The position numbers and the translations under genes are program-made. From Afifella aestuarii (lineage in GTDB: Bacteria; Pseudomonadota; Alphaproteobacteria; Rhizobiales; Afifellaceae), in the NCBI RefSeq assembly GCF_004023665.1, contig NZ_SAUF01000001.1:1102501-1166500 (forward strand): a stretch of 64,000 bases of DNA, read 5' to 3'. How positions within the stretch are numbered: the first letter of the stretch is position 1; each line of letters begins with the position of its first letter. Below are positions 1 to 64,000 of the stretch, one piece after another. Below the pieces are notes generated by a model. It worked only from the letters and a program-made list of their open reading frames with translations. It was not told where the DNA came from and searched no databases.

Positions 1-113
1 TGTGTCGCTCTTGCAAGGCTGTATCCGAGGCAGGCAAGAGCGTTAGACAAGTGTCACATGGCTCTGTTAGCCGGTGGCGGATTCTCCGCCTCTACCTCAA
101 AAGGACGTCCAAC

Positions 114-1103
114 ATGATGAAGCCAATCCTCGGGCTTGTGGCTGCGGCCTTTGCCCTCGGCATGGCCGGCAGCGCTGCCGCAGAGCCCTCGGGCACGCTC
201 ACCGTCTACACCTCGCAGCCGAGCGAGCAGATGCAGAGCGTGATTGCGGCGTTCAACAAGGATTATCCGGACGTTCAGGTAGAGCTCTTCCGCTCCGGGA
301 CGACCGAGGTGATGAACAAGCTGCTCGCGGAGTTTGCCGCAGGTTCCTCGCCCGCCGATGTTGTGCTCATCGCCGATGCCGTCGCCATGACGCAGCTCAA
401 AAATGACGGTCGGCTGATGACCTATGACGATGCGCCGATCGCCGATATTCCCGACGCGCTCATCGATCCCGACCACACCTTCTTCGGCACCAAGCTCATC
501 ACCACCGGCATCGTTTACAACACCAATCTCGTCGATAAGGCGCCGACCTCCTGGGCGGACCTGAAGGCCGAAGACGTCGCTTCCAAGACGACCATGCCGT
601 CGCCGCTTTATTCAGGTGCCGCCGTCATCCATGTCGGCACCATGGTGCAGCAGCCCGAGTTCGGCTGGGATTATTATGAGGCGCTTGCCGACAACGGCGC
701 CATCGCCGGGCAGGGCAATGGCTCCGTCATCGAGGCCGTCGCCCGCGGCGAGAAGGCCTATGGCATCATGATCGAATACATGGCCTTCAACGCCAAGAAG
801 AAGGGCTCACCGGTCGAGTTCGTGTTTCCGCAAGAGGGCGTGACCGCGATCTCGCAACCCGTGGCGATCCTGAAGTCGACCGACAATGCGGAAGCCGCCA
901 AAGCCTTCGTCGATTGGCAGCTTTCCAGGAAAGCGCAGGAACAGTCCGTGGCTCAGGGCTATTTCCCGATCTTCGACGATGTGACGCCGCCCGAAGGATA
1001 TCCGAAGGTCGGCAGCCTCAAGATCCTGCCGACAGACGCCGAGACGCTTCTTGAAAACGACCAGGCCAACAAGGAGAATTTCGCTGAGCTCTTCGGCGGT
1101 TGA
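114..1103 (+). CDS. ABC transporter substrate-binding protein (Fe(III)/phosphonate-type family)
   Basis: Periplasmic solute-binding protein of about 329 residues. The first 23 or so residues form a signal peptide (basic start, hydrophobic core, cleavage after an Ala-rich stretch before EPSGTL). The mature start LTVYTSQPSEQ is typical of the SBP family 1/6 proteins that bind ferric iron or 2-aminoethylphosphonate. I chose ATG 114 because AAAGGACG lies about 7 bases upstream; the reading frame is open from GTG 51, but that would add an unlikely charged leader. It is the first gene of an operon with the permease and ATPase that follow. The substrate cannot be read from the sequence: I could not identify with confidence the paired tyrosines used by FbpA-type iron binders. 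Family assignment is firm, substrate is not. Confidence 0.88.
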   Translation: MMKPILGLVAAAFALGMAGSAAAEPSGTLTVYTSQPSEQMQSVIAAFNKDYPDVQVELFRSGTTEVMNKLLAEFAAGSSPADVVLIADAVAMTQLKNDGRLMTYDDAPIADIPDALIDPDHTFFGTKLITTGIVYNTNLVDKAPTSWADLKAEDVASKTTMPSPLYSGAAVIHVGTMVQQPEFGWDYYEALADNGAIAGQGNGSVIEAVARGEKAYGIMIEYMAFNAKKKGSPVEFVFPQEGVTAISQPVAILKSTDNAEAAKAFVDWQLSRKAQEQSVAQGYFPIFDDVTPPEGYPKVGSLKILPTDAETLLENDQANKENFAELFGG

Positions 1104-2832
1104 TGTCGGTACGGCGGGCGCGGCCTCCTCGCGCCTGCCTCTCTTGCGCTTGCTTGAGCGCCATTTCCTCCTCGTTCTCGTTGCCCTCTATCTTGCGGCC
1201 TTCGCTTTGTGGCCGCTTGGACAACTCTTCGCCGAGGCACTGGCGGCCAACAAAGAGGGCGTGCTTTTCGGCACGTTCCTCGATCAATGGGAAAGCCGCT
1301 CCGCGATCCGCGCCCTGAGCCATACGCTCGAGGCGTCGTTTCTCTCCACGCTCGTCTCCGTCGTGATCGGGGCCGTTGCCGCCGTGCTCCTCGTCCTCAC
1401 CGATATGCGGTGGAAGGGCGCGATCGTCTTCATGCTGCTTTTGCCGCTCCTGATCCCGTCGCAGATCATGGCACTCGCCTGGATCGAGCTCACCGGTCCG
1501 ACGAGCCTGATCCTGGCGCCGCTCGGGCTTGCACCCGAACCCGGCATGACCAACCCGCTTTACTCCAAATGGGGCATCGTGATCGTCATGGGCGTCGAGC
1601 ATGCGGCTCTCGTCTTTTTGACGGTGCGCGCGGCGCTTTCTTCATTGCCCATGGATATCGTCGAAGCGGCGCAGCTCGCCGGCGCCCGGCCTCTTCGTAT
1701 CGTCATGCGCATCTTGATGCCTCTCGCCTTTCCCTCCGTCCTGAGCGGGGCTGCGCTCGCTTTCGTCGCTTCGATCGGCAATTTCGGCGTGCCGGCACTT
1801 CTCGGTATCCCGGGGCGCTACACGATGCTGACGACGCTCATCTATCAGCGCCTGCAAGGTTTTGGGCCGCAGGTGCTTGGTCAGGTCGCGGCCCTTGCCG
1901 TCATTCTGACTCTGATCGCCGCTGCTGGCCTTCTCATTCGCAGCCTCGTCGCGCGGCGTTTCGGAGCTGCCGTGGAACGCACCAGTGCGCCGCTCGTGCC
2001 GTTCCCGCTCGGCCGCGCGCGTTTGCCGGTCGAGGGTGTGTTTCTCGCCTTTCTGGCCGTCATTGCCATCCTGCCGCTCTTCGCCCTCGTCGGCACGTCG
2101 CTGTTGCCAGCGCTTGGCGTGCCACTGTCGTTCGAAACTCTGACGCTGGAGAATTATCGCTTCGTGCTTTTCGGCTACGAGGCGGCGCAGCGTGCCTTTA
2201 TCAACAGTTTCGCTCTCGCGCTTTCGGCCGCGATGATCAGTGCGGCGGTGGCCCTGCCGCTCGCCTATCTTTCGGTGATCGAGCGGCGTCCGCTTGCGCG
2301 CCTTCTCGACCTTTTCGCCGATGCGCCCTATGCCATTCCCGGCACGGTGCTCGCCATCGCCATTATCGTCGTCTTCCTGCCGCCGCTTCCTGGTCTCGGC
2401 GTCAGCCTCTACAATACCGGCTGGATCATCTTGGTCGCCTATCTCGCCCGTTTTCTCGCCCTCGTTCTGCGCCCGACGGTCGCTGCCATGGAAAGCCTCG
2501 ATCCGGGCATGGACGAGGCGGCGCGCGCTGCCGGTGCCGGCATGCTCACACGCCTCAAGGCCGTCGTCGCGCCGCTTCTCGCGCCGACGCTCGCGGCCGG
2601 TGGGCTTCTCATTTTCATGCAGGCTTTCAATGAGCTCACCGTTTCGGCGCTTCTTTGGTCGAGCGGATGGGAGACGCTCGGGGTCATGGTCTTTTTCCTG
2701 CATCGGGAAGGAAACACGACGGCGGCCGCGGCGCTTGCGACGCTCGCCTTGATCGCGGCACTCGGGCTTGCCGGCGTCGCGGCCCTCTTTGTGCGAAAGC
2801 TGCCTTCCGGAGTTGTGCCATGGCGGGGATGA
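1051..2832 (+). CDS. ABC transporter permease with two BPD domains (FbpB/ThiP-like)
   Basis: Inner-membrane permease of up to 593 residues. The length and repeated hydrophobic pattern show two fused binding-protein-dependent transport domains. Each carries an EAA-type loop that docks the ATPase: one near residues 205-225 (AAQLAGARPLR) and one near 488-508 (EAARAAGAGML). It forms the channel for the importer encoded by the flanking genes. The only start giving full length is TTG 1051, which overlaps the binding-protein gene by 53 bases. There is no in-frame ATG near the upstream stop; TTG 1144 and TTG 1150 are alternatives just before the first membrane segment. The real N-terminus is therefore uncertain. 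It probably shares its transcript with the genes on both sides. Confidence 0.85.
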   Translation: MKTTRPTRRISLSSSAVDVGTAGAASSRLPLLRLLERHFLLVLVALYLAAFALWPLGQLFAEALAANKEGVLFGTFLDQWESRSAIRALSHTLEASFLSTLVSVVIGAVAAVLLVLTDMRWKGAIVFMLLLPLLIPSQIMALAWIELTGPTSLILAPLGLAPEPGMTNPLYSKWGIVIVMGVEHAALVFLTVRAALSSLPMDIVEAAQLAGARPLRIVMRILMPLAFPSVLSGAALAFVASIGNFGVPALLGIPGRYTMLTTLIYQRLQGFGPQVLGQVAALAVILTLIAAAGLLIRSLVARRFGAAVERTSAPLVPFPLGRARLPVEGVFLAFLAVIAILPLFALVGTSLLPALGVPLSFETLTLENYRFVLFGYEAAQRAFINSFALALSAAMISAAVALPLAYLSVIERRPLARLLDLFADAPYAIPGTVLAIAIIVVFLPPLPGLGVSLYNTGWIILVAYLARFLALVLRPTVAAMESLDPGMDEAARAAGAGMLTRLKAVVAPLLAPTLAAGGLLIFMQAFNELTVSALLWSSGWETLGVMVFFLHREGNTTAAAALATLALIAALGLAGVAALFVRKLPSGVVPWRG

Positions 2833-3872
2833 GAGCCTCTGGTCTCGGCAAGCGTTTCGGCGAGACGGACGCCCTGCGTGCGGTCGACCTTGCCATCGAA
2901 AACGGAGAGTTCCTGGCGCTTCTCGGGCCTTCCGGTTGCGGCAAGACCACGCTGTTGCGCTTGATCGCCGGCTTTGAAGTGCCGGATGCGGGCGAATTGC
3001 ACCTCGGTGACGCGGTGGTGGCGCGGGCGGGCTGGGCGTTGCCGCCGGAAGAGCGCAATGTTGGCATGGTGTTTCAATCCTATGCGCTCTGGCCGCACAT
3101 GTCGGTCGCCGACAATGTCGGCTTTGCACTCAAGGTGCGCGGTCTCGACGCCAGCGAATGCCGCCGGCGGATCGAGGATGCGCTCGAACTCGTGGGGCTT
3201 GGCGGCCTCGCCAGGCGCAGGCCGGCGGAGCTGTCGGGCGGGCAGAAACAGCGTGTCGCGCTTGCCCGCTGTCTCGCCATGCAGCCCTCTGTCGTTCTTC
3301 TCGATGAACCGCTCGCCAATCTCGACGCGCATCTGCGTGAGGCGATGCAGATCGAGTTTCGCCGCTTTCACCGTGAGATCGGTGCCACCTTCGTCTACGT
3401 GACGCATGACCAGAGCGAGGCGATGGCGCTTGCCGATCGGGTCGCGGTGATGGATCGCGGCGCTTTGCAACAGGTCGCGGCGCCGCGGGAGCTCTACGCG
3501 GAGCCCGAAACCGAGATGGTGGCACGTTTCGTTGGACGCGGCATGGTCCTGCCGGTGACGGTTCTCGGGCATGAGAACGGCTTCATCGTCGCGGAGGCTT
3601 TTGGTGCGCAGATGAGGGTGAGGGGGCATGCGACGGCTGGAGAAGAGCGCCTTCTCTGCGTCCGACCTGCCGACCTCGCGCTGGATGGTGCCGGGATGGA
3701 AGCGCGCGTCACCGCAGCGGCTTTCCAAGGGGCGGCGACCATCGTGTCGGCGCAAATCGAACAAGGAGAACATGTTTTGAGGCTCGAATGCCATGGTCTG
3801 CCGCCTGAGGAAGGCGCGGCTGTCAGAATTTCCGTGCGTGATGGCTGGTTGCTGCCGGCGGGACGCGCGTGA
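2820..3872 (+). CDS. ABC transporter ATP-binding protein (FbpC/PotA-like)
   Basis: Cytoplasmic ATPase of about 350 residues that powers the importer. Visible motifs are Walker A (GPSGCGKTT, near residue 41), Q-loop (MVFQSYALWPH), signature (LSGGQKQRVALARCL) and Walker B followed by the D-loop (VVLLDEPLANLDA), with the H-loop in YVTHDQSEAM. The region after residue 235 matches the TOBE-type regulatory extension of this subfamily. ATG 2820 has GGAG 7 bases upstream and overlaps the permease gene; ATG 2829 forms an ATGA overlap with the permease stop and is the alternative. The stop overlaps the start of the next gene by one base, so all four genes look translationally coupled. Confidence 0.9.
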   Translation: MAGMRASGLGKRFGETDALRAVDLAIENGEFLALLGPSGCGKTTLLRLIAGFEVPDAGELHLGDAVVARAGWALPPEERNVGMVFQSYALWPHMSVADNVGFALKVRGLDASECRRRIEDALELVGLGGLARRRPAELSGGQKQRVALARCLAMQPSVVLLDEPLANLDAHLREAMQIEFRRFHREIGATFVYVTHDQSEAMALADRVAVMDRGALQQVAAPRELYAEPETEMVARFVGRGMVLPVTVLGHENGFIVAEAFGAQMRVRGHATAGEERLLCVRPADLALDGAGMEARVTAAAFQGAATIVSAQIEQGEHVLRLECHGLPPEEGAAVRISVRDGWLLPAGRA

Positions 3873-4954
3873 TGGCGTTGACGTTCAAGGCGCTGTCAGG
3901 GCTCGGCCCGAAACAGCCGGCGACCTTTCTCGTCGAGGCGGAGGGGCGGCGCATCATCTTCGATCTTGGAGAGGAGAAGGCGACCGGCCGACGTGCCGAT
4001 CTTTCAAATCTCGGCAAAGTCGACGCCGTCGTCATCAGCCATGGGCATTTCGACCATATCGGTGCGCTCGATAGCCTGGAGACGCTCGGCCATCCGGCAC
4101 TTTATGCGAGCGGATCGGTGCTTGCGCGTATCGACCGGCCGGCCAACGCGCGGGAACTCCCTGCGCAGGGCGAGACGGAAATCGCCGGCCTTCGCGCGAA
4201 GACCGGGCGCAACGGGCATGCGATCGGCGGGGTTTGGACCTTCCTCGATGTCGCGGGTGGATTTATCTATATGGGCGACCACACGGATGAATCGAACGTC
4301 TTCGCCTTCGATCCGCCGCCTGAAGCCGCGACCATCGTTCTCGATGCTTCCTACGGCGATGCGGACGAGCCGCGGTCGGCGCAAATCGGTGATGTGCTGC
4401 AGCTCACGGCAAGCGGACGTGTGCTCATCCCGGTCCCTCCGGATGGGCGCGGAATCGAGATGGCGCTGATTGCCGACGAGGCTGGGCGCAAGATTGCGAT
4501 CGACGAGAACGTGCGAACATATCTTCGGCGCATCGCCGGTCCCGATCGCGAATTTGCCGCGCCGGGCGTGGCGGAACGCGCCGGGCGCCTTGCCGAACGC
4601 GCAGATGATGCGGCCGATCCCGGGGCCAAGGCTGACGTCTTTCTCGCCGCCGATGCCGATGGGGATTTCGGCGTGAGCGGGGAGATTATCGATCGCCAAA
4701 TGCGCGACCTCTCCGTCGTCTTTACCGGTCATCTGCACAAATCGACGCGCGGGTACAAAATGGTGCAGGAAGGGAACGCCGTTTTCCGCCGCTACAACGT
4801 GCATCCGACATTGCCGCAGAACGTACGTCTGGCGCGTGCCGTGAACGCCTCAACGGTGGTTCCGGCCTTTGCCGATCCGGCGCATCTCAGCGCGTTCGAG
4901 ACCGCTTTCGCGCCTGCCCGTGTTGATCTCTCCGGTGCATTCGCGATCGGCTGA
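3872..4954 (+). CDS. MBL-fold metallo-hydrolase linked to the ABC importer
   Basis: Protein of 360 residues with the metallo-beta-lactamase zinc-site motif H57-G-H59-F-D61-H62, a later GDHTDES segment and a further metal-type histidine in FTGHLHK near residue 288. There is no signal peptide, so it is probably cytoplasmic. It starts at ATG 3872, overlapping the ATPase stop by one base (GTG 3869 is possible), which makes it the last gene of the importer operon. The fold is clear but MBL proteins hydrolyse many ester, phosphodiester and thioester substrates. The context suggests it processes whatever the transporter imports; this is inference. The gene ends three bases before the convergent ABC-2 permease gene ends. 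Confidence 0.8.
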   Translation: MALTFKALSGLGPKQPATFLVEAEGRRIIFDLGEEKATGRRADLSNLGKVDAVVISHGHFDHIGALDSLETLGHPALYASGSVLARIDRPANARELPAQGETEIAGLRAKTGRNGHAIGGVWTFLDVAGGFIYMGDHTDESNVFAFDPPPEAATIVLDASYGDADEPRSAQIGDVLQLTASGRVLIPVPPDGRGIEMALIADEAGRKIAIDENVRTYLRRIAGPDREFAAPGVAERAGRLAERADDAADPGAKADVFLAADADGDFGVSGEIIDRQMRDLSVVFTGHLHKSTRGYKMVQEGNAVFRRYNVHPTLPQNVRLARAVNASTVVPAFADPAHLSAFETAFAPARVDLSGAFAIG

Positions 4955-4957
4955 AGC

Positions 4958-6079
4958 TCACGCCATTTCCGTGATCGTCTTGCGAAAGCGGGTCAGCGCC
5001 AGGGTGAAGAGGACCGCTCCGATCGCTGCGATTGCGAGGAATTGCGGCCACACGACACTGAAGCCTGCGCCGCGATAAAGGATCGCCTGCGCCAGCGAGA
5101 CGAAATGCGTGTTCGGTGCCGCGAGCATGATCGTCTGGACGATATCGGGCATGCTTTCGCGCGGCGTCATACCGCCTGAGAGCATCTCGAGCGGCAGAAG
5201 GACGAGGATCAGCAGAAGCCCGAATTGCGGCATCGATCGCGCCAGCGTCGCCAGGAAGATGCCGATCGATGTCGAGGCGAAGACATGCAGCGCGGTGCCC
5301 GCCAGGAAAAGCGCGATCGACCCTTCGATCGGCACCGAAAGAAGCCCCTCGATGACGACGGTGAGCGACAGGAAGCAGGATACGACGACGACGAGGCCCA
5401 TCGCCCATATCTTGGCTGCCATGATCTCGAACGGCGTCACCGGCATGACGAGAAGATGCTCCACTGTGCCATGCTCGCGCTCGCGGATGAGGGCGGCTCC
5501 CGTCAGCACGATCGACAGGAGCGTGATGTTGTTGATCACCTCCATGATGGAGCCGAACCAGGCGCGGTCGAGGAGCGGATTGAAGCGGGCTCGCAGCTCC
5601 AATTCGACCGGGAGCTGATCGACGGCACGGTAGTGGCGGGCGAAATCCTCAACCTCTCCCAGAACGATCGACTGGATATAGCCTGATCCCGTGAAGGCCT
5701 GGGTGACGAGCGTTGCATCGACATTGAGCTGCAAAGTCGGCGTGCGCCCGGCGAGCATGTCGCGTTGGAAATCGGGCGGAATGACCAGCGCGAACGTGTC
5801 GAGGCCGGCATCCATCCGCTGGTCCATTTCCGAAGCGGTGATCATCTTCGGAGGCACGAAATAGGGTGGGTAGAAGTCCGAGACGATGCGGGTCGAGAGC
5901 GGTGATCGGTCCTCGTCGACGATGCCGATGGTGGCGCGGTTGAGGCTTTCCGGCATCGAGGTGGCCGCCGCATAGACGCCAAGCGTGAAGGCATAGACGA
6001 TGAGGATGAGCATCATCGGATCGCGCACCAGGCTGCGCAGTTCCTTCACCCCGAGATTGCCGATATTGGCGAGCCGCAT
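4958..6079 (-). CDS. yhhJ: ABC-2 type permease, YhhJ-like
   Basis: Inner-membrane permease of 373 residues. It has one N-terminal membrane helix (about residues 22-40), a large extracytoplasmic region of about 140 residues, then five or six membrane helices in the C-terminal half: the ABC2_membrane_3 layout seen in YhhJ and the permease half of RbbA. ATG 6079 is one base past the stop of the upstream rbbA-like gene. An upstream in-frame start exists but lies inside that gene. The order adaptor, ATPase-permease fusion, permease matches the E. coli yhiI-rbbA-yhhJ set, so it probably pairs with the neighbouring permease domain in an export complex. The exported substrate is unknown. Confidence 0.85.
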   Translation of the reverse strand: MRLANIGNLGVKELRSLVRDPMMLILIVYAFTLGVYAAATSMPESLNRATIGIVDEDRSPLSTRIVSDFYPPYFVPPKMITASEMDQRMDAGLDTFALVIPPDFQRDMLAGRTPTLQLNVDATLVTQAFTGSGYIQSIVLGEVEDFARHYRAVDQLPVELELRARFNPLLDRAWFGSIMEVINNITLLSIVLTGAALIREREHGTVEHLLVMPVTPFEIMAAKIWAMGLVVVVSCFLSLTVVIEGLLSVPIEGSIALFLAGTALHVFASTSIGIFLATLARSMPQFGLLLILVLLPLEMLSGGMTPRESMPDIVQTIMLAAPNTHFVSLAQAILYRGAGFSVVWPQFLAIAAIGAVLFTLALTRFRKTITEMA

Positions 6080-6080
6080 G

Positions 6081-8852
6081 TCACCGCTCCTGTTTTTTGA
6101 GGAGGAGCGCGGTGGCGGCAAGGAGCACCGGGGTCGCGAGCGCCAGCGGCAGGAAAGCTCCGCTCAGCTCCGAGAATCCGAGGCTCTTTGAGAAGGTGCC
6201 GCGTGCGATCGTGAGAAAATGCGCCGTCGGATAGATCTCTCCGACCAATCTGCCGATGCCTTCGAGTGCGGAGACCGGATCCGTCAGTCCGGAAAAGTTG
6301 ACGGCCGGAAGGATCGTCAGGATCGCAACGCCGAAGATCGAGGCGATCTGGCTTTTCATGAAAGTCGACATGAAGAGGCCGAGAGCGGTTGCCGAGCACA
6401 CGTAAAGGAAGGCCGCCGTTGCAAGCGCGAGAAAACTGCCTTTGAAGGGGACTGCGAAAACCGTCACGGCTAGCGCCGTCAAAAGCAAGAAGCTCAGCCA
6501 ACCGAGAATGACATAGGGGATCTGCTTGCCGAGCAGAAATTCCAGCTTCGTCGTCGGCGTCACGTAGAAATTGACGATGGAGCCGAGTTCCTTTTCGCGC
6601 ACGACGCTCAAAGCCGCCAGCATCGCGGGGATCAGCATCAAGAGGATCGGGATCACGGCAGGTACCATGGCGACGATACTCTTCACGTCCGGATTGTAGC
6701 GGAAGCGGGTTTCCAGATCGACGAGACCGGCAAGGCCGGTCGAGCGGCCGGTTTCCTTCGCCTTGGCGAGCAGCCACTGGGTGTGCATCCCTTGCACGTA
6801 GCTTTTGATCGTCTCCGCCCGTGTCGGCATGGCGCCATCGATCCAGGCGCCGATCTCGACATTGTCGCCGCGCGCGACATCGCGGGCGAAGCCCGGCGGG
6901 ATTTCGATCGCCAGACCGATTTTTCCCGCGCGCATGCGCTGGTCGAGATCTTCGTAACTCGTGATCGGCGGTTTCTCGATGAAGTAGCGTGAACCGGCGA
7001 TGTTGAAGGCATAATCGTGCGACAGGCCGGTCTGGTCTCGGTCGAGGACGGCGAAGCTCAAATCCTCCACGTCGAGACTGATGCCGTAGCCCATGATGAA
7101 CATCAAAATCACGCTGCCGACGATGGCGAGCGTCAGGCGGATCGGGTCGCGGCGCACCTCCTGGCTTTCGCGGCGCGAATAGCTCGCCACGCGGCGCAGA
7201 TCGAAGAAGCGGCGTGCGGGTCGCGTCTCAGGCGCCGGATCCTGGGTGACGAGGGCCGTTCCCTTCGGCGCCTGTTCCTCATCCGCCCCCGCCTCTTCCA
7301 GATAGGAGATGAAGGCATCTTCGAGAGAGGCAGCTCCGCGCTTTTCGACCAGGTCTTTCGGCCTGTCGGTCACCAGCACCTTGCCGGCATGCATGAGCGA
7401 AATGCGGTCGCAGCGTGCCGCCTCGTTCATGAAGTGCGTCGAGATGAAGATTGTCACCCCGTCGCGTCGCGACAGCTCGACGATCATCCGCCAGAACGCG
7501 TCTCGCGCGACGAGATCGACGCCGGAGGTGGGCTCGTCGAGGATGAGCATCTCCGGCTTGTGGATCATGGCGACCGCGAGCGAGAGACGTTGACGGTGCC
7601 CCAGCGGCAGGGAATCGGGGAAATCGTCGAGGATTTCGGCGAGGTCGAAACGTTCCACCATCTCGCGGATGCGCGCCGGAATGTCTGCCTCCGGCACCCG
7701 AAAGAGACGGGCATGGAGCTCGAGGTTCTGTTTCACCGACAGCTCGGTGTAGAGCGAGAAGGCTTGCGACATGTATCCCACCCGCTCTCGGGTGGTGAGG
7801 TCGCGCGGATCGACCTCTTCGCCGAAGAGAAAGGCCCTGCCTTCTGAGGGGGCGAGCAGGCCGGTCAGCATCTTCATCGTCGTGGTTTTGCCGCAGCCAT
7901 TGGAGCCGAGGAAGCCGAAGATCTCGCCGCGCGGGATACGAAAGCTCACATGGTCGACGGCGGTGAAGGCGCCGAAGCGCATGGTCAACCCTTCCGCCTC
8001 AATGGCGGGGACGCCGTTGTTCTCTTGTGCCTGCGGCGGGATGACGACAGGCTGATAACCGGCCTGCTTTTCCTCGGGTAGGAGCGCGATGAAGGCGGCC
8101 TCGAGCGTCTGCGTTCCGGTTTTTGCCAGAAGCTCGTCCGCGGTTCCCGTCGCGAGCACCTGCCCGCCATCCATGGCGATGAGCCAGTCGAAACGTGCAG
8201 CCTCTTCCATATAGGCGGTGGCGACCACGACGCTCATGGTCGGTCGTCCGGCCCGGATCTGGTCGATCAGTTCCCAGAATTGACGGCGGGAGAGGGGATC
8301 GACGCCGGTCGTCGGCTCGTCGAGGAGAAGGAGGTCGGGATCATGAATGAGCGCGCAGCAAAGTCCGAGCTTCTGCTTCATGCCGCCTGATAGCTTTCCC
8401 GCCGGCCGCGTCAGGAAGGGTCCAAGGCCGGTGGCTTCGGTCAGCTCGTGAATGCGGCGTTCGCGCTCCGCCTTTCCGTTGCCAAAGAGGCGGGCAAAGA
8501 AATCGAGGTTTTCAGACACCGACAGTGTCGGATAGAGGTTCTTGCCGAGCCCTTGCGGCATATAGGCGATGCGCGGGCAGACGGCGGCGCGGTGGCCGGA
8601 ATCCTTCATGCTGCCGCCGAGCACCTGCACTTCACCCTTCTGGATGCGGCGGGCGCCGGAGATGAGGGAAAAGAGGCTCGATTTGCCGACGCCGTCGGGG
8701 CCGATGAGCGCCACGGCGCGCCCGGCCGGAATGTCGAGGGTGATATCGTCGAGCGCCTGCGTGGCACCAAAGCGCAGCCCCACATGCGCGAGGGTTGCGA
8801 CGGGCGGGGGCGTCTCGCGGTCGGAAGGGACGGTCGGGAGGGGCGGCTTCAT
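6081..8852 (-). CDS. rbbA: RbbA-like protein: two ABC ATPase domains fused to an ABC-2 permease
   Basis: Fusion of 923 residues, close to the roughly 910 of E. coli RbbA. ATPase domain 1 (about 20-250) has Walker [10 protein letters not shown] at 51-59, signature LSGGMKQK and Walker [13 protein letters not shown]. ATPase domain 2 (about 285-515) has Walker [10 protein letters not shown] and Walker [12 protein letters not shown], but its signature reads LPLGHRQR, so it departs from LSGGQ. The permease half (about 545-923) has one helix, a large outer loop and five helices. RbbA has been reported to associate with ribosomes in E. coli, but the adaptor and second permease in this operon argue for an envelope exporter. 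It overlaps the upstream adaptor gene by 4 bases. Confidence 0.9.
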
Positions 8853-9973
8853 TCTGCGCCCGTCATCGCGCCCCCGGGCTCAGGCTCGGGCGCGCCCTTT
8901 TGCGGCAGATTGACCTTGAGGTTATCCGGCCACTCAGCGCTGCCGTCGATCTTCACATAGGCCATCCCCGGCAGCCCCGTTTTCACGTAGCGGATATGTT
9001 CCTTCAGAAGGTCGGTGGGGATTTGGGCCTTGATGCGGAACATCAGTTTCTGCCGCTCTTCGGCGGTTTCCACCGTCTTCGGCGTGAATTGAGCGACATC
9101 GGCGACGTAGGAAATGGTCGCCGGGATCACATATTGCGGGGCGGCGTCGAGGACTATGCGGGCTTCGGCACCGAGCGCCACGCGACCTGCCTGAAGTGTC
9201 GGCAGGAAGAACGTCATGTAGACATCCGACAGATCGACGAGGTTCAAAATCGCGCTGCCGGCATTTACGACTTCGCCAGGCTCGGCGATGCGGTACTGCA
9301 CGCGCCCGATCCGCGGCGATGTGAGGGTGCTGTCGTCGAGATCTGTCTTGATCCGCTCGACCGTGGCACGCATCGCGTCCACCTGTGCCTCCGCCGTCAC
9401 GACGCCCGAGCGTGCATAGCCGAGAGCCGCATCGGCGGCTGCCACTTTGGCCTTTGCCGCGGCAAGGGCGGCCTTGGCGCCTTCGAAAGCGGCCTTGTCG
9501 TCGTCGTATTGTTGCACGGAACCGGTGCCGCGTTCCTGCAAGGTCTGGCTGCGGGTAAGACGTTTTTCCGCGGCTTCGAGCGTCGCCTCTTGCTGTGCAA
9601 CGGTGGCTTCGGCGGCTTCTTTTTCCGCCTGGCGCTGCGTGACCTGGCTGTTTGCCGTTTCGATGCCGATCTCGGCAGAGCGCAATTGTGCCTCGGCTTC
9701 GCGCAACTGCGCCTCAAGCGTAGCGGTATCCATCTTGGCGAGTTTTTCGCCGGCGGCGACATAGTCGCCTTCTCGCACATAGACGTCCTGCAGGCGGCCG
9801 GCCGTCTTGCTTGCGATGTCGATCTCGACCGCTTCGATCCGGCCGTTGCTCGAGGCGAGGGCTGCGTTCTCGTTCTCGCCGGTCACCATGGCCCTGATTT
9901 CGGGCCAATAGGAATAACCGACGCCGAGGATGAGAGCCGCGACGATGAGGACGAGGAGAAGCTTTCTTGTCAT
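8849..9973 (-). CDS. yhiI: HlyD-family periplasmic adaptor, YhiI-like
   Basis: Membrane-fusion protein of 374 residues. A single N-terminal membrane anchor (residues 5-24) is followed by a biotinyl-lipoyl-like half ([13 protein letters not shown]), a long alanine-rich coiled coil (about 90-215) and the returning beta-barrel region. The family bridges inner-membrane transporters and outer-membrane channels. ATG 9973 follows a non-coding gap and is probably the first gene of the three-gene exporter operon; its end overlaps the rbbA-like start by ATGA. No TolC-like gene lies nearby, so the outer-membrane partner must be encoded elsewhere. Confidence 0.88.
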
Positions 9974-10152
9974 GGAGGCGGGCCGGTCTTCGCTGGCGGC
10001 GTGGGAGCCGCGGCAGGCGCCGCCACTTCGCTGCCGCTTCGCCTAAAAGGTACTCCGGCGGACCTATCCTGGCAAGCCGAAGCTTGAGCCGATCATGGGT
10101 CCCTCATGTTTATAGACCAGCCGATGCGCGGTGGCATGCCCGCGAAAGAAAT

Positions 10153-10180
10153 AGCCGCTCCGCAAGGCTGCGGAGCGGCT
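10153..10180 (-). terminator. Rho-independent terminator of the che operon
   Basis: A perfect 12-bp stem (10153-10164 with 10169-10180) encloses a 4-base loop, starting 5 bases after the cheR stop. On the minus strand it is preceded by AAAA and followed by a T-rich run (ATTTCTTTC), as expected for intrinsic termination. On the plus strand only TTT follows. It closes the long leftward chemotaxis transcript. Confidence 0.8.
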
Positions 10181-10185
10181 TTTGA

Positions 10186-11022
10186 TCAGGCCGCGACGAC
10201 GGCCGATTGGCTTGCTGCCAGCCCGTAGAGGTTGCGCTGCCCGGGGACGAGCGTGAACTTGCTGCTCACACCAACGACCGTCTCGGCGCCGCCGAGCACG
10301 AGATAGCCGTCCGGCCGCAAATTGCGGGAGACCCGATCGAGGATGTCACCCTTCGTGGTCGCGTCGAAGTAGATCAGCACATTGCGGCAGAAGACGATGT
10401 CGAGCATGCCGAGGGTCGTGAAGGAGTGCAGCAGGTTGAGATTTCTGAACGTCACCATGCGCCGGATATCGTCGGAAATCTGCCAGTTTTCTCCACTCTT
10501 CTTGAAATATTTGAGGAGGAGCTGAACCGGCAGGCCGCGCTGAACCTCAAACTGCGTGTAGATGCCGGCGCTCGCCCGTTTCAGCATGTCGTCGGAAATG
10601 TCGGTCGCGATGATCTCGACCTTGCGACCGCCGACCATGCCTACTTTCTCGCGAAGGATCATGGCGAGAGAGTAGGGCTCCTGGCCGGAGGAGGCTGCCG
10701 CGCACCAGATGCGCAAAGGCTGCGTCACGGGGCGATTGCGCAACAGTGTCGGCAGCATCACGTCGCTGAACAGGTCGAACGGCGTTTTGTCTCGGAAGAA
10801 AAAGGACTCGTTGGTCGTCATCGCATCGACGACCGCCTTGCCGATTTCCATGGAACCCTGCCGCAACTTTGCGGCAAGTGCTGCGATGCTCGGCAGCCCG
10901 AAATGCGTCGCTACCGGAAGCAGACGGGACTCGAGCAGGTAGGTTTTCCCCTCCTGCAGCACGAGACCCGATTGCGCCTTCAGATATCTCTGGAAGAACT
11001 CGTAGTCCGCAGGTGTGATCAT
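10186..11022 (-). CDS. cheR: Chemotaxis protein methyltransferase CheR
   Basis: CheR (278 residues) transfers methyl groups from S-adenosylmethionine to glutamates on chemoreceptors for adaptation. The N-terminal helical domain spans about 1-75. The SAM domain shows the family segment [15 protein letters not shown] (usual form S-T-G-E-E-P-Y-S, here S-S-G-Q) and the [10 protein letters not shown] motif. It overlaps cheB by 4 bases (ATGA), so CheR and CheB, the opposing adaptation enzymes, are coupled. It is the last gene of cheA-cheW-cheY-cheB-cheR and is followed at once by a terminator. Confidence 0.95.
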
Positions 11023-12212
11023 GAGCGTCCCCCTGAGATTCGCCGAACCACGCGGGGTCCGATTTCCGTTATCGGTAGAATTTCGGAGCAGGCTCCGACC
11101 TCTGCGGTTGCGCCTGGCATGCCCCAGACCACGCTCGAAGCTTCGTCCTGCGCGATGACGGCGCCGCCGCCGTCGGCGATGATGGTCGCGCCCTTGGCAC
11201 CGTCGGAGCCCATGCCGGTGAGAACGAGAGCAAGGGTCGCGCTGCCGTAGACGTCGGCGATCGATTGAAACATTGGATCCACTGCCGGCTTGCAGAAGTT
11301 GACGGGCGGTGCATCCGAGAGCTTGATCACCGTGGTGCCGTTCGATTTTGCCACCAGCATGTGCTTGCCACCCGGAGCCACGTAGATGTGACCGGGACGG
11401 ACGGGCTCGCCATCGATCCCCTCGGCGGCCGGACGACCCGACGCCTTGGCGATGTGCTCGGCCAGGATCGTGGTGAAGGTCGGCGGCATGTGCTGTGTCA
11501 CGAACACCGGGATGGTTGTCAGCGCACTGCCGGCATCGGTGAAGAAGCGCGTCAGTGCCTGCGGACCGCCAGTAGAGCTGCCGATCGCCAGGGCACGCAC
11601 CGCGCTCATTGATGCGGGGCGCAGACGGACCTTAGGCTTGGCCGCGGCGGGGATGACAGCCGCACGTGCGGCTGCCGGCGCCGATGCCCCCGGCGTCTGC
11701 CGGGCGGTGGCCGGAGCCGGCGTGCGGAAGCTCTTGCCGCGACGAACCCCGGCACCAAGGCTGCGTACCTTGGAAATCAGGTCGTGGCGGAAGTCGGCCG
11801 CGGCCAGCAGGCCGTTGGTGGAATCGGGTTTGGGGACGTAATCGGCTGCTCCCAAGGTCAGAGCACGAATGCTGACCTCGGCGCCACGGCGCGTGAGCGT
11901 CGAGGCCATGATGACGGCCGTGCCCGGTCGCTTTTCGAGAATGAGGGGCAGAGCCTGCAGCCCGTCCATCTCCGGCATCTCGATGTCGAGAATGGCGACA
12001 TCGGGCTGGGACCGGACGACGTCATCCACCGCCCGCCGCCCGTTGGGATGGGAGGCGATGAGAGTGAGGTCCGGCTCCTCGGAGATCCAGCGGGAGAGGA
12101 TGCCGCGAATGAACGCGGAATCATCGACCACCATGACACGGATAGGCTCGTCGCTCTTCGGGCGGACCGCAGCGGGGCGGGCGCCAGGCGGAGGTGCGGC
12201 GATCGCGTTCAT
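11019..12212 (-). CDS. cheB: Chemotaxis response regulator protein-glutamate methylesterase CheB
   Basis: CheB (397 residues) demethylates or deamidates receptor glutamates when phosphorylated by CheA. The receiver domain (about 25-145) has the DD pair in VMVVDDS and the phosphoacceptor Asp in [13 protein letters not shown]. An Ala/Pro-rich linker (about 160-200) joins it to the esterase domain. The catalytic triad is visible as Ser in AIGSSTGGP, His in VTQHMPP and Asp in LTGMGSDGA. Its ends overlap cheR and the cheY gene by 4 bases each, indicating translational coupling. Confidence 0.96.
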
Positions 12213-12586
12213 GTTGCCCTCGCCAGAATGCCGACGGATTCCAGCTTCTCGCGCAGGATGTCGGCGTCATAGGGCTTCATGATGTATTCGTCGGCACCGT
12301 CCTCGATGGCGCGCGCGATGTGATCGAGATCATTCTCGGTCGTGCAGAAGATCACCCGCGGAGCCTCACCGTCCGGCCGCTGGCGCAGAGCCCGGAGGAA
12401 ATGCGGACCGTCGGTGACCGGCATGTTCCAATCCAGAAGGATCGCATCCGGCATTGCTTCCTGGCACCGCTCCATCGCGGTCTCGCCATTGTCGGCTTCG
12501 CGCACCTGGAAGCTCATCTCTTCCAGCATGCGTCGGGCCACCTTTCGAACAACGGAGGAATCATCCACCACAAGGCAGGTTTTCAT
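12209..12586 (-). CDS. cheY: Chemotaxis response regulator CheY
   Basis: Single receiver domain of 125 residues with every catalytic residue: the DD pair in LVVDDSS (D8, D9), phosphoacceptor Asp in AILLDWNMP, Thr in IFCTTEN, and Lys in YIMKPYD. It is the likely CheA-phosphorylated messenger that binds the flagellar motor. Alphaproteobacteria often carry several CheY proteins, so this one may be a phosphate sink rather than the motor-binding form; sequence alone does not decide. The end overlaps cheB by 4 bases; 27 bases separate it from cheW. Confidence 0.93.
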
Positions 12587-12613
12587 CGCGGGCTCCTTGG
12601 AATGCTGCTTGTG

Positions 12614-13084
12614 TCAGGCAGCAAGAGCGACAGTTACGCGGGCGAGGGCTGCTTCGACGTCGAGGATCAACATCAATTCGCCCGAGACGTGATAGACACC
12701 CTTGACGATCTCCGCCCAGCGCGGGTCGAGGTTCGGGGGGCAGGGCTCGAGCGCCTCTTCCAGGTGCATGACCTCGCCGACCTCATCGATGATGAGGCCG
12801 AAAGATTCGCTCTTGTACTCGATGCCGACGGCCATCTTTTCTTTCGCATCGCTCGGCGGGAAGCCGAGCAACTGGCGAAGATCGATGGTGGTGACGATGC
12901 GTCCACGCAGATTGAGGACGCCTTCCACTTCTTTCGGAGCGAGAGGAACGCGCGTCACCTGTTCAGGGACGAACACCTCGTGGACCGCTGCGATCGGGAG
13001 GCCGAAGCGCTGGCCACCGATGCGGACGGTGACGTACTGATTGGCGGCCGACGTCCGCACGTCGTGGACGTTATGCTGGCTCAT
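12614..13084 (-). CDS. cheW: Chemotaxis coupling protein CheW
   Basis: CheW (156 residues) is the scaffold linking receptors to CheA. A single SH3-like CheW domain covers nearly the whole protein, with typical segments YVTVRIGGQRFGLPI, GVLNLRGRIVTTIDLR and a C-terminal LILDVE. ATG 13084 forms an ATGA overlap with the cheA stop; an open frame extends further upstream but only within cheA. Confidence 0.95.
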   Translation of the reverse strand: MSQHNVHDVRTSAANQYVTVRIGGQRFGLPIAAVHEVFVPEQVTRVPLAPKEVEGVLNLRGRIVTTIDLRQLLGFPPSDAKEKMAVGIEYKSESFGLIIDEVGEVMHLEEALEPCPPNLDPRWAEIVKGVYHVSGELMLILDVEAALARVTVALAA

Positions 13085-15816
13085 GCTGCTTCTCCATAGA
13101 TCGGGGCGCATTGCTTGATCGCCGCGATGAGTTCGCTGCGATCGACCTTCGTTGCGATGCGATCGAAGCCAATGAGGTTTTCCTCACCCGGGCGCACCCG
13201 AGACTTGGGGCTGCCGAGTGCCATCAAGGGGACATGCTGCATGTCCGCCTGGCTGCGAACGGCGGCCGCGAAGGCGGCCGGGTCCATCGCCGGAGTGTCG
13301 AGGTCGGTGACCACGAGGTCGAAGCGGTGCCCTTCCGTAATCTGAGCAAGTGCATCTTCCGCGTTCGAGGCCAGCGACACCCGATATCCGGCACTGCGCA
13401 GGATCGGCTCCACCATGTTGCGGTAGAAGACGTTGCCGCCGACGAAGAGGAGCTTCTTGCCCTTGCGTTCGGCCTGTTCGGGCGCGTCGCGGAAGGCAAT
13501 CTCGAGGAAGTGCGAAATGTCGACGATGTCCGTCGCCTTGCCGCCGAGCACAGCGCTGCCGAGAAGCCCCGGTGTCTCGGAGGGAAGCTCGATATTGAGC
13601 GGCTCCTGGACGATGTCGACGATTTCGTCGACCACGAGACCCATCGTATTGCCGTTGTCGGAGAAGACGAGCATCGGCTGGGTTCCCGTCGTGCGCTGTT
13701 CCACCTCATGGTTGACGTAGACGAGCGGGATGAGCGCACCGCGGTAGTTGAGGATCGGCTGACCGCCGGCCCATTCGACTTTTTCGGTCTCGAATTCCTC
13801 GAGACGCGTGACGAGCGACAGTGGCACTGCTTTCGGCTCGCGACCGCCCGCCCGGAAGACGAGCATGGAAACGGCGTCGTTGGTTTCCTCCTGCTCTTCG
13901 GCGTCGGCGGTGGCCGCGGCGATCGTCTGATCGATGCTGCTTGCGGCCTGCTGGGCGACACCGTTCGGATCGACGATCATGATCACGCGTCCGTCGCCGA
14001 GGATCGTCGAGCCTGAGAACATGCCGATGTGGCGCAGCATGGACGACATCGGCTTCACCACGATTTCTTCGGTGTGGAAGACCGCGTCGACGATGACACC
14101 AAAGATCTGATTGCCGACCTGCATGACGGCAATGAAGCCGCTCTCCTGGTCTGCGACCTCGTCTTTGACGCTGCCGAGAAGCGCACCGAGATGAACGATC
14201 GGCAGGAGCTTGTCACGCAGCCTAAGGACGGGCGCGTCCTTGAGACGCTCGATCTTGTGCTCGGAATCCGGCTGGATACGGACGAGCTCGACCACGGCCA
14301 GCTGCGGCACCGCGAAACGTTCGCCGGCAACTTCCACGATCAGAGCCGGCACGATCGCCAGGGTGAGCGGGATCTTGATGACGAAGGTCGAGCCTTTGCC
14401 CTGCGTCGAGCGCACGTCGACATTGCCACCGATGATCTCGATGTTGGAACGCACGACGTCCATGCCGACGCCACGGCCCGACACGCTCGTCACCTTTTCC
14501 GCCGTCGAGAAGCCGGCGTGGAAGATGAAGCGATGGATCTGAGCATCCGACATCTTGGCGAGTTCGGCTTCCGTCGCCAGACGGTTTTCCAGCGCTTTCT
14601 CGCGGATGCGGTCGGTGTTGAGGCCGCGACCGTCATCGGTGATCTCGATGATGATGTGGCCGCCTTCGTGGAAGGCGGACAGCCGCACCAGCCCCTTCTC
14701 GGGCTTGCCGGCGAGGCGCCGCTCTTCCGTCGTCTCCAGACCGTGGTCGGCGGAGTTGCGCACCATGTGGGTGAGCGGATCTTTGATCAGGTCGAGGACC
14801 TGGCGGTCGAGCTCGGTATCCGCGCCCACCATCTCCAGCTCGATCTGCTTGCCCAGATCCTGCGCAAGGTCGCGCACGATGCGGGGCAGCTTCTGCCACG
14901 CATGGCCAATCGGCTGCATGCGCGTGCGCATGACGCCTTCCTGAAGCTCGGCCGTCACCGTAGACAGACGTTGCAGCGACACCTTGAAGTCGGAATCTTC
15001 CTGACGGCGCGCGATCTCCATGAGCTGATTGCGGGTCAGAACCAGCTCAGAGACCATCGTCATCAAATGCTCGAGGGCATCGAGATTGACGCGGATCGAC
15101 TGTGAAGAGACGCTCGAGCTGTTGTTGTTCGCGGCAGGCTGCTCTTCACCCGGCTTTTTGGCCGGAGTTTCGGGCGCCTTGGCGACCGGTGCCTTCGTCT
15201 CTGGCTCTTCCTTTTTTGCAGGCGCCGCTGCGGGAGGAGCCTTTTCTTTGGCTTTGGCCGGAGCCTTCTTCGCCTTCGTTTTCCCCTTGGCAGCGGGGTT
15301 TTCCACTTCCGTCTCGCGGAAGATCCGCTCCAATTCGTCGAGCGGGATTTCGCCCGGCATCAGCGGACGTTCCAGCACCTGGTCGACGAGGGTGCCGACG
15401 GTCACCTCGGCCTCTTCGACGACCTCCTCTGAAACGGTTTCCCCCGCCGCCATCTTTTCCAGAAGTTCGATGAGGTCTGCGTCGCTTCCTTCAGGCTCCT
15501 GCCCGCCGTTCTCTTCGAGCTTCGCCAGGATATCCTTGATCCTGTCGATGGTCTTGAGGACCAGGCTCACCGCTGCCGGCGTGACGGGCACGCCTTCGCG
15601 GAACTTGTCCATCAACGTCTCTGCGGCATGGGCAAGCTTCGCGAGGCGAGGCAGACCGATGAAACCGCAGGTGCCCTTGATGGTGTGCACGAGACGGAAG
15701 ATGTTGTTGAGAATGGCGGCGTTGTTCGGTTCCTGTTCGAACTTCACGAGCTCGACGTCGGCGACGTCCAGGCTCTCGTTCGTCTCAGTCAGGAACTCGC
15801 GAAGCAGTTCATCCAT
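13081..15816 (-). CDS. cheA: Hybrid chemotaxis histidine kinase CheA with second CheW-like domain and C-terminal receiver-like domain
   Basis: Kinase of 911 residues. The Hpt domain (about 1-105) carries phosphorylatable H44 in LVHTIKG. A Lys/Ala/Pro linker (about 175-240) leads to the dimerisation helices and the ATP-binding domain with the N-box HMVRNSADHG and a G-box GRGVGMDVV. The usual CheW-like P5 domain is followed by a second CheW-like domain (about 650-785) and a receiver-like domain (about 790-911). That receiver keeps Asp in VVTDLD and a Lys near the end, but the acidic pair at its start is replaced by FVGGN, so phosphorylation may be impaired. First gene of the che operon proper, 36 bases after the chemoreceptor gene upstream. 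Confidence 0.95.
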   Translation of the reverse strand: MDELLREFLTETNESLDVADVELVKFEQEPNNAAILNNIFRLVHTIKGTCGFIGLPRLAKLAHAAETLMDKFREGVPVTPAAVSLVLKTIDRIKDILAKLEENGGQEPEGSDADLIELLEKMAAGETVSEEVVEEAEVTVGTLVDQVLERPLMPGEIPLDELERIFRETEVENPAAKGKTKAKKAPAKAKEKAPPAAAPAKKEEPETKAPVAKAPETPAKKPGEEQPAANNNSSSVSSQSIRVNLDALEHLMTMVSELVLTRNQLMEIARRQEDSDFKVSLQRLSTVTAELQEGVMRTRMQPIGHAWQKLPRIVRDLAQDLGKQIELEMVGADTELDRQVLDLIKDPLTHMVRNSADHGLETTEERRLAGKPEKGLVRLSAFHEGGHIIIEITDDGRGLNTDRIREKALENRLATEAELAKMSDAQIHRFIFHAGFSTAEKVTSVSGRGVGMDVVRSNIEIIGGNVDVRSTQGKGSTFVIKIPLTLAIVPALIVEVAGERFAVPQLAVVELVRIQPDSEHKIERLKDAPVLRLRDKLLPIVHLGALLGSVKDEVADQESGFIAVMQVGNQIFGVIVDAVFHTEEIVVKPMSSMLRHIGMFSGSTILGDGRVIMIVDPNGVAQQAASSIDQTIAAATADAEEQEETNDAVSMLVFRAGGREPKAVPLSLVTRLEEFETEKVEWAGGQPILNYRGALIPLVYVNHEVEQRTTGTQPMLVFSDNGNTMGLVVDEIVDIVQEPLNIELPSETPGLLGSAVLGGKATDIVDISHFLEIAFRDAPEQAERKGKKLLFVGGNVFYRNMVEPILRSAGYRVSLASNAEDALAQITEGHRFDLVVTDLDTPAMDPAAFAAAVRSQADMQHVPLMALGSPKSRVRPGEENLIGFDRIATKVDRSELIAAIKQCAPIYGEAA

Positions 15817-15852
15817 TGCGGGGGCTCCGATTGGCTTTCGGGAGGGAGGGGC

Positions 15853-17532
15853 CTAAGCGGCCCGCACCCGTTCGATGAAGATGTCGACCTGCTGACGCAG
15901 GCTTGCAGCCTGGGTGTCGAGGTCGGTGGCGGCGTGGACGATCTCGCTTGAGACGCGCCCGGTGTCGTTGGCGGCACTCGTGACGGCGACGATGTTGGAG
16001 GAAACCTCCTGAGTGCCCTGCGCGGCCTGCTGGACGTTCTGGGCGATCTCGCCGGTGGCAGAGCCCTGCTCCTCGACCGAGGAGGCGATCGTCGAAGAGA
16101 TCTCGTCGATCTGCTTGATCGTGCCGGTGATCGACTCGATCGCCTTGACGACCTCGTTGGTTGCTTCCTGCACGGCAGTGATCTGCTGAGAGATCTCGCC
16201 GGTGGCCTTGGATGTCTGCTCGGCGAGCGTCTTCACTTCCATGGCGACGACTGCAAAACCCTTCCCGGCTTCACCGGCGCGGGCCGCTTCGATGGTGGCG
16301 TTCAGGGCCAGCAGATTGGTCTGTGAGGCGATGTCGGTGATCAAGTTGACGACCTGGCCGATGCGCTGGGCGCTGGCGGCAAGACCGCGGACCACTTCGC
16401 CGGTGTTCGACGCCTGACCGTTCGCCTGCCCGGCGACGTTGGCGGCCATCGACACCTGCTGACCGATTTCACGGACGGAGGCGGCAAGTTCCTCGGCTGC
16501 GGAGGCGACCGTCTGGACGTTGGTCGTCGCCTGTTCGGCGGCGGCCGCGACAACGGTCGACTGGCGATTGGTCTCCTCTGCGGATGAACTCATCGTGGAG
16601 GCCGACTGCTTCAGCTGGGTGACGGCGGAGACCACCGTGCGCACGATGCTCGAGACTTCCCGATCGAAATCGTCGGCGAGTGCGTGCATGGCCTTGCGCT
16701 TGTCTTCTTCGGCGCGCGCAGCGAGCTCTTCCTGTTCGCCGCGCAGACGCTCGGCCTCGGCGAGACCGTCGCGGAAGATCGCGATCGCCTTCGACATTTC
16801 GCCAATCTCGTTCTGCTTGTCGGCATACGGGATTTCGGTGTCGAGCTTGCCGGCGCTCAAATCGGTCATGACGCCGGTGATGCGGCCGATCGGGCGGATC
16901 ACGCCGGTGGAGACGTAGACCATCGCGGCGCCTGCAATGATGACGCCGAAGGCGATGGCGATGAAGAGCTGCAGCCGCGCGGAATTGTAGGCCGAGACCG
17001 ACTTCTCGTAGTCGCTTGCGGCGCCCTCGTTGTTGATCTGGACGGCGCTCATCAGGTCGTTGGAGAAGGAATCGAAGATCCGCTTCATCTGACCCGTGAG
17101 CAGGTCGTTGGCTTCCGCGGTCTGTCCGGCTTCGATGAAGCGGGCGACCTGCGGCTCGAGGCTGAGGTACTCGGTGAACTTGGCGGAGAAGTCCTGATAG
17201 AGCTTGCGCTCCTCATCGGAGGAAATCAGCGGCTCGTACTTGGCGCGAAGCGTGGCGATTTTCTCGATGTTAGCGGCAATCGCAGTTTTCAATGTCTGCT
17301 TGGCCTCGGGGTCCGTCGCCATGAGATTGGCGATTTGCGCAATGCGCAGGTCGGAGGTGGTCGTGTTGATCTTGTTGATCGTGTCGATGCTCGGAACCCA
17401 GTTGGTCGCCTCATTCTCGACGTTCGCCTGGATCTGAGCGAGTTTGCTTACGGACGTCCAGCCGAGGGCGACCATAAGGACGACCAGGACGCCGAAAATC
17501 GCCGTCAGCGTTGATTTCAAATTCAGCTTCAT
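15853..17532 (-). CDS. Methyl-accepting chemotaxis protein, four-helix-bundle sensor (receptor 1)
   Basis: Transmembrane chemoreceptor of 559 residues. One helix near 10-29, a periplasmic region of about 150 residues with the heptad pattern of the 4HB_MCP sensor, a second helix near 180-205, then HAMP and the signalling coiled coil. The hairpin-tip segment ([22 protein letters not shown]) is invariant in the family. ATG 17532 is supported by GGAG upstream and by the MKLNLKS-type start shared with its neighbours. The final residues are RVRAA. It sits immediately upstream of cheA. Its linker and C-terminal tail resemble receptor 4 more than receptors 2 and 3. Confidence 0.94.
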
Positions 17533-17705
17533 CACGTTCTCCGTTCCGAGCCTGCCCAGCATCTAGCTTTCAAAGCTTGCTCGTAGCTGGCAGTTGATGG
17601 CTCGCCTGCCGGGGTAATTGTCTGCTGCACGTGCAGTGTCGGGTGTCAGATCGTCCGACATGCATTTGGACGGACCTGTCCGTCGTCTGCTCGCAGCCGA
17701 CGGCT

Positions 17706-17733
17706 TGACGGACTGACGGACTGACGGACTGAC
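17706..17733. repeat. Tandem TGACGGAC repeat
   Basis: Three exact copies of TGACGGAC lie head to tail (17706-17729), followed by a partial fourth copy (TGAC). They are about 175 bases upstream of receptor gene 1. This could be a binding array or a slippage-prone microsatellite; nothing in the sequence decides. Confidence 0.7.
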
Positions 17734-17998
17734 CGGGCGGCCAAACAGGCCGCATTTCTTGTGCCTGTGGGATACGCCCTCCGATGCCCCGTGGCATTGC
17801 AGCGGTGATTTGCGTGCAAGTGAAGTGTGCTGAAGACGCTGAAATCTCAGACGATTCGCGGACCTCGTCTCGCCTCGCAGACAGGACAAAACCACTCAAG
17901 ACTTGCGTGTAGCTTGTCGAAATATCTCTTTCTGGATGTATTCTGCGGGTGATTTTGGATGGGCCCGAGCGCCGTATTCTTTGGGCCACAGACGCAAA

Positions 17999-18022
17999 CA
18001 GGCCCCCCTTTCGGCGGGCCTG
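17999..18022 (-). terminator. Probable terminator of chemoreceptor gene 2
   Basis: CAGGCCC (17999-18005) pairs with GGGCCTG (18016-18022) across a 10-base loop, 54 bases beyond the stop of receptor gene 2. On the minus strand only TGTTTG follows the stem, so the U-tract is poor; intrinsic termination is likely but weak. Confidence 0.5.
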
Positions 18023-18076
18023 TCGGAGCGTTAAATAGGTCGGTGATCCGGCTAAGCCGGTCCCGTAATCTGCGAG

Positions 18077-19753
18077 TTAAGCGGCACGCACTCGGCCGAT
18101 GAACGCGTCGACCTGCGCACGGAGATTCTCCGCCTGGCTGTCAAGATCGCCTGCCGCTTGCACGATCTCTCCGGAAACCCGCCCGGTTTCGTTGGCCGCA
18201 CGCGACACAGAGACGATGCTCGTCGACACCTCCTGGGTGCCCTGCGCAGCCTGCTGGACGTTCTGGGCGATCTCGCCGGTGGCAGAGCCCTGCTCCTCGA
18301 CCGAGGAGGCGATCGTCGAAGAAATCTCGTCGATCTGCTTGATCGTGCCGGTGATCGATTCGATGGCCTTGACGACCTCGTGGGTGGCTTCCTGCACGGC
18401 CGTGATCTGCTGCGAGATCTCGCCGGTTGCCTTGGACGTCTGTTCTGCGAGCGTCTTCACTTCCATGGCGACGACGGCAAAACCCTTGCCGGCCTCGCCG
18501 GCCCGTGCCGCCTCGATGGTGGCGTTGAGGGCCAACAGATTGGTCTGCGAGGCAATATCGGTGATCAGATTGACGACCTGGCCGATGCGCTGCGCGCTGG
18601 AGGCAAGACCGCGAACCACTTCACTGGTATTGGAGGCCTGACCGTTCGCCTGGTCGGCGACGCTCGCGGCCATCGACACCTGCTGACCGATCTCACGGAC
18701 CGAGGCGGCAAGCTCTTCGGCGGCCGATGCGACCGTCTGGACGTTGGTCGTCGCCTGTTCGGCGGCGGCCGCAACCACGGTCGACTGCTGGTTTGTTTCC
18801 TGCGCCGAGGCCCCCATGGTGGAGGCGGATTGTTTAAGCTGTGCTGCCGCCGAAACGACCGAGCGGACGACGCCTGAGACCTCGCGTTCGAAATCGTCTG
18901 CGAGCGCGTTCATCATCTGGCGCTTCTTCTCTTCCGCCTGCGCTCCTGCCTGCTGCTGTTCGGCGCGCAGCCGTTCGTTCTCGCGCAACTCCTGAAGGAA
19001 GTGCTCCGTGGTGCCCCACAGCTCTCCGATCTCGTCGGAGGAACGGTTCTGTTCGATTGTCACGTCGAGATCGCCGGCCGCCATGCGCTTCAGCGTACCG
19101 CTGACGCGGGTGAGGGGGCGACTGATCTGACGCGTACCGATCCACACGGCAATGGTAGCGCCGGCTGCGAGCCCGATCAGCATCGTTGCCACGATCAGAA
19201 GCGTCATGCGCTCTCCAAGGGTGGACATCTCGGCAAGGATCGGCTTCAGCTCGTGCTGGAGATCGGCTCTCACGGCGTCGACGTCGGTTTGCAGAGCCTT
19301 GCGGTTCGCCCGGTTTTCGTCGGTGTTGCCTTGTGCATTGGCTGCAGCTGGCGAGACCTCGAGGCCGAGGCGGACGGTCTCGGTGCGGTAGTCGCGAAAC
19401 TCGGCGATTCCTGCGAGAACCCTGTCGAAGGCTTTGGCTCTCTCCGGCGTCCTGACGAAACTCCGCGCTTCGGCGGCAGCGGCGTCGAGTTCGTCGAGGC
19501 TCTGCATGAGGCCTGCGGCGAACGCCTTCGTCTTTTCCGGTGTCTTGCTCACATAGATGCCGCGTGAATCCATCACGACTTTGGAGATAAGGCCGTTGAC
19601 CCGTTCCATGCGGATCGTCATTTCCGCGTTGCGGGCGTAGCGTTCGGCCAAATTCTCGCTACGCTTCAAAGCATAAAGACCCATTCCCCCGACAAAGATG
19701 CTTGCGACGCCTAGCACGCCCAGCATCATATATATTTTATGACTTATTTTCAT
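18077..19753 (-). CDS. Methyl-accepting chemotaxis protein (receptor 2)
   Basis: Chemoreceptor of 558 residues with helices near 8-28 and 190-212, a mainly helical periplasmic domain, HAMP ([21 protein letters not shown]) and a full signalling domain ending RVRAA. The periplasmic part contains VVMDSRGIY, also present in receptor 4, suggesting a related ligand-binding fold. From the HAMP exit onward it is nearly identical to receptor 3. ATG 19753 begins MKISHKI, matching the start pattern of the other members. Ligand unknown. Confidence 0.94.
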
Positions 19754-19810
19754 TTTCCGAACTCCTGCAAGGGTCGCGCCGGCCCGGCGGGCCGACGCAA
19801 ATCAAAAGAC

Positions 19811-19826
19811 GAGCATTGTGATGCTC
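19811..19826 (-). terminator. Possible terminator of chemoreceptor gene 3
   Basis: A 6-bp stem (19811-19816 with 19821-19826) with a 4-base loop lies 5 bases after the receptor 3 stop. On the minus strand it is followed by GTCTTTTGATTT. The stem is short, so termination may be partial, allowing read-through to receptor 2. Confidence 0.45.
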
Positions 19827-19831
19827 TGTTA

Positions 19832-21505
19832 TTAGGCAGCCCGTACGCGGCCGATGAAGGCATCGACCTGGCTGCGCAAGTTCTCGGCCTGGCTGTCGAG
19901 GTCGCCGGCAGCCTGCACGATTTCGCTTGAGACGCGTCCGGTCTCGTTGGCCGCCCGCGACACCGAGACGATGCTCGTCGACACTTCCTGGGTCCCTTCG
20001 GCGGCCTGCTGGACGTTCTGGGCGATCTCGCCCGTTGCCGAGCCCTGCTCTTCCACCGAAGAGGCGATCGTCGAAGAAATCTCGTCGATCTGTTTGATCG
20101 TGCCGGTGATCGATTCGATCGCCTTGACGACCTCGTTGGTGGCTTCCTGCACGGCCGTGATCTGCTGCGAGATCTCGCCGGTTGCCTTGGAGGTCTGCTC
20201 GGCGAGCGTCTTCACTTCCATGGCGACGACCGCGAAGCCCTTGCCGGCTTCACCGGCGCGGGCTGCCTCGATCGTCGCGTTCAAAGCCAAGAGGTTCGTC
20301 TGGGCCGCGATGTCGGTGATCAAGTTGACGACCTGGCCGATGCGCTGGGCACTGGAGGCGAGGCCGCGCACCACTTCACCGGTGTTGGTGGCCTGGCTGT
20401 TGGCCTGGCCTGCGATGGTCGCCGACATTGCCACCTGCTGGCCGATCTCGCGGACGGAGGCGGCAAGTTCTTCAGCGGCCGAGGCAACCGTCTGAACATT
20501 CACAGTCGCCTGTTCGGCCGCGGCTGCGACGACCGTCGACTGATGGTTCGTCTCGTCAGCAGATGCGCCCATCGTCGAAGCCGACTGCTTCAGTTGCGTT
20601 GCGGCGGAAACGACCGAGCGCACGACGCTCGAGACTTCGTGTTCGAAATCGTCAGCGAGCGCGTTCATCATCTGGCGCTTGTTCGCCTCGGCACGCTCTT
20701 CAGCCTGCTGCTGCTGTTCGCGCAGCGTCTCCGTCTCCTTGAGCGCGACGAGGAAATGTTCCGTGGCTTCCCAGATTTCGCCGATCTCGTCGCCGGAGCG
20801 CTTCTGCTCGATAGAGACGTTGAGGTCGCCTCCGCCCATACGCTTCAACGTACCGGTGAGGCGGACGAGGGGACGGCTGATCTGGCGGGTGCCGATCCAC
20901 ATCGCGATGCCGACGCCGATGATCAGTCCGACGGCGATGACGGAACAGATCAGGATAAGCATGCTCTCGTTGAGCGACAGCATGTGGGAGCGAAGCGGGT
21001 CGAGGCGCGCAGCGACATTCTCGACACCTGCCGCCAGGCTCGTCTGCAAACCTTTGCGCCCCCCGCGCACTTCGTCGCTGGTGCCGTAGGCGCGCGCCGC
21101 ATCGGGACTGATTTCGACGCCGCGGCGCACCAATTCCGTGCGTTCCGCACGGTAATTCGCAAGGTTCTTTCCGAGCTCATCGACTACGGGCATGTCTTCG
21201 GGAGGGGTGAGATCCACCAGCTGGGCAAAGGCGGCGTCGATTTCATCGAGCGCGGCCATGACTTCTTTGCCGTATTTGGCGGCTTCGGCGGAACCCTCGG
21301 CGAGGTAGACCCCGCTCGATGACTTGCTTGCCTGGATGACCTGGGTGCCGATCTGCTGCATCAAGAGTGCCCGCGAGGATGTTCTGTCGAACTCCTCGGC
21401 GGTGCTGTGCATTGCATTGATCGCATAAATGGCGATGGCGCCGACACCTATGGTTACGATTCCGAGTATGGCCACGATGGCGTTGATCTTGCCGGTAATT
21501 CTCAT
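19832..21505 (-). CDS. Methyl-accepting chemotaxis protein (receptor 3)
   Basis: Chemoreceptor of 557 residues. Helices lie near 8-28 and 187-210; HAMP ([21 protein letters not shown]) and the signalling domain follow, ending RVRAA. The periplasmic domain is the same length as in receptor 2 but differs in sequence ([10 protein letters not shown] in place of MDSRGIYVS). ATG 21505 (MRITGKI) was chosen by alignment with the MKI starts of its neighbours; ATG 21514 is three codons upstream, and the frame remains open far upstream, through the end of receptor gene 4, by chance. The linker and tail resemble receptor 2 closely. Confidence 0.93.
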
Positions 21506-21578
21506 GGGTCTCATTCCGTTTCCGGCCCTGGGGCCGACGTCAGTTGGGGGGAGGGGGCCCTGCGAGGGCGGCTTTCGA

Positions 21579-23255
21579 TCAGGCGGCTCGCACCCGTTCG
21601 ATGAAAATATCGACTTGCTTGCGCAGGCCTGCCGCTCGGTTGTCGAGGTCGTTTGCGGCGTGCACGATCTCGCTCGAGACGCGTCCGGTGTCGTCGGAAG
21701 CGGCTGTAACGGCCATGATGTTTGAGGAGACTTCCTGCGTGCCCTGAGCGGCCTGCTGAACGTTCTGGGCGATTTCGCCTGTCGCCGAACCTTGTTCTTC
21801 CACCGAGGATGCGATCGTCGACGCGATTTCGTCGATCTGCTGGATCGTGGTGCTGATCGACCCGATCGCGGCGACGACTTCGTTTGTCGCATCCTGCACG
21901 GCCGTGATCTGCTGCGAAATCTCGCCGGTTGCTTTGGACGTCTGCTCGGCGAGCGTCTTCACTTCCATCGCGACGACCGCAAAACCTTTTCCGGCCTCGC
22001 CGGCGCGCGCAGCTTCGATGGTGGCGTTCAAGGCGAGGAGATTCGTCTGCGCGGCGATGTCGGTGATCAGGTTGACGACCTGCCCGATGCGCTGGGCACT
22101 GGATGCGAGACTGCGAACGATCTCTGTGGTGTTAACTGCCTGACCGTTCGCCTGCCCGGCAATTTGCGCCGACAACTCGACTTGCTGACCGATCTCGCGG
22201 ATGGATGCCGCGAGTTCCTCGGCCGCCGAGGCAACCGTCTGGACGTTGTGCGTCGCCTCCTCGGCTGCGGACGCGACAACGGTCGCCTGATGGTTCGTCT
22301 TCTCCGCCGAGGAGCTCATTGTTGACGCCGACTGCTTGAGCTGGGTGACGGCGGACACGACGGATCGCACCACACTCGAAACCTCCAGCTCGAACTCGTC
22401 CGCCAGAGCGTGCATGGCCTTGCGCTTGTCTTCTTCCGCCCTCGCGGCAAGTTCAGCCTGTTCTCTGCGAAGGCGGTCAGTTTCGCGAAGCTCGGCGAGA
22501 AAACGTTCCGTCGTCGCCCAGATCTCGCCGATCTCGTCCTTGGACCGGCGGGTTTCGATCTCCACGTCGAGTTCGCCCGCCGCCATGCGCTTCAGAACAT
22601 CGGTCACACGAATGAGAGGCCGGCTGATCTTGCGGGTGCCTATGAAGATCGCGATCGCCGCGCCAATGAGAAGGCCGGCTGCAGCGACAGCGATGATTGT
22701 CGTCATCATCCGACGATCGGCGGTTGCGATCTCTTGTTTGATTCCTTCCACCTGCGCGCGTCGGGCATCGATGAACCCATCGATGTCGGCCTGTAGGGCG
22801 ATCCGATTGGCCGTATTCACTTCGTTGTTTCCAACGGTTTTGGCCGTCATCGGCGAGATGCGGGTGGCGAGCTGCACAAGGCTCATGCGGAAGTCTTCGA
22901 AAACCTCGAACTCTTCCTTGAGGTTGTCGAGTTGTTCGAGGCTTTCTGGGTCGAGGAGCAGCGGGCGCGTCTCGGCGAGGAGGAGGTCGAGATCGTTGAG
23001 GCTCTGCGTGATCGCCTGACCGAAGGTTTCCACCGCGGCGTCGTTATCTGCAGAGTAGATTCCGCGCGAATCCATGACGACCGCAGTGATCAGCCGGTTC
23101 ATCCTCTGGCCGTTGATCGCGGCTTCCGCGAGGCGCTCCAGGTCGGCCGTTCGCTCCGCGCTCTGTTTCAGCGCGTAAGTCGCCATGGCTGCCACGAGGA
23201 TGGTGGCGAGGCCGAGCACCACCACGATCGCATAGATCTTCCCGCTGATCTTCAT
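21579..23255 (-). CDS. Methyl-accepting chemotaxis protein (receptor 4)
   Basis: Chemoreceptor of 558 residues with helices near 8-28 and 190-212, a periplasmic helical domain with [13 protein letters not shown] ([21 protein letters not shown]) and signalling domain ending RVRAA. ATG 23255 has AAAGGAA about 6 bases upstream; the frame extends nine codons further, but without support. The linker after HAMP and the last 60 residues match receptor 1 better than receptors 2 and 3. Unlike the other three, its signalling domain has [15 protein letters not shown] where they have [15 protein letters not shown]. It is the promoter-proximal member of the receptor array. Confidence 0.94.
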
Positions 23256-23297
23256 TGTATTTCCTTTGTAGCCTCCAGACATAAATTCCGTGAGACC

Positions 23298-23753
23298 CTA
23301 GGATTGACCCATGCTTCGTCTGTCGACGTAATTGATTTCCTCTACGAGGACGTCTTGAATGAAGTCGGGACCCAGTCTCTTGTTGGTATTATCTTTAATG
23401 TTTTTGAGCAGGCGATCGAGGTTGTACTTCGCCAGGCGCCCGAACTCGACTTTGCCGTTGTTGTAGAATTCACGAAATGCTTCGTCGGTGACGAAGGGGG
23501 CGGGGTCCATAGAGAGCTTGCTCATCGCGCCGGCATCCGCGGTGAAGACGAGGCGGGCGAGGATGTAGCCCTTTAAAGCGCCGTCTTGAATGACGGGCAC
23601 GGTCATCGGTTCGAGCTTGCGATGCTCCAGTCCGACGAGGGCCGGGCCCTGATCGGGAGCGGGCTTCACATCCGCCTTCCATTGCGCCGCAAAGAAGCTT
23701 GCGAGCAGCGCGACGAGGCACGCCCACATGCCGATGCCGAGGGTCTTGACCAT
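23298..23753 (-). CDS. Small membrane-anchored protein in the flagellar operon, possibly FliL-like
   Basis: Protein of 151 residues: an N-terminal hydrophobic segment (about 5-25), then a soluble region that is probably periplasmic. I do not recognise it firmly. The C-terminal part (LDRLLKNIKDNTNKRL through VEEINYVD) has a charged amphipathic helix followed by a beta-like segment, loosely like the end of FliL-family proteins; a genuine FliL is encoded at 46611. It overlaps the upstream flgN-like stop by one base and has 42 bases before receptor gene 4, so it belongs to the flagellar transcript. A motor or stator accessory role is plausible but unproven. Confidence 0.7.
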   Translation of the reverse strand: MVKTLGIGMWACLVALLASFFAAQWKADVKPAPDQGPALVGLEHRKLEPMTVPVIQDGALKGYILARLVFTADAGAMSKLSMDPAPFVTDEAFREFYNNGKVEFGRLAKYNLDRLLKNIKDNTNKRLGPDFIQDVLVEEINYVDRRSMGQS

Positions 23754-24130
23754 CAGACGCGCGCTCCGAGCGGTGCTGAATACGTGCCGTCCGACTCAGC
23801 ATCCGACATCGCCTTCGCGATCAGCCCGGCCACCGTCTGTACGGCGCTGATATGGGTCTTGAGCATGGACTGATTGCGCTGAAGCTTCTCGCGCAGGCGG
23901 ATGATGCCGATGCGGGCGTCAGTGCTGATGTTCTCGGAAGGAACTGCGCGTGCCATGCGCGACAGCTCCAGAAGTGCGCGGCTCTTGCGGTGATTGAATT
24001 CCTGAAGGTCGATCGGCTGATTTCGGCTCAGTGCCTCGGTTTCCTGGTCAACAAGCTCCTCGAGACGTCCGATGCAGGTCGTCAGGGCGCGGCTTGCGGC
24101 CGGGTTGACCGAACGTGACATCGCATTCAT
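23753..24130 (-). CDS. FlgN-like flagellar export chaperone
   Basis: Cytoplasmic, mostly helical protein of 125 residues. Helix-rich segments near 15-35, 40-65 and 70-115 and the small size fit the FlgN family, which keeps hook-junction proteins FlgK and FlgL export-competent. Sequence similarity in this family is low, so the call rests on size, helical pattern and position beside flgJ and fliJ. ATG 24130 is preceded by GAGAGGAACC. The stop overlaps the next gene by one base. Confidence 0.65.
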   Translation of the reverse strand: MNAMSRSVNPAASRALTTCIGRLEELVDQETEALSRNQPIDLQEFNHRKSRALLELSRMARAVPSENISTDARIGIIRLREKLQRNQSMLKTHISAVQTVAGLIAKAMSDAESDGTYSAPLGARV

Positions 24131-24143
24131 GGCTGGTTCCTCT

Positions 24144-24710
24144 CTAGATCAGGCCATTCGCGTTTTCGGGTAAGTCGGGGGTCGTCTCGGCGGTGCGCAT
24201 GGTTTCGGCGATGCCGATCCCGCCGGCCTGGGCCATCTGCGTGGCGATCTGCTGGGCAAGCATCGAGCGCCACATCTCACCAGCCTGGCCGCCACCGAAC
24301 ATCGAATCCGAGCTCGCCGGGAGCATCGTTTGAACGAAGGTCGACAGGAACATCGCCTCAAAGCCGGTCATGGGGTCGTTGCCGGCCTTGGGCGACGACA
24401 GGCTGGAATGGGCGAGGGATGTGCTCGTCTTCAATCGCGACAAGACTTGCGCGGAATCGAAGGGCATCTGGATGACCGGGGAAATCGGCCGTTCAGCGGC
24501 CTTCGTGGTTTCCTCCGGCCCCGTCGCGCCAGGCTTCGTGACCTGGCCGAAAACGTCTTCGAAGGCGTCGTTGGCCGCGGTGTAGGCGGCCGGCGTCGTG
24601 CCGGAGGAGGGAGAAAGGCGCGTCAGCCGTGCCGCGGCCTCTTGATAGCGGGTCGGGCTTGCGGCGCGGGCAACGTCCAGAACGATGTCGGACGGTGGGC
24701 TGATCGACAT
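24144..24710 (-). CDS. flgJ: Rod-binding protein, FlgJ N-terminal type (CheL-like)
   Basis: Protein of 188 residues. The last 90 match the rod-binding domain of FlgJ: FEAMFLSTFVQTML, then GGQAGEMWRSMLAQQIA and IAETM. The muramidase domain of enterobacterial FlgJ is absent, as usual in alphaproteobacteria, where such proteins are called FlgJ or CheL. The first 90 residues are low-complexity and probably disordered. It caps and aids assembly of the periplasmic rod and likely partners with the separate lytic transglycosylase encoded at 59393. Confidence 0.85.
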   Translation of the reverse strand: MSISPPSDIVLDVARAASPTRYQEAAARLTRLSPSSGTTPAAYTAANDAFEDVFGQVTKPGATGPEETTKAAERPISPVIQMPFDSAQVLSRLKTSTSLAHSSLSSPKAGNDPMTGFEAMFLSTFVQTMLPASSDSMFGGGQAGEMWRSMLAQQIATQMAQAGGIGIAETMRTAETTPDLPENANGLI

Positions 24711-24759
24711 AAGTCACCTGCGACAGATTAAGTCTTCGCAGGCTTATTGCGGTTTTCCC

Positions 24760-25158
24760 TTACGTGGGGCTTGCATCCGTCGGACGTGCGAAAGCCTCTA
24801 AAAGCAGCTGAAAACTGCGTCGTTCTTCCGCCTTGCGGGCCTCGCGCTCAAGCTTGCCGGAGAGCCTTTCGGTGGTCTTCAGGCGCCGCGCCTGAGCGAG
24901 CACCTGAGCGGTCTGCTCGGCCTGACGACGGGCGAGCTGATCGGCCTCGCTGCTGAGGCGTGACAGACGTTTGACCTTGGCGTCGACGAACAGTCCGTGG
25001 AAGGTGTCGTCGTCGTTCAAGGCTTCGATCAGCGCCTTGCGTTCCTGATCGAGTGCGCTGCCTTGCCGGGAGATATCGGCGAGCTCCCATTCTGCCGCTT
25101 CGTGCATTTTCTTTTGCACTTGCAGAATGCGCTCGATCTTCTTGCTACGGTCTTTCAC
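24760..25158 (-). CDS. fliJ: Flagellar export component FliJ
   Basis: A 132-residue, highly charged protein predicted to be almost entirely coiled coil, as in FliJ, the stalk-like subunit that links the FliI ATPase ring to FlhA. GTG 25158 is chosen because GGAGGT (complement of 25166-25171) lies 7 bases upstream, inside the last codons of fliR; the frame continues upstream only as an antisense-free overlap with fliR. Position between fliR and flgJ supports the call. Sequence identity to characterised FliJ is weak. Confidence 0.75.
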   Translation of the reverse strand: MKDRSKKIERILQVQKKMHEAAEWELADISRQGSALDQERKALIEALNDDDTFHGLFVDAKVKRLSRLSSEADQLARRQAEQTAQVLAQARRLKTTERLSGKLEREARKAEERRSFQLLLEAFARPTDASPT

Positions 25159-25162
25159 TGGA

Positions 25163-25918
25163 TTAACCTCCCACCAGCCAGATGCCGAAGGCATTGATGA
25201 AATTCGCCAGAAATTCGTGCGCAACCGTCATCAGGAGGATGAGGCCGCCTGCCGTTACGAACGGCATGGAAATGAAATACACCGGGATCTGCGGGCTCAG
25301 CTTGTTGGTGATGCCGATCGCGAGATTGATGACGATTGAGTAGACGAGAAACGGGCTGCCGATGCGCAAGACGAGGAAGAACACCGCCGAAAGCTGATCG
25401 GTCAGGTTGATGAGTGCGCCTTGCGCGTCGAAGCCCTGCGCCGCCGGCAAGGTCTGGTACGAATCGATCAGCCCCGACAGCAACAGCCAGTGCTGGTCGG
25501 TGATGAACATGATGGTGATCGCCGTCAGCGAAAAGAGCGATGCGACGGTCGGCAGCTGGGTATCTTCTTCTACCGCAATCCCCGGCATGGCCGAGAGGCC
25601 GATCGACTGGCTGACCGCCACGGCGATCGTCTGCAGCCCTAGGAAGAAGACGCGGCCGACGAGCCCGATAAGGACACCGATCAGAAGCTCCGAGACGATC
25701 GCCTGCAGCATGGCCGAGGGCGCGCCGTCGCCCACCAACGGACGGGTATATCCGATCAGCATCGGCGACAGTGTCAGCGTGATCGCCACTGCGATAAACA
25801 GGCGAAACTGCACCGGTATGCGCGAACTCGAAAAGCCCGGCATCAGCATCAGACAGCCGCCAATTCGGCAGAAAATGAGGAAGACGGCGAGGACCGTCTC
25901 CGAAGCGAGCTCGCTCAC
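25163..25918 (-). CDS. fliR: Flagellar export gate protein FliR
   Basis: Integral membrane protein of 251 residues with about six hydrophobic stretches. Typical family segments are [22 protein letters not shown] near the N-terminus and [22 protein letters not shown] in the middle. It forms the export pore with FliP and FliQ. The start overlaps the flhA stop by 4 bases (ATGA), and fliJ begins within 5 bases of its stop. Confidence 0.95.
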
Positions 25919-28005
25919 GAAATCGATCCGAGCGACTTGATCTCGATGCCACGGGCGATCTCCAGATGAGAGAGAACCGCAAGTGAAGGAAACATGCGTT
26001 CGATAATCATGCGCACGTAGATCCGTGCTTCCGGCGCCGTCACCAGCACGATGCTCTCGTTTTCCGCAAGGCGCGCACGCAGAACCTCGGATGCCTCTGT
26101 GGCGAACTCCTCTACCAGGCGCGGATCAATGTCGAACTCGATGACCTCGCCCTTGGCATCGCGCTTCAGGCTCTGGTGGAAGGCGAGGTCCCACCGATTG
26201 CCGAGACGCAGCACGTTCAGCACGCCGCCCTGGGCAAGGTCGCCGCAGATCTGCTGCGCCATGCGCATGCGCACATGCTCGGCGATCTGTTCGGAGCGGC
26301 GCGCATGCGGCACGATCTCCGCCAACGCTTCCAGAATGAGATGCAGGTTGCGGATGGAGACGCGCTCGGTAAGCAGGAGCTTCAAGACTGCCTGAAGTCC
26401 GGAATAGGTGATGTGGCTCGGGCAGATGTCGTCGACCAGGCGCTTGTACTCCGGCTCCAGCCGGTCGAGCAGCATGCGCACGTCCTTGTAGGACAGGAGC
26501 TGCGCCAGGTTGTTGCGGATGACTTCGCTCACATGAGTGAGCACGACGGAGAGATTGTCGATCGGCGTATAGCCTTCGCGGCGAACCTCCGTGGCGAAGG
26601 CGTCGGAGATCCACATCGCCTTCATGCCGAAAGCGGGTTCGCGAACCGCGTCGCCAGGCACGTCCGGTATCGCATTGTCGCCGGTGACGACGAGCAGCTC
26701 GCCGATGCGCATCTCGCAGGTTGCAAAGACCGTGCCGTGGATGCGGATCTCGTAACTCTTAGACGGGACGTTGAGGCTTTCCGTCAGTTTGATTTCGGGC
26801 ACCACGAAACCGTATTGCTGCGCGAACTTGCGCCGCATGCGGCTGACGCGATGAGCGATCTCCGGCATGTTGGAGAGGATCTGTGTTGCGAGCTGCTTGC
26901 CGATGCACAGCTCGATCTCACAGGTGCGCAGCGATTCCTTTACGGAATTGCGCGCTTCCACTTCGGCCGCTTCCTTCTTCTTTTTTTCCTTCGTCTCCGC
27001 TTCCTGGCGCTTTGCCTCCTGCTGACGGGGAATGGTGTAGGCAACGAAAGCAAGGAACCCGCCAAGCGCCCCAAAAGGCAGGAGCGGCAGGCCTGGCATC
27101 AAGGCGAAGACGAACATGAGAGCCGAGGCGACGCCGAGCGCTTTCGGATAGGCTCCGAGCTGGCCGAACACGGCCTTTTCTGCCGAACCGCGCGTGCCGC
27201 CCTTGGAAACGAGTAGGCCTGCGGCGAGGGAGACGACAAGAGCCGGGATCTGAGCCACCAGACCGTCGCCGACCGACAGGCGCGTGAAGACATCAGCCGC
27301 TTCGTCGAGCGGCATGCCGTAACGGGTCGTGGCGATGATGATACCGCCGAAGATGTTGACGGCGATGGTGATGAGGCTGGCGATCGCCTCACCGCGAACG
27401 AACTTTGATGCGCCGTCCATGGAGCCGAAGAAGGAGCTTTCCTCCTCCAGTTCGCGGCGGCGCAGCTGAGCTTCTTTGTCGTCGATGAGGCCAGCATTGA
27501 GATCGGCGTCGATCGCCATCTGCTTGCCGGGAATGGCATCGAGGGTAAACCGCGCGCCGACTTCGGCGATACGCGTCGCACCCTTGGTGATGACGAGGAA
27601 GTTCACCGTGACGAGAATGAGGAAGACGACGATGCCGATGACAAAGTCGCCGCCCATGACGAACATGGAAAAGCCGTTGATGATGTTGCCCGCGGCCGTC
27701 ACGCCTTCATTTCCGTGGGCGAGGATGAGCCGTGTCGTCGCCACGCCGAGCGCGAGGCGCAGCACGGTCGCGATCAAAAGCACCGTCGGGAAAGAGGAGA
27801 ATTCGAGAGGCTTCTCAATCCACAGCGCCACCATCAGGATCAGCACCGAGAAGGCGATCGACAAAGCCAGACCGAAATCGATCAGGAAGGTGGGGATCGG
27901 CAGGAACAGGATGACCAGCATGCCGATGATCAAGGTTGCGAAGCCGATATCCCGCTTCGACTTCTTTTCGAGCGCGTCGCCCGCAGTGAGCAGCATCTCC
28001 GACAT
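25915..28005 (-). CDS. flhA: Flagellar export gate protein FlhA
   Basis: Protein of 696 residues: eight membrane helices in the first half (about 20-325) and a large cytoplasmic domain that receives export substrates and chaperones. The FHIPEP-family conserved loop is clear ([24 protein letters not shown] near residues 145-170). ATG 28005 has GGGGAAG 8-9 bases upstream; TTG 28011 is two codons earlier and less likely. It is co-oriented with fliQ upstream and overlaps fliR downstream. Confidence 0.97.
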
Positions 28006-28047
28006 GATCAATTCTTCCCCGGATATGGTCCGTCGTGAGAACGCGCG

Positions 28048-28314
28048 CTAAAAGCCGGTGGCAATGCGCCCGTAAACTTCGTTGGTGAAGGCGAAAATCT
28101 GAGCGCCGATGAAGGGCGCGCTGATCGCGGTCATGAGCAGGATGACAATGATCTTCGGAATGAAGGTCAGGGTGACTTCCTGAATCTGTGTGAGCGCCTG
28201 GAAAAGCGCGATGCCAATGCCAACGAGCATGGCCGCACCGACCGCCGGCCCTGCGGCGATGATGATCGTCCAGATCGCCTGGCGGACGACCTCAAAGGCG
28301 TCGGCTTCGTTCAT
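28048..28314 (-). CDS. fliQ: Flagellar export gate protein FliQ
   Basis: Protein of 88 residues with two membrane helices (about 15-40 and 52-75), the standard size and layout of FliQ. The segment ALTQIQEVTLTFIPKI is characteristic. ATG 28314 lies one base from the flgD stop. It forms the export pore with FliP and FliR. Confidence 0.95.
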   Translation of the reverse strand: MNEADAFEVVRQAIWTIIIAAGPAVGAAMLVGIGIALFQALTQIQEVTLTFIPKIIVILLMTAISAPFIGAQIFAFTNEVYGRIATGF

Positions 28315-28315
28315 C

Positions 28316-28717
28316 TCAGGCGACTGTCACGCCGGCGCCGATCAGCATCTGCGTGCCGTCATCCAGGTTGGCGATGAGGCCATTGGAGGTGATGCGCACG
28401 GAGGCGACGGTGCCTGTGGTGCTGCCGTCAGGCGAGGTCACGGTGTGTCCGATGAGTTCGTTGGCCTGGCCGATGGCCGAAGAGGTCAAGATCTCGTCGA
28501 GCTTGTTGTTGGTCTGAATCGTCTGCTCGACCTGCGAGAAGCTTGCGAGCTGCGCCATGTACTGGGTGGTTTCCATGGGCGAGGTCGGGTCCTGGTTCTT
28601 CAGCTGGGTGACCAGGAGCTTCAGGAAGGTGTCGTAGTCGACCGTGGAGCCGGGGTTGTTCGTATTGCTGTTTGCGGCCGCAGTCGTGCCTGCGCCCACG
28701 CCAGAGGTGGAAGTCAT
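28316..28717 (-). CDS. flgD: Flagellar hook assembly (capping) protein FlgD, short form
   Basis: Protein of 133 residues. The conserved FlgD N-terminal segment is present (FLKLLVTQLKNQDPTSPME, QLASFSQVEQ). Enterobacterial FlgD is about 230 residues; the short form with a reduced C-terminal part is usual in rhizobia. It caps the growing hook. ATG 28717 has GGAG about 7 bases upstream; the open frame continues upstream to 28900, overlapping flbT, with Ser/Arg-rich codons that look non-coding. Confidence 0.92.
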   Translation of the reverse strand: MTSTSGVGAGTTAAANSNTNNPGSTVDYDTFLKLLVTQLKNQDPTSPMETTQYMAQLASFSQVEQTIQTNNKLDEILTSSAIGQANELIGHTVTSPDGSTTGTVASVRITSNGLIANLDDGTQMLIGAGVTVA

Positions 28718-28784
28718 GTCAGATCTCCAGATGTTCGCTGGGCCCCGCTGAAAGGCGGGACTGCTCTCGCTCGTGCGGGCCGTC

Positions 28785-29195
28785 TCAGGCGGCGCGGGCT
28801 GACTGCTCGGAGCTCTCCAGGATGCGGCTTTCCACTTCGAAAAGGTTGCGCAGTGTGCGCAGTGCCTCGAAGCAGCGACCGCCTTTGACGAGCCCTGCAA
28901 CCCCTTCCAGATCCTTCAAGATTGCATCGTTCTTGAAGGTCGTCTTCAAGCGCGTATGCATGTCACCGAAGAGGCGGCGGGCTGCCGCTGCTCCGTCAGG
29001 ATCGATCAGCATCGTCTGGATCACAAAATAGAGCTGCCGCAGCGGCGTCGTCGTCTCGTGAGCCTGAAGAATGTGGTTATCGAGCAGGAAGGTCGCGTCA
29101 TTGAGGAGCGTAAACGTGACCTTGCGGTCGACGCGGATCACAGCTCCATTCAAGAACAATCTCTGCCCGGGTCGGAGCGAGATCCGCATGGTCAT
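28785..29195 (-). CDS. flbT: Flagellin synthesis regulator FlbT
   Basis: FlbT (136 residues) is a small RNA-binding regulator; in Caulobacter it acts on the flagellin mRNA leader to couple flagellin translation to assembly, while in Brucella a positive role has been reported. Typical features are the start MRISLRPGQRLFLNGAVIRVDRK and the QLYFVIQTMLID helix. ATG 29195 overlaps the flaF stop by ATGA; ATG 29189 is two codons downstream. The flaF-flbT pairing is diagnostic for alphaproteobacterial flagellar loci. Confidence 0.93.
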   Translation of the reverse strand: MTMRISLRPGQRLFLNGAVIRVDRKVTFTLLNDATFLLDNHILQAHETTTPLRQLYFVIQTMLIDPDGAAAARRLFGDMHTRLKTTFKNDAILKDLEGVAGLVKGGRCFEALRTLRNLFEVESRILESSEQSARAA

Positions 29196-29539
29196 TTGAG
29201 ACCGTCCCGGATCGTCTGGTTGACCTCGATGAGGGCGGCGAAGTTGCGCGAAGGGTCGACGAGGACGTTTTCCGCCTCGCGGATGACCCAAAGTCCCACG
29301 GAGATGAGATCCCGGCGAAGCTCCTGGCCGAGGCCGTTTTGAGGGCTGGCGAGATCGCGGATCATGAAGTTCCAGAGCTTGTTGACATAGCCAAGAGCCT
29401 CGGCGGCTTCGGGGCTGCCCGCGCCGCGTATCTCCGCAACGTGCAGAAGCTCCAGCGCGTGATCGAGCGCCATCTGCTCGCGAGCGCGTGATTCCCCGCC
29501 GGAATCGTCGAGGATCTCCGCGTAAGAGAATTTGTACAT
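29192..29539 (-). CDS. flaF: Flagellin regulator/chaperone FlaF
   Basis: FlaF (115 residues) is a helical cytoplasmic protein that promotes flagellin synthesis or secretion and works with FlbT. The MYKFSYAEI start and the central LWNFMIRDLASPQNGL segment match the family. ATG 29539 follows GGAGGT with a 4-base spacer; a GTG four codons earlier is less likely. It overlaps flbT by 4 bases. Confidence 0.92.
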   Translation of the reverse strand: MYKFSYAEILDDSGGESRAREQMALDHALELLHVAEIRGAGSPEAAEALGYVNKLWNFMIRDLASPQNGLGQELRRDLISVGLWVIREAENVLVDPSRNFAALIEVNQTIRDGLK

Positions 29540-29562
29540 TTGAACCTCCACCCACGCCTGAA

Positions 29563-30603
29563 TCAGGCGTACTTCAAAATGCTCAAGTTCATGATCTGAG
29601 TTGTCAGTGCGTAGGACATTTCGATCTGTGTCGTGAGCGTATCGAAGCGAACTTTCGCTTCGGCCGGATCGACATTCTCCAGTGACTGAATGCCCTTGGA
29701 GATGAGATCCTTTTCGGCTGTCATCCTCTCGGTCGCCGCGGTCACACGCTGCTGCGTGAAGCCAACCGCGCTTTGCATATCGGTGAGCTGAGGCAGAGCG
29801 CCGCCGATCAGCTCACGGGCCTTGTCGACGACGACCTGGATGGTTTCCGGTCCAAGTTCTGTCGTTCCGAGCTCGGCTACCATCGTATAGGCCATGGCGA
29901 GGTTGCGCAGAGCTTGCGTGTTGCCGTTCACGGAGGTGGTCAGCTCTTCGTGGGGAGAGATCCGGCTCGTGATGTTGGTGTTGGAGGCGTTCGACCAGAC
30001 GGTCCCCCATGAGGGGTCCTCGAAAAGTGCCGCGAAGTCGCCGTCGAGGAAGGTCTCCATGTCGCTTGCGGTGATATTCGCAACCGCGGGATCGCTCTGC
30101 GAAAAGCCGAAGAAGGTGGCGAAAGCACCATCGACCGCGGCCTTCGGCCCTCCGGCATCATAATCGTTGAAAGGTGCCGTGCCGGTGTTGATCCCGGAAA
30201 AGAGATACTGCCCGTCGGCAGCCGTGTTGCCGAGCGAAATGAGTCCGGAGAGTGCGGCTTTCGCTGAGGCCTGAAACTCTTCGGAGGCAACATAAGGATC
30301 TGACACCGAGACGAAGACCGCGAGGGTCTTGTTCGCCGTGTCTGCGATCCCATCCATTGAGATCTGGGTGCGTTGCAGCTGAGAGGAGAGAAGGCCGTTG
30401 GTTGCGATGAAGGATTCCGCCTGCGTAAAATCGTGGCGGAACGACAGCGTTCGTGTTGTCGAATAACCGAGCGTCAGCCCGACATCGGCGTGCCGGCTCG
30501 TTGCCATCTCGACGCCCGCCTTTGCGAGCTCGGACTGCATGCGCGGAACGCTCGAGCGCAGGTTGTTGGCGAGAGCGTACGTGGAGACGAAGGTCGTTTT
30601 CAT
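29563..30603 (-). CDS. flgL: Flagellar hook-filament junction protein FlgL (HAP3)
   Basis: Protein of 346 residues. The flagellin-like helical N- and C-terminal segments flank a variable centre; the tail ends SYALTTQIMNLSILKYA. It sits between FlgK and the filament. It lies 4 bases after the flgK stop and 23 bases before flaF, in the rhizobial order flgE-flgK-flgL-flaF-flbT. Flagellin itself is encoded elsewhere (50108), which supports assigning this one as FlgL. Confidence 0.92.
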   Translation of the reverse strand: MKTTFVSTYALANNLRSSVPRMQSELAKAGVEMATSRHADVGLTLGYSTTRTLSFRHDFTQAESFIATNGLLSSQLQRTQISMDGIADTANKTLAVFVSVSDPYVASEEFQASAKAALSGLISLGNTAADGQYLFSGINTGTAPFNDYDAGGPKAAVDGAFATFFGFSQSDPAVANITASDMETFLDGDFAALFEDPSWGTVWSNASNTNITSRISPHEELTTSVNGNTQALRNLAMAYTMVAELGTTELGPETIQVVVDKARELIGGALPQLTDMQSAVGFTQQRVTAATERMTAEKDLISKGIQSLENVDPAEAKVRFDTLTTQIEMSYALTTQIMNLSILKYA

Positions 30604-30607
30604 GGCG

Positions 30608-32074
30608 TCAGCGCGCGTTCATGAGCAGAGTGTCGAAAAGCTCGTTAATCACCGACAGAACCTTGGCGGATGCGGCGTAGCTTTGTTCCAGCTGCAGCTG
30701 CAGTGCATATTCGTCGTCGAGATTGACGCCCGTCGCGTTGGAAAGCGCGTCGGAACTGTGAGCAACGAGGGTGTTCTGGTATTCCACCTCGGCGGTTGCC
30801 GCCTGGCGCCTGCCCTCCAGCCAGCCGGAGGAGGACGTGGTGAAATCGATCAGGCTCTGGCTGTCCTCGAGCTGCGTTGTGGGATCGAAGCTGCGTGCCG
30901 TTCCCATACCGGTGACGAGCGCATCGAGCCGGTCGGAGAAGGCGGCCGCCCCGGTCGAATTGTAGGCGTAGGCCGCCCCGTTGACGCCACCGTCGCGCAA
31001 CCGCGAAAGTGTTCCGCCCTGCAGGGGATCGATGGCCGCGTTGACGGTAATCGAAGCAGCGAGACCAGCTATTGCCGTGCCACCTGCCGGAACTGCCGGG
31101 CCACCAGGATAGGTGAAAAGCCCGGCCTGATCGGGGGCGCCGCCAGCCGTTTGGTCGGATTCCGCAAAGACCTCGATGAGGCCGCGGGCAACTTCGTCTA
31201 GCTGGTTCTGATAGGTGAGGGCGACGTCGTCGCGCAGTGTCGTCAGACCGACGAGCGCGCCGCCGTGAAGCGGCATGGTGGCGTTCGGCCCAGTTACCGG
31301 AACGCCGTCGACGAAGACCGCATTGCCGGGTGCGCCAGCCGTCAGGGCAGGCGAGGCAGCAAAGGTGACGCTTCGAGCCGTCGTTTCGAACAAGGTGGCG
31401 CCGCTATCGGTATAGAGCACCATGTCGTTGTTGGCGCGGGTGACGGCCGAGACGCCCATCTGCTCGGAGATCTGGGCGAGCACGGCATCGCGTTTGTCGA
31501 GCGGATCGGTGACGTCGGCCCCTGCGAAGGAGCCTTGGACGACCAGGTTGTTCAGCGTCTCGAACTTGTCGAGAAGGCTGTTCAGGTTGCTGACCGCGTT
31601 GGCGATATCGGCATCGGCGTCCTGACGGACCTCGGCGATCGTCTCCGCGGACGAATGGAGTTTCGTTGTCAGCGCGTTGGCACGGGTCACCACATTCTGC
31701 GAGAGAATGGAATCGTCCGGTCGGTTGGCATATTCCTGCAGAGTGATCTGCAGCTGGCTGAGCTGCGCTGCCGGCGAGTACTCCGATTTTGGATCACCGA
31801 TCGTAGCTGACAGCCGGTTGAGGCCGGCAACGAGAGCATCTTCGCTCGCGGCGCGCGATGTCGCGCCGAGCATGGTCGTGTAGAGAGCGCGGTCTGTGGC
31901 GCGGGTTGTGGTGACGACGCGCACGGCGCCGTCTGGCGTCGTTATCGACGGCGCCAGCTTGCGTGAATAGGTCGGGTCGCCCGCCCCGGAGACATTCTTG
32001 GCAGAGACGGAAATCTGTGCCGCGGTTGCCTGCAAGGAGGAACGCGCCGTCGTCAGCGCGGCCTGAAGGCTCAT
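30608..32074 (-). CDS. flgK: Flagellar hook-associated protein FlgK (HAP1)
   Basis: Protein of 488 residues that links hook and filament. The N-terminal rod/hook-type segment (ARSSLQATAAQISVSAKNVSG, a degenerate ANNVAN motif) and the coiled C-terminal segment (LDDEYALQLQLEQSYAASAKVLSVINELFDTLL) are typical. Its start is 34 bases beyond the flgE stop and its stop is 4 bases before flgL. It is probably a client of the FlgN-like chaperone encoded downstream. Confidence 0.93.
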   Translation of the reverse strand: MSLQAALTTARSSLQATAAQISVSAKNVSGAGDPTYSRKLAPSITTPDGAVRVVTTTRATDRALYTTMLGATSRAASEDALVAGLNRLSATIGDPKSEYSPAAQLSQLQITLQEYANRPDDSILSQNVVTRANALTTKLHSSAETIAEVRQDADADIANAVSNLNSLLDKFETLNNLVVQGSFAGADVTDPLDKRDAVLAQISEQMGVSAVTRANNDMVLYTDSGATLFETTARSVTFAASPALTAGAPGNAVFVDGVPVTGPNATMPLHGGALVGLTTLRDDVALTYQNQLDEVARGLIEVFAESDQTAGGAPDQAGLFTYPGGPAVPAGGTAIAGLAASITVNAAIDPLQGGTLSRLRDGGVNGAAYAYNSTGAAAFSDRLDALVTGMGTARSFDPTTQLEDSQSLIDFTTSSSGWLEGRRQAATAEVEYQNTLVAHSSDALSNATGVNLDDEYALQLQLEQSYAASAKVLSVINELFDTLLMNAR

Positions 32075-32108
32075 GGCTAAACTGCCCTTTCAGTGGGAGA
32101 GGACGTGA

Positions 32109-33365
32109 TTAACGCTTCAGGTTCATGAGGACGTCCAGAAGCTCTGAGCCTGTCTGGAAGACCTTGGAATTGGCCGAATAATCCCGCTGGGCAACGATCA
32201 TGTCGGTGAGCTCCGAGGCCATATCGACATTCGATTGCTCAAGAGCTCCTGAGACGATTGCGCCGCGTGATCCTTCCGTTGGGAAGCCGACCTCGACCGC
32301 ACCCGATTCCAGCGTCACCGAGAAGACATTGCCGGACAGGGCTTCGAGCTTATCCGGGCTTGGCACGTCGGCTAGCGGAAGGCGGAAGGCCGGGGTCATC
32401 GCGCCATTGGTGTAGTTGGCGTAGACCGTTCCGTCCTCGGAGATCGTCACATCCTTGATCGTCGCCGGCGCGTTGCCGTTGACGGTGGCCTTCATTGGTA
32501 TGTACTCGGCGGCAAGATGCGTGGTGCCAGTGAGATCGAGCGTGATCGCTTCACCGCCCGGCACCGTCAGTGCGATTTCAGCCGGTGTGCTCGTCAGGGC
32601 CCCGGCGTCATCGAAGGTGACTGTCTGGGTCGACAACGCGGCTGATGCGTAAGGAAAGCCACCGTCGGTGGCGCCGGCGTGATCGTAGACCGTGTATTCC
32701 CATTCCGCCGGGCTGTCGCTCGTCTTCGACATATAGATGTCGAGCGTCACTTCGTTGCCGACCTTGTCGAAGACGGTGATGGACGACTTGGCGGTATAGG
32801 CTGAATCCGCCGCGTTGGCGGACGGCAGGTTGCCTGTCACGACCTCTGCGCTGTCGGGCAGATTGACCTTGAAGAGGCCGCTGGTGGTCGGATTGGCGGT
32901 CATGTTCATGCCGCCGAAATTGACCGGCTGAAGTCCCGTGAGGCCGTTCAGGACAACACCCGGATCGCCACCGCTGATATCGTAGCCCATCAGTGTGAAG
33001 CCGGCCGTGTTGACGAGATTTCCGGTGTTGCCGTCGAGTGTGAAGGCGCCTGCCCGGGTCAGATACGGATTGCCGTTCGGGTCGTTGACCACGAAAAAAC
33101 CGTTGCCCTGGACGGCGAGGTCGGTGTTCGACGTCGTATAGGTCAGCGGTCCGCGATCGCTGATGGCATGACGGATATCCGTCTTCACCGCACCCGGATT
33201 GTAACTGCCTTTGCCGCTGTTCAGGAGCAGCGATGAGAACTGGGTGTCAGCGCGCTTGTAACCGATCGTCCCGCTGTTGGCGATGTTGTCGGAGACCGTG
33301 CCAAGCAGGTTCGACTGGGCGTTCATGCCCGAAACGCCGGTGCGGAGCATCCCATAGAGGCTCAT
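32109..33365 (-). CDS. flgE: Flagellar hook protein FlgE
   Basis: Hook subunit of 418 residues. The N-terminal rod/hook motif NLLGTVSDNIANSGTIGYK and the C-terminal motif (MASELTDMIVAQRDYSANSKVFQTGSELLDVLMNLKR) are both complete. The middle Gly/Thr/Asp-rich part is the variable surface domain. ATG 33365 has AAGGA upstream; the frame runs seven codons further to a TTG without support. No signal peptide, as expected for a flagellar export substrate. Confidence 0.96.
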   Translation of the reverse strand: MSLYGMLRTGVSGMNAQSNLLGTVSDNIANSGTIGYKRADTQFSSLLLNSGKGSYNPGAVKTDIRHAISDRGPLTYTTSNTDLAVQGNGFFVVNDPNGNPYLTRAGAFTLDGNTGNLVNTAGFTLMGYDISGGDPGVVLNGLTGLQPVNFGGMNMTANPTTSGLFKVNLPDSAEVVTGNLPSANAADSAYTAKSSITVFDKVGNEVTLDIYMSKTSDSPAEWEYTVYDHAGATDGGFPYASAALSTQTVTFDDAGALTSTPAEIALTVPGGEAITLDLTGTTHLAAEYIPMKATVNGNAPATIKDVTISEDGTVYANYTNGAMTPAFRLPLADVPSPDKLEALSGNVFSVTLESGAVEVGFPTEGSRGAIVSGALEQSNVDMASELTDMIVAQRDYSANSKVFQTGSELLDVLMNLKR

Positions 33366-33439
33366 CAGCTTAATCCTTTTCCTCAACCCTTGTGTGGCCT
33401 GTTTGGCCCGGTGAGCTTGCGTGAAGCTGTCGGTGGCGC

Positions 33440-34762
33440 CTACTGACGCAACAAGACAGCGAGGTCTGCGAAGGCGTCCTGGGCAAGCGGGCTCGAGGGG
33501 TCCTGACGCAGCGCATCATAGACGCGCGGCACGAGCTGAACGGCCCGGTCGAGCTCAGCATCGGCACCCTGGTGGTAGCCACCCATGAGCCTCAAATCGC
33601 GTGTGTCTTCGAAACGAGAGATCAAGGTGCGAAGCTTCCGCACCAATTCGCGCTGGTCAGTCGTCCAAACGATCTGCGCCAGTCGCGAAATCGATCCGAG
33701 AACGTTGATGGCCGGATAGCGTCCCTGATCGGCGATGTTGCGATCGAGAACGATATGGCCGTCCAGCGTGCCGCGGATGGCATCGGCAACGGGATCGTTA
33801 TGGTCGTCACCGTCGATCAGGACGGCGAAGATGCCGGTGATCGATCCCGCTCCTTCCTCGCCGGGGCCTGCGCGCTCCAAAAGCTTCGGCAGATCGGAAA
33901 AGACGCTGGGCGCATAACCGCGCGCCACCGCTGGCTCACCAGCTGCGAGAGCGATGTCGCGTGCTGCATGCGCGTAACGTGTGACGGAATCGACGATGAG
34001 CAGAACGGAATCGCCCTGGTCGCGGAAATATTCGGCGATCGCCATGGCGGAGAGCGGGGCGAGACGGCGCATCATGGGACCTTCGTCGCCGGTCGCCACG
34101 ACCGTGACGGCGCGGGCACGATTGCCGTTGAGGGCGCCTTCGATGAATTCCCGCACTTCTCGGCCGCGTTCACCGACCAACGCCACGACGACCGTGTCGA
34201 AACCGTGCGAATGCGCGATCATCGACAGAAGCGTGGACTTGCCGACGCCGGAGCCGGCGAAAATGCCGATGCGCTGTCCTTCGCAGATCGGCGTGAAGAT
34301 ATCGATCGCGCGCACGCCCGTCGTCAGGGGGCGGTGCAAGCGCGCGCGGGTCATTGCGGGCGGGGGCTCGGCGTCGACATTCATCATGCGCTGGCCGTGG
34401 GCGAGGGGACCGAGCCCGTCGACCGGTTCGCCCATGGCGTTGATGACGCGGCCTTTCCAGTCGTCGCGTGGGGCCAGGCCGATCGCGCCGATGCGATGCG
34501 CCTCGGTGCCTATGCCGAAGGGCATCCGCGTCTCGAAAGGTTTGACGATCACGTCACGCCCGTCGATGCGCACAACTTCGCCAAGCGCGTTCATCTTGTC
34601 CCAAGAGAAACGCACCCGCTCGCCGAGGCGCACGAACGGAGAAAGACCGGCGACGCGGCAGTAAGTCGGCGCAACCTCCGTCACGAGGCCGCCCACACGC
34701 ACGGGCGGGATTTCGACCGCTGCACTGTCGATCACGGATTTGAGACGCGCGAGAGCGGTCAT
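33440..34762 (-). CDS. fliI: Flagellar export ATPase FliI
   Basis: FliI (440 residues) is the F1-beta-like ATPase of the export apparatus. The P-loop FAGSGVGKST lies near residues 166-175 and the Walker B region is VLLIVDSVTRYAHA. The conserved ATPase segment EPAVARGYAPSVFSDLPKLLERAG follows. The location next to flgF and away from fliH and fliJ is the rhizobial arrangement. Confidence 0.96.
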   Translation of the reverse strand: MTALARLKSVIDSAAVEIPPVRVGGLVTEVAPTYCRVAGLSPFVRLGERVRFSWDKMNALGEVVRIDGRDVIVKPFETRMPFGIGTEAHRIGAIGLAPRDDWKGRVINAMGEPVDGLGPLAHGQRMMNVDAEPPPAMTRARLHRPLTTGVRAIDIFTPICEGQRIGIFAGSGVGKSTLLSMIAHSHGFDTVVVALVGERGREVREFIEGALNGNRARAVTVVATGDEGPMMRRLAPLSAMAIAEYFRDQGDSVLLIVDSVTRYAHAARDIALAAGEPAVARGYAPSVFSDLPKLLERAGPGEEGAGSITGIFAVLIDGDDHNDPVADAIRGTLDGHIVLDRNIADQGRYPAINVLGSISRLAQIVWTTDQRELVRKLRTLISRFEDTRDLRLMGGYHQGADAELDRAVQLVPRVYDALRQDPSSPLAQDAFADLAVLLRQ

Positions 34763-34803
34763 TCAGCCATCCCCTGATGTCGGATCTTCTATTTCCTGAC
34801 GGA

Positions 34804-35526
34804 TTAGGACGGGCCGAGCGAGCGGATCGCCTCTTGCTGCGTGGATTCGCTCTTCTCTACGGCCGAAGCCGCACTGTCGAAGGCGCGTTGCAGCATGATC
34901 AGCTTACTGATCTCGGAGATTGGATTGACGTTGGCGCCTTCGACGTAGCCCTGACGCAGGCCGTTGACGGTCATATCCTCGACGGGCTGGGCCGCTTCGC
35001 TCGGGATCACGCCCGAGTTTTCATAGCGGCTGAGCTTGGCAGTTTCGGGGATCGAGAACAGTCCGATCGCGCCAACCTGGTTGCCGCCTTGAGAAATGGT
35101 GCCATCCGCCGCGATGGAGACCTCGCCGCCGCGCGGATCGAGAAGAATGCCCGCTTCACCCGGATCAAGAACGGGATAGCCGGCGGTGCTCAAGAGCTCG
35201 CCGGTTGCGGTCATCTGCAGACGGCCGTCGCGCGTGTAGACCGTGCCGTCTGGGGTCGAAAGCGCGAGCCATCCATCTCCCTGCACGGCAACGTCGAGAG
35301 GATTGCCGGTGTAGGAGACGGAGCCGGGACTGCGCGAAATATATGTGTCGCCAGGTGACGCGAAGGCGACCTTCTCGGGACCTGTCCGCGTCATTACAGC
35401 GTCGAATTTAACCTCTTCCGCACGAAAGCCCGCCGTGTTCATGTTGGCGATGTTGTTGGCGATCGTCGTCAGGCGGCGGTCGAGTGCCACCTGTGCGGAG
35501 AGTGCGACGTAGGTGCTTGTCGGCAT
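34804..35526 (-). CDS. flgF: Flagellar proximal rod protein FlgF
   Basis: Rod protein of 240 residues. The N-terminal motif TTIANNIANMNTAGF and the C-terminal GYVEGANVNPISEISKLIMLQRAF are the rod/hook signatures; length matches FlgF. It starts 3 bases after the DUF1217 gene stop, and 41 bases separate its stop from fliI. Confidence 0.94.
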   Translation of the reverse strand: MPTSTYVALSAQVALDRRLTTIANNIANMNTAGFRAEEVKFDAVMTRTGPEKVAFASPGDTYISRSPGSVSYTGNPLDVAVQGDGWLALSTPDGTVYTRDGRLQMTATGELLSTAGYPVLDPGEAGILLDPRGGEVSIAADGTISQGGNQVGAIGLFSIPETAKLSRYENSGVIPSEAAQPVEDMTVNGLRQGYVEGANVNPISEISKLIMLQRAFDSAASAVEKSESTQQEAIRSLGPS

Positions 35527-35529
35527 GTC

Positions 35530-36309
35530 TCAGGTTCCGCCGTGCTTCAACTGGTTCAAGGTCAGGAGGAGGTCGGCGCTGACCGAGGTCGAGCGGCTGT
35601 TGGAAAAGAGATTGAGGATCGGATCCGCTGTCACGTTTTGCGTTGCGTCCCACATGATGGTGAAACGCTGGATGAGCTTTGCGAGTTTTTCCGGATCCTT
35701 CAGGTCAGCGATGTCCATCCGCTGCTCGACGGCCTTGGCCTGTTTGTCGATATCGGCGTTCGCCATTTCGGCGGGAAAGCCGAAGGTCGTTTTGATCACG
35801 GCCCACAGCGCATCATCAGCGAGGAGGCCGTAGGCCGACTTCACTTCGGGAGCCGCACGCTCGAAATACAACGCGAGCCGGACGCCTTCATTGTCGTCAC
35901 CGGCCTTCTCTTCGAGTGTCTGGCGGGTGTAGAGATCGACGACGCCCTGCTGCGCCTCTTTCGCTGCGGTGGTCGTTTCGCCGTTCTCTGAAAAGTTGAA
36001 AACGGTTGCCAATTCCACGAAGCGATCGTCCGACATGCGATTGGCGAAGCTCTTCGGATCGCTCACCCCTTCTTCCAGGACCTTGCGAATTAAGCCCTTG
36101 GCATACGCCATATCTTCGAGGCCGAAGGCCTTCATCGCGTATTTGTAAACGCGATCGTTGTCGAAGAATTCGTCGAGCGATTTGATCGTGCCGATATTGG
36201 CGAGATAGTAATTGGTTTCGCGCGTCACGATCCGATCGCTGGAGACTCGGCTCAGAGACTTGTCCATGTCGCCGGAGATGCGCTGGTAGCTGATAGATGT
36301 CGAGATCAT
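35530..36309 (-). CDS. DUF1217 family flagellar-locus protein
   Basis: Protein of 259 residues, soluble and largely helical, with no signal peptide. It resembles the DUF1217 proteins found beside flgF in rhizobial and other alphaproteobacterial flagellar clusters (start ISYQRISGDMDKSLSRVS, internal ETNYYLANIGTI). The function is not established. As first gene of the leftward flagellar operon it may be expressed early. Its C-terminal region (about 175-255) is reminiscent of an exported or rod-associated protein only by context. Confidence 0.8.
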   Translation of the reverse strand: MISTSISYQRISGDMDKSLSRVSSDRIVTRETNYYLANIGTIKSLDEFFDNDRVYKYAMKAFGLEDMAYAKGLIRKVLEEGVSDPKSFANRMSDDRFVELATVFNFSENGETTTAAKEAQQGVVDLYTRQTLEEKAGDDNEGVRLALYFERAAPEVKSAYGLLADDALWAVIKTTFGFPAEMANADIDKQAKAVEQRMDIADLKDPEKLAKLIQRFTIMWDATQNVTADPILNLFSNSRSTSVSADLLLTLNQLKHGGT

Positions 36310-36313
36310 TGCG

Positions 36314-36334
36314 GCCTCACAATCGAGATGAGGC
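36314..36334. promoter_or_regulatory. Inverted repeat in the divergent DUF1217/motA promoter region
   Basis: GCCTCA (36314-36319) and TGAGGC (36329-36334) form a 6-bp inverted repeat with a 9-base spacer. The 82-base region separates the two divergent flagellar transcripts, so it must hold promoters for both, and a shared regulator site is plausible. No clear sigma-factor boxes are visible to me. Confidence 0.35.
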
Positions 36335-36391
36335 TCTAGGTCGCCAAGCTTGCGCGAAACTGGCTTCTTCTACGTTTCTGACTTCCTCGCG

Positions 36392-37372
36392 ATGCGGCCG
36401 ACGCAGCCGAGTGCTCCAGCTTCACGCAAGCCAAATCGAACAGTGAGGGCTGCGAACGAAACCATTTCATGGAGCGGGCTCTTGGCTATCCTACTCGGCT
36501 TGGTGATCGGCATCGGCTCGATGCTCGGCGGCTTCATGGCCATGGGCGGCCATGTGGGGGTCATCTGGCAGCCCTTCGAATACGTGATCATTGTCGGAAT
36601 CGCGCTTGGCACTTTCATCATCGCCAATCCGATGGCGATCATCAAAGATGCCGGGGCCGGTATCTTCGAGGCGATGAAGGGCACGGCCCCGAAGCGGAGC
36701 GATTATCTCAGTATTCTGAGTCTGCTTTTTGCCTTGATGCGAGATCTCAGGACTCGTCCTCGCAACGAGGTCGAAGCGCATATCGACGATCCGGCTAATT
36801 CGGTGCTCTTTCAGCACTTTCCGACGATTCTGAAGGACAAAGAGCTCACCGCTTATATCTGTGACTACGTTCGCCTGATCATCATCGGCAATGCGCGCTC
36901 GCACGAGATCGAGGGGCTGATGGAGCAGGAGATCTCGACGATCAAGAAACACAAGCTGAAGTCTGCTGGCGCGTTGGGGACGGTTGCTGAAGCGCTTCCG
37001 GCGATCGGTATTTGCGCCGCGGTCTTGGGGATTGTGAAGGCGATGGGCGCTATCGATCAGTCACCGGAGATTCTCGGCCACTACATCGCCTCGGCGCTAA
37101 TCGGCACGTTCATCGGTATCTTCCTGTCCTACGCAGTGCTTTCTCCTCTGGCAGGCAAGATCAAGATTCTGCGTGAAAAGCAATGCCAGCCTTTTGTCAT
37201 CGTCAAGCAGACGCTCATTGCCTTCATGAATGGTGCGCTGCCCCAGGTCGCGCTCGAGCATGGCCGCAAGACGATTTCTTCCAAAGAGCGCCCGACCATC
37301 GACGAGGTGGAAAACGAGGCGATTTCCAACACCCCGAGCTCATCGGCAGCTCCTATGCAGCAGGCGGCCTGA
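36392..37372 (+). CDS. motA: Flagellar stator protein MotA
   Basis: Proton-channel subunit of the stator, about 326 residues. It has four membrane segments (about 25-45, 50-68, 195-220 and 228-250) and the conserved cytoplasmic and channel segments, including the proline in AEALPAIGICAAVLG. ATG 36392 gives a hydrophilic 20-residue leader before the first helix, longer than in most MotA proteins; GTG 36443 or TTG 36350 are other possible starts. Partners are MotB at 53895 and the accessory stator proteins MotC and MotE. First gene of the rightward flagellar operon. Confidence 0.92.
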   Translation: MRPTQPSAPASRKPNRTVRAANETISWSGLLAILLGLVIGIGSMLGGFMAMGGHVGVIWQPFEYVIIVGIALGTFIIANPMAIIKDAGAGIFEAMKGTAPKRSDYLSILSLLFALMRDLRTRPRNEVEAHIDDPANSVLFQHFPTILKDKELTAYICDYVRLIIIGNARSHEIEGLMEQEISTIKKHKLKSAGALGTVAEALPAIGICAAVLGIVKAMGAIDQSPEILGHYIASALIGTFIGIFLSYAVLSPLAGKIKILREKQCQPFVIVKQTLIAFMNGALPQVALEHGRKTISSKERPTIDEVENEAISNTPSSSAAPMQQAA

Positions 37373-37375
37373 TCC

Positions 37376-38305
37376 ATGTCCGAACCACAAAAAGGCACTG
37401 ATATCCGTGACATGCTGCTCGATGCGGCAGGTCTGTCGGTCGACAAGCTGCCGATGCTGCAGATTATTTTCGACCGCATGGCGACATTCTGTGCCGATAG
37501 TCTGCGCACACTGGCTGCATCTCAGGCCTATTACTCCCTGAGCCATGTGGAGAGCGGGCGTATCGGTGACATCCTGGAGATGTATGAGGCCAATGCCGTC
37601 GCCGGCATCTTTCATGCGCCGACCTGGGACAACCACATCATCGTCGGCTTCGATCGCGATTTCATTTTCTCGATGGTCGAAGTTCTGTTTGGGGCCGATG
37701 GCTCGGAGCCGCCTTTCGACGACGAGCGGAATTTTTCCACGATCGAAAACCGAATTGCACAGATGCTATTCGAGCAGGCGGGCAAAGCCCTGCAGGCCTC
37801 TTTTGCCCTCGTCTCAGACACGCCGTTTAAATTTGAACGTCAGGAAACCCGTATGGACTTCGCCGTCATCGGGCGGCGCAATAACATGGCGGTGGCGGCA
37901 AAGTTTCTGCTGCAGGCGCTCGGACGCGGCGGCGAGATGTTCGTGATCATTCCGCAATCGGCGCTGACGCCGATGCGACAGGTTTTGTCGCGTGTGATCT
38001 CCGGCGAATCGAACGCGGGCGATCCGAATTGGTCGCGCCAAATTCGTACCGAGGTGAAGAAGGCGAGTGTGCCTCTCCGCGCGGTGCTCGAAGAGCGCAG
38101 CATCATGCTCGACGAAGTCGCGCACTTTAAAGTGGGCCAGGTTTTGGAGTTGCAGGCCACGCCTGCAAGCCGCGTCAAGCTCGAGGCGAACGAGCAACCG
38201 CTTTTCTGGTGTCAGCTTGGCCAGACGGAAGGCTCGTACAAGCTCCGTGTGGAAGAGGTCTTTGATCCCGAGAAGGAGTTCATCAATGACCTTCTTTCTA
38301 ACTGA
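37376..38305 (+). CDS. fliM: Flagellar motor switch protein FliM
   Basis: C-ring protein of 309 residues. The middle domain (SRIGDI...FIFSMVEVLFGADG region, about 60-110) and the C-terminal SpoA-like domain (about 225-300) are recognisable. The N-terminus lacks an obvious EIDALL-type CheY-binding peptide, a divergence worth checking. It begins 4 bases after the motA stop, and its end overlaps a small frame at 38286. Confidence 0.92.
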   Translation: MSEPQKGTDIRDMLLDAAGLSVDKLPMLQIIFDRMATFCADSLRTLAASQAYYSLSHVESGRIGDILEMYEANAVAGIFHAPTWDNHIIVGFDRDFIFSMVEVLFGADGSEPPFDDERNFSTIENRIAQMLFEQAGKALQASFALVSDTPFKFERQETRMDFAVIGRRNNMAVAAKFLLQALGRGGEMFVIIPQSALTPMRQVLSRVISGESNAGDPNWSRQIRTEVKKASVPLRAVLEERSIMLDEVAHFKVGQVLELQATPASRVKLEANEQPLFWCQLGQTEGSYKLRVEEVFDPEKEFINDLLSN

Positions 38306-38435
38306 CTTGGCGATCCTGGCTGCCTTTGCTGGAGTGAGCGCGGCTGCCGTTGCTTTGCAGCTTCGCAATCGACGTGAAGAAGCTGTGGCCAGGGTTAAAG
38401 GCTCACGCACCAGGGAACTGGAGCGCCGGCGCTAA
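38286..38435 (+). CDS. Small single-helix membrane protein between fliM and fliN
   Basis: A 49-codon frame starting at ATG 38286, inside the last 20 bases of fliM, and ending 63 bases before fliN. The peptide has a hydrophobic segment (residues 4-24, LTDLAILAAFAGVSAAAVAL) followed by a strongly basic tail (QLRNRREEAVARVKG and beyond), the pattern of a small inner-membrane protein oriented with its C-terminus in the cytoplasm. AAGGAG lies just upstream (38273-38278). I know no homologue. It fills the fliM-fliN gap too neatly to dismiss. Confidence 0.5.
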   Translation: MTFFLTDLAILAAFAGVSAAAVALQLRNRREEAVARVKGSRTRELERRR

Positions 38436-38498
38436 AGGGGGCTGGTCCAACGCCGCATGCGTGAGGGCCTGCAGGATTGAATCGAGAGGAGCGTTTTC

Positions 38499-38876
38499 AT
38501 GTCTGGAGATCCTTTGAAGGATATGCAGGAAAAGCTGAACGAGACTTCCACGCACGAGGATGATTTCACTGTGGAGGTGTCGGCAGGGCAGGGCGAGACT
38601 TTTGGCACCGGCCGCAATCTGGAATCCGTCATGCGGATTCCCGTGCTGATGCAGGTCGTGCTCGGCTCCGCACGTATGCCCGTTGCCAATCTCATGAAGC
38701 TTGGTCGAGGAGCCATCGTGCCGCTCGATCACCGCGTCGGCGAACCTGTCGAAGTGGTCGTCAATGGTCGCGTCATTGCCCGCGGCGAAGTGGTGGTCGT
38801 CGAAGACGACAATTCCCGCTTTGGTGTGTCGCTGACCGAGATTGTTGGTCCGGCTGGCGCCGAGCTGACGAACTAA
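38499..38876 (+). CDS. fliN: Flagellar motor switch protein FliN
   Basis: FliN (125 residues) has a disordered first 40 residues and a SpoA domain: VMRIPVLMQVVLGSARMPVANLMKLGRGAIVPLDH, then VVVNGRVIARGEVVVVEDDN. It builds the lower C ring with FliM and docks FliH. ATG 38499 is preceded by GAGAGGAG. Ten bases separate its stop from fliG. Confidence 0.95.
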   Translation: MSGDPLKDMQEKLNETSTHEDDFTVEVSAGQGETFGTGRNLESVMRIPVLMQVVLGSARMPVANLMKLGRGAIVPLDHRVGEPVEVVVNGRVIARGEVVVVEDDNSRFGVSLTEIVGPAGAELTN

Positions 38877-38886
38877 GCAGGGCGAG

Positions 38887-39915
38887 ATGGCAGCCACCGC
38901 AAACAAGCCGCCTGCGCCGCGTCCTCTTCAGGGGCCGGACCGGGTCGCCGCGCTACTCATGGCGATGGGCAAGCCCGCGGCTGCCCGCGTGATGAAGCAT
39001 TTTGATCCGGAGGAGATCAAAATCATCACGCGCTCCGTGGCGACGCTGAAATCTGTTCCGCCTCAGCAGATCGAACAGCTGATCGAGGAGTTCGCCTCGA
39101 ACTTCCTGAACGGCGCTCAGCTCGTGGGTACGACGGGGGAAGTAGAAAAGCTTCTGGAAGGTGTTCTGCCTCCCGATCAGATCGGCGAGATCATGGCCGA
39201 CGTCATGGGCAATGCCAGTCGCTCCATCTGGGATCGCATGTCCAATGTCTCGGAAAACCTGATCGCTGCCTACATTCTGAAGGAGCATCCACAGACGGCG
39301 GCACTTATCCTCTCGAAGGTGAAGCCGACTTGCGCGGCGAAGGTCATGGGGCATTTGCCGCCGGATCGCCGAAATGAAGTCATGCGTCGCATGCTCGGCT
39401 TCAAGCCGATGGTGGACGAGACGATGCGTATCATTGAACGCGTCGTGCACGAAGACTTCATGACCAATCTGTCCCGAAATCAGGGTGCGGATCCGCACGC
39501 CAAGATGGCCGATATCGTCAATAAGATGGAGCGCGATCACATGGAAGACGTGCTCAACAGCCTATCGGAATCGCGGCCGAAATCTGCGGAGATCTTGAAA
39601 AGCCTGTTGTTCACTTTCGACGATATCTCGAAGCTCACGCCGAAGGCGCGGACTGCTCTCTTCGACCGCGCACCGACCGACAAGGTGGTGATGTCGCTCA
39701 AGGGCACCGATGCGGAATTCCGTGAGATCATTCTCTCCTCCTTGTCCTCGCGCGTGCGGCGCATGGTCGAGCAGGAACTCAGCAGCAGTGAACCGGCCCC
39801 GCATCGTGAGGTCACGGATGCTCGCCGTGTAATTACCGACATGGCTCTCGATATGGCAGGAAAGGGTGAGATCGACCTCAATTCCGACAACGAGGAAGAC
39901 GCCTACGTCATGTAG
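38887..39915 (+). CDS. fliG: Flagellar motor switch protein FliG
   Basis: FliG (342 residues) couples the C ring to the MS ring and the stator. The N-terminal domain starts AALLMAMGKPAAARVMKHF, the middle and C-terminal ARM-like repeats follow (HPQTAALILSKVKP), and the torque-generating C-terminal domain shows the charged helix region (KVVMSLKGTDAEFREIILSSLSSR). ATG 38887 follows a GGGCGAG. Confidence 0.95.
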   Translation: MAATANKPPAPRPLQGPDRVAALLMAMGKPAAARVMKHFDPEEIKIITRSVATLKSVPPQQIEQLIEEFASNFLNGAQLVGTTGEVEKLLEGVLPPDQIGEIMADVMGNASRSIWDRMSNVSENLIAAYILKEHPQTAALILSKVKPTCAAKVMGHLPPDRRNEVMRRMLGFKPMVDETMRIIERVVHEDFMTNLSRNQGADPHAKMADIVNKMERDHMEDVLNSLSESRPKSAEILKSLLFTFDDISKLTPKARTALFDRAPTDKVVMSLKGTDAEFREIILSSLSSRVRRMVEQELSSSEPAPHREVTDARRVITDMALDMAGKGEIDLNSDNEEDAYVM

Positions 39916-39926
39916 GCGCACTCGCT

Positions 39927-41012
39927 ATGTCGGAGAAGCCGGACAAGGACAGCCAAACCGAGGAGCCGACAGAGAAGAAAATCTCGGATGCGGTGGAGAA
40001 GGGCAATACGCCGCATTCGCGTGAAGCGGCGATCTTTACCTCGATACTTGCGATCCTCATCATCATGACGCTGCTGATCCAGGGCGCAGCCCGCGATCTC
40101 AGCGCTATCTTGATGCACTTCATCGACAATCCGGGAGGTTTTTCTCTTTCGAACGGGACAGAGGCGACGCTCTTTCTTTGGCGCGTCGCCTGGGATTGCG
40201 GGCGCCTCATCCTGCCGGCCATCTTCGTTCTGGCGCTCTTCGGTATCGCTGCTTCACTCTTTCAGAACGTGCCGAGCCTCGTTCTTGAGCGCATCCGTCC
40301 GCAATGGTCGCGCATATCGCCTGCTGCTGGATGGAAGAAGATTTTCGGCAAACAGGGCGCCGTCGAGTTCCTGAAAGCGCTTTTCAAAGTCACGGCTGTG
40401 GGCATCACGTGCCTACTCGTCATCAACGCGGACCAGAACGCCCTCATGAGCGCCATGTACAGCGACCCGACCCTGGTTCCGCAATTGATCCTTTCGATCT
40501 CCGTGCGCCTTGTTTCCACCATTTGTGTGGCCACTATTGTGCTCGTGGGCGCCGATATCGTCTGGTCGCGCGTGCGCTGGCGCAACGATCTCAGAATGAC
40601 ACGTCAGGAGCTCAAGGAGGAATTCAAGCAGGCGGAAGGGGACCCGATTGTGAAGGGGCGCTTGCGGGCGATCGCACGTGAACGCGCCAAGCGCCGGATG
40701 ATGGCGGAAGTGCCACGTGCCACGCTCATCATCGCCAATCCGACCCATTTCGCCATTGCTATACGCTATGAGCGTGCCGAGGGCGGAGCCCCTTTGGTCA
40801 TCGCAAAGGGAGCCGATTTGGTGGCGCTAAAGATCCGCGAAATCGCGACCGAGCACAATGTTCCGATCATCGAGGACAAACCATTGGCCCGCGCAATGTA
40901 CGATGCTGTGGAAGTCGACCAGTTCATTCCGTCGGAGTTTTATGTCGCCGTCGCGAAACTCCTCCATTATATCTATTCGCGTGAGAGTAATGCACATCAC
41001 CACTCAGCGTAG
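39927..41012 (+). CDS. flhB: Flagellar export switch protein FlhB
   Basis: FlhB (361 residues) controls the export switch from hook to filament substrates. Four membrane helices span about 30-215. The cytoplasmic domain has the autocleavage motif N271-P272-T273-H274. It is the last of the motA-fliM-fliN-fliG-flhB set and is overlapped at its 3-prime end by the next gene. Confidence 0.97.
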   Translation: MSEKPDKDSQTEEPTEKKISDAVEKGNTPHSREAAIFTSILAILIIMTLLIQGAARDLSAILMHFIDNPGGFSLSNGTEATLFLWRVAWDCGRLILPAIFVLALFGIAASLFQNVPSLVLERIRPQWSRISPAAGWKKIFGKQGAVEFLKALFKVTAVGITCLLVINADQNALMSAMYSDPTLVPQLILSISVRLVSTICVATIVLVGADIVWSRVRWRNDLRMTRQELKEEFKQAEGDPIVKGRLRAIARERAKRRMMAEVPRATLIIANPTHFAIAIRYERAEGGAPLVIAKGADLVALKIREIATEHNVPIIEDKPLARAMYDAVEVDQFIPSEFYVAVAKLLHYIYSRESNAHHHSA

Positions 41013-41442
41013 AGTGATCGAACGGTGCCCGGAGAACGAGCAGGACTTCCTATCCTGCGAGAAAGCTCTCGCGGAGGCGTTGAAGCCGTTCATGGCGGAA
41101 TTCTACCTCATCAACGCCGGCGTGATGGCCTACTACATCTACGCGGAGCGTGAGGCGAATATCCGTGATATCGTCGATTCCTCGGCTGAAATGCTGCGGC
41201 GCCCAGAGCTTTTGCGCTACGCGCGGCAGGCAGCCGTGCAGTTCGATTGGCACAATGCTTTCGCCATCGCCATCCGGATGGAATTCGTCCAAGACAAGGT
41301 CACGGCCTTGTTCGATCTCGTTTTCAACACCGATTATGTCGGCCTCGACATCCTCTCCATCGTTTTTCACGGAGAAGGGGATGAGAATTTCTGTGAGCGT
41401 TTCCGTCAGGCTGTCGCCGACCTGACCCGCAACGACGCCTGA
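40990..41442 (+). CDS. Conserved-looking hypothetical protein downstream of flhB
   Basis: Protein of 150 residues, soluble, with no signal peptide. I do not recognise the family. It begins at ATG 40990 (GTG 40981 is possible), overlapping the flhB end by 23 bases, which suggests translational coupling. The sequence is acidic and aromatic (FYLINAGVMAYYIYAERE, then a cluster of FD/FN residues), with helical character. A hairpin follows its stop. By position it may assist the export gate or the motor, but that is inference only. Confidence 0.7.
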   Translation: MHITTQRRVIERCPENEQDFLSCEKALAEALKPFMAEFYLINAGVMAYYIYAEREANIRDIVDSSAEMLRRPELLRYARQAAVQFDWHNAFAIAIRMEFVQDKVTALFDLVFNTDYVGLDILSIVFHGEGDENFCERFRQAVADLTRNDA

Positions 41443-41448
41443 CGAAAG

Positions 41449-41464
41449 GCGGCACCTGCCGCCA
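41449..41464 (+). terminator. Possible weak terminator upstream of flgB
   Basis: GGCGGC (41449-41454) and GCCGCC (41459-41464) flank an ACCT loop, 7 bases after the preceding stop. No strong T-run follows (ATTCCCTTTCG). It could be an attenuator between the motA-flhB set and the flgB-fliP set rather than a full terminator. Confidence 0.4.
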
Positions 41465-41531
41465 TTCCCTTTCGCTTCCCACGCCAGCTTCGGGCAAGGC
41501 TCGATGTCTAGCTAGGTCGCGTAGAGCGAAA

Positions 41532-41537
41532 GGGAGG
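41532..41537 (+). promoter_or_regulatory. Ribosome binding site deciding the TTG start of flgB
   Basis: GGGAGG lies 6 bases before TTG 41544. It makes the TTG credible as the flgB start, since no ATG with a comparable site precedes the conserved FlgB N-terminus. Confidence 0.75.
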
Positions 41538-41543
41538 TTCCTC

Positions 41544-41927
41544 TTGCAGCCCGTTCATTTATTTGATCTCGCTGCCCGTCAGGCGCAATGGGCGTCGGTC
41601 CGGCAGTCGCTGATCGCTGGCAATATTGCCAATGCCAATACACCGGGATACGTCGCCAGGGATATCGAGCCTTTCTCCAAGATCTTGGATTCCACGCATC
41701 TTGAGATGACGCGCACCGCGTCGGGCCACGTCGATACCTCCGGTACGTCTCTTGAGACCGGCAAGATCAAGCCTGAGGATAGCTGGGATGTCAGCTTCTC
41801 CGGCAATTCCGTGAGCATTGATCAAGAACTGATCAAGGCGGGCGGGACCGAGCGCGCCTTCCAGCTCAATGCCAGCCTGGTGAAGGCCTTCCATCGCATG
41901 TTCCTAATGAGCGTGAGGTCGAGCTGA
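41544..41927 (+). CDS. flgB: Flagellar proximal rod protein FlgB
   Basis: Rod protein of 127 residues. The rod motif [17 protein letters not shown] is complete, and the C-terminal segment reaches a short helix ([17 protein letters not shown]). The start is a TTG with a strong Shine-Dalgarno 6 bases upstream. The stop overlaps the flgC start by one base (TGATG). Confidence 0.95.
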
Positions 41928-42346
41928 TGATCGATCCACTCGCCAGCGCCTCCCAGATCGCGGCCTCGGGGCTCAGAGCCCAGTCGACCCGTCTCAGGAT
42001 CGTCGCCGAAAACCTCGCCAATGCGCAATCGACCGGTACGACACCCGGCGCCGATCCCTACGTGCGCAAGACCGTTTCTTTCGAGAGCGTGCTCGATCGC
42101 ACCATCGATGCTGCCAGCGTCAAGGTGAAAGCGCTCGGTGTCGATAACGCGCCGTTCCGGCTGGAGCATGATCCGAGCCACCCGGCGGCCGATGAAGACG
42201 GCAACGTCAAGATGCCGAACGTCAATCCGATCATCGAGATGGCCGACCTTCGCGAGACGACAAGGTCTTACGAAGCGAACCTGCAGGTGATTAAGCGGGT
42301 GCGCAACATGTTCTCCACCACGATCGATCTTTTGAGGAATAGTTGA
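41927..42346 (+). CDS. flgC: Flagellar proximal rod protein FlgC
   Basis: Rod protein of 139 residues with the N-terminal motif [13 protein letters not shown] and the C-terminal [29 protein letters not shown]. It is adjacent to FlgB in the rod. It is coupled to flgB and fliE through one-base overlaps. Confidence 0.96.
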
Positions 42347-42669
42347 TGGTTTCTCCGGTTCAGTCGCTGTCCTTCATGGTCGACAGCGCGGCCTCTTTGA
42401 GCGGCACCCGCTCGACGGCCGCTACGCCCTCGGTCGCTGGTGCGGCGGGGGGAGCTGATTTCGGCAGCGTCCTCGCCAACATCTCGGGCGATGCGCTCAA
42501 CACTTTAAAGGCCGGCGAAGCCGCGGCCATCACGGGTATCAACGGCGGTATGCCTGTCCAGGATGTAGTTCAGGCCGTGATGGCGGCCGAGCAAACCCTG
42601 CAGGCGTCTCTGGCAATCCGCGACAAGGTCGTTGCGGCTTACCAGGAAATCAGCCGGATGCAGATCTAA
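42346..42669 (+). CDS. fliE: Flagellar MS-ring/rod junction protein FliE
   Basis: FliE (107 residues) connects the MS ring to the rod. The helical C-terminal segment [35 protein letters not shown] is characteristic. ATG 42346 overlaps the flgC stop (TGATG); the preceding TTG is not needed. Confidence 0.94.
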
Positions 42670-42679
42670 GGAGATTGAG

Positions 42680-43468
42680 ATGAGAGCGCTCGCAATCGCA
42701 GCGACCGGCATGGCTGCTCAGCAGATGAATGTCGAAGTCATCGCCAACAACGTCGCCAACATCAACACCACCTCCTTCAAGCGCGCCCGCGCCGAATTCT
42801 CCGATCTTCTCTACCAGACGGAGCGGACTGCGGGCGTTCCCAATGCGGGCGGTGGCAATCCCGTTCCGGAAGGTACCCGTATCGGGCTTGGTACGCGTAC
42901 GATCGGTGTGCGGAATCTCCATATTCAGGGTCCGCTCGGCCAGACCGGTAATCCGCTGGATCTCGCCATCAACGGCGGCGGCTGGTTTCAGATTACCAAC
43001 CCGGCAGGCGAGACGCTTTACACGCGTGCCGGCTCCTTCAACAAAGGTCCGAACGGCGAGCTCGTGACGATCGACGGTTACACCGTCGAGCCGGCCATGA
43101 CTTTTCCTGCTGATACAGTCGATATCACCGTGAACGAGTCTGGCGAAGTCTACGCGACTGTCGCAGGACAGGCCGATCCGCAGCTTCTGGGTCAGCTGAC
43201 GCTCGTCAATTTCGCAAATGATGCTGGGCTTGAGCCTCTCGGCAGCAATCTCTACCGCGAGACGACCGCTTCGGGTCAGCCGACCACCGGCGTTGCGACC
43301 GACCCGGGATTTGGCAAGATCAATCAGGGATATCTTGAAGGTTCCAACGTTGATCCGGTGAAAGAGATAACGGAACTGATCGCGGCCCAGCGTGCCTATG
43401 AGATGAACTCCAAGGTGATCCAGGCAGCCGACGACATGTCGGGCACGGTCTCCAAGGGCATTCGCTGA
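42680..43468 (+). CDS. flgG: Flagellar distal rod protein FlgG
   Basis: Distal rod protein of 262 residues. Start [19 protein letters not shown], motif [16 protein letters not shown] and the C-terminal [39 protein letters not shown] are typical. ATG 42680 follows AAGGAGATTGAG, an excellent ribosome site; the earlier in-frame start at 42632 lies within fliE. Confidence 0.97.
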
Positions 43469-43476
43469 GCAAGCCG

Positions 43477-44007
43477 ATGATGGGGAGGAACTTCATCGGC
43501 CTTCGGCGTAAGGCAACGAACGCGCTCGCGCGTGCCGTTTCCGCCCGGCGCATTCTCGCTGCCTGCGCGTTTGTGTTCGCGGCGAGCGTTTCGGCTGCCG
43601 CTCAACAGCAGGCTCAGCCCTACGATCTCCTGCCTGTTCCCTCCGTCACCGTTTATCCGGGCGACGTGATCGATCGGGACATGCTGAAGGAGATGAACTT
43701 TCTGCCGAATACGCGTTCGCGATATCCGGTGGTCGACAATATCGACGCCCTCGTCGGCAAAGTGGCGCGCCGTACTCTCGTGCCGGAACGGCTCATCCCG
43801 TCCAACGCGGTGGAGGAGCCGGAAATCATCGCACGCGGCTCGCTCACGCGGGCGGTCTATCAATCCGGTGGGCTGTCGATGACGGCAGGCGTGCTCGCTC
43901 TCGAAGCAGGCTCTCTCGGAGATGTCATTCGCGTCCGCAATGTCGATTCCGGCCAGGTGATTGCCGGTGTCGTCCAGGCGGACGGAAGCGTGAAGGTGGG
44001 ACAATGA
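43477..44007 (+). CDS. flgA: P-ring assembly chaperone FlgA
   Basis: Periplasmic chaperone of 176 residues for FlgI. A long basic leader (1-27) precedes the hydrophobic core of a signal peptide (about 28-45, cleavage near AAA|QQQ). The SAF-like domain spans VTVYPGDVIDRDML and VRNVDSGQVIAGVVQADGSVKV at the end. The leader is longer than usual, and ATG 43480 is an alternative one codon on. The stop overlaps flgI by 4 bases. Confidence 0.9.
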   Translation: MMGRNFIGLRRKATNALARAVSARRILAACAFVFAASVSAAAQQQAQPYDLLPVPSVTVYPGDVIDRDMLKEMNFLPNTRSRYPVVDNIDALVGKVARRTLVPERLIPSNAVEEPEIIARGSLTRAVYQSGGLSMTAGVLALEAGSLGDVIRVRNVDSGQVIAGVVQADGSVKVGQ

Positions 44008-45173
44008 AAAGGCTTGCCGCCGTCCTTTGCGCTGTGGCGCTCGTTGCCGCCGACACAGTCTGGGCTGCAGATCTCGTCGGAAATGTGCCGATCGGCGATC
44101 CCAATCAGATTGCTGGTATCGATCCGTCCTCCGGAGCCCGCATCAAGGACATCACTACGGTTCAAGGCGTGCGGGAGAACCAGCTGATTGGCTACGGCCT
44201 TGTCATCGGCCTGCAAGGCACGGGCGATTCCATGCGCAATTCGCCCTTCACCGGCCAGGCACTGGAATCGATGCTCGATCGTCTTGGCATCAATGTGAGC
44301 GGCGCGGCCCTTCGTGCGCGCAACGTCGCCGGTGTGACCGTGACCGCCAATCTGCCAGCCTTCGCTGGGCGCGGTGGTGAGATCGACGTGAACGTCGCGT
44401 CTATTGGTGATGCAACCTCACTTAAAGGCGGTACCTTGTTGATGACGCCACTCTCAGCCGGCGATGGTGAGGTTTACGCCGTCGCACAGGGGCCTGTTGC
44501 GGTCTCCGGCATCAGCGTGGGCGGAGAGGCTGAGACTGTGACGCAGGGTGTTCCGACGGTCGGTCGGATTCCGAACGGAGCGATCGTGGAGCGTGAAGTT
44601 CCGGGCTCGATGGAAGACCTCGGCGAGCTCGTTCTCGTGCTCAACAATCCGGACTTTAAGACCGCTGCGATGATGGCCGATGCGGTCAATGCCTATACGA
44701 GCCGTCAATTCGGGCGCCCGTTAGCCGTCGAACGCGATTTGAGGAGTGTCGCCGTCCGCAGGCCCGCTGGCGTCACCTCTGCTCGCTTCATGGCCGCGAT
44801 CGGGCAGCTGCGAGTTGCTCCGGATACCCCCGCGCGCGTCGTCGTCGATCAGCGCACCGGCACGGTCGTCATCGGCTCCAATGTTCAGATCTCACAGGTT
44901 GCCCTGACTCATGGCAATCTCACTGTGCGGGTTACCGAGATGCCTCAGGTATCGCAGCCGGAGCCCTTCAGCGACGGACAGACGGTAGTGACGCCGTTGA
45001 CCCAGGTCGACGCCACCGAAGAGGAAGGTCATCTCGCCATCATCGGCGGGACCGATCTGAAGACTCTGGTGCATGGGCTCAACCAGATCGGGCTGAAACC
45101 GAGCGATATCATCGCGATCCTTCAAGCGATCAAAACTTCTGGTGCGCTTCAGGGCGAACTCATCGTCCAGTAG
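44004..45173 (+). CDS. flgI: Flagellar P-ring protein FlgI
   Basis: P-ring protein of 389 residues with a signal peptide (1-22), then the family segment ARIKDITTVQGVRENQLIGYGLVIGLQGTGD and the closing LVHGLNQIGLKPSDIIAILQAIKTSGALQGELIVQ. It forms the ring in the peptidoglycan layer around the distal rod and is assisted by FlgA, encoded immediately upstream with an ATGA overlap. Confidence 0.97.
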   Translation: MKRLAAVLCAVALVAADTVWAADLVGNVPIGDPNQIAGIDPSSGARIKDITTVQGVRENQLIGYGLVIGLQGTGDSMRNSPFTGQALESMLDRLGINVSGAALRARNVAGVTVTANLPAFAGRGGEIDVNVASIGDATSLKGGTLLMTPLSAGDGEVYAVAQGPVAVSGISVGGEAETVTQGVPTVGRIPNGAIVEREVPGSMEDLGELVLVLNNPDFKTAAMMADAVNAYTSRQFGRPLAVERDLRSVAVRRPAGVTSARFMAAIGQLRVAPDTPARVVVDQRTGTVVIGSNVQISQVALTHGNLTVRVTEMPQVSQPEPFSDGQTVVTPLTQVDATEEEGHLAIIGGTDLKTLVHGLNQIGLKPSDIIAILQAIKTSGALQGELIVQ

Positions 45174-45238
45174 CACAGATTGTCGGGCACCCAGCCGGAC
45201 CCGGCCCTTGAGAAAAATCTGGAGAAAGGCAGCCGAAG

Positions 45239-45904
45239 ATGAGCACGCCTGTCCGAGAATTGCGTAAGTCGATTGCCTGTCTGCTGGCAACGAGCGCCTT
45301 GATTTTGGTTCCTGCTTTCGCCAAGGCGCAGATGTCGGACGCTGCGCAACAGGCGCAGGATATAGCCAACGTCCTGCCCATTCCGTTGGATGCGGAACCA
45401 CCTGCGACCGGGGCGGTCGCGGGGGATGCCAATGCGGCTTCCGTTCTACAGACTGAGCCGGACCCTGCGCCTGCGCAGACCACGGCAGCTGTGCAGTCTG
45501 AAAATGCGCGGCAGTATTGCAGCAACATCACCGACGAGGCCACGGATGCGCGCTATGCGCGCCAGGTCGCTGCTCTGAAGAAGCTCGAGGAAGACGTCAA
45601 TGGACGTATCGAAGCTCTCGAAAAGAAGCGTGCGGAATATGAGGAATGGCTGAAACGCCGCGAGGACTTCCTACGCAAGGCTGAGGAAAGCGTCGTCGCG
45701 ATATTCACGCAAATGCGCCCCGATGCAGCGTCTCAGCAGATGGCTGTGATGGCGCCGGCCGCTGCGGCCGCGATATTGGTCAAGCTCAAGCCTCGCAGCG
45801 CGAGCGCGATCTTGAACGAGATGGAGCCAATCAAGGCGGCGCAGCTCACGACTACAATGGCAGGGCTCGCAAGAGCGAGTGATGAGGCGAAAAATCCGGG
45901 ATGA
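45239..45904 (+). CDS. motE: MotE-like chaperone for the stator protein MotC
   Basis: Exported protein of 221 residues with a signal peptide (cleavage near AFAKA|Q). A central coiled coil (about 105-150) is followed by a MgtE-N-like helical domain (AAAILVKLKPRSASAILNEMEPIKAAQL). In Sinorhizobium meliloti MotE sits between flgI and flgH and stabilises periplasmic MotC; position and layout are the same here. The stop overlaps flgH by 4 bases. Confidence 0.88.
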   Translation: MSTPVRELRKSIACLLATSALILVPAFAKAQMSDAAQQAQDIANVLPIPLDAEPPATGAVAGDANAASVLQTEPDPAPAQTTAAVQSENARQYCSNITDEATDARYARQVAALKKLEEDVNGRIEALEKKRAEYEEWLKRREDFLRKAEESVVAIFTQMRPDAASQQMAVMAPAAAAAILVKLKPRSASAILNEMEPIKAAQLTTTMAGLARASDEAKNPG

Positions 45905-46611
45905 AAAAGATCTGCACAATCGCGGTGCTGCTCGTCATGGGCGGCTGCGCTGCACGTGACAACATCATCACCGGTCCCGAGCTAAGCCCGGTGGGCGAGG
46001 GGATCGTTGTGAACCGCCAGCCTCTGCCCGTCAGTTTCGTCGAGCCGGAGCCGAAGACGTTCCAGTCGCTTTGGAGTGGAAAAAAACAAGTCCTCTTCAC
46101 TGATCGTAAGGCACGGCAGGTGGGCGATGTCATCACGGTCAATATTCAGATCAACGACAAGGCCCAATTTGACAACCAAAGTGACCGGTCGCGAGATTCG
46201 AAGTCCGATCTGAGCTTTGGCGGATTTCTCGGCTTCGGCGGCTTCAACGTCGAAAATGAATCCGGTGAGGCCTCCGGTGGTCTCAATGTTGCGTCAAAGA
46301 CGTCGACCAAGGGTGAGGGTTCAATCGATCGCTCGGAAAAGCTGCGTTTGTCGATCGCAGCGCTGGTCACCGAGGAATTGCCGAACGGCAATCTGATGAT
46401 CAGCGGTTCACAGGAGGTGAAAGTCAACAACGAGGTCCGCGTGCTCAACATCGCCGGCATCGTCAGACTTTCCGACATCTCCACGGATAATTCTGTCTCC
46501 TATGACAAGATCGCGGAGGCACGCATCTCCTATGGCGGCCGCGGCCGAATTTCCGACATGCAGCAGCCGGCCTGGGGCCAGCGGATTTACGACAAAGTGG
46601 TGCCTTTCTGA
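45901..46611 (+). CDS. flgH: Flagellar L-ring lipoprotein FlgH
   Basis: L-ring protein of 236 residues. The lipoprotein signal ends in the lipobox VMGGC (Cys16), giving an outer-membrane anchored protein. The family region ARQVGDVITVNIQINDKAQF and the C-terminal SYGGRGRISDMQQPAWGQRIYD are clear. Coupled to motE upstream (4-base overlap) and fliL downstream (one-base overlap). Confidence 0.97.
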   Translation: MKKICTIAVLLVMGGCAARDNIITGPELSPVGEGIVVNRQPLPVSFVEPEPKTFQSLWSGKKQVLFTDRKARQVGDVITVNIQINDKAQFDNQSDRSRDSKSDLSFGGFLGFGGFNVENESGEASGGLNVASKTSTKGEGSIDRSEKLRLSIAALVTEELPNGNLMISGSQEVKVNNEVRVLNIAGIVRLSDISTDNSVSYDKIAEARISYGGRGRISDMQQPAWGQRIYDKVVPF

Positions 46612-47129
46612 TGAGCGACGCATCCATGGCTTTGGCCGACGATGTCGGTGAGGAGGTGGCGCCCAAGAAAAAGGGCTCCTTCCTGATGGGCCTTCTTGGC
46701 GTGCTTGCTGTGACGCTGCTTGCCGGCGGAGCTGGCGGGGGCCTAGGGATCTATCTGGCTGGCGCTATCGAAGCGACGGTTGCCGAGAAGCTCAAGGACA
46801 AGCCGGAAGACGAGCCGCAGCTGCTCTATTCCGGAGACATGGTGTTGCAGCCGGTCGGTCCGGTCGTCGTGAACGTGGCCGATCCTGCGGATGTCTGGAT
46901 TCGCCTCGAGACCGCGATCGTGTTTCCAAACGGCGCTCTTGAAAATCCCGAAGTCACAGCCGGGGAGATCCGCGAGGACATCATGGCCCTTGTGCGGACC
47001 ATGCCTCTGTCGCAGCTCCAAGGCCCGAGTGCATTGCAGCACTTACGCGATGATCTCAACGATCGTGCCGCCGTAAGGACCGACGGTAAGGTGAGTGAGC
47101 TGATCATCGAGACGATGGTCGTTCAATAA
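46611..47129 (+). CDS. fliL: Flagellar basal body-associated protein FliL
   Basis: FliL (172 residues) has a cytoplasmic head, a single membrane helix (about 24-46, Gly-rich) and a periplasmic domain beginning near MVLQPVGPVVVNVADPADVWIRLETAIVF. It surrounds and supports the stator. Position between flgH and fliP is the rhizobial order. Confidence 0.92.
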   Translation: MSDASMALADDVGEEVAPKKKGSFLMGLLGVLAVTLLAGGAGGGLGIYLAGAIEATVAEKLKDKPEDEPQLLYSGDMVLQPVGPVVVNVADPADVWIRLETAIVFPNGALENPEVTAGEIREDIMALVRTMPLSQLQGPSALQHLRDDLNDRAAVRTDGKVSELIIETMVVQ

Positions 47130-47167
47130 ACACCAATGGCGGTTTTCCGCCTTGTGAGACAGTTTCG

Positions 47168-47947
47168 ATGAAGCGCTTGTTCTTCGCTCTTTTGCTGGTG
47201 CCCTTCCTGGGGGTTGCGGCCCATGCACAAGTACCCGACCTGGAGAGCCTCATCCCTTCTGGCGATGCGGCGGCGACCGGCCGCATCGTGCAGCTCGTCG
47301 CTATTTTGACAGTGCTCTCGATTGCGCCGGGCCTCCTCATCATGGTGACGAGCTTCACGCGCTTCATCATCGCTCTGTCGTTTCTGCGCTCCGGCCTAGG
47401 CCTGCAGGGCACGCCAGGCAATCTCGTCTTGATCAGCCTGTCGCTGTTCATGACCTTCTATGTGATGGGGCCGACTCTCGATCGGGCCTGGACCGAGGGC
47501 CTTCAGCCGCTCACAAACAATGAAATCACCGAACAAGAAGCGTTCGAACGGATCACCGATCCATTCCACGATTTCATGCTGACGCAGGTCCGACCGAAAG
47601 ATCTTCAACTTTTCGCCGATCTGTCCGCTAGCAAGCCTGGGGCGGAAGAGGGGGCGGAGCTGGCGCTTCCGGAGACGGGAGCGGACGCGACACAAGCGGA
47701 ATCCGTGCCGTTGCGTGTTCTCATTCCCGCTTTCATGATCTCTGAGCTACGGCGTGGCTTTGAAATCGGTTTCTTGATCGTTCTGCCATTCTTGGTGATC
47801 GACATGATCGTCGCCACGCTCGTCATGTCCATGGGCATGATGATGATGCCGCCGGCGGTCATCGCTTTGCCCTTTAAGATCCTGTTTTTCGTTCTGATCG
47901 ACGGCTGGAATCTGTTGGTCGGAGGGCTGGTTCGTTCGTTCTTCTGA
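47168..47947 (+). CDS. fliP: Flagellar export gate protein FliP
   Basis: FliP (259 residues) starts with a signal peptide (cleavage near AHA|Q) and has about four further membrane segments. Family signatures are FTRFIIALSFLRSGLGLQGTP and the C-terminal FEIGFLIVLPFLVIDMIVATLVMSMGMMMMPP. It completes the FliPQR pore with the gene products at 28048 and 25163. No fliO is visible, as usual in alphaproteobacteria. Confidence 0.97.
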   Translation: MKRLFFALLLVPFLGVAAHAQVPDLESLIPSGDAAATGRIVQLVAILTVLSIAPGLLIMVTSFTRFIIALSFLRSGLGLQGTPGNLVLISLSLFMTFYVMGPTLDRAWTEGLQPLTNNEITEQEAFERITDPFHDFMLTQVRPKDLQLFADLSASKPGAEEGAELALPETGADATQAESVPLRVLIPAFMISELRRGFEIGFLIVLPFLVIDMIVATLVMSMGMMMMPPAVIALPFKILFFVLIDGWNLLVGGLVRSFF

Positions 47948-47956
47948 CCTTTAGAC

Positions 47957-48002
47957 ATCGAAGTCGTTTCGAAATGCTCAGAAAATTAACCGCGACTTCG
48001 AT
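47957..48002. repeat. 10-bp inverted repeat after fliP
   Basis: ATCGAAGTCG (47957-47966) and CGACTTCGAT (47993-48002) are perfect inverted copies separated by 26 bases. It lies 10 bases after the fliP stop. The wide loop and lack of a T-run make a terminator doubtful; a regulator site or processing hairpin is as likely. Confidence 0.5.
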
Positions 48003-48011
48003 CAAACCGAT

Positions 48012-48087
48012 CTGACGCTTCCGTGAACGTCAGTGGAAGTCTGACGCAAGCCCGGTGCAAGCTGACTGAAGCCTTGTGTGCTGACGC
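48012..48087 (+). promoter_or_regulatory. Three direct CTGACGC repeats upstream of the Cache chemoreceptor gene
   Basis: CTGACGC occurs at 48012-48018, 48041-48047 and 48081-48087, all on the plus strand, 24 to 99 bases before the start codon. The copies at 48041 and 48081 extend to CTGACGCAA. Such spacing on one DNA strand is compatible with a binding array in the promoter region; the regulator is unknown. Confidence 0.4.
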
Positions 48088-48110
48088 AACGTCAATAGGG
48101 GGCACACTCA

Positions 48111-49805
48111 ATGAAAAAAGGGCTTCGTCTTAGGCTTGGACATAAGATTTATGCGGTCCTTGCTGTCGGCTTTATAGGCTTTTCCGCCATCTCGGGTTTC
48201 CAGCTGCTTGAGCTGGGTCATGCGCTCGAAGATCAAAAGAGCCGCGAGCTTTCGCATCTGACAGAGCTTGCACTCGACATAGCCAAGGAAGAAGAGGCCA
48301 CGGTCGCGACTGGCGCTCGCTCGCTTCAAGACGCTCAGGCGGATGCCGCTCGCCGTATCGGGGCGCTACGTTATGGTGACAATGAGTATTTCTGGATCAA
48401 GGATCGCAACGCCCGCATGGTGATGCATCCGATCAAGCCGGAGCTCAATGGCACGGATCTGACCTCGATCACGGATCCCTCCGGCAAGCACCTCTTCGTT
48501 GAGATGCTCGATCTGGTGGCCAAAGAAGGCAGGGGCTTTGTTCGCTATGAATGGCCCAAACCCGGCTCAGCAGAGCCGCAGCCCAAGCTCTCCTATGTCG
48601 ACGAGTTCGCTCCCTGGGGCTGGGTAATCGGTACCGGCGTCTACATTGATGATTTGCGCACGCAGACATGGGCAACGGCGAAGACCGTTCTCATGATTGG
48701 CGGCCTCGTGCTCCTCGTCGTGGCGGCAATTTGCGGTTTCGTTGCCAGACGTATCTCACAGGCAATGCATGCCACGACCGCGGCCATGAACGAACTCGCC
48801 GGTGGCAATTTCGAGATTGTTCTGCCCGGGCTCGATCGCGGTGACGAGGTCGGCGAGATCGCTCGTGCCGTCGAGGTGTTCAAGCAGAAGGCCATAGAGA
48901 AGGCGCGGCTCGAAGCGGAAGAGCGCGAAAACAAGTCGCGCCAGGCTGAGGCGGAGCGACGCCAGGAAATGCAGCGCCTGGCGGATATGTTCGAAAATGC
49001 GGTCGGCGAGGTCACCGAGGGCGTGTCGTCTGCGGCAACGGAACTTGAAGCGGCCGCTGGCTCGATGACAGAAACGGCGGAACGCACCGAAAACCTGTCG
49101 AGCACGGTTGTCAGCATCTCCGGTCAGACTTCGTCCAACGTCCAGTCCGTGGCGTCTGCGTCAGAGGAACTTGGTGCCTCGGTTGGAGAGATCAGCCGCC
49201 GCGTTCAGGAGAGTGCCAAGATCGCTGGTGAAGCGGTCGAACAGGCCGGCAGCGCCAATCGCCGGGTCGTCGATCTCGCCGACGCGGCCCGTCGCGTGGG
49301 TGCGGTCGTGAACTTGATCACGGCGATTGCCGAGCAGACCAATCTGCTTGCGCTCAATGCGACCATAGAGGCAGCCCGCGCCGGCGATGCCGGCAAGGGC
49401 TTCGCAGTCGTGGCGATGGAAGTGAAGACACTCGCAGCCCAGACGGCGAAGGCGACTGAAGAAATCGTCGGCCAGATCACCTCCATGCAGCAGGCGACCG
49501 ATGAGGCGGAGAGTTCGATCCGTTCCATCACGGAGACCATTGCACGCATGTCTGAAATATCTGCGGCGGTCGCCGATGCCGCGGAGCAGCAGTATGAGGC
49601 GACTCGCGAGATCGCCGAGAACATCCAAGAAGCGGCGCATGGCACGGCGCAGGTTGCGACCAATATCCTCGATGTGCAGGAGGGTGCAGGCGCGACGGGT
49701 GCTGCCTCTTCGCAGGTTCTGGCTTCGGCGCGCTCTCTGTCTCAGGAGAGCCATCGCCTCAAGCAGGAAGTGCAGAGCTTCCTGGCAACGGTGCGTGCCG
49801 CCTGA
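48111..49805 (+). CDS. Methyl-accepting chemotaxis protein with single Cache sensor
   Basis: Chemoreceptor of 564 residues. Membrane helices near 12-32 and 187-208 flank a single Cache (sCache_2-type) periplasmic sensor with [12 protein letters not shown] and [14 protein letters not shown], typical for small organic ligands. HAMP and a signalling domain with the standard tip ([20 protein letters not shown]) follow. It ends TVRAA, as the other four receptors end RVRAA. It stands alone between fliP and flagellin, and a strong terminator follows. The ligand cannot be read. Confidence 0.95.
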
Positions 49806-49834
49806 GGTCGCGACAGCCCTTTTTTGACGCTCTG

Positions 49835-49859
49835 CGGCGGGGGCTTCCCCGCCGTTTTT
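49835..49859 (+). terminator. Rho-independent terminator of the Cache chemoreceptor gene
   Basis: CGGCGGGG (49835-49842) pairs with CCCCGCCG (49847-49854) across a GCTT loop, followed by TTTTT (49855-49859). It starts 30 bases after the stop codon. Confidence 0.9.
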
Positions 49860-50040
49860 GTTTTGAGAACCAGCGCGACCAGAGAATTTTTGCGCAGCCG
49901 TCCGAAAAACCGGCATGTCTGCAAGCTTCACGCAAGCTTGCGCTGCTATCCCTTCATGCATGGCAGGTTGGTTGCTCGACACGGGCAGCAGTTACGGAAG
50001 CCGAGTGCTCCGTCCCACCAAAGGCATGATGCCGCCCTGC

Positions 50041-50063
50041 CATGCCGGTGAAAGCCCGGCATG
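50041..50063 (+). promoter_or_regulatory. Inverted repeat in the likely flagellin mRNA leader
   Basis: CATGCCGG (50041-50048) and CCGGCATG (50056-50063) form a perfect 8-bp stem with a 7-base loop, ending 44 bases before the flagellin ATG. If transcribed, it would fold in the 5-prime leader, the part of flagellin mRNA on which FlbT acts in Caulobacter. If upstream of the transcript start, it could be an operator. The transcript start is not known. Confidence 0.5.
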
Positions 50064-50107
50064 TCCCCATCAATATCTCTGACACTTAGTCTGAAGGGAC
50101 ATCAATT

Positions 50108-51391
50108 ATGTCTAGCCTTATCACCAACACCTCCGCAATGGTCGCCCTGCAGACCCTGCGTTCGATCAACTCCAACCTGGACGAGACGAACAACCGGGTT
50201 TCCACCGGCCTGCGGGTGAATACCGCTTCCGACAACGCCGCCTACTGGTCCATCGCCACGACCATGCGCTCCGACAATCAGGCCATGTCGGCCGTGAAGG
50301 ACGCTCTTGGCATGGGCTCGGCCACTGTCGATGCGGCTTATACTGGCCTCTCCAAGGCTGAAGAAGTCCTGACCAAAATCAAGGCGAGCCTTGGTGCTGC
50401 GACGGGCGAAGGTGTCGACCGGGCGAAGGTTCAGGAGCAGATTTCGGCTTACCAGGACCAGCTGAAGACGATCGCGGAATCCGCGTCGTTCTCCGGCCAG
50501 AACTGGCTGAGCACGGGCTCCAGCACGGCCTTCAACAAGGAGATCGTGTCGTCGCTGTCGCGTGATGCCAACAACAAGCTTGCGATTGGCACCATCGACG
50601 TCGATATCACCAACACCCGTCTTTATGGCGATGGTACCGCTCAGTTCGGTATCCTCGACAAGACGATCGACCTGAACACCTACACCTCTAACTCGGGTCA
50701 GGCGGCAAGCGTCGAGACGGCTGCGGTGGCCTTTGCTGCGGCGGATGACAAGATCAGCTTCAGCGTGTCGCAGAACGGCGCTCCGGCCAAGACGGTCGAG
50801 ATCACTCAGCAGACCCTGGCGGATGCCGGCCTGTCTGACACCTCGATCCGCTCGAATGCCGATCTTGCGGCGGTCTACACTCAGGCCCTGAAGGATGCCG
50901 GTATTGAGGGCATCGACGTGGTTCTGGACGGCTCCGACCAGGTTGAGTTCTCGTCTACCGATGACTTCAGCATCTCCGGTGCCACGACTGCCGGCGCGAC
51001 CGGTATCACTGTCGCTTCGCTCGGCCTGTCGGCCACCGACGTGACGACTTCGGCGGCTGCGGCTGGTGCTGCCTCCGTTGCCACGATCGACATCTCGTCG
51101 GCTTCTGGCACCGAAGTGCAGAACTTCATGAAGGTCGTCGACGAGGCGCTTGGTCAGGTGACCTCGGCTGCGTCTTCTCTCGGTACGGTTCAGACCCGCA
51201 TCGACATGCAGACGGAGTTCGTGAAGACCCTGATGAGCACGATCGACACGGGCGTTGGTGCCCTGGTCGACGCGGACATGGAAGAGGAATCCACGAAACT
51301 GAAGGCTCTCCAGACCCAGCAGCAGCTGGCTGTGCAGTCGCTCAGCATCGCCAACTCCTCGAGCCAGAACATCCTGTCGCTCTTCCGTTAA
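50108..51391 (+). CDS. Flagellin
   Basis: Filament subunit of 427 residues. The D0/D1 N-terminal part (MVALQTLRSINSNLDETNNR, STGLRVNTASDNAAYWSIA) and the C-terminal helix (QQQLAVQSLSIANSSSQNILSLFR) are conserved, with a variable Ser/Thr/Ala-rich middle (about 190-330). It is the only flagellin gene in the window; rhizobia often have several, so others may lie elsewhere. Expression is probably controlled after transcription by FlaF and FlbT. A strong terminator follows at 51468-51498. Confidence 0.97.
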   Translation: MSSLITNTSAMVALQTLRSINSNLDETNNRVSTGLRVNTASDNAAYWSIATTMRSDNQAMSAVKDALGMGSATVDAAYTGLSKAEEVLTKIKASLGAATGEGVDRAKVQEQISAYQDQLKTIAESASFSGQNWLSTGSSTAFNKEIVSSLSRDANNKLAIGTIDVDITNTRLYGDGTAQFGILDKTIDLNTYTSNSGQAASVETAAVAFAAADDKISFSVSQNGAPAKTVEITQQTLADAGLSDTSIRSNADLAAVYTQALKDAGIEGIDVVLDGSDQVEFSSTDDFSISGATTAGATGITVASLGLSATDVTTSAAAAGAASVATIDISSASGTEVQNFMKVVDEALGQVTSAASSLGTVQTRIDMQTEFVKTLMSTIDTGVGALVDADMEEESTKLKALQTQQQLAVQSLSIANSSSQNILSLFR

Positions 51392-51467
51392 GCGAGGTGA
51401 AGATAGCGAGGTAAGAACCTTCCAAGGTTTCGCCTCACGCTCCTCCCCCGTGCAGGCGGACCAAGAG

Positions 51468-51498
51468 AGCCACGCTCCGAAAGGAGCGTGGCTTTTTT
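51468..51498 (+). terminator. Rho-independent terminator of flagellin
   Basis: An 11-bp perfect stem (51468-51478 with 51483-51493) with a GAAA tetraloop is followed by a run of six T (51493-51498). It begins 76 bases after the flagellin stop and separates the gene from fliF. Confidence 0.93.
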
Positions 51499-51578
51499 CG
51501 TATGCAACGCTGAGGCAAGCTTATCACGTCAAATCCCCATGAGACGCAATGCAAGACTGTATGGCGTGGGGAGACTTG

Positions 51579-53231
51579 ATGAACGCGCGCGAGCAGATGG
51601 ATAAGCTGTGGGCCAATCTCGCTGGGCTCGGCGGCCGGCGGCTTGCTGCCCTGGGAATTGTGGGCGCGACCGTGCTCCTGGCGATCGGTCTCGGGGCCTT
51701 CTACCTGAGCAAGCCAGAACGAGAGATCCTCTATAGTGGTCTCAGCCGCGAAGATGTCGGCCAACTTGGATCGGTCCTGAAAGACAACGGAATTGGCTTC
51801 GACGTCGCTCCCGATGGCACGTCAGTGCTGGTCGGTCACGCCGACACGGCCCGTGCCCGGATGCTTCTCGCCGAGAAGGGCCTGCCCCAGAGCACCCATT
51901 CCGGCTATGAGCTTTTCAACGAGCTCGGCTCCTTCGGCCTCACCTCTTTCATGCAGGATGTCACGCGTGTGCGCGCCCTCGAAGGCGAGCTTGCGCGCAC
52001 CATCCAGACGATGGACGGAATCAAGGCTGCGCGCGTCCACATCGTGCTGCCCGATCGCGCCTCGTTCCGTCGCGACCAGCAGAAGGCCTCAGCCTCGGTT
52101 GTTATCCGTACGCGGCTTCCCGATGATGCGACGGCCGCCAACGCTATCCGTCATCTCGTTGCCGCCTCCCTGCCGGGCATGGACACGAACAACGTTACCG
52201 TCCTCAATACCGAGGGGGTTGTCCTTGTCTCGGGGGACGATCCTTCCGCCTCTGGTGGCGGCCTCATGGACGATCTCAAGCGGCGAGTCGACCGTGAGCT
52301 GGAAGAGAAGATCCGGCGTACGCTGACGCCTTATCTCGGCTACGACAACTTCCAGATCAGCGTTTCCACTCGTCTCAACACTGACCGGAAGCAGGTGAGC
52401 GAAGTCATCTATGATCCGGAATCCCGCGTGGAGCGCTCCGTGCGCGTCGTGAAGGAAGCCGGCACCAGCCAAAACAGCACGACCGATTCCGCTGCGACCG
52501 TGCAGCAGAACATCCCAGTCGCGCAGATGGCGGCCGGCGGCGGCAATAGCTCCAACGAAGAGAACGAGCGGCGCGAAGAGCTGACCAATTTCGAGATTTC
52601 TTCCAAGAAAGTCGACACTGTTCATGACGGCTACGAGGTGGAGAACTTGTCCATCGCCGTTCTCGTCAACCAAGCGCGGCTGCAGGCCGATGAGGGGCAG
52701 CCCGACGTGATGCCGATCGAAACGCGGCTCATGGAGATCGAGCAGCTCGTCCAGTCGGCCACAGGCTTCGACAAAGAACGCGGCGATCAGCTCAAGGTCT
52801 CTTCGGTCATGTTCGCCGATGGCGGTAACGACCTCGAGCCAGTGCCTGGTCCTTCGATGGGCGAAGTGCTGATGCGTCAAAGCGGTACGCTTATCAATGC
52901 CGGCACTATCCTGGTCATGGCCATATTGCTGATCTGGTTCGGCCTTCGTCCGACGCTGAAGACTGTCCTTGGTCGTAGTCAGCAGCTGGAAGCCGGTGCA
53001 GTCGCGATCGAAGGTGAGATGGCTGCCGGTATGCTGCCTGGCCCGGATGAAGCTGACATGGCCGATGGTCATGTCGCAGGACTGGCGCCTCCGGAACAGG
53101 TCAACCTGATCGAAGATCTGACCAGCAAAAAGAACCGCACACCGCAGAAACGTCTCGAGCAGATTATCGACTTTGACGAAGAGCAGGCGGCGACGATCCT
53201 GCGGCAGTGGATGCGCGTGGAAGGAGCATGA
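51579..53231 (+). CDS. fliF: Flagellar MS-ring protein FliF
   Basis: MS-ring subunit of 550 residues with membrane helices near 18-40 and 438-456. The YscJ/FliF ring-building domains lie between (EREILYSGLSREDVGQL, AARVHIVLPDRASF). The C-terminal tail that binds FliG is present (residues 500-550). ATG 51579 follows GGGGAG; an in-frame ATG at 51549 would add 10 residues without ribosome-site support. The stop overlaps the fliH-like start by 4 bases. Confidence 0.95.
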   Translation: MNAREQMDKLWANLAGLGGRRLAALGIVGATVLLAIGLGAFYLSKPEREILYSGLSREDVGQLGSVLKDNGIGFDVAPDGTSVLVGHADTARARMLLAEKGLPQSTHSGYELFNELGSFGLTSFMQDVTRVRALEGELARTIQTMDGIKAARVHIVLPDRASFRRDQQKASASVVIRTRLPDDATAANAIRHLVAASLPGMDTNNVTVLNTEGVVLVSGDDPSASGGGLMDDLKRRVDRELEEKIRRTLTPYLGYDNFQISVSTRLNTDRKQVSEVIYDPESRVERSVRVVKEAGTSQNSTTDSAATVQQNIPVAQMAAGGGNSSNEENERREELTNFEISSKKVDTVHDGYEVENLSIAVLVNQARLQADEGQPDVMPIETRLMEIEQLVQSATGFDKERGDQLKVSSVMFADGGNDLEPVPGPSMGEVLMRQSGTLINAGTILVMAILLIWFGLRPTLKTVLGRSQQLEAGAVAIEGEMAAGMLPGPDEADMADGHVAGLAPPEQVNLIEDLTSKKNRTPQKRLEQIIDFDEEQAATILRQWMRVEGA

Positions 53232-53902
53232 TGATGCATGCTCTTGTCCGCCTTCTGCCCGACTTCGATGAGCCTGAGGCAGGCCGCAACTTGCGCAAGG
53301 TTCTCCCAGAGTTTCCAGCGGAAACGCCGCGTGTCGAACCGACCCTGGCTAGTATTTTCGCTGTCAAACCACCGAAAGAGGATCCTGAGAAGGCCTTGGC
53401 GGCAGCGAGAGACGCTGGGTTCGCGGGAGGGCTTGCGGCCGGCCGACGCGAAAAAGAGACAGCCTTGGAGGAGATACGCGCCAGTTTCGCGGCAGAGCTC
53501 GAAGAAAAGCGCGCCGGTTGGGTGGCTGAGGAAGCAGAAAAGATTGCCGAAAGCATCGGCAATGCGTTCAGCGAACTCGATGCAAGCCTCAGTGAAGCTG
53601 TGGCCGCCATTCTGGTCCCCCTGGTCGGTGCTGCAATCGCCCAGAAGGCCGTCGCCGAGCTGTCAGACATGATCATCGACATGAGAAGCCGTGAGGACGA
53701 GCCGGTCCTCGAAGTGGTGGGGCCGGAGGATCTTCTCGAGGCGGTGAAAACTCGTCTGGGCGAGATGGCCAGCGGGATCGGTTTCAGGGTGGGTGGGGGG
53801 CCGGATGTGCGGGTGACCGCCGGCCCCACCATCATCGAGACGCAGTTGCAAGCCTGGCGCGAGCGCGTGTCGCGGGCGATCAGTGAGGCCGAAAATGTCT
53901 GA
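53228..53902 (+). CDS. fliH: FliH-like flagellar assembly protein (FlbE-type)
   Basis: Protein of 224 residues: a disordered first 60, a charged coiled-coil region (about 60-115, with a G-x3-G-like AGFAGGLAAGRREKE), and a small C-terminal domain. This is the FliH layout, the regulator that tethers the FliI ATPase to FliN. Primary-sequence similarity in the family is low, so position after fliF carries weight. ATG 53228 forms an ATGA overlap with the fliF stop. Confidence 0.75.
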   Translation: MMMHALVRLLPDFDEPEAGRNLRKVLPEFPAETPRVEPTLASIFAVKPPKEDPEKALAAARDAGFAGGLAAGRREKETALEEIRASFAAELEEKRAGWVAEEAEKIAESIGNAFSELDASLSEAVAAILVPLVGAAIAQKAVAELSDMIIDMRSREDEPVLEVVGPEDLLEAVKTRLGEMASGIGFRVGGGPDVRVTAGPTIIETQLQAWRERVSRAISEAENV

Positions 53903-55175
53903 CGACGCCAAAGACCATCAAGAACTTATCATCATCAAGCGCTACGAGGACGAAGAGCACGAGTCTCATTCGAGCGCGTGGAAGGTTGCGCATGCCGACT
54001 TTATGACGGCGATGATGGCCTTCTTTTTGATCATGTGGCTGATCAACGTCACCGATGAGGAAGTGAAAAAGTCGATTGCTAACTATTTCAATCCGGTGAA
54101 ACTTTCGGCCAGCATCACCGATCGGAAGGGCCTTAACAACCCGGAGGAGATTGGTGAAGGCGATAGCGAAAGCAGACGCTCCGGCGACGGCGCGGAGCGT
54201 GGCACCCCAGGCCCGCTCGAAGGCGGCCACGGTCAGGATGAAGAAGCTAAACGTGACGCCTCTACTCACGAGGAAGCTCGAGGAGAGAGCGCTGGAGGTG
54301 CCGAGGGCAACTCGCCTCCAATCGACCGTCCTGCACCCGATGCAACGATGACTGCTGAACAGGCGGCCTTCAGCGATCCCTATCTCGTCCTGGCTGAGCT
54401 TGCCGATGAAGTTCCGCCGGCCGATCCGGCGACGATGGAAGCGCCTGTCGGCGAGACGGGAATCGTCGGTGTGACGGGCGGCGAAGTTTATCGTGATCCG
54501 TTCGACCCCGTTTACTGGCAGATGCAACCAGCTTCTCAGTCGAAGACCAAGAAGCCTGGGGACGTTAAGAAGATTGCCGAAAGACCAAGCGATCGGCGGC
54601 TGGATGCCACTGCGGCGAGCGATAAAGATATTGCAGACGCTTCCTATGATCAGCCTGTGCTCTTTCCCCAGGTGGTGCCTGGTGCTGCCAAGGGCGTGAG
54701 CCAGGCCGAGAGGGTCGAGGCAGCCCAGATGGAAGCGCAGCTTCAAGCAGAGCTCAAGAAAAAGCTCGGGGAACTCGATGCACCAAACATCAGCGTGCAG
54801 GCGACCCCCGAGGGCATTCTGATCAGCCTTACGGACGAAATGGACTTCTCCATGTTCGAAATTGGTTCGGCGATTCCGAAACCCGTCGTCGTCGTTGCGA
54901 TGGAAAGCGTCTCGGAGCTCCTGGTTGATCGTCCAGGAGATATCATCGTTCGGGGCTATACGGACGGACGGCCCTTTCGTTCTCCGACCTACGACAATTG
55001 GCGCCTGTCCACGGCCCGTGCCCATATGGCGTATTATATGCTGACGAGAGGACGTCTTCCGGAAACGCGCATTCGCGCGATCGAAGGTTTTGCCGACCGC
55101 AACCTCAAGAATCCTGAAGATCCGAATGCGGCTGAAAACCGTCGTATCGAGATCCTGCTTAAGGAGCCGGCATGA
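53895..55175 (+). CDS. motB: Flagellar stator protein MotB
   Basis: Stator anchor of 426 residues. The plug and single membrane helix lie at about 38-56, with the proton-binding Asp (D35) in VAHADFMTAMM. A long acidic linker (about 85-270) leads to the OmpA-like peptidoglycan-binding domain (about 300-420, RGYTDGRPFRSPTYDNWRLS). The linker is longer than in E. coli MotB (308 residues), as in other rhizobia. ATG 53895 overlaps fliH by 8 bases, and the stop overlaps motC. Confidence 0.95.
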   Translation: MSDDAKDHQELIIIKRYEDEEHESHSSAWKVAHADFMTAMMAFFLIMWLINVTDEEVKKSIANYFNPVKLSASITDRKGLNNPEEIGEGDSESRRSGDGAERGTPGPLEGGHGQDEEAKRDASTHEEARGESAGGAEGNSPPIDRPAPDATMTAEQAAFSDPYLVLAELADEVPPADPATMEAPVGETGIVGVTGGEVYRDPFDPVYWQMQPASQSKTKKPGDVKKIAERPSDRRLDATAASDKDIADASYDQPVLFPQVVPGAAKGVSQAERVEAAQMEAQLQAELKKKLGELDAPNISVQATPEGILISLTDEMDFSMFEIGSAIPKPVVVVAMESVSELLVDRPGDIIVRGYTDGRPFRSPTYDNWRLSTARAHMAYYMLTRGRLPETRIRAIEGFADRNLKNPEDPNAAENRRIEILLKEPA

Positions 55176-57802
55176 TGTGCGTCATGAGGCTCAGGATCGT
55201 CGTGGCGCTGTCGCTTCTTATCGTGGCCGTGCCGAACGCCGTGTTCGCACAGACAGGTTCAGACCGTTTGCGTCCCGCGCGCGTCCTTGATCTTCCGTCA
55301 TCAACGGATCAGGGCGGCCGCGCTTCTTTTTTCTCTCGGGGCCTTAGGCTCTTTGGGCGTGAAGAAGTGCCGCCTACGCCTGCACCGAACTTAGATACCG
55401 AAGTCGAGCCTGAGACGAGTGACCAGCCTACGAAGGCACGCCGGCGCACCCCTGCGTCCGCACCCCGGCTTCCGCGTGCACGGCCAATGGTCTCTGAAGA
55501 GGACAAAGCCGATGTCGCTCAAAACGCTGGTGCTACGGCGGATATCGACGCTGAAAACGTTCAGGAACTTCCGGGAGTGGCTGTGTCTTCCGAGCCCACG
55601 GAGGAACCTCTAGCGGCAAGCGTATCGGATGCCCGAGGTAAGGGGGCACGTGATGAGGCGATGCAAGCTGAAACCGGGCAGGGTGATAATGTTGCTGCCA
55701 ACGATGTTGCCGAGCAGAACGCCGCGTCTGCCGATGTCGAGCCTGCGGGTGATGAGGAGTCTGTACCCCAGAGCGAAGAGCCGACCCCCATCGTTCCAAA
55801 GGACGCGATGGACGGTGAAATGCTCGCGGCCCCTGGCGCTGATGGTGACGGATCGGCTCCCACGGAAGCTGGGGTGGCCGAGGGTTCCGGTGCTGGTGAG
55901 GATGGCGCTCCAGCGTCCGTCTTGGGCTCAGCCGGCTCTACGGTAGACCCGTTCTCTCAGAGGCCGGACGATGGCAGTGCCGAGGTTGCTGGCGGGCACG
56001 AAATTGCCGAAGGCGCTCACACTGAAGTTGGTGGAAGGTCTGCTAGATCGGCCGACCGACACACGTCTGAACAGACATATGAAACCAGCGTCGGGGGTGA
56101 GAAGTCGTCTGTCCCACAGGATGGAGCGGATGAAAACCACGGTGCGAGCGTCGATCCTGAGGAGGGGACGGACCATGGTGGTCCCCACGTCGTCGGTGAT
56201 GCCTCGACGGTCCAGACCGGAGCGCAGCCGAATGAGGTGGTGCCTGCTGTCGAAACATCCCATGCGCCGGCGACGAATGAGGGCGCTCATACGGACATCG
56301 CTCCGCACGATGACGCACATGCCGACGCGCACGAGGCCGACAATGGTCATAAAGCTCTCCAGCAAGCGGAAGTGAGCGACGACGAGCGTGCATCTGAGGA
56401 GACGCATGTTGAAGACGGCGTCAAGGCGGAGGCCGGCCGGAGCTCTGAAGGTATTGATGACGGCCAGAGCAGCGACCACGCTGATGATGAGACCGAAAGT
56501 GGTGCCGATAAACATGCTGCGGACGATGCGCATGCGGGCAGCGAAACTGAACAAGGTGCGGGGGATGACGAGTCAGTGCCGGCCGGAGGTGATGGTGATG
56601 GTAAGGCCGCGGAGAAGGTCGAGCCCTTGCCGATTGCCCCGCGTCCCGGGCTCGATGCTGCAGCGCTGTTCCGCGACCTGCAAAGTGTGCAGGATCGGAT
56701 TGCTCAAGGATCGACGGAGGCTCTGGCCGAACAGCGCCAGGTCCTCGATCGCATCGAAGTCGAGTTCCGTAAGGCGGCGCCGGAGACCTGGCAGGATCCA
56801 CGCAATGCGGTGTCTCTTGTCGGCTACGTGCTGAGCGGCGGAAGGCCCGCCGTGCTGCGGGACATTCTGCGCTCTGAACCTCTGCCGGCCGTCGATGAGC
56901 AATTGATGCGAGGCGCGCTTGCCTATGCAGAAGGGCGGGCGCAGGCTGCGAAGGAAGCTCTGGCGGAGGTGAAGGCGCGGAACTTCACCTCGACGGGAAG
57001 CCAGGTCGCCATCGCTCAAGCGGCTCTCGTCGTGTCGGAAGATCCCATGCGGGCAGCCGCACTCCTTGACGAAGCGCGTTTGCTGGCGCCGGGCACGCTG
57101 GCCGAAGAAGCGGCTTTGCGGCGCGAGATTCTCGTTGTGGCGGAGCTTCAGCAGGTGGAGAAATTCGCGCTCCTGTCGCGTCAGTATCTGCAGCGCTTCC
57201 GTCATTCTGTCTATGCGGGCAACTTCCGGCAGCGTTTCGCGACGGCGCTCACGCGCATGAAGTTCGTCGATAATCCTGAGGAATTACCGAGGCTTGACGA
57301 CATCTTGAGCGACATGGAGCCGGCGGCGCGTCAGGAACTTTATCTGATCATCGCGCGCGCGGCCGTCGTGCAGGCGAAGGCACCGATTGCGCGCTTTGCG
57401 GCGGACAGGGTCCTGGCGATGACGGATCTCAGCGACACCGCCAAGGAGCAGGCGCATCTCTATCGGGCGGCTGTGTCTGTCGTTGGGGTGGAGACGTTCG
57501 ACGGCGCGAGTGCGGCTCTCAAGAAGATCGATCGCAACCTTTTGGAGGAGGCGGACCGGGATCTTCTCGACGTGGTTTTGGGGATTGCCGACAGCATTCG
57601 TAGGGCACCTCAGGTCACACTGACGGATGTGGCCGCCGATCGCCCGGCGGACGAAAGCGCTGCGGACGCGAACCCGGCGAGCGCCGCCGCATCGCCGCAA
57701 GCTGCTGAATTGAAAGATGAATTTTCACAGACAAATCCCACCATCGCGCGCGCCCAACAGGCGGTTGAGGCGGCCGATGAACTGCTCGGGGGAGCCCAAT
57801 GA
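55172..57802 (+). CDS. motC: MotC-like periplasmic motility protein with very large low-complexity insertion
   Basis: Exported protein of 876 residues, about double the roughly 430 of Sinorhizobium MotC, which binds the periplasmic part of MotB. A signal peptide (1-28, cleavage near VFA|Q) is followed by a Pro/Arg stretch, then residues about 95-485 are almost pure Asp/Glu/Gly/Ala/Ser/His low complexity, with HADAHEADNG and similar runs. The conserved MotC core resumes near 490 (PGLDAAALFRDLQSVQDRIA) and continues to about 840. It overlaps motB by 4 bases and fliK by 4 bases. The partner chaperone MotE is encoded at 45239. Confidence 0.88.
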   Translation: MMCVMRLRIVVALSLLIVAVPNAVFAQTGSDRLRPARVLDLPSSTDQGGRASFFSRGLRLFGREEVPPTPAPNLDTEVEPETSDQPTKARRRTPASAPRLPRARPMVSEEDKADVAQNAGATADIDAENVQELPGVAVSSEPTEEPLAASVSDARGKGARDEAMQAETGQGDNVAANDVAEQNAASADVEPAGDEESVPQSEEPTPIVPKDAMDGEMLAAPGADGDGSAPTEAGVAEGSGAGEDGAPASVLGSAGSTVDPFSQRPDDGSAEVAGGHEIAEGAHTEVGGRSARSADRHTSEQTYETSVGGEKSSVPQDGADENHGASVDPEEGTDHGGPHVVGDASTVQTGAQPNEVVPAVETSHAPATNEGAHTDIAPHDDAHADAHEADNGHKALQQAEVSDDERASEETHVEDGVKAEAGRSSEGIDDGQSSDHADDETESGADKHAADDAHAGSETEQGAGDDESVPAGGDGDGKAAEKVEPLPIAPRPGLDAAALFRDLQSVQDRIAQGSTEALAEQRQVLDRIEVEFRKAAPETWQDPRNAVSLVGYVLSGGRPAVLRDILRSEPLPAVDEQLMRGALAYAEGRAQAAKEALAEVKARNFTSTGSQVAIAQAALVVSEDPMRAAALLDEARLLAPGTLAEEAALRREILVVAELQQVEKFALLSRQYLQRFRHSVYAGNFRQRFATALTRMKFVDNPEELPRLDDILSDMEPAARQELYLIIARAAVVQAKAPIARFAADRVLAMTDLSDTAKEQAHLYRAAVSVVGVETFDGASAALKKIDRNLLEEADRDLLDVVLGIADSIRRAPQVTLTDVAADRPADESAADANPASAAASPQAAELKDEFSQTNPTIARAQQAVEAADELLGGAQ

Positions 57803-59442
57803 ACGTGGCTGATCTACCTTTTCTCACAGGGCCGGCGCGGCCGGATGGCAAGGCGAGTGCGGGCGGGAAGGGCGCGGCGGAGGCGGGGGACGGCTTCGCG
57901 AAGCTCATGCAGAATGGCGCTGCGGAGGCGGAGAAAAAGCCCGCTGCAGATGTCACGTCGAGAGCCCAAGACACTGACATAAAAGAGAAAAATGCCGGCG
58001 CGAAAGGACGCGACGGCGCAAGCGGTGAAGCGGCCGACGAGACCGGCGGCGCCGAGGATGCGGCGGCGCGGCTGAGGCGGCGTATCGCCAGTGCGGAGGG
58101 CCAGGAAAACCAAACGAAAACAAAGACTTCCGACGAAGACCCGCGGATCGCCATGCGCCGGGCCGAGGCGCAGAAACGCGAAAAGGACGCGGCGGCGAAG
58201 GTGGCCGGCGAGGCGGGCGCGGAAAAGACCGCAGAGACCGCAGACGACGGCGCTAACACGCTGACGGATAAAGAGATTTCGTCGGATCTGCAGGCGTCCG
58301 AGCCCGCCGAGGAGAGTACGAAACCGCAGGATAAATCGCGCCCAGATGAGGCAAAATCGGGCGAAAAAGCTGCGCAAACCATCGATTTCGCGGCGGATGC
58401 GCTCGCGAACGTCGTCGATGCGGGAAAAACCAACGAGGCGGGTGGGGCAAAGACGCAGAATGGCGCCTCAGGGCTCTTCCCCGGCGCCCGTGCCGTCACG
58501 CAAGCCTTTGAAGGATATAAGCTTTCTGGCGAGGCGGGGACAACTCCCTACGTCATGCACCGGGTCGACGTGATCCAGCAGGAAACGAACTTCGCGCCGG
58601 TGCTGACGCCCGGATCGCGCTTCGCACAGGCGCTTTCGACCGCCGAGCTGTCGCAGAAAACCGTGTCTGCGGAAGGGCTTAGCACGCAAGCGGCGGGGCC
58701 GGAGCTGGTGCTTGGGCGCGAGGCGCGCGGTCAGGGCCGGGCGGGCGCGCAGGAGCGGGGAGAAGCCGCACTCTCGGCGAAGTTGGCCGAGACTCGCGCT
58801 GCGACCGCTAAGACCGCGGACCTGGCCGAGGCCGGGGCCGACGGGGACAATGCCGGGCTTCCGGGCGGCGAGTTGAAGCGGATCGCGGATGCGATCGTCG
58901 CAGAAAACCGCGGTGGCGGCGGATCGCAGACCGCGGAGACGGGGCGCTCGGCGAATTCCGCGGCATCTGCCAATTCGCCGGCGCAGCAGGCGTTCAACAG
59001 CCCGGCGCGGCTGTTGCGCATCCAGTTGCACCCGGAATCGCTCGGCACCGTTCAGGTGGAACTCCGCATGCGCCAGGGCGAACTTTCGGTGACGTTGAAG
59101 GCGAGCCGGCCGGAGACCGCCCGCATGCTGGAAGAGGACAGCCACAAGCTGTCGGAGATCCTGAAGGCGGCCGGGCAGGAGCCCGACAGCGTGACCATTC
59201 AGTCTGAACGCGCGCTGCCGCAGATCGATACATCGTCGAATGCGGCACGCTCCGGCATCGCGTTTGCGATGGGCAACGGCTCCGCGAATGGCGGGCCGCA
59301 GGCCGGCACGCAACAGGGCGGGGCCGGCGAGAATGGAACCGGCGGCCAGAATGGCGGCGGACAACAGACCCAAACCCCAGAGGAGCAGAGACATGGCCAG
59401 GCTTCTGAGGAAAACCGCTCTCGCGGCGGCCTGTTCGTTTAG
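57799..59442 (+). CDS. fliK: Flagellar hook-length control protein FliK (MotD)
   Basis: Molecular-ruler protein of 547 residues. The first 380 are disordered and rich in Ala, Lys, Glu and Gly; the C-terminal Flg_hook domain (about 390-475) shows LLRIQLHPESLGTVQVELRM and LSVTLKASRPETARML. In S. meliloti the gene at this position was first called motD and later identified as fliK. The last 50 bases overlap the lytic transglycosylase gene in another frame. Gly/Asn-rich tail from about 490. Confidence 0.92.
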   Translation: MNVADLPFLTGPARPDGKASAGGKGAAEAGDGFAKLMQNGAAEAEKKPAADVTSRAQDTDIKEKNAGAKGRDGASGEAADETGGAEDAAARLRRRIASAEGQENQTKTKTSDEDPRIAMRRAEAQKREKDAAAKVAGEAGAEKTAETADDGANTLTDKEISSDLQASEPAEESTKPQDKSRPDEAKSGEKAAQTIDFAADALANVVDAGKTNEAGGAKTQNGASGLFPGARAVTQAFEGYKLSGEAGTTPYVMHRVDVIQQETNFAPVLTPGSRFAQALSTAELSQKTVSAEGLSTQAAGPELVLGREARGQGRAGAQERGEAALSAKLAETRAATAKTADLAEAGADGDNAGLPGGELKRIADAIVAENRGGGGSQTAETGRSANSAASANSPAQQAFNSPARLLRIQLHPESLGTVQVELRMRQGELSVTLKASRPETARMLEEDSHKLSEILKAAGQEPDSVTIQSERALPQIDTSSNAARSGIAFAMGNGSANGGPQAGTQQGGAGENGTGGQNGGGQQTQTPEEQRHGQASEENRSRGGLFV

Positions 59443-60025
59443 CCTGATCGCGGCGACCTGCGGGGCGGCGGGGGCGGCCGCCACGCTCGGCGACGGGGCC
59501 GGCGCGGCCGGCAAGGCGGCGGGGAAGGCTGCGGGCGGCAATATCTGCGAGCGCGAAATGGCGGTCGCGGCGAAGAAATACGGCGTGCCGCTCGGCGTTC
59601 TTTATGCCGTCGGGCTGACGGAGACGGGGCGCAAAGGCTCGCTGCAGCCCTATGCCATGAACATTCACGGCCGCCCGTTCTTCGGCAAGAGCGTGGCCGA
59701 CGCCCTCGACGAATTCAAACGCTCGCGCGCCGCCGGGTCCAAGCTGATCGACATGGGCTGCATGCAGATCAACCATTATTTCCATTCCGAACATTTCGAG
59801 TCCCCGGCCGAAATGTTCAATCCGAAGAAGAACGTCGATTACGCGGCGCGGTTTTTGACCAATCTTCGCAAGCGCGAGGGCAGCTGGACGCTCGCCGTTG
59901 CCCGCTACCATGCCGGGCCCAACAACAACCCGGCGCAGAAGCGCTATGTCTGCGCCGTCATCACCAACATGGTGGCGACGGGGTTTGGGGCGTGGACGAA
60001 GGAATCGAAGGAGTTTTGCGGGTAG
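59393..60025 (+). CDS. Flagellar-type lytic transglycosylase, SltF-like
   Basis: Protein of 210 residues: signal peptide (1-28, Ala-rich) and an SLT-type lysozyme-like domain (about 50-165) with the catalytic-type Glu in VGLTETGRKG and the family motif MGCMQINHYFH and AVARYHAGPNN. It likely cleaves peptidoglycan so the rod can pass. Because the FlgJ encoded at 24144 lacks a muramidase domain, this separate enzyme probably supplies it, as SltF does in Rhodobacter sphaeroides. ATG 59393 has AGGAG upstream, inside the end of fliK. Confidence 0.88.
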   Translation: MARLLRKTALAAACSFSLIAATCGAAGAAATLGDGAGAAGKAAGKAAGGNICEREMAVAAKKYGVPLGVLYAVGLTETGRKGSLQPYAMNIHGRPFFGKSVADALDEFKRSRAAGSKLIDMGCMQINHYFHSEHFESPAEMFNPKKNVDYAARFLTNLRKREGSWTLAVARYHAGPNNNPAQKRYVCAVITNMVATGFGAWTKESKEFCG

Positions 60026-60357
60026 GGGGTAGGCTGGTGAAGTGGACGGCGGAGATGGGGCGAAAGTGGACCTACCGCTTCCGGGTATACGAAGCTCTTT
60101 GGCGGACATCTGTTTAGCTGACTGTTAGACTGGCAAACCTAAGGAAAACGCTCACGCTTTTCGTCCGCTTCACGGTTTCTGATGTTCATACAGGCGGTTG
60201 GAGCAGATAGATGACACACGCTTGGTTCGCTTCTAAATGCTCGACCCCGACAACGTCCTTCCTGCCACCGTTGAGCTTCTGATTTGACATCTGATGTTGT
60301 GCTCGATTGAAAGGTTCAGGGTGAATACCAAGCTCGGGAGCGTGCCCGCGTGACGCA
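60026..60357. other. Boundary region without a clear gene
   Basis: About 330 bases between the flagellar genes and the large convergent gene. A 100-codon minus-strand frame crosses 60186-60488 but overlaps the large gene and has no family resemblance. I see no tRNA, repeat end or transposase fragment. Base composition looks lower in GC than its neighbours by eye, which may mark the edge of an inserted segment. Confidence 0.5.
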
Positions 60358-63300
60358 TCATCGCCCCTCTCTAAGCGTCGCATGCAGCAGAAAGTGGCCC
60401 CGCAACCAACCCCACACGTATTCCGACAGGCCGAACGTGCCGTGCGACAAAGCGAGAATGGTCTGCAAGATAATTGGGTAATCGCCATCCCGTTCGCGAA
60501 CTAACTGGCGCAGCAGATGCCCGGTCACCGGCTGTCGGTAGCTGACGGTGCGATGATCTGTCCAGAGGTCGTCCAGGCAGGCGACCACCGCCTGCACGTG
60601 CGAGATTGTTTCCGCCGCACGACCGCCGATCGTTTTGCTCAAAGTCCGAAAAAGATAGCCGGGCGCATCATCCTTAGCCGCGTCGAGACGCGCCGCGTGG
60701 GCCAAGTCCGCGCCTGACATGCCAAGGTAGTTGTGTCCTGCATCGACCAAGGCGGCCGACCAGCGCACGTACTGGTCGAAATCGGCGTGCTTCCAGTCCA
60801 CGGCGATGCCGAAAACCACGTGCAGCCAAGCGCCGCCGTGACCGCCCACGATTCGGTCGGCCTGTCGCGTGGGCAGGTCGTCGGTGACGAGCAATGTTCC
60901 AGATTGTCGGGCGAGGATTAGGCTGTCGAAGATGTCAGATCTCCCGAGGCGCAGATGCTTCCGCAAGCCCTCCGGCAGATCGTCGCTCGCCACCACCGGC
61001 GACACTGTCGCGTTCGCCTCTGCCCAAGCAATAGCACGGTCGATCTCGTCGCGCAGACCGACGACCACCTCCGCCGGCACCTCACGCAGCACGAGCCTGC
61101 CGTCCTCGTAACCTGCGCTCCTGTGGCCGTCGCGCGCCGAGAACTCGAACTGCTCTCGACGTCCCCGGAGCCGGTCCAACACGCTCTGCGGCAGATGGAT
61201 CCGCCCGCAGGTTGACTGCACGGCGTCGAGCGCATCAAGCCGCCACGCCGTCCAGAACGCGAGGAGGTCGAGCACGCAACCGCGGCGGGCGTTCTCGCGG
61301 ACTGCCCCGCTGGCAGACTCGCGCTCATCCAGGTTGCCAAGCGCAACCTTGAGCTTCACGCCGTGCCCGGCCAGCCCGTTCGCCACCTCGATCGTGTCCA
61401 TCCCGACCCGGTGCGCGAGGACGCCGAGTGGCATCGGGCTGTTGAGGTATCGGCTTTCCTCCTCCTCGATCCAGTCGCGCCGCGCCTTGACTTCAGCGAT
61501 CAGGCAGTCGAGTCCGCCATGCCGCTCGACGTCGACCGATACGCTCTTAAAGCCGGTGATCTCAGGAAAGCGCGTCTCGTGATGCTCCATAACGAAGTGG
61601 AGCCGGGCGACGTACTTGTGACGAACTCGGCAAACGACGCCTTCGCGTCCATCTGGCCCAGTGAAGCGCTCACCCGCTTTGAGCCCTGTCACGGACCGTG
61701 CCACCGCGTGGTCAGGCTCCCAAGACTCCGGGTCGAACTTTCGCAAAGCCGCGTCCGGCTCGACGACGAAGAAAACTTTAGTGCCGTCGTCATACACGAG
61801 ATCCACCGCGGCGTTCGAACAGACCTCCGACGCGTTCCACAGCCGCGGCTTGTCCTCCTCACCTCGGCCTTCGTCCAGGACGAGCATTGACAGCGTCATC
61901 CAAGCCCGGGACAGATCACGATGTTGCAGGAACAGCCGGTACGCGAGGTCGGCAGCGCGCTCTGTGAAGCCGAAGTGGCCGAGCAGTGACGCCAAGCGGA
62001 ACTGGTCGCTCGGTCGCTTCCACAGCAAGCGTTCGAGCGGCTTCTCCAACTCCGCAAAGAGTTCGACGGAGCGGTCCTGGCGAACGAGTATCTCGATCTT
62101 AAGCAGACGTGCCTGCGACTGGTCCGGCTCTTGGGCGAGCAATTCGTCAACGGCCGTCATTGCGGCGGTGAGGTCGCCTAAGTTCCAGGAGTGCGCGGCG
62201 ACGGTCCAGAGCGTCTCCGGGTCATTGAGTACCTCCGGTGCGGCCTCGGCCAGAGCCGCCCGGAATGCTGCATCGCGACGGGCCCCAGCCAAGCTCTGGA
62301 GGAACAAAGATGTCAACGGGCTACGCCGTGTCAGATCGACATGCCCTTCGAGAAGTCTCGATGCCTCCTCCGGCATATCCTGGTTCCGCAGCTCATCGGC
62401 CAAGAAGTAGCGGGACACCGTGTCGAAATCGGCTGGGACGGATGCCGCCAGCGCTCGCAGCCGCTCTTGGGCGGTGTCCTCATCCGCCACCGTCTCCCGC
62501 TCGCTCCGAATCTGCAGCAGGCTCGCGCTGATATCCTGCGGGTTAAGGGAGCGCAAGCCAGCAACTGCCGCGTCAAGGCTTGCCTGATCGTTGATGCGCA
62601 GGGCGCACTCGCCGACGATCCGCCACCGAAGCCGTTGTAGCCGCTCCGGCAGATCATCAGTTTCGATTGCACGCGCGTCCGCCATGGCGCTGACTGCCTG
62701 GCCAGCGGAGATTTTTAACTCAGCACGAAGGATCTGGTTTTCCGGATCGGTGTCCCCATCGAGCCCGGCGATGGCTTCTTCGTACCGATCCCGAACCGAG
62801 CGGATCAAGGCCAACAGTCGCCGCAGTTGCGGTTGATCGCCGACCTTCGGCATCCCGCGCACGAGGAGTGCTTCGGCCTCGCCGTGGCGCTCGCAGAGCC
62901 GGAGCAGGACCGCGGCATTGTTCAGATGGACCATCAGGTCGTGCGTATCGGCGAACCCGATGTCGAGGCAGTGTTCGGCTAGGGCCTTCATGTCGTCGGC
63001 TGCTGCGCTCAGCTCGACGTTGGTCACCGGACCGTGGCCGCCCGGGATGATCGCCCCGCACTCGACCGCCAGCGACAGAACGGCGATGGCGCGAACACGC
63101 TTGAACTCCGGTACGTCGGCATGGCGGCGCGCCATCTCGAGGCTTCGTTCGGCCCAGCCTGGTACGTCTCGGCGGCGCAGGAATTCCGCTATGCCGATGT
63201 CCGCCTGCGCCGAGCCCACCAGGTCAGGTGGGATAAGCGTCTCGGGATCTCCCAGCCAGTCCGACCGTGCGGCCGCTTGGAGCAGGTAACCTACCGCGTG

Positions 63301-64000
63301 ATCCGCCCGTGGGGCGCCATTGAGGGCGGTTTTCGCCGCGGTCATAGCCTCATCGAACCGCCCCTGTATGGTCCGGGCCAAGGCCAGATTCGCCAGCGCG
63401 TTGGGATCTCCTGGGCGGACTGCGTGCGCGGCCTCGAAGTGGGTGGCCGCTTCCGCCTCGCGTCCAAGATCGATTGCAATCGAGCCGAGGTTCGTCTCGA
63501 CGCGGTATCGCGCCCATGGCTCCGCCGAAAGGTCTTCCTTTGCTAGGATTGCTCGCAGCCCCTTCTCGGCTAGCAGCGGTTCGCCTTCATCCTTGAAAAG
63601 ATCGCGGAAAGTGTCGATACGGGCGTGGAGCGCCGGATCTTCATCAGCGCTGGCAGTACCCTCACGGGGCGCGACGGTCAGGGTCGCGCCGCGCATTTGC
63701 TCCACGACTTGCGCCGCAACGAACGCCGCAAATTCGGGCGTGCCTGCTGGCGCGGTTATGCTCTGGGGTGTCGAGCTAGCGACCGCAGAGGGATGGAAGG
63801 CGTTATGCGCCACCTCGTGGAGCGCGATGATCGTCTGCAGCTGACCCCATCCGTAAACCACGACTGTCAGGTCGTGTCCTTCGGCCCTCAGTGTCCGGGT
63901 GACGGCGATAGCGGCGTCGGAAGCGGTCGTGTCGTCCGGTGCCGTGGTCGCGAAGATGAGTTCCTTCAAGCCCGCCTTGAGCTTAAGCGCCTCGCGGGCA
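60358..64000 (-). CDS. Large multidomain protein, 5-prime partial: nuclease-like tail, TPR-like repeats, GreA/B-C-like and PIN-like segments
   Basis: At least 1,213 codons; the frame is still open at the window end, so the true start lies beyond it (the TTG at 63969 is only the last start-like codon). Reading from the N-terminus: the segment at about 63800-64000 (LIFATTAP, then VVVYGWGQLQ) resembles the C-terminal part of PDDEXK-type nuclease domains in defence proteins; 61870-63560 is a helical TPR-like array; 61560-61800 resembles the C-terminal domain of GreA/GreB (VVEPDAALRKF, GLKAGERFTGPDG); 60830-61290 resembles a PIN ribonuclease (CVLDLL, IFDSLILARQSG, LLVTDDLPTRQ, four acid positions). 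Domain names are my recognition from memory. The gene lies outside the flagellar regulon and points against it. Confidence 0.75.
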   Translation of the reverse strand, partial: AREALKLKAGLKELIFATTAPDDTTASDAAIAVTRTLRAEGHDLTVVVYGWGQLQTIIALHEVAHNAFHPSAVASSTPQSITAPAGTPEFAAFVAAQVVEQMRGATLTVAPREGTASADEDPALHARIDTFRDLFKDEGEPLLAEKGLRAILAKEDLSAEPWARYRVETNLGSIAIDLGREAEAATHFEAAHAVRPGDPNALANLALARTIQGRFDEAMTAAKTALNGAPRADHAVGYLLQAAARSDWLGDPETLIPPDLVGSAQADIGIAEFLRRRDVPGWAERSLEMARRHADVPEFKRVRAIAVLSLAVECGAIIPGGHGPVTNVELSAAADDMKALAEHCLDIGFADTHDLMVHLNNAAVLLRLCERHGEAEALLVRGMPKVGDQPQLRRLLALIRSVRDRYEEAIAGLDGDTDPENQILRAELKISAGQAVSAMADARAIETDDLPERLQRLRWRIVGECALRINDQASLDAAVAGLRSLNPQDISASLLQIRSERETVADEDTAQERLRALAASVPADFDTVSRYFLADELRNQDMPEEASRLLEGHVDLTRRSPLTSLFLQSLAGARRDAAFRAALAEAAPEVLNDPETLWTVAAHSWNLGDLTAAMTAVDELLAQEPDQSQARLLKIEILVRQDRSVELFAELEKPLERLLWKRPSDQFRLASLLGHFGFTERAADLAYRLFLQHRDLSRAWMTLSMLVLDEGRGEEDKPRLWNASEVCSNAAVDLVYDDGTKVFFVVEPDAALRKFDPESWEPDHAVARSVTGLKAGERFTGPDGREGVVCRVRHKYVARLHFVMEHHETRFPEITGFKSVSVDVERHGGLDCLIAEVKARRDWIEEEESRYLNSPMPLGVLAHRVGMDTIEVANGLAGHGVKLKVALGNLDERESASGAVRENARRGCVLDLLAFWTAWRLDALDAVQSTCGRIHLPQSVLDRLRGRREQFEFSARDGHRSAGYEDGRLVLREVPAEVVVGLRDEIDRAIAWAEANATVSPVVASDDLPEGLRKHLRLGRSDIFDSLILARQSGTLLVTDDLPTRQADRIVGGHGGAWLHVVFGIAVDWKHADFDQYVRWSAALVDAGHNYLGMSGADLAHAARLDAAKDDAPGYLFRTLSKTIGGRAAETISHVQAVVACLDDLWTDHRTVSYRQPVTGHLLRQLVRERDGDYPIILQTILALSHGTFGLSEYVWGWLRGHFLLHATLREGR

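What the first reader, a model, noticed from the sequence alone, without database searches (positions are those of the whole stretch)
60358..64000. Candidate conflict/antiphage protein: nuclease-like, TPR-like, GreA/B-C-like and PIN-like parts in one chain
Directly seen: a single open frame of more than 1,210 codons with a long helical repeat array, a segment like the GreA/GreB C-terminal domain and a segment with the spaced acids of PIN ribonucleases. The N-terminal remnant ATTAP...YGWG recalls the end of PDDEXK nuclease domains that sit at the front of several large defence proteins. Inference: the TPR part senses a trigger, the GreA/B-C-like part may bind RNA polymerase or NTPs, and the PIN part cuts RNA, giving abortive protection. 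The gene abuts the flagellar cluster and runs against it, consistent with acquisition. I did not recall a named system with exactly this order.
Basis: partly seen in the sequence, partly recalled or inferred. Interest (0 to 1): 0.75.

Follow-up and report, generated by a model that had tools for sequence, protein, structure and literature searches.

The report
Known TPR-GreAB-C-PIN defence-type protein
This gene makes a large four-part protein of an already described bacterial conflict family that probably attacks the nucleic acids of invading viruses; the useful addition is that it sits at a spot on the chromosome where two close relatives carry other genes, in one case a known type of defence pair.

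Summary
The window holds the last 1,213 codons of a 1,320-codon gene that starts beyond position 64000. All four parts were recovered: an Mrr-type restriction-endonuclease-like front (weak, below cut-off), TPR repeats, a GreA/GreB C-terminal-like domain (shown at family level only), and a PIN domain matching Pfam PF20698, "PIN domain associated with the TPR-GreAB-C-PIN system" (E 4e-26). Kaur et al. (eLife 2021, PMC8195603) described this architecture, with REase among the swappable N-terminal domains, so it is a new member of a known kind. New here: in two same-genus genomes (RpoB 99-100% identical) the same slot holds unrelated DNA, a PADLOC PD-Lambda-5 pair in one and a 1,228-aa P-loop protein in the other. 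The closest copies (81-85%) are in another family, in an unclassified alphaproteobacterium and on a plasmid. Seven of 15 plasmid neighbourhoods hold known defence systems, against 0-1 of 15 same-plasmid controls (unblinded). A QxK-to-QxR change at the expected catalytic lysine is shared by this protein and five relatives. Anti-phage function and RNA-polymerase docking remain predictions.

The parts
60358..64000 (-). TPR-GreAB-C-PIN protein, codons 108-1320 of 1,320 (gene runs to 64320, beyond the window)
63751..64000 (-). C-terminal half of the Mrr/REase-like N-terminal domain (aa 36-190; would run to 64215). Expected catalytic Asp75 and the QxK-to-QxR position (Arg93) lie beyond the window
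   Evidence: Mrr_cat E 0.0018 on the segment, below cut-off; alignment A4; residues; coordinates
61831..63603 (-). TPR / helical repeat region (about aa 240-830; limits approximate)
   Evidence: TPR_2 and TPR_14 over cut-off, other TPR models weaker, best stretches at aa 277-304 and 702-743
61531..61809 (-). GreA/GreB C-terminal-like domain with following KHK...LH...FP segment (aa 838-930)
   Evidence: profile A2 finds GreB and GreA; PF01272 in 9 of 14 segments, not in this one; GreA and GreB at ranks 2 and 3 in Foldseek with a weak model
60856..61275 (-). PIN domain PF20698 (aa 1016-1155); candidate acids D1018, D1049, D1132, D1148; invariant R1152
   Evidence: conservation counts
60361..60825 (-). 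C-terminal part (aa 1166-1320) with an invariant Gly-His-Phe (aa 1308-1310, window 60391-60399)
   Evidence: 14 of 14 sequences
60029..64000 (.). Variable chromosomal slot: the stretch from about 60029 to about 64553 is replaced by DNA without BLASTN similarity in two same-genus genomes
   Evidence: contents of the replaced slots

Best explanation
A horizontally acquired, stand-alone TPR-GreAB-C-PIN conflict protein with an REase-like N-terminal domain. Shown here: the domains, the acquisition, and a chromosomal slot whose content differs among close relatives, once being a PD-Lambda-5 pair. Inferred: it works as an intracellular anti-invader protein. The TPR array holds the protein inactive and/or senses an invader product; the GreA/B-C domain docks on the beta-prime coiled coil at the RNA polymerase secondary channel, as in GreA/GreB; the PIN domain then cuts RNA near the polymerase; the REase-like front is a second, DNA-directed part. 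In this subclade the expected catalytic lysine of the REase QxK motif is arginine, so the front may bind DNA with little or no cutting. My split: identity as this family 0.97; anti-invader role about 0.75; RNA polymerase docking about 0.4.
For: PF20698 match and the published description with REase among the N-terminal domains. GreB/GreA found by the family profile. PIN acids conserved: D1018 in 13 of 14 (E in 1), D1049 in 12 of 14, D1132 in 13 of 14, D1148 in 14 of 14. Slot content different in 2 of the 4 other genomes of the genus, with a PD-Lambda-5 pair and a large P-loop protein in its place. AAP81b copy 82% identical although RpoB is 72%. 22 of 72,556 plasmid records, 17 of the 22 typed conjugative or mobilizable. 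Known defence systems within 8 kb in 7 of 15 plasmid neighbourhoods against 0 of 15 controls, or 1 of 15 if a NACHT protein is counted (Fisher p 0.006 or 0.035).
Against: No experiment on this family was found, in narrow searches of the held library only. PADLOC has no model for this protein. The GreA/B-C match is absent for this protein on its own. The PIN profile found no significant solved structure by sequence (best 0.14, an unrelated protein; RNA-free RNase P entries only at 0.46 and weaker). One of 14 members lacks two of the four PIN acids as Asp (E for D1018, A for D1132). Structure models were poor (mean pLDDT 48.7 and 38.7). For G077 the gene is no more similar than RpoB (81% each). 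The defence-neighbour count was mine, unblinded and by annotation, and the plasmids are not independent. The methyltransferase of the PD-Lambda-5 pair also matches a type II methyltransferase model (E 3e-91).
Confidence: 0.65

Rival explanations
1. Same family and same anti-invader role, but the GreA/B-C domain is a structural or recognition module (FKBP-like fold) that binds a phage protein, and the PIN cuts tRNA or free mRNA, not transcripts at RNA polymerase.
For: The paper relates GreA/B-C to FKBP-like peptidyl prolyl isomerases. The Gre N-terminal coiled coil that reaches into the secondary channel (recalled) is not among the Pfam hits of this protein; what precedes the domain is TPR. A conserved KHK...LH...FP segment follows the domain, and the GreA/GreB matches end before it.
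Against: A Gre-type motif around SPxAxxLxGkxxGD is largely kept (that it is the polymerase-binding part is recalled), and the best PDB sequence matches are Gre factors.
Confidence: 0.3
2. The protein serves plasmid or mobile-element competition (inter-element exclusion) more than phage defence.
For: Present on 22 plasmid records, 17 typed conjugative or mobilizable; in one case beside relaxase and type IV secretion genes.
Against: The window copy is chromosomal (contig of 1.78 Mb), in a slot that in a same-genus genome holds a PD-Lambda-5 pair, and 7 of 15 plasmid neighbourhoods hold classical defence systems.
Confidence: 0.15
3. A housekeeping RNA-processing protein linked to flagellar or c-di-GMP function because of its position.
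Against: The other 4 genomes of the genus in the sample lack it and two have other genes there; only 13 of 397 genomes of the order are over cut-off; plasmid carriage.
Confidence: 0.02

Closest known systems
TPR-GreAB-C-PIN conflict system (Kaur et al., eLife 2021, PMC8195603; Pfam PF20698)
   Same: Domain order TPR, GreA/B-C, PIN at the C-terminus; REase is among the listed N-terminal domains; stand-alone gene; PIN well above the Pfam cut-off
   Different: REase QxK is QxR in this subclade; the copy sits in a chromosomal slot with exchanged content, which the section I read does not mention (supplements not seen)
GreA/GreB/Gfh1 transcript-cleavage and anti-cleavage factors
   Same: C-terminal domain by family profile
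   Different: No Gre N-terminal domain among the Pfam hits; the domain sits in a 1,320-aa multidomain protein
DS-3 and DS-5 PIN-containing defence systems (DefensePredictor, PMC13092281; passages seen)
   Same: PIN ribonuclease in phage defence, catalytic residues needed for protection
   Different: DS-3 is described as a PIN split between N- and C-terminus, DS-5 as a two-protein system; no TPR-GreAB-C architecture is mentioned in the passages seen; not compared by sequence
GapS6b (NCBIfam NF047936)
   Same: Weak TPR-region match, 26.1 bits
   Different: Cut-off is 850 bits; not a member

Membership tests
TPR-GreAB-C-PIN conflict system | PIN domain of the PF20698 type | tested here: met
   E 3.9e-26, 92.4 bits, cut-off 27.8
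TPR-GreAB-C-PIN conflict system | TPR array before the GreA/B-C domain | tested here: met
   TPR models at about aa 277-341 and 702-743, two over cut-off
TPR-GreAB-C-PIN conflict system | GreA/B C-terminal domain between TPR and PIN | tested here: met
   At family level: GreB E 9.9e-6, GreA 2.9e-4; 9 of 14 segments match PF01272 at E <= 0.1, this one alone does not
TPR-GreAB-C-PIN conflict system | Variable N-terminal effector domain | tested here: met
   REase-like front recognisable by alignment in 11 of 14 members, not in 3 (L023, L027, L028); of 6 plasmid frames read, in 5, not in L052. For this protein Mrr_cat is below cut-off
TPR-GreAB-C-PIN conflict system | Mostly stand-alone genes with few conserved neighbours | tested here: met
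   Only long gene in the replaced stretch of about 60029-64553
TPR-GreAB-C-PIN conflict system | Acts on invader-engaged RNA polymerase | not testable with these tools
   A prediction of the authors, not a measured property
Active PDDEXK (Mrr-like) endonuclease | D...QxK catalytic motif (motif recalled) | tested here: not met
   Asp75 present; Arg93 (QCR) in place of Lys in this protein and in L019, L024, L047, L048, L049 (6 of 16 REase-bearing sequences read), Lys in the other 10
PIN ribonuclease, active | Set of conserved acidic residues (pattern recalled) | tested here: met
   D1018, D1049, D1132, D1148 present in this protein; activity not testable
GapS6b | NCBIfam NF047936 above its cut-off | tested here: not met
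   26.1 of 850 bits, TPR part only

The most novel reading that the evidence does not exclude
The QxR subclade has turned its REase front from a second effector into a DNA-reading sensor: the protein grips invader DNA with a non-cutting endonuclease fold, holds RNA polymerase through the GreA/B-C domain, and uses only the PIN domain to destroy the transcript, a self-contained co-transcriptional RNA restriction enzyme. The shared Arg, the kept Asp and the movement through a defence-type slot fit this and do not prove it; a nearby Lys after QCR (KP, seen in most of the subclade) could also take over catalysis.
Probability: 0.15. Interest if true: 0.65.

Novelty: new member of a known kind. Interest (0 to 1): 0.36.

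Why it matters
I found no experiment on the TPR-GreAB-C-PIN family in the held library; the description I read infers it from domain logic. A slot that holds this gene in one genome and a PD-Lambda-5 pair in a close relative, together with plasmid copies beside Gabija, Shedu, CBASS and Pycsar genes, gives positional evidence that it is a defence module. The slot, next to a GGDEF/EAL gene, is a place to look for more such genes. If the docking idea holds, it would be a defence protein that acts at the transcribing polymerase.

Tried and rejected
Housekeeping or flagellar role: disfavoured by presence/absence and slot replacement. GapS6b membership: rejected; a paper search for GapS6b gave 0, a search for GAPS6 returned 67 papers, and the 20 listed were unrelated. 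PADLOC: no model matched this protein; weak PADLOC hits in 1-2 of 14 relatives (PDC-S70, LmuA, PDC-M16B) were not pursued.

Viral contigs: the single-protein scan found no relative (5 pattern matches, none confirmed). The genome-contig scan gave one relative, L019 (34 pattern matches, 1 confirmed).

Structure prediction: REase domain of L019 alone, mean pLDDT 48.7; no Foldseek match with E <= 0.001 and no nuclease among the 50 listed. GreAB-C to C-terminus on 2 sequences, mean pLDDT 38.7, only the GreA/B-C-like part moderately confident; a GreA and a GreB entry at ranks 2 and 3 (E 0.045 and 0.050, probability 1.00), with methyltransferases at ranks 1, 4, 5 and 7, and nothing with E <= 0.001. 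The PIN part was not modelled well enough to compare.

PDB sequence searches with the PIN and REase profiles gave nothing significant. G+C of the gene does not stand out from its flanks. No tRNA in the 19 kb around it. No sigma-70-like promoter by consensus in L002:8700-9300. A second protein from the neighbourhood (threonine-dehydratase-like) was tried as a divergence yardstick, but only 32-35% matches were found, so it told nothing.

Papers listed but not opened: PMC9503650, PMC10853773, PMC10907252, PMC10910872, the six, those. PMC7159879 was seen only as passages.

Rows dropped: two genomes of the order with matches below the family cut-off (G188, G360) were left out of alignment A1. The three members without a recognisable REase front were left out of A4 by my reading of A1. 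Of the 22 plasmid records, 15 neighbourhoods were read; H3, H9 and H10 (near-copies of H2 and H8 by their rows) and H19-H22 (partial matches) were not. The H14 stretch was cut to 12.3 kb by the record end. Toxin-antitoxin pairs, lone methylases and CHAT proteins were not counted as defence on either side; PADLOC was run only on chosen neighbours, not on the controls, so the 7 and the 0-1 are both counts by annotation. Three controls were shifted from the exact opposite point to fit the record.
Full report
What is there. The window ends inside a gene on the minus strand. The window is G000:C1:1102501-1166500; the next DNA was fetched (L002) and the gene is complete there: L002:4859-8821, 1,320 aa, GTG start, window coordinates 60358-64320. 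It gives the only PF20698 match in this genome.

Domains. The PIN region (aa 1016-1155) matches PF20698, "PIN domain associated with the TPR-GreAB-C-PIN system", E 3.9e-26. TPR models match around aa 277-341 and 702-743. The GreA/B-C region is not found in this protein alone by Pfam, but a profile of 14 relatives (A2) finds a GreB (2p4v, E 9.9e-6) and a GreA (1grj, 2.9e-4) as the first two of all PDB sequences, followed by a GreA/GreB-family entry at 0.15, and 9 of 14 segments match PF01272 on their own at E <= 0.1. A weak model of the C-terminal 491 residues placed a GreA and a GreB entry at ranks 2 and 3 in Foldseek, behind a methyltransferase and without a significant E-value. The front (aa 40-137) resembles Mrr restriction endonucleases below Pfam's cut-off (E 0.0018 on the segment).

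Conservation. Across 14 sequences (this protein, AAP81b, and the 12 other sampled genomes of the order over the family cut-off) the PIN acids are D1018 (13 of 14, E in one), D1049 (12 of 14), D1132 (13 of 14) and D1148 (14 of 14), with R1152 and a C-terminal Gly-His-Phe invariant. That these four are the catalytic acids is inference from the usual PIN pattern. The REase motif D...QxK keeps its Asp, but the Lys is Arg in this protein and in L019, L024, L047, L048 and L049 (55 to 85% identical to this protein), while the 10 other REase-bearing sequences read have Lys. A loss or change of DNA cutting in this subclade is possible; a replacement by another Lys cannot be excluded.

Known or not. Kaur et al. 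[quoted passage not shown] section 7 (read whole) says that the N-terminal EAD10 is replaced in other examples by 1 of 13 different effector domains including REase, that the genes mostly stand alone, and proposes docking on RNA polymerase with PIN cleavage of the transcript and the N-terminal effector as a second line. The present protein is a member by the features testable here. No paper on an experimental test was found: searches and 118 of the held open-access library only; several listed papers were not opened. A 2026 paper shows other PIN proteins (DS-3, DS-5) defending against phage with catalytic residues needed (PMC13092281, passages seen).

Genomic position. In G107 the flanks L002:13-4529 and 9065-12509 align at 87-95% nucleotide identity, in G071 the flanks 584-4530 and 9054-11715 at 90-96%; between them the window genome has this gene and the two have 3.4 and 4.3 kb without BLASTN similarity to it. 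A 1,145-residue piece of RpoB is 99 and 100% identical. In G107 the slot holds a D12 adenine methyltransferase and a 481-aa protein whose best PADLOC matches are the two PD-Lambda-5 components (E 5.9e-106 and 6.6e-23); the methyltransferase also matches a type II methyltransferase model at 3e-91. That PD-Lambda-5 is a tested anti-phage system is recalled. In G071 it holds a 1,228-aa protein with a P-loop-like GTSGSGKS seen in its translation, a sub-threshold HEAT match, and no PADLOC match; calling it a STAND-like defence protein is inference. A third same-genus genome (G138) aligned only on the GGDEF side in the stretch fetched; the fourth (G166) lacks a close copy of the flanking GGDEF gene. 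None of these four has the family. The 261-aa open frame on the other flank (window 59240-60025) looks like a lytic transglycosylase by eye; NCBIfam gave no hit.

Transfer. The closest copies are in AAP81b (82%; an unclassified alphaproteobacterium), in G077 of another family of the order (81%), and on a Skermanella mucosa plasmid (84.8% over 77%, interrupted by an IS66 element). RpoB identity to the AAP81b genome is only 72% and to G077 81%, while the 11 other members in A1 are 20-26% identical. So the gene has moved between lineages; for G077 alone the comparison would not decide it.

Neighbourhoods. 22 of 72,556 plasmid records have a match; 10 are typed conjugative and 7 mobilizable, and some are near-copies. 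In the 15 neighbourhoods read, 7 carry recognised defence genes within 8 kb: Mesorhizobium (TIR, Pycsar cyclase, E1-E2), Agrobacterium (SIR2, Gabija), Rhizobium johnstonii (Gabija, Shedu-type), Qipengyuania (Gabija), Sinorhizobium (Gabija-like pair, Shedu, E1-E2), Salipiger (CBASS phospholipase) and Allorhizobium (SIR2, DUF262). PADLOC matches at least one component in 6 of the 7; Allorhizobium, and those named genes not sent to PADLOC, rest on annotation. In 15 control stretches of 20 kb taken opposite or nearly so on the same plasmids, 0 carry such genes by annotation, or 1 if a NACHT protein in Bosea is counted; Fisher p 0.006 or 0.035. I made the calls unblinded, PADLOC was not run on the controls, and the plasmids are not independent, so this is supportive and no more.

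Frequency. 13 of 397 genomes of the order and 10 of 398 of the phylum are over the family cut-off (the samples overlap and include the window's own genome).

Verdict. The protein is a new member of the published TPR-GreAB-C-PIN kind. The slot that elsewhere holds a PD-Lambda-5 pair and the QxR subclade are the additions worth keeping.

Noticed in passing
L053:6663-7994, L058:6642-7976, L054:7104-7994: On three plasmids the gene follows, 9 bp downstream, a 239-aa protein matching Abi_2 (over cut-off in L053, just under in L058) with a HEPN-like RNxxxH seen in the translation, itself preceded by a helix-turn-helix protein; in L054 the 239-aa protein is shortened to 91 aa, and L050 keeps a similar 43-aa stretch. 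A possible partner operon, although the published account speaks of few conserved neighbours.
   Followed up: partly
L049:6465-7923: In Mesorhizobium a RES-domain protein overlaps the start of the gene by one base and is preceded by a 259-aa unknown protein.
   Followed up: no
L047:8001-14715: The Skermanella plasmid copy is split by an IS66 element inside the PIN region.
   Followed up: no
L002:9274-11801 (beyond the window): The GGDEF/EAL gene beside the slot is in two frames in the window genome, whereas same-genus relatives have one open frame of 854-883 aa at that place; about 0.15 kb present in G107 and G071 is missing.
   Followed up: no
L002:15395-16991 (beyond the window, minus strand): A C5-cytosine methyltransferase beside a Vsr-type endonuclease, about 7 kb from the gene.
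   Followed up: partly
L032:6915-11552 and L033:2225-5701: Long open frames (1,545 and 1,158 aa) with sub-threshold PF20698 matches (two in L033), possibly distant variants.
   Followed up: no
window 60391-60399: An invariant Gly-His-Phe near the C-terminus in 14 of 14 members, outside the Pfam matches of this protein; role unknown.
   Followed up: no
L045:4085-7771: A 1,228-aa P-loop protein in the same slot of a same-genus genome, with no Pfam match over cut-off and no PADLOC match; a candidate unlisted defence protein.
   Followed up: partly
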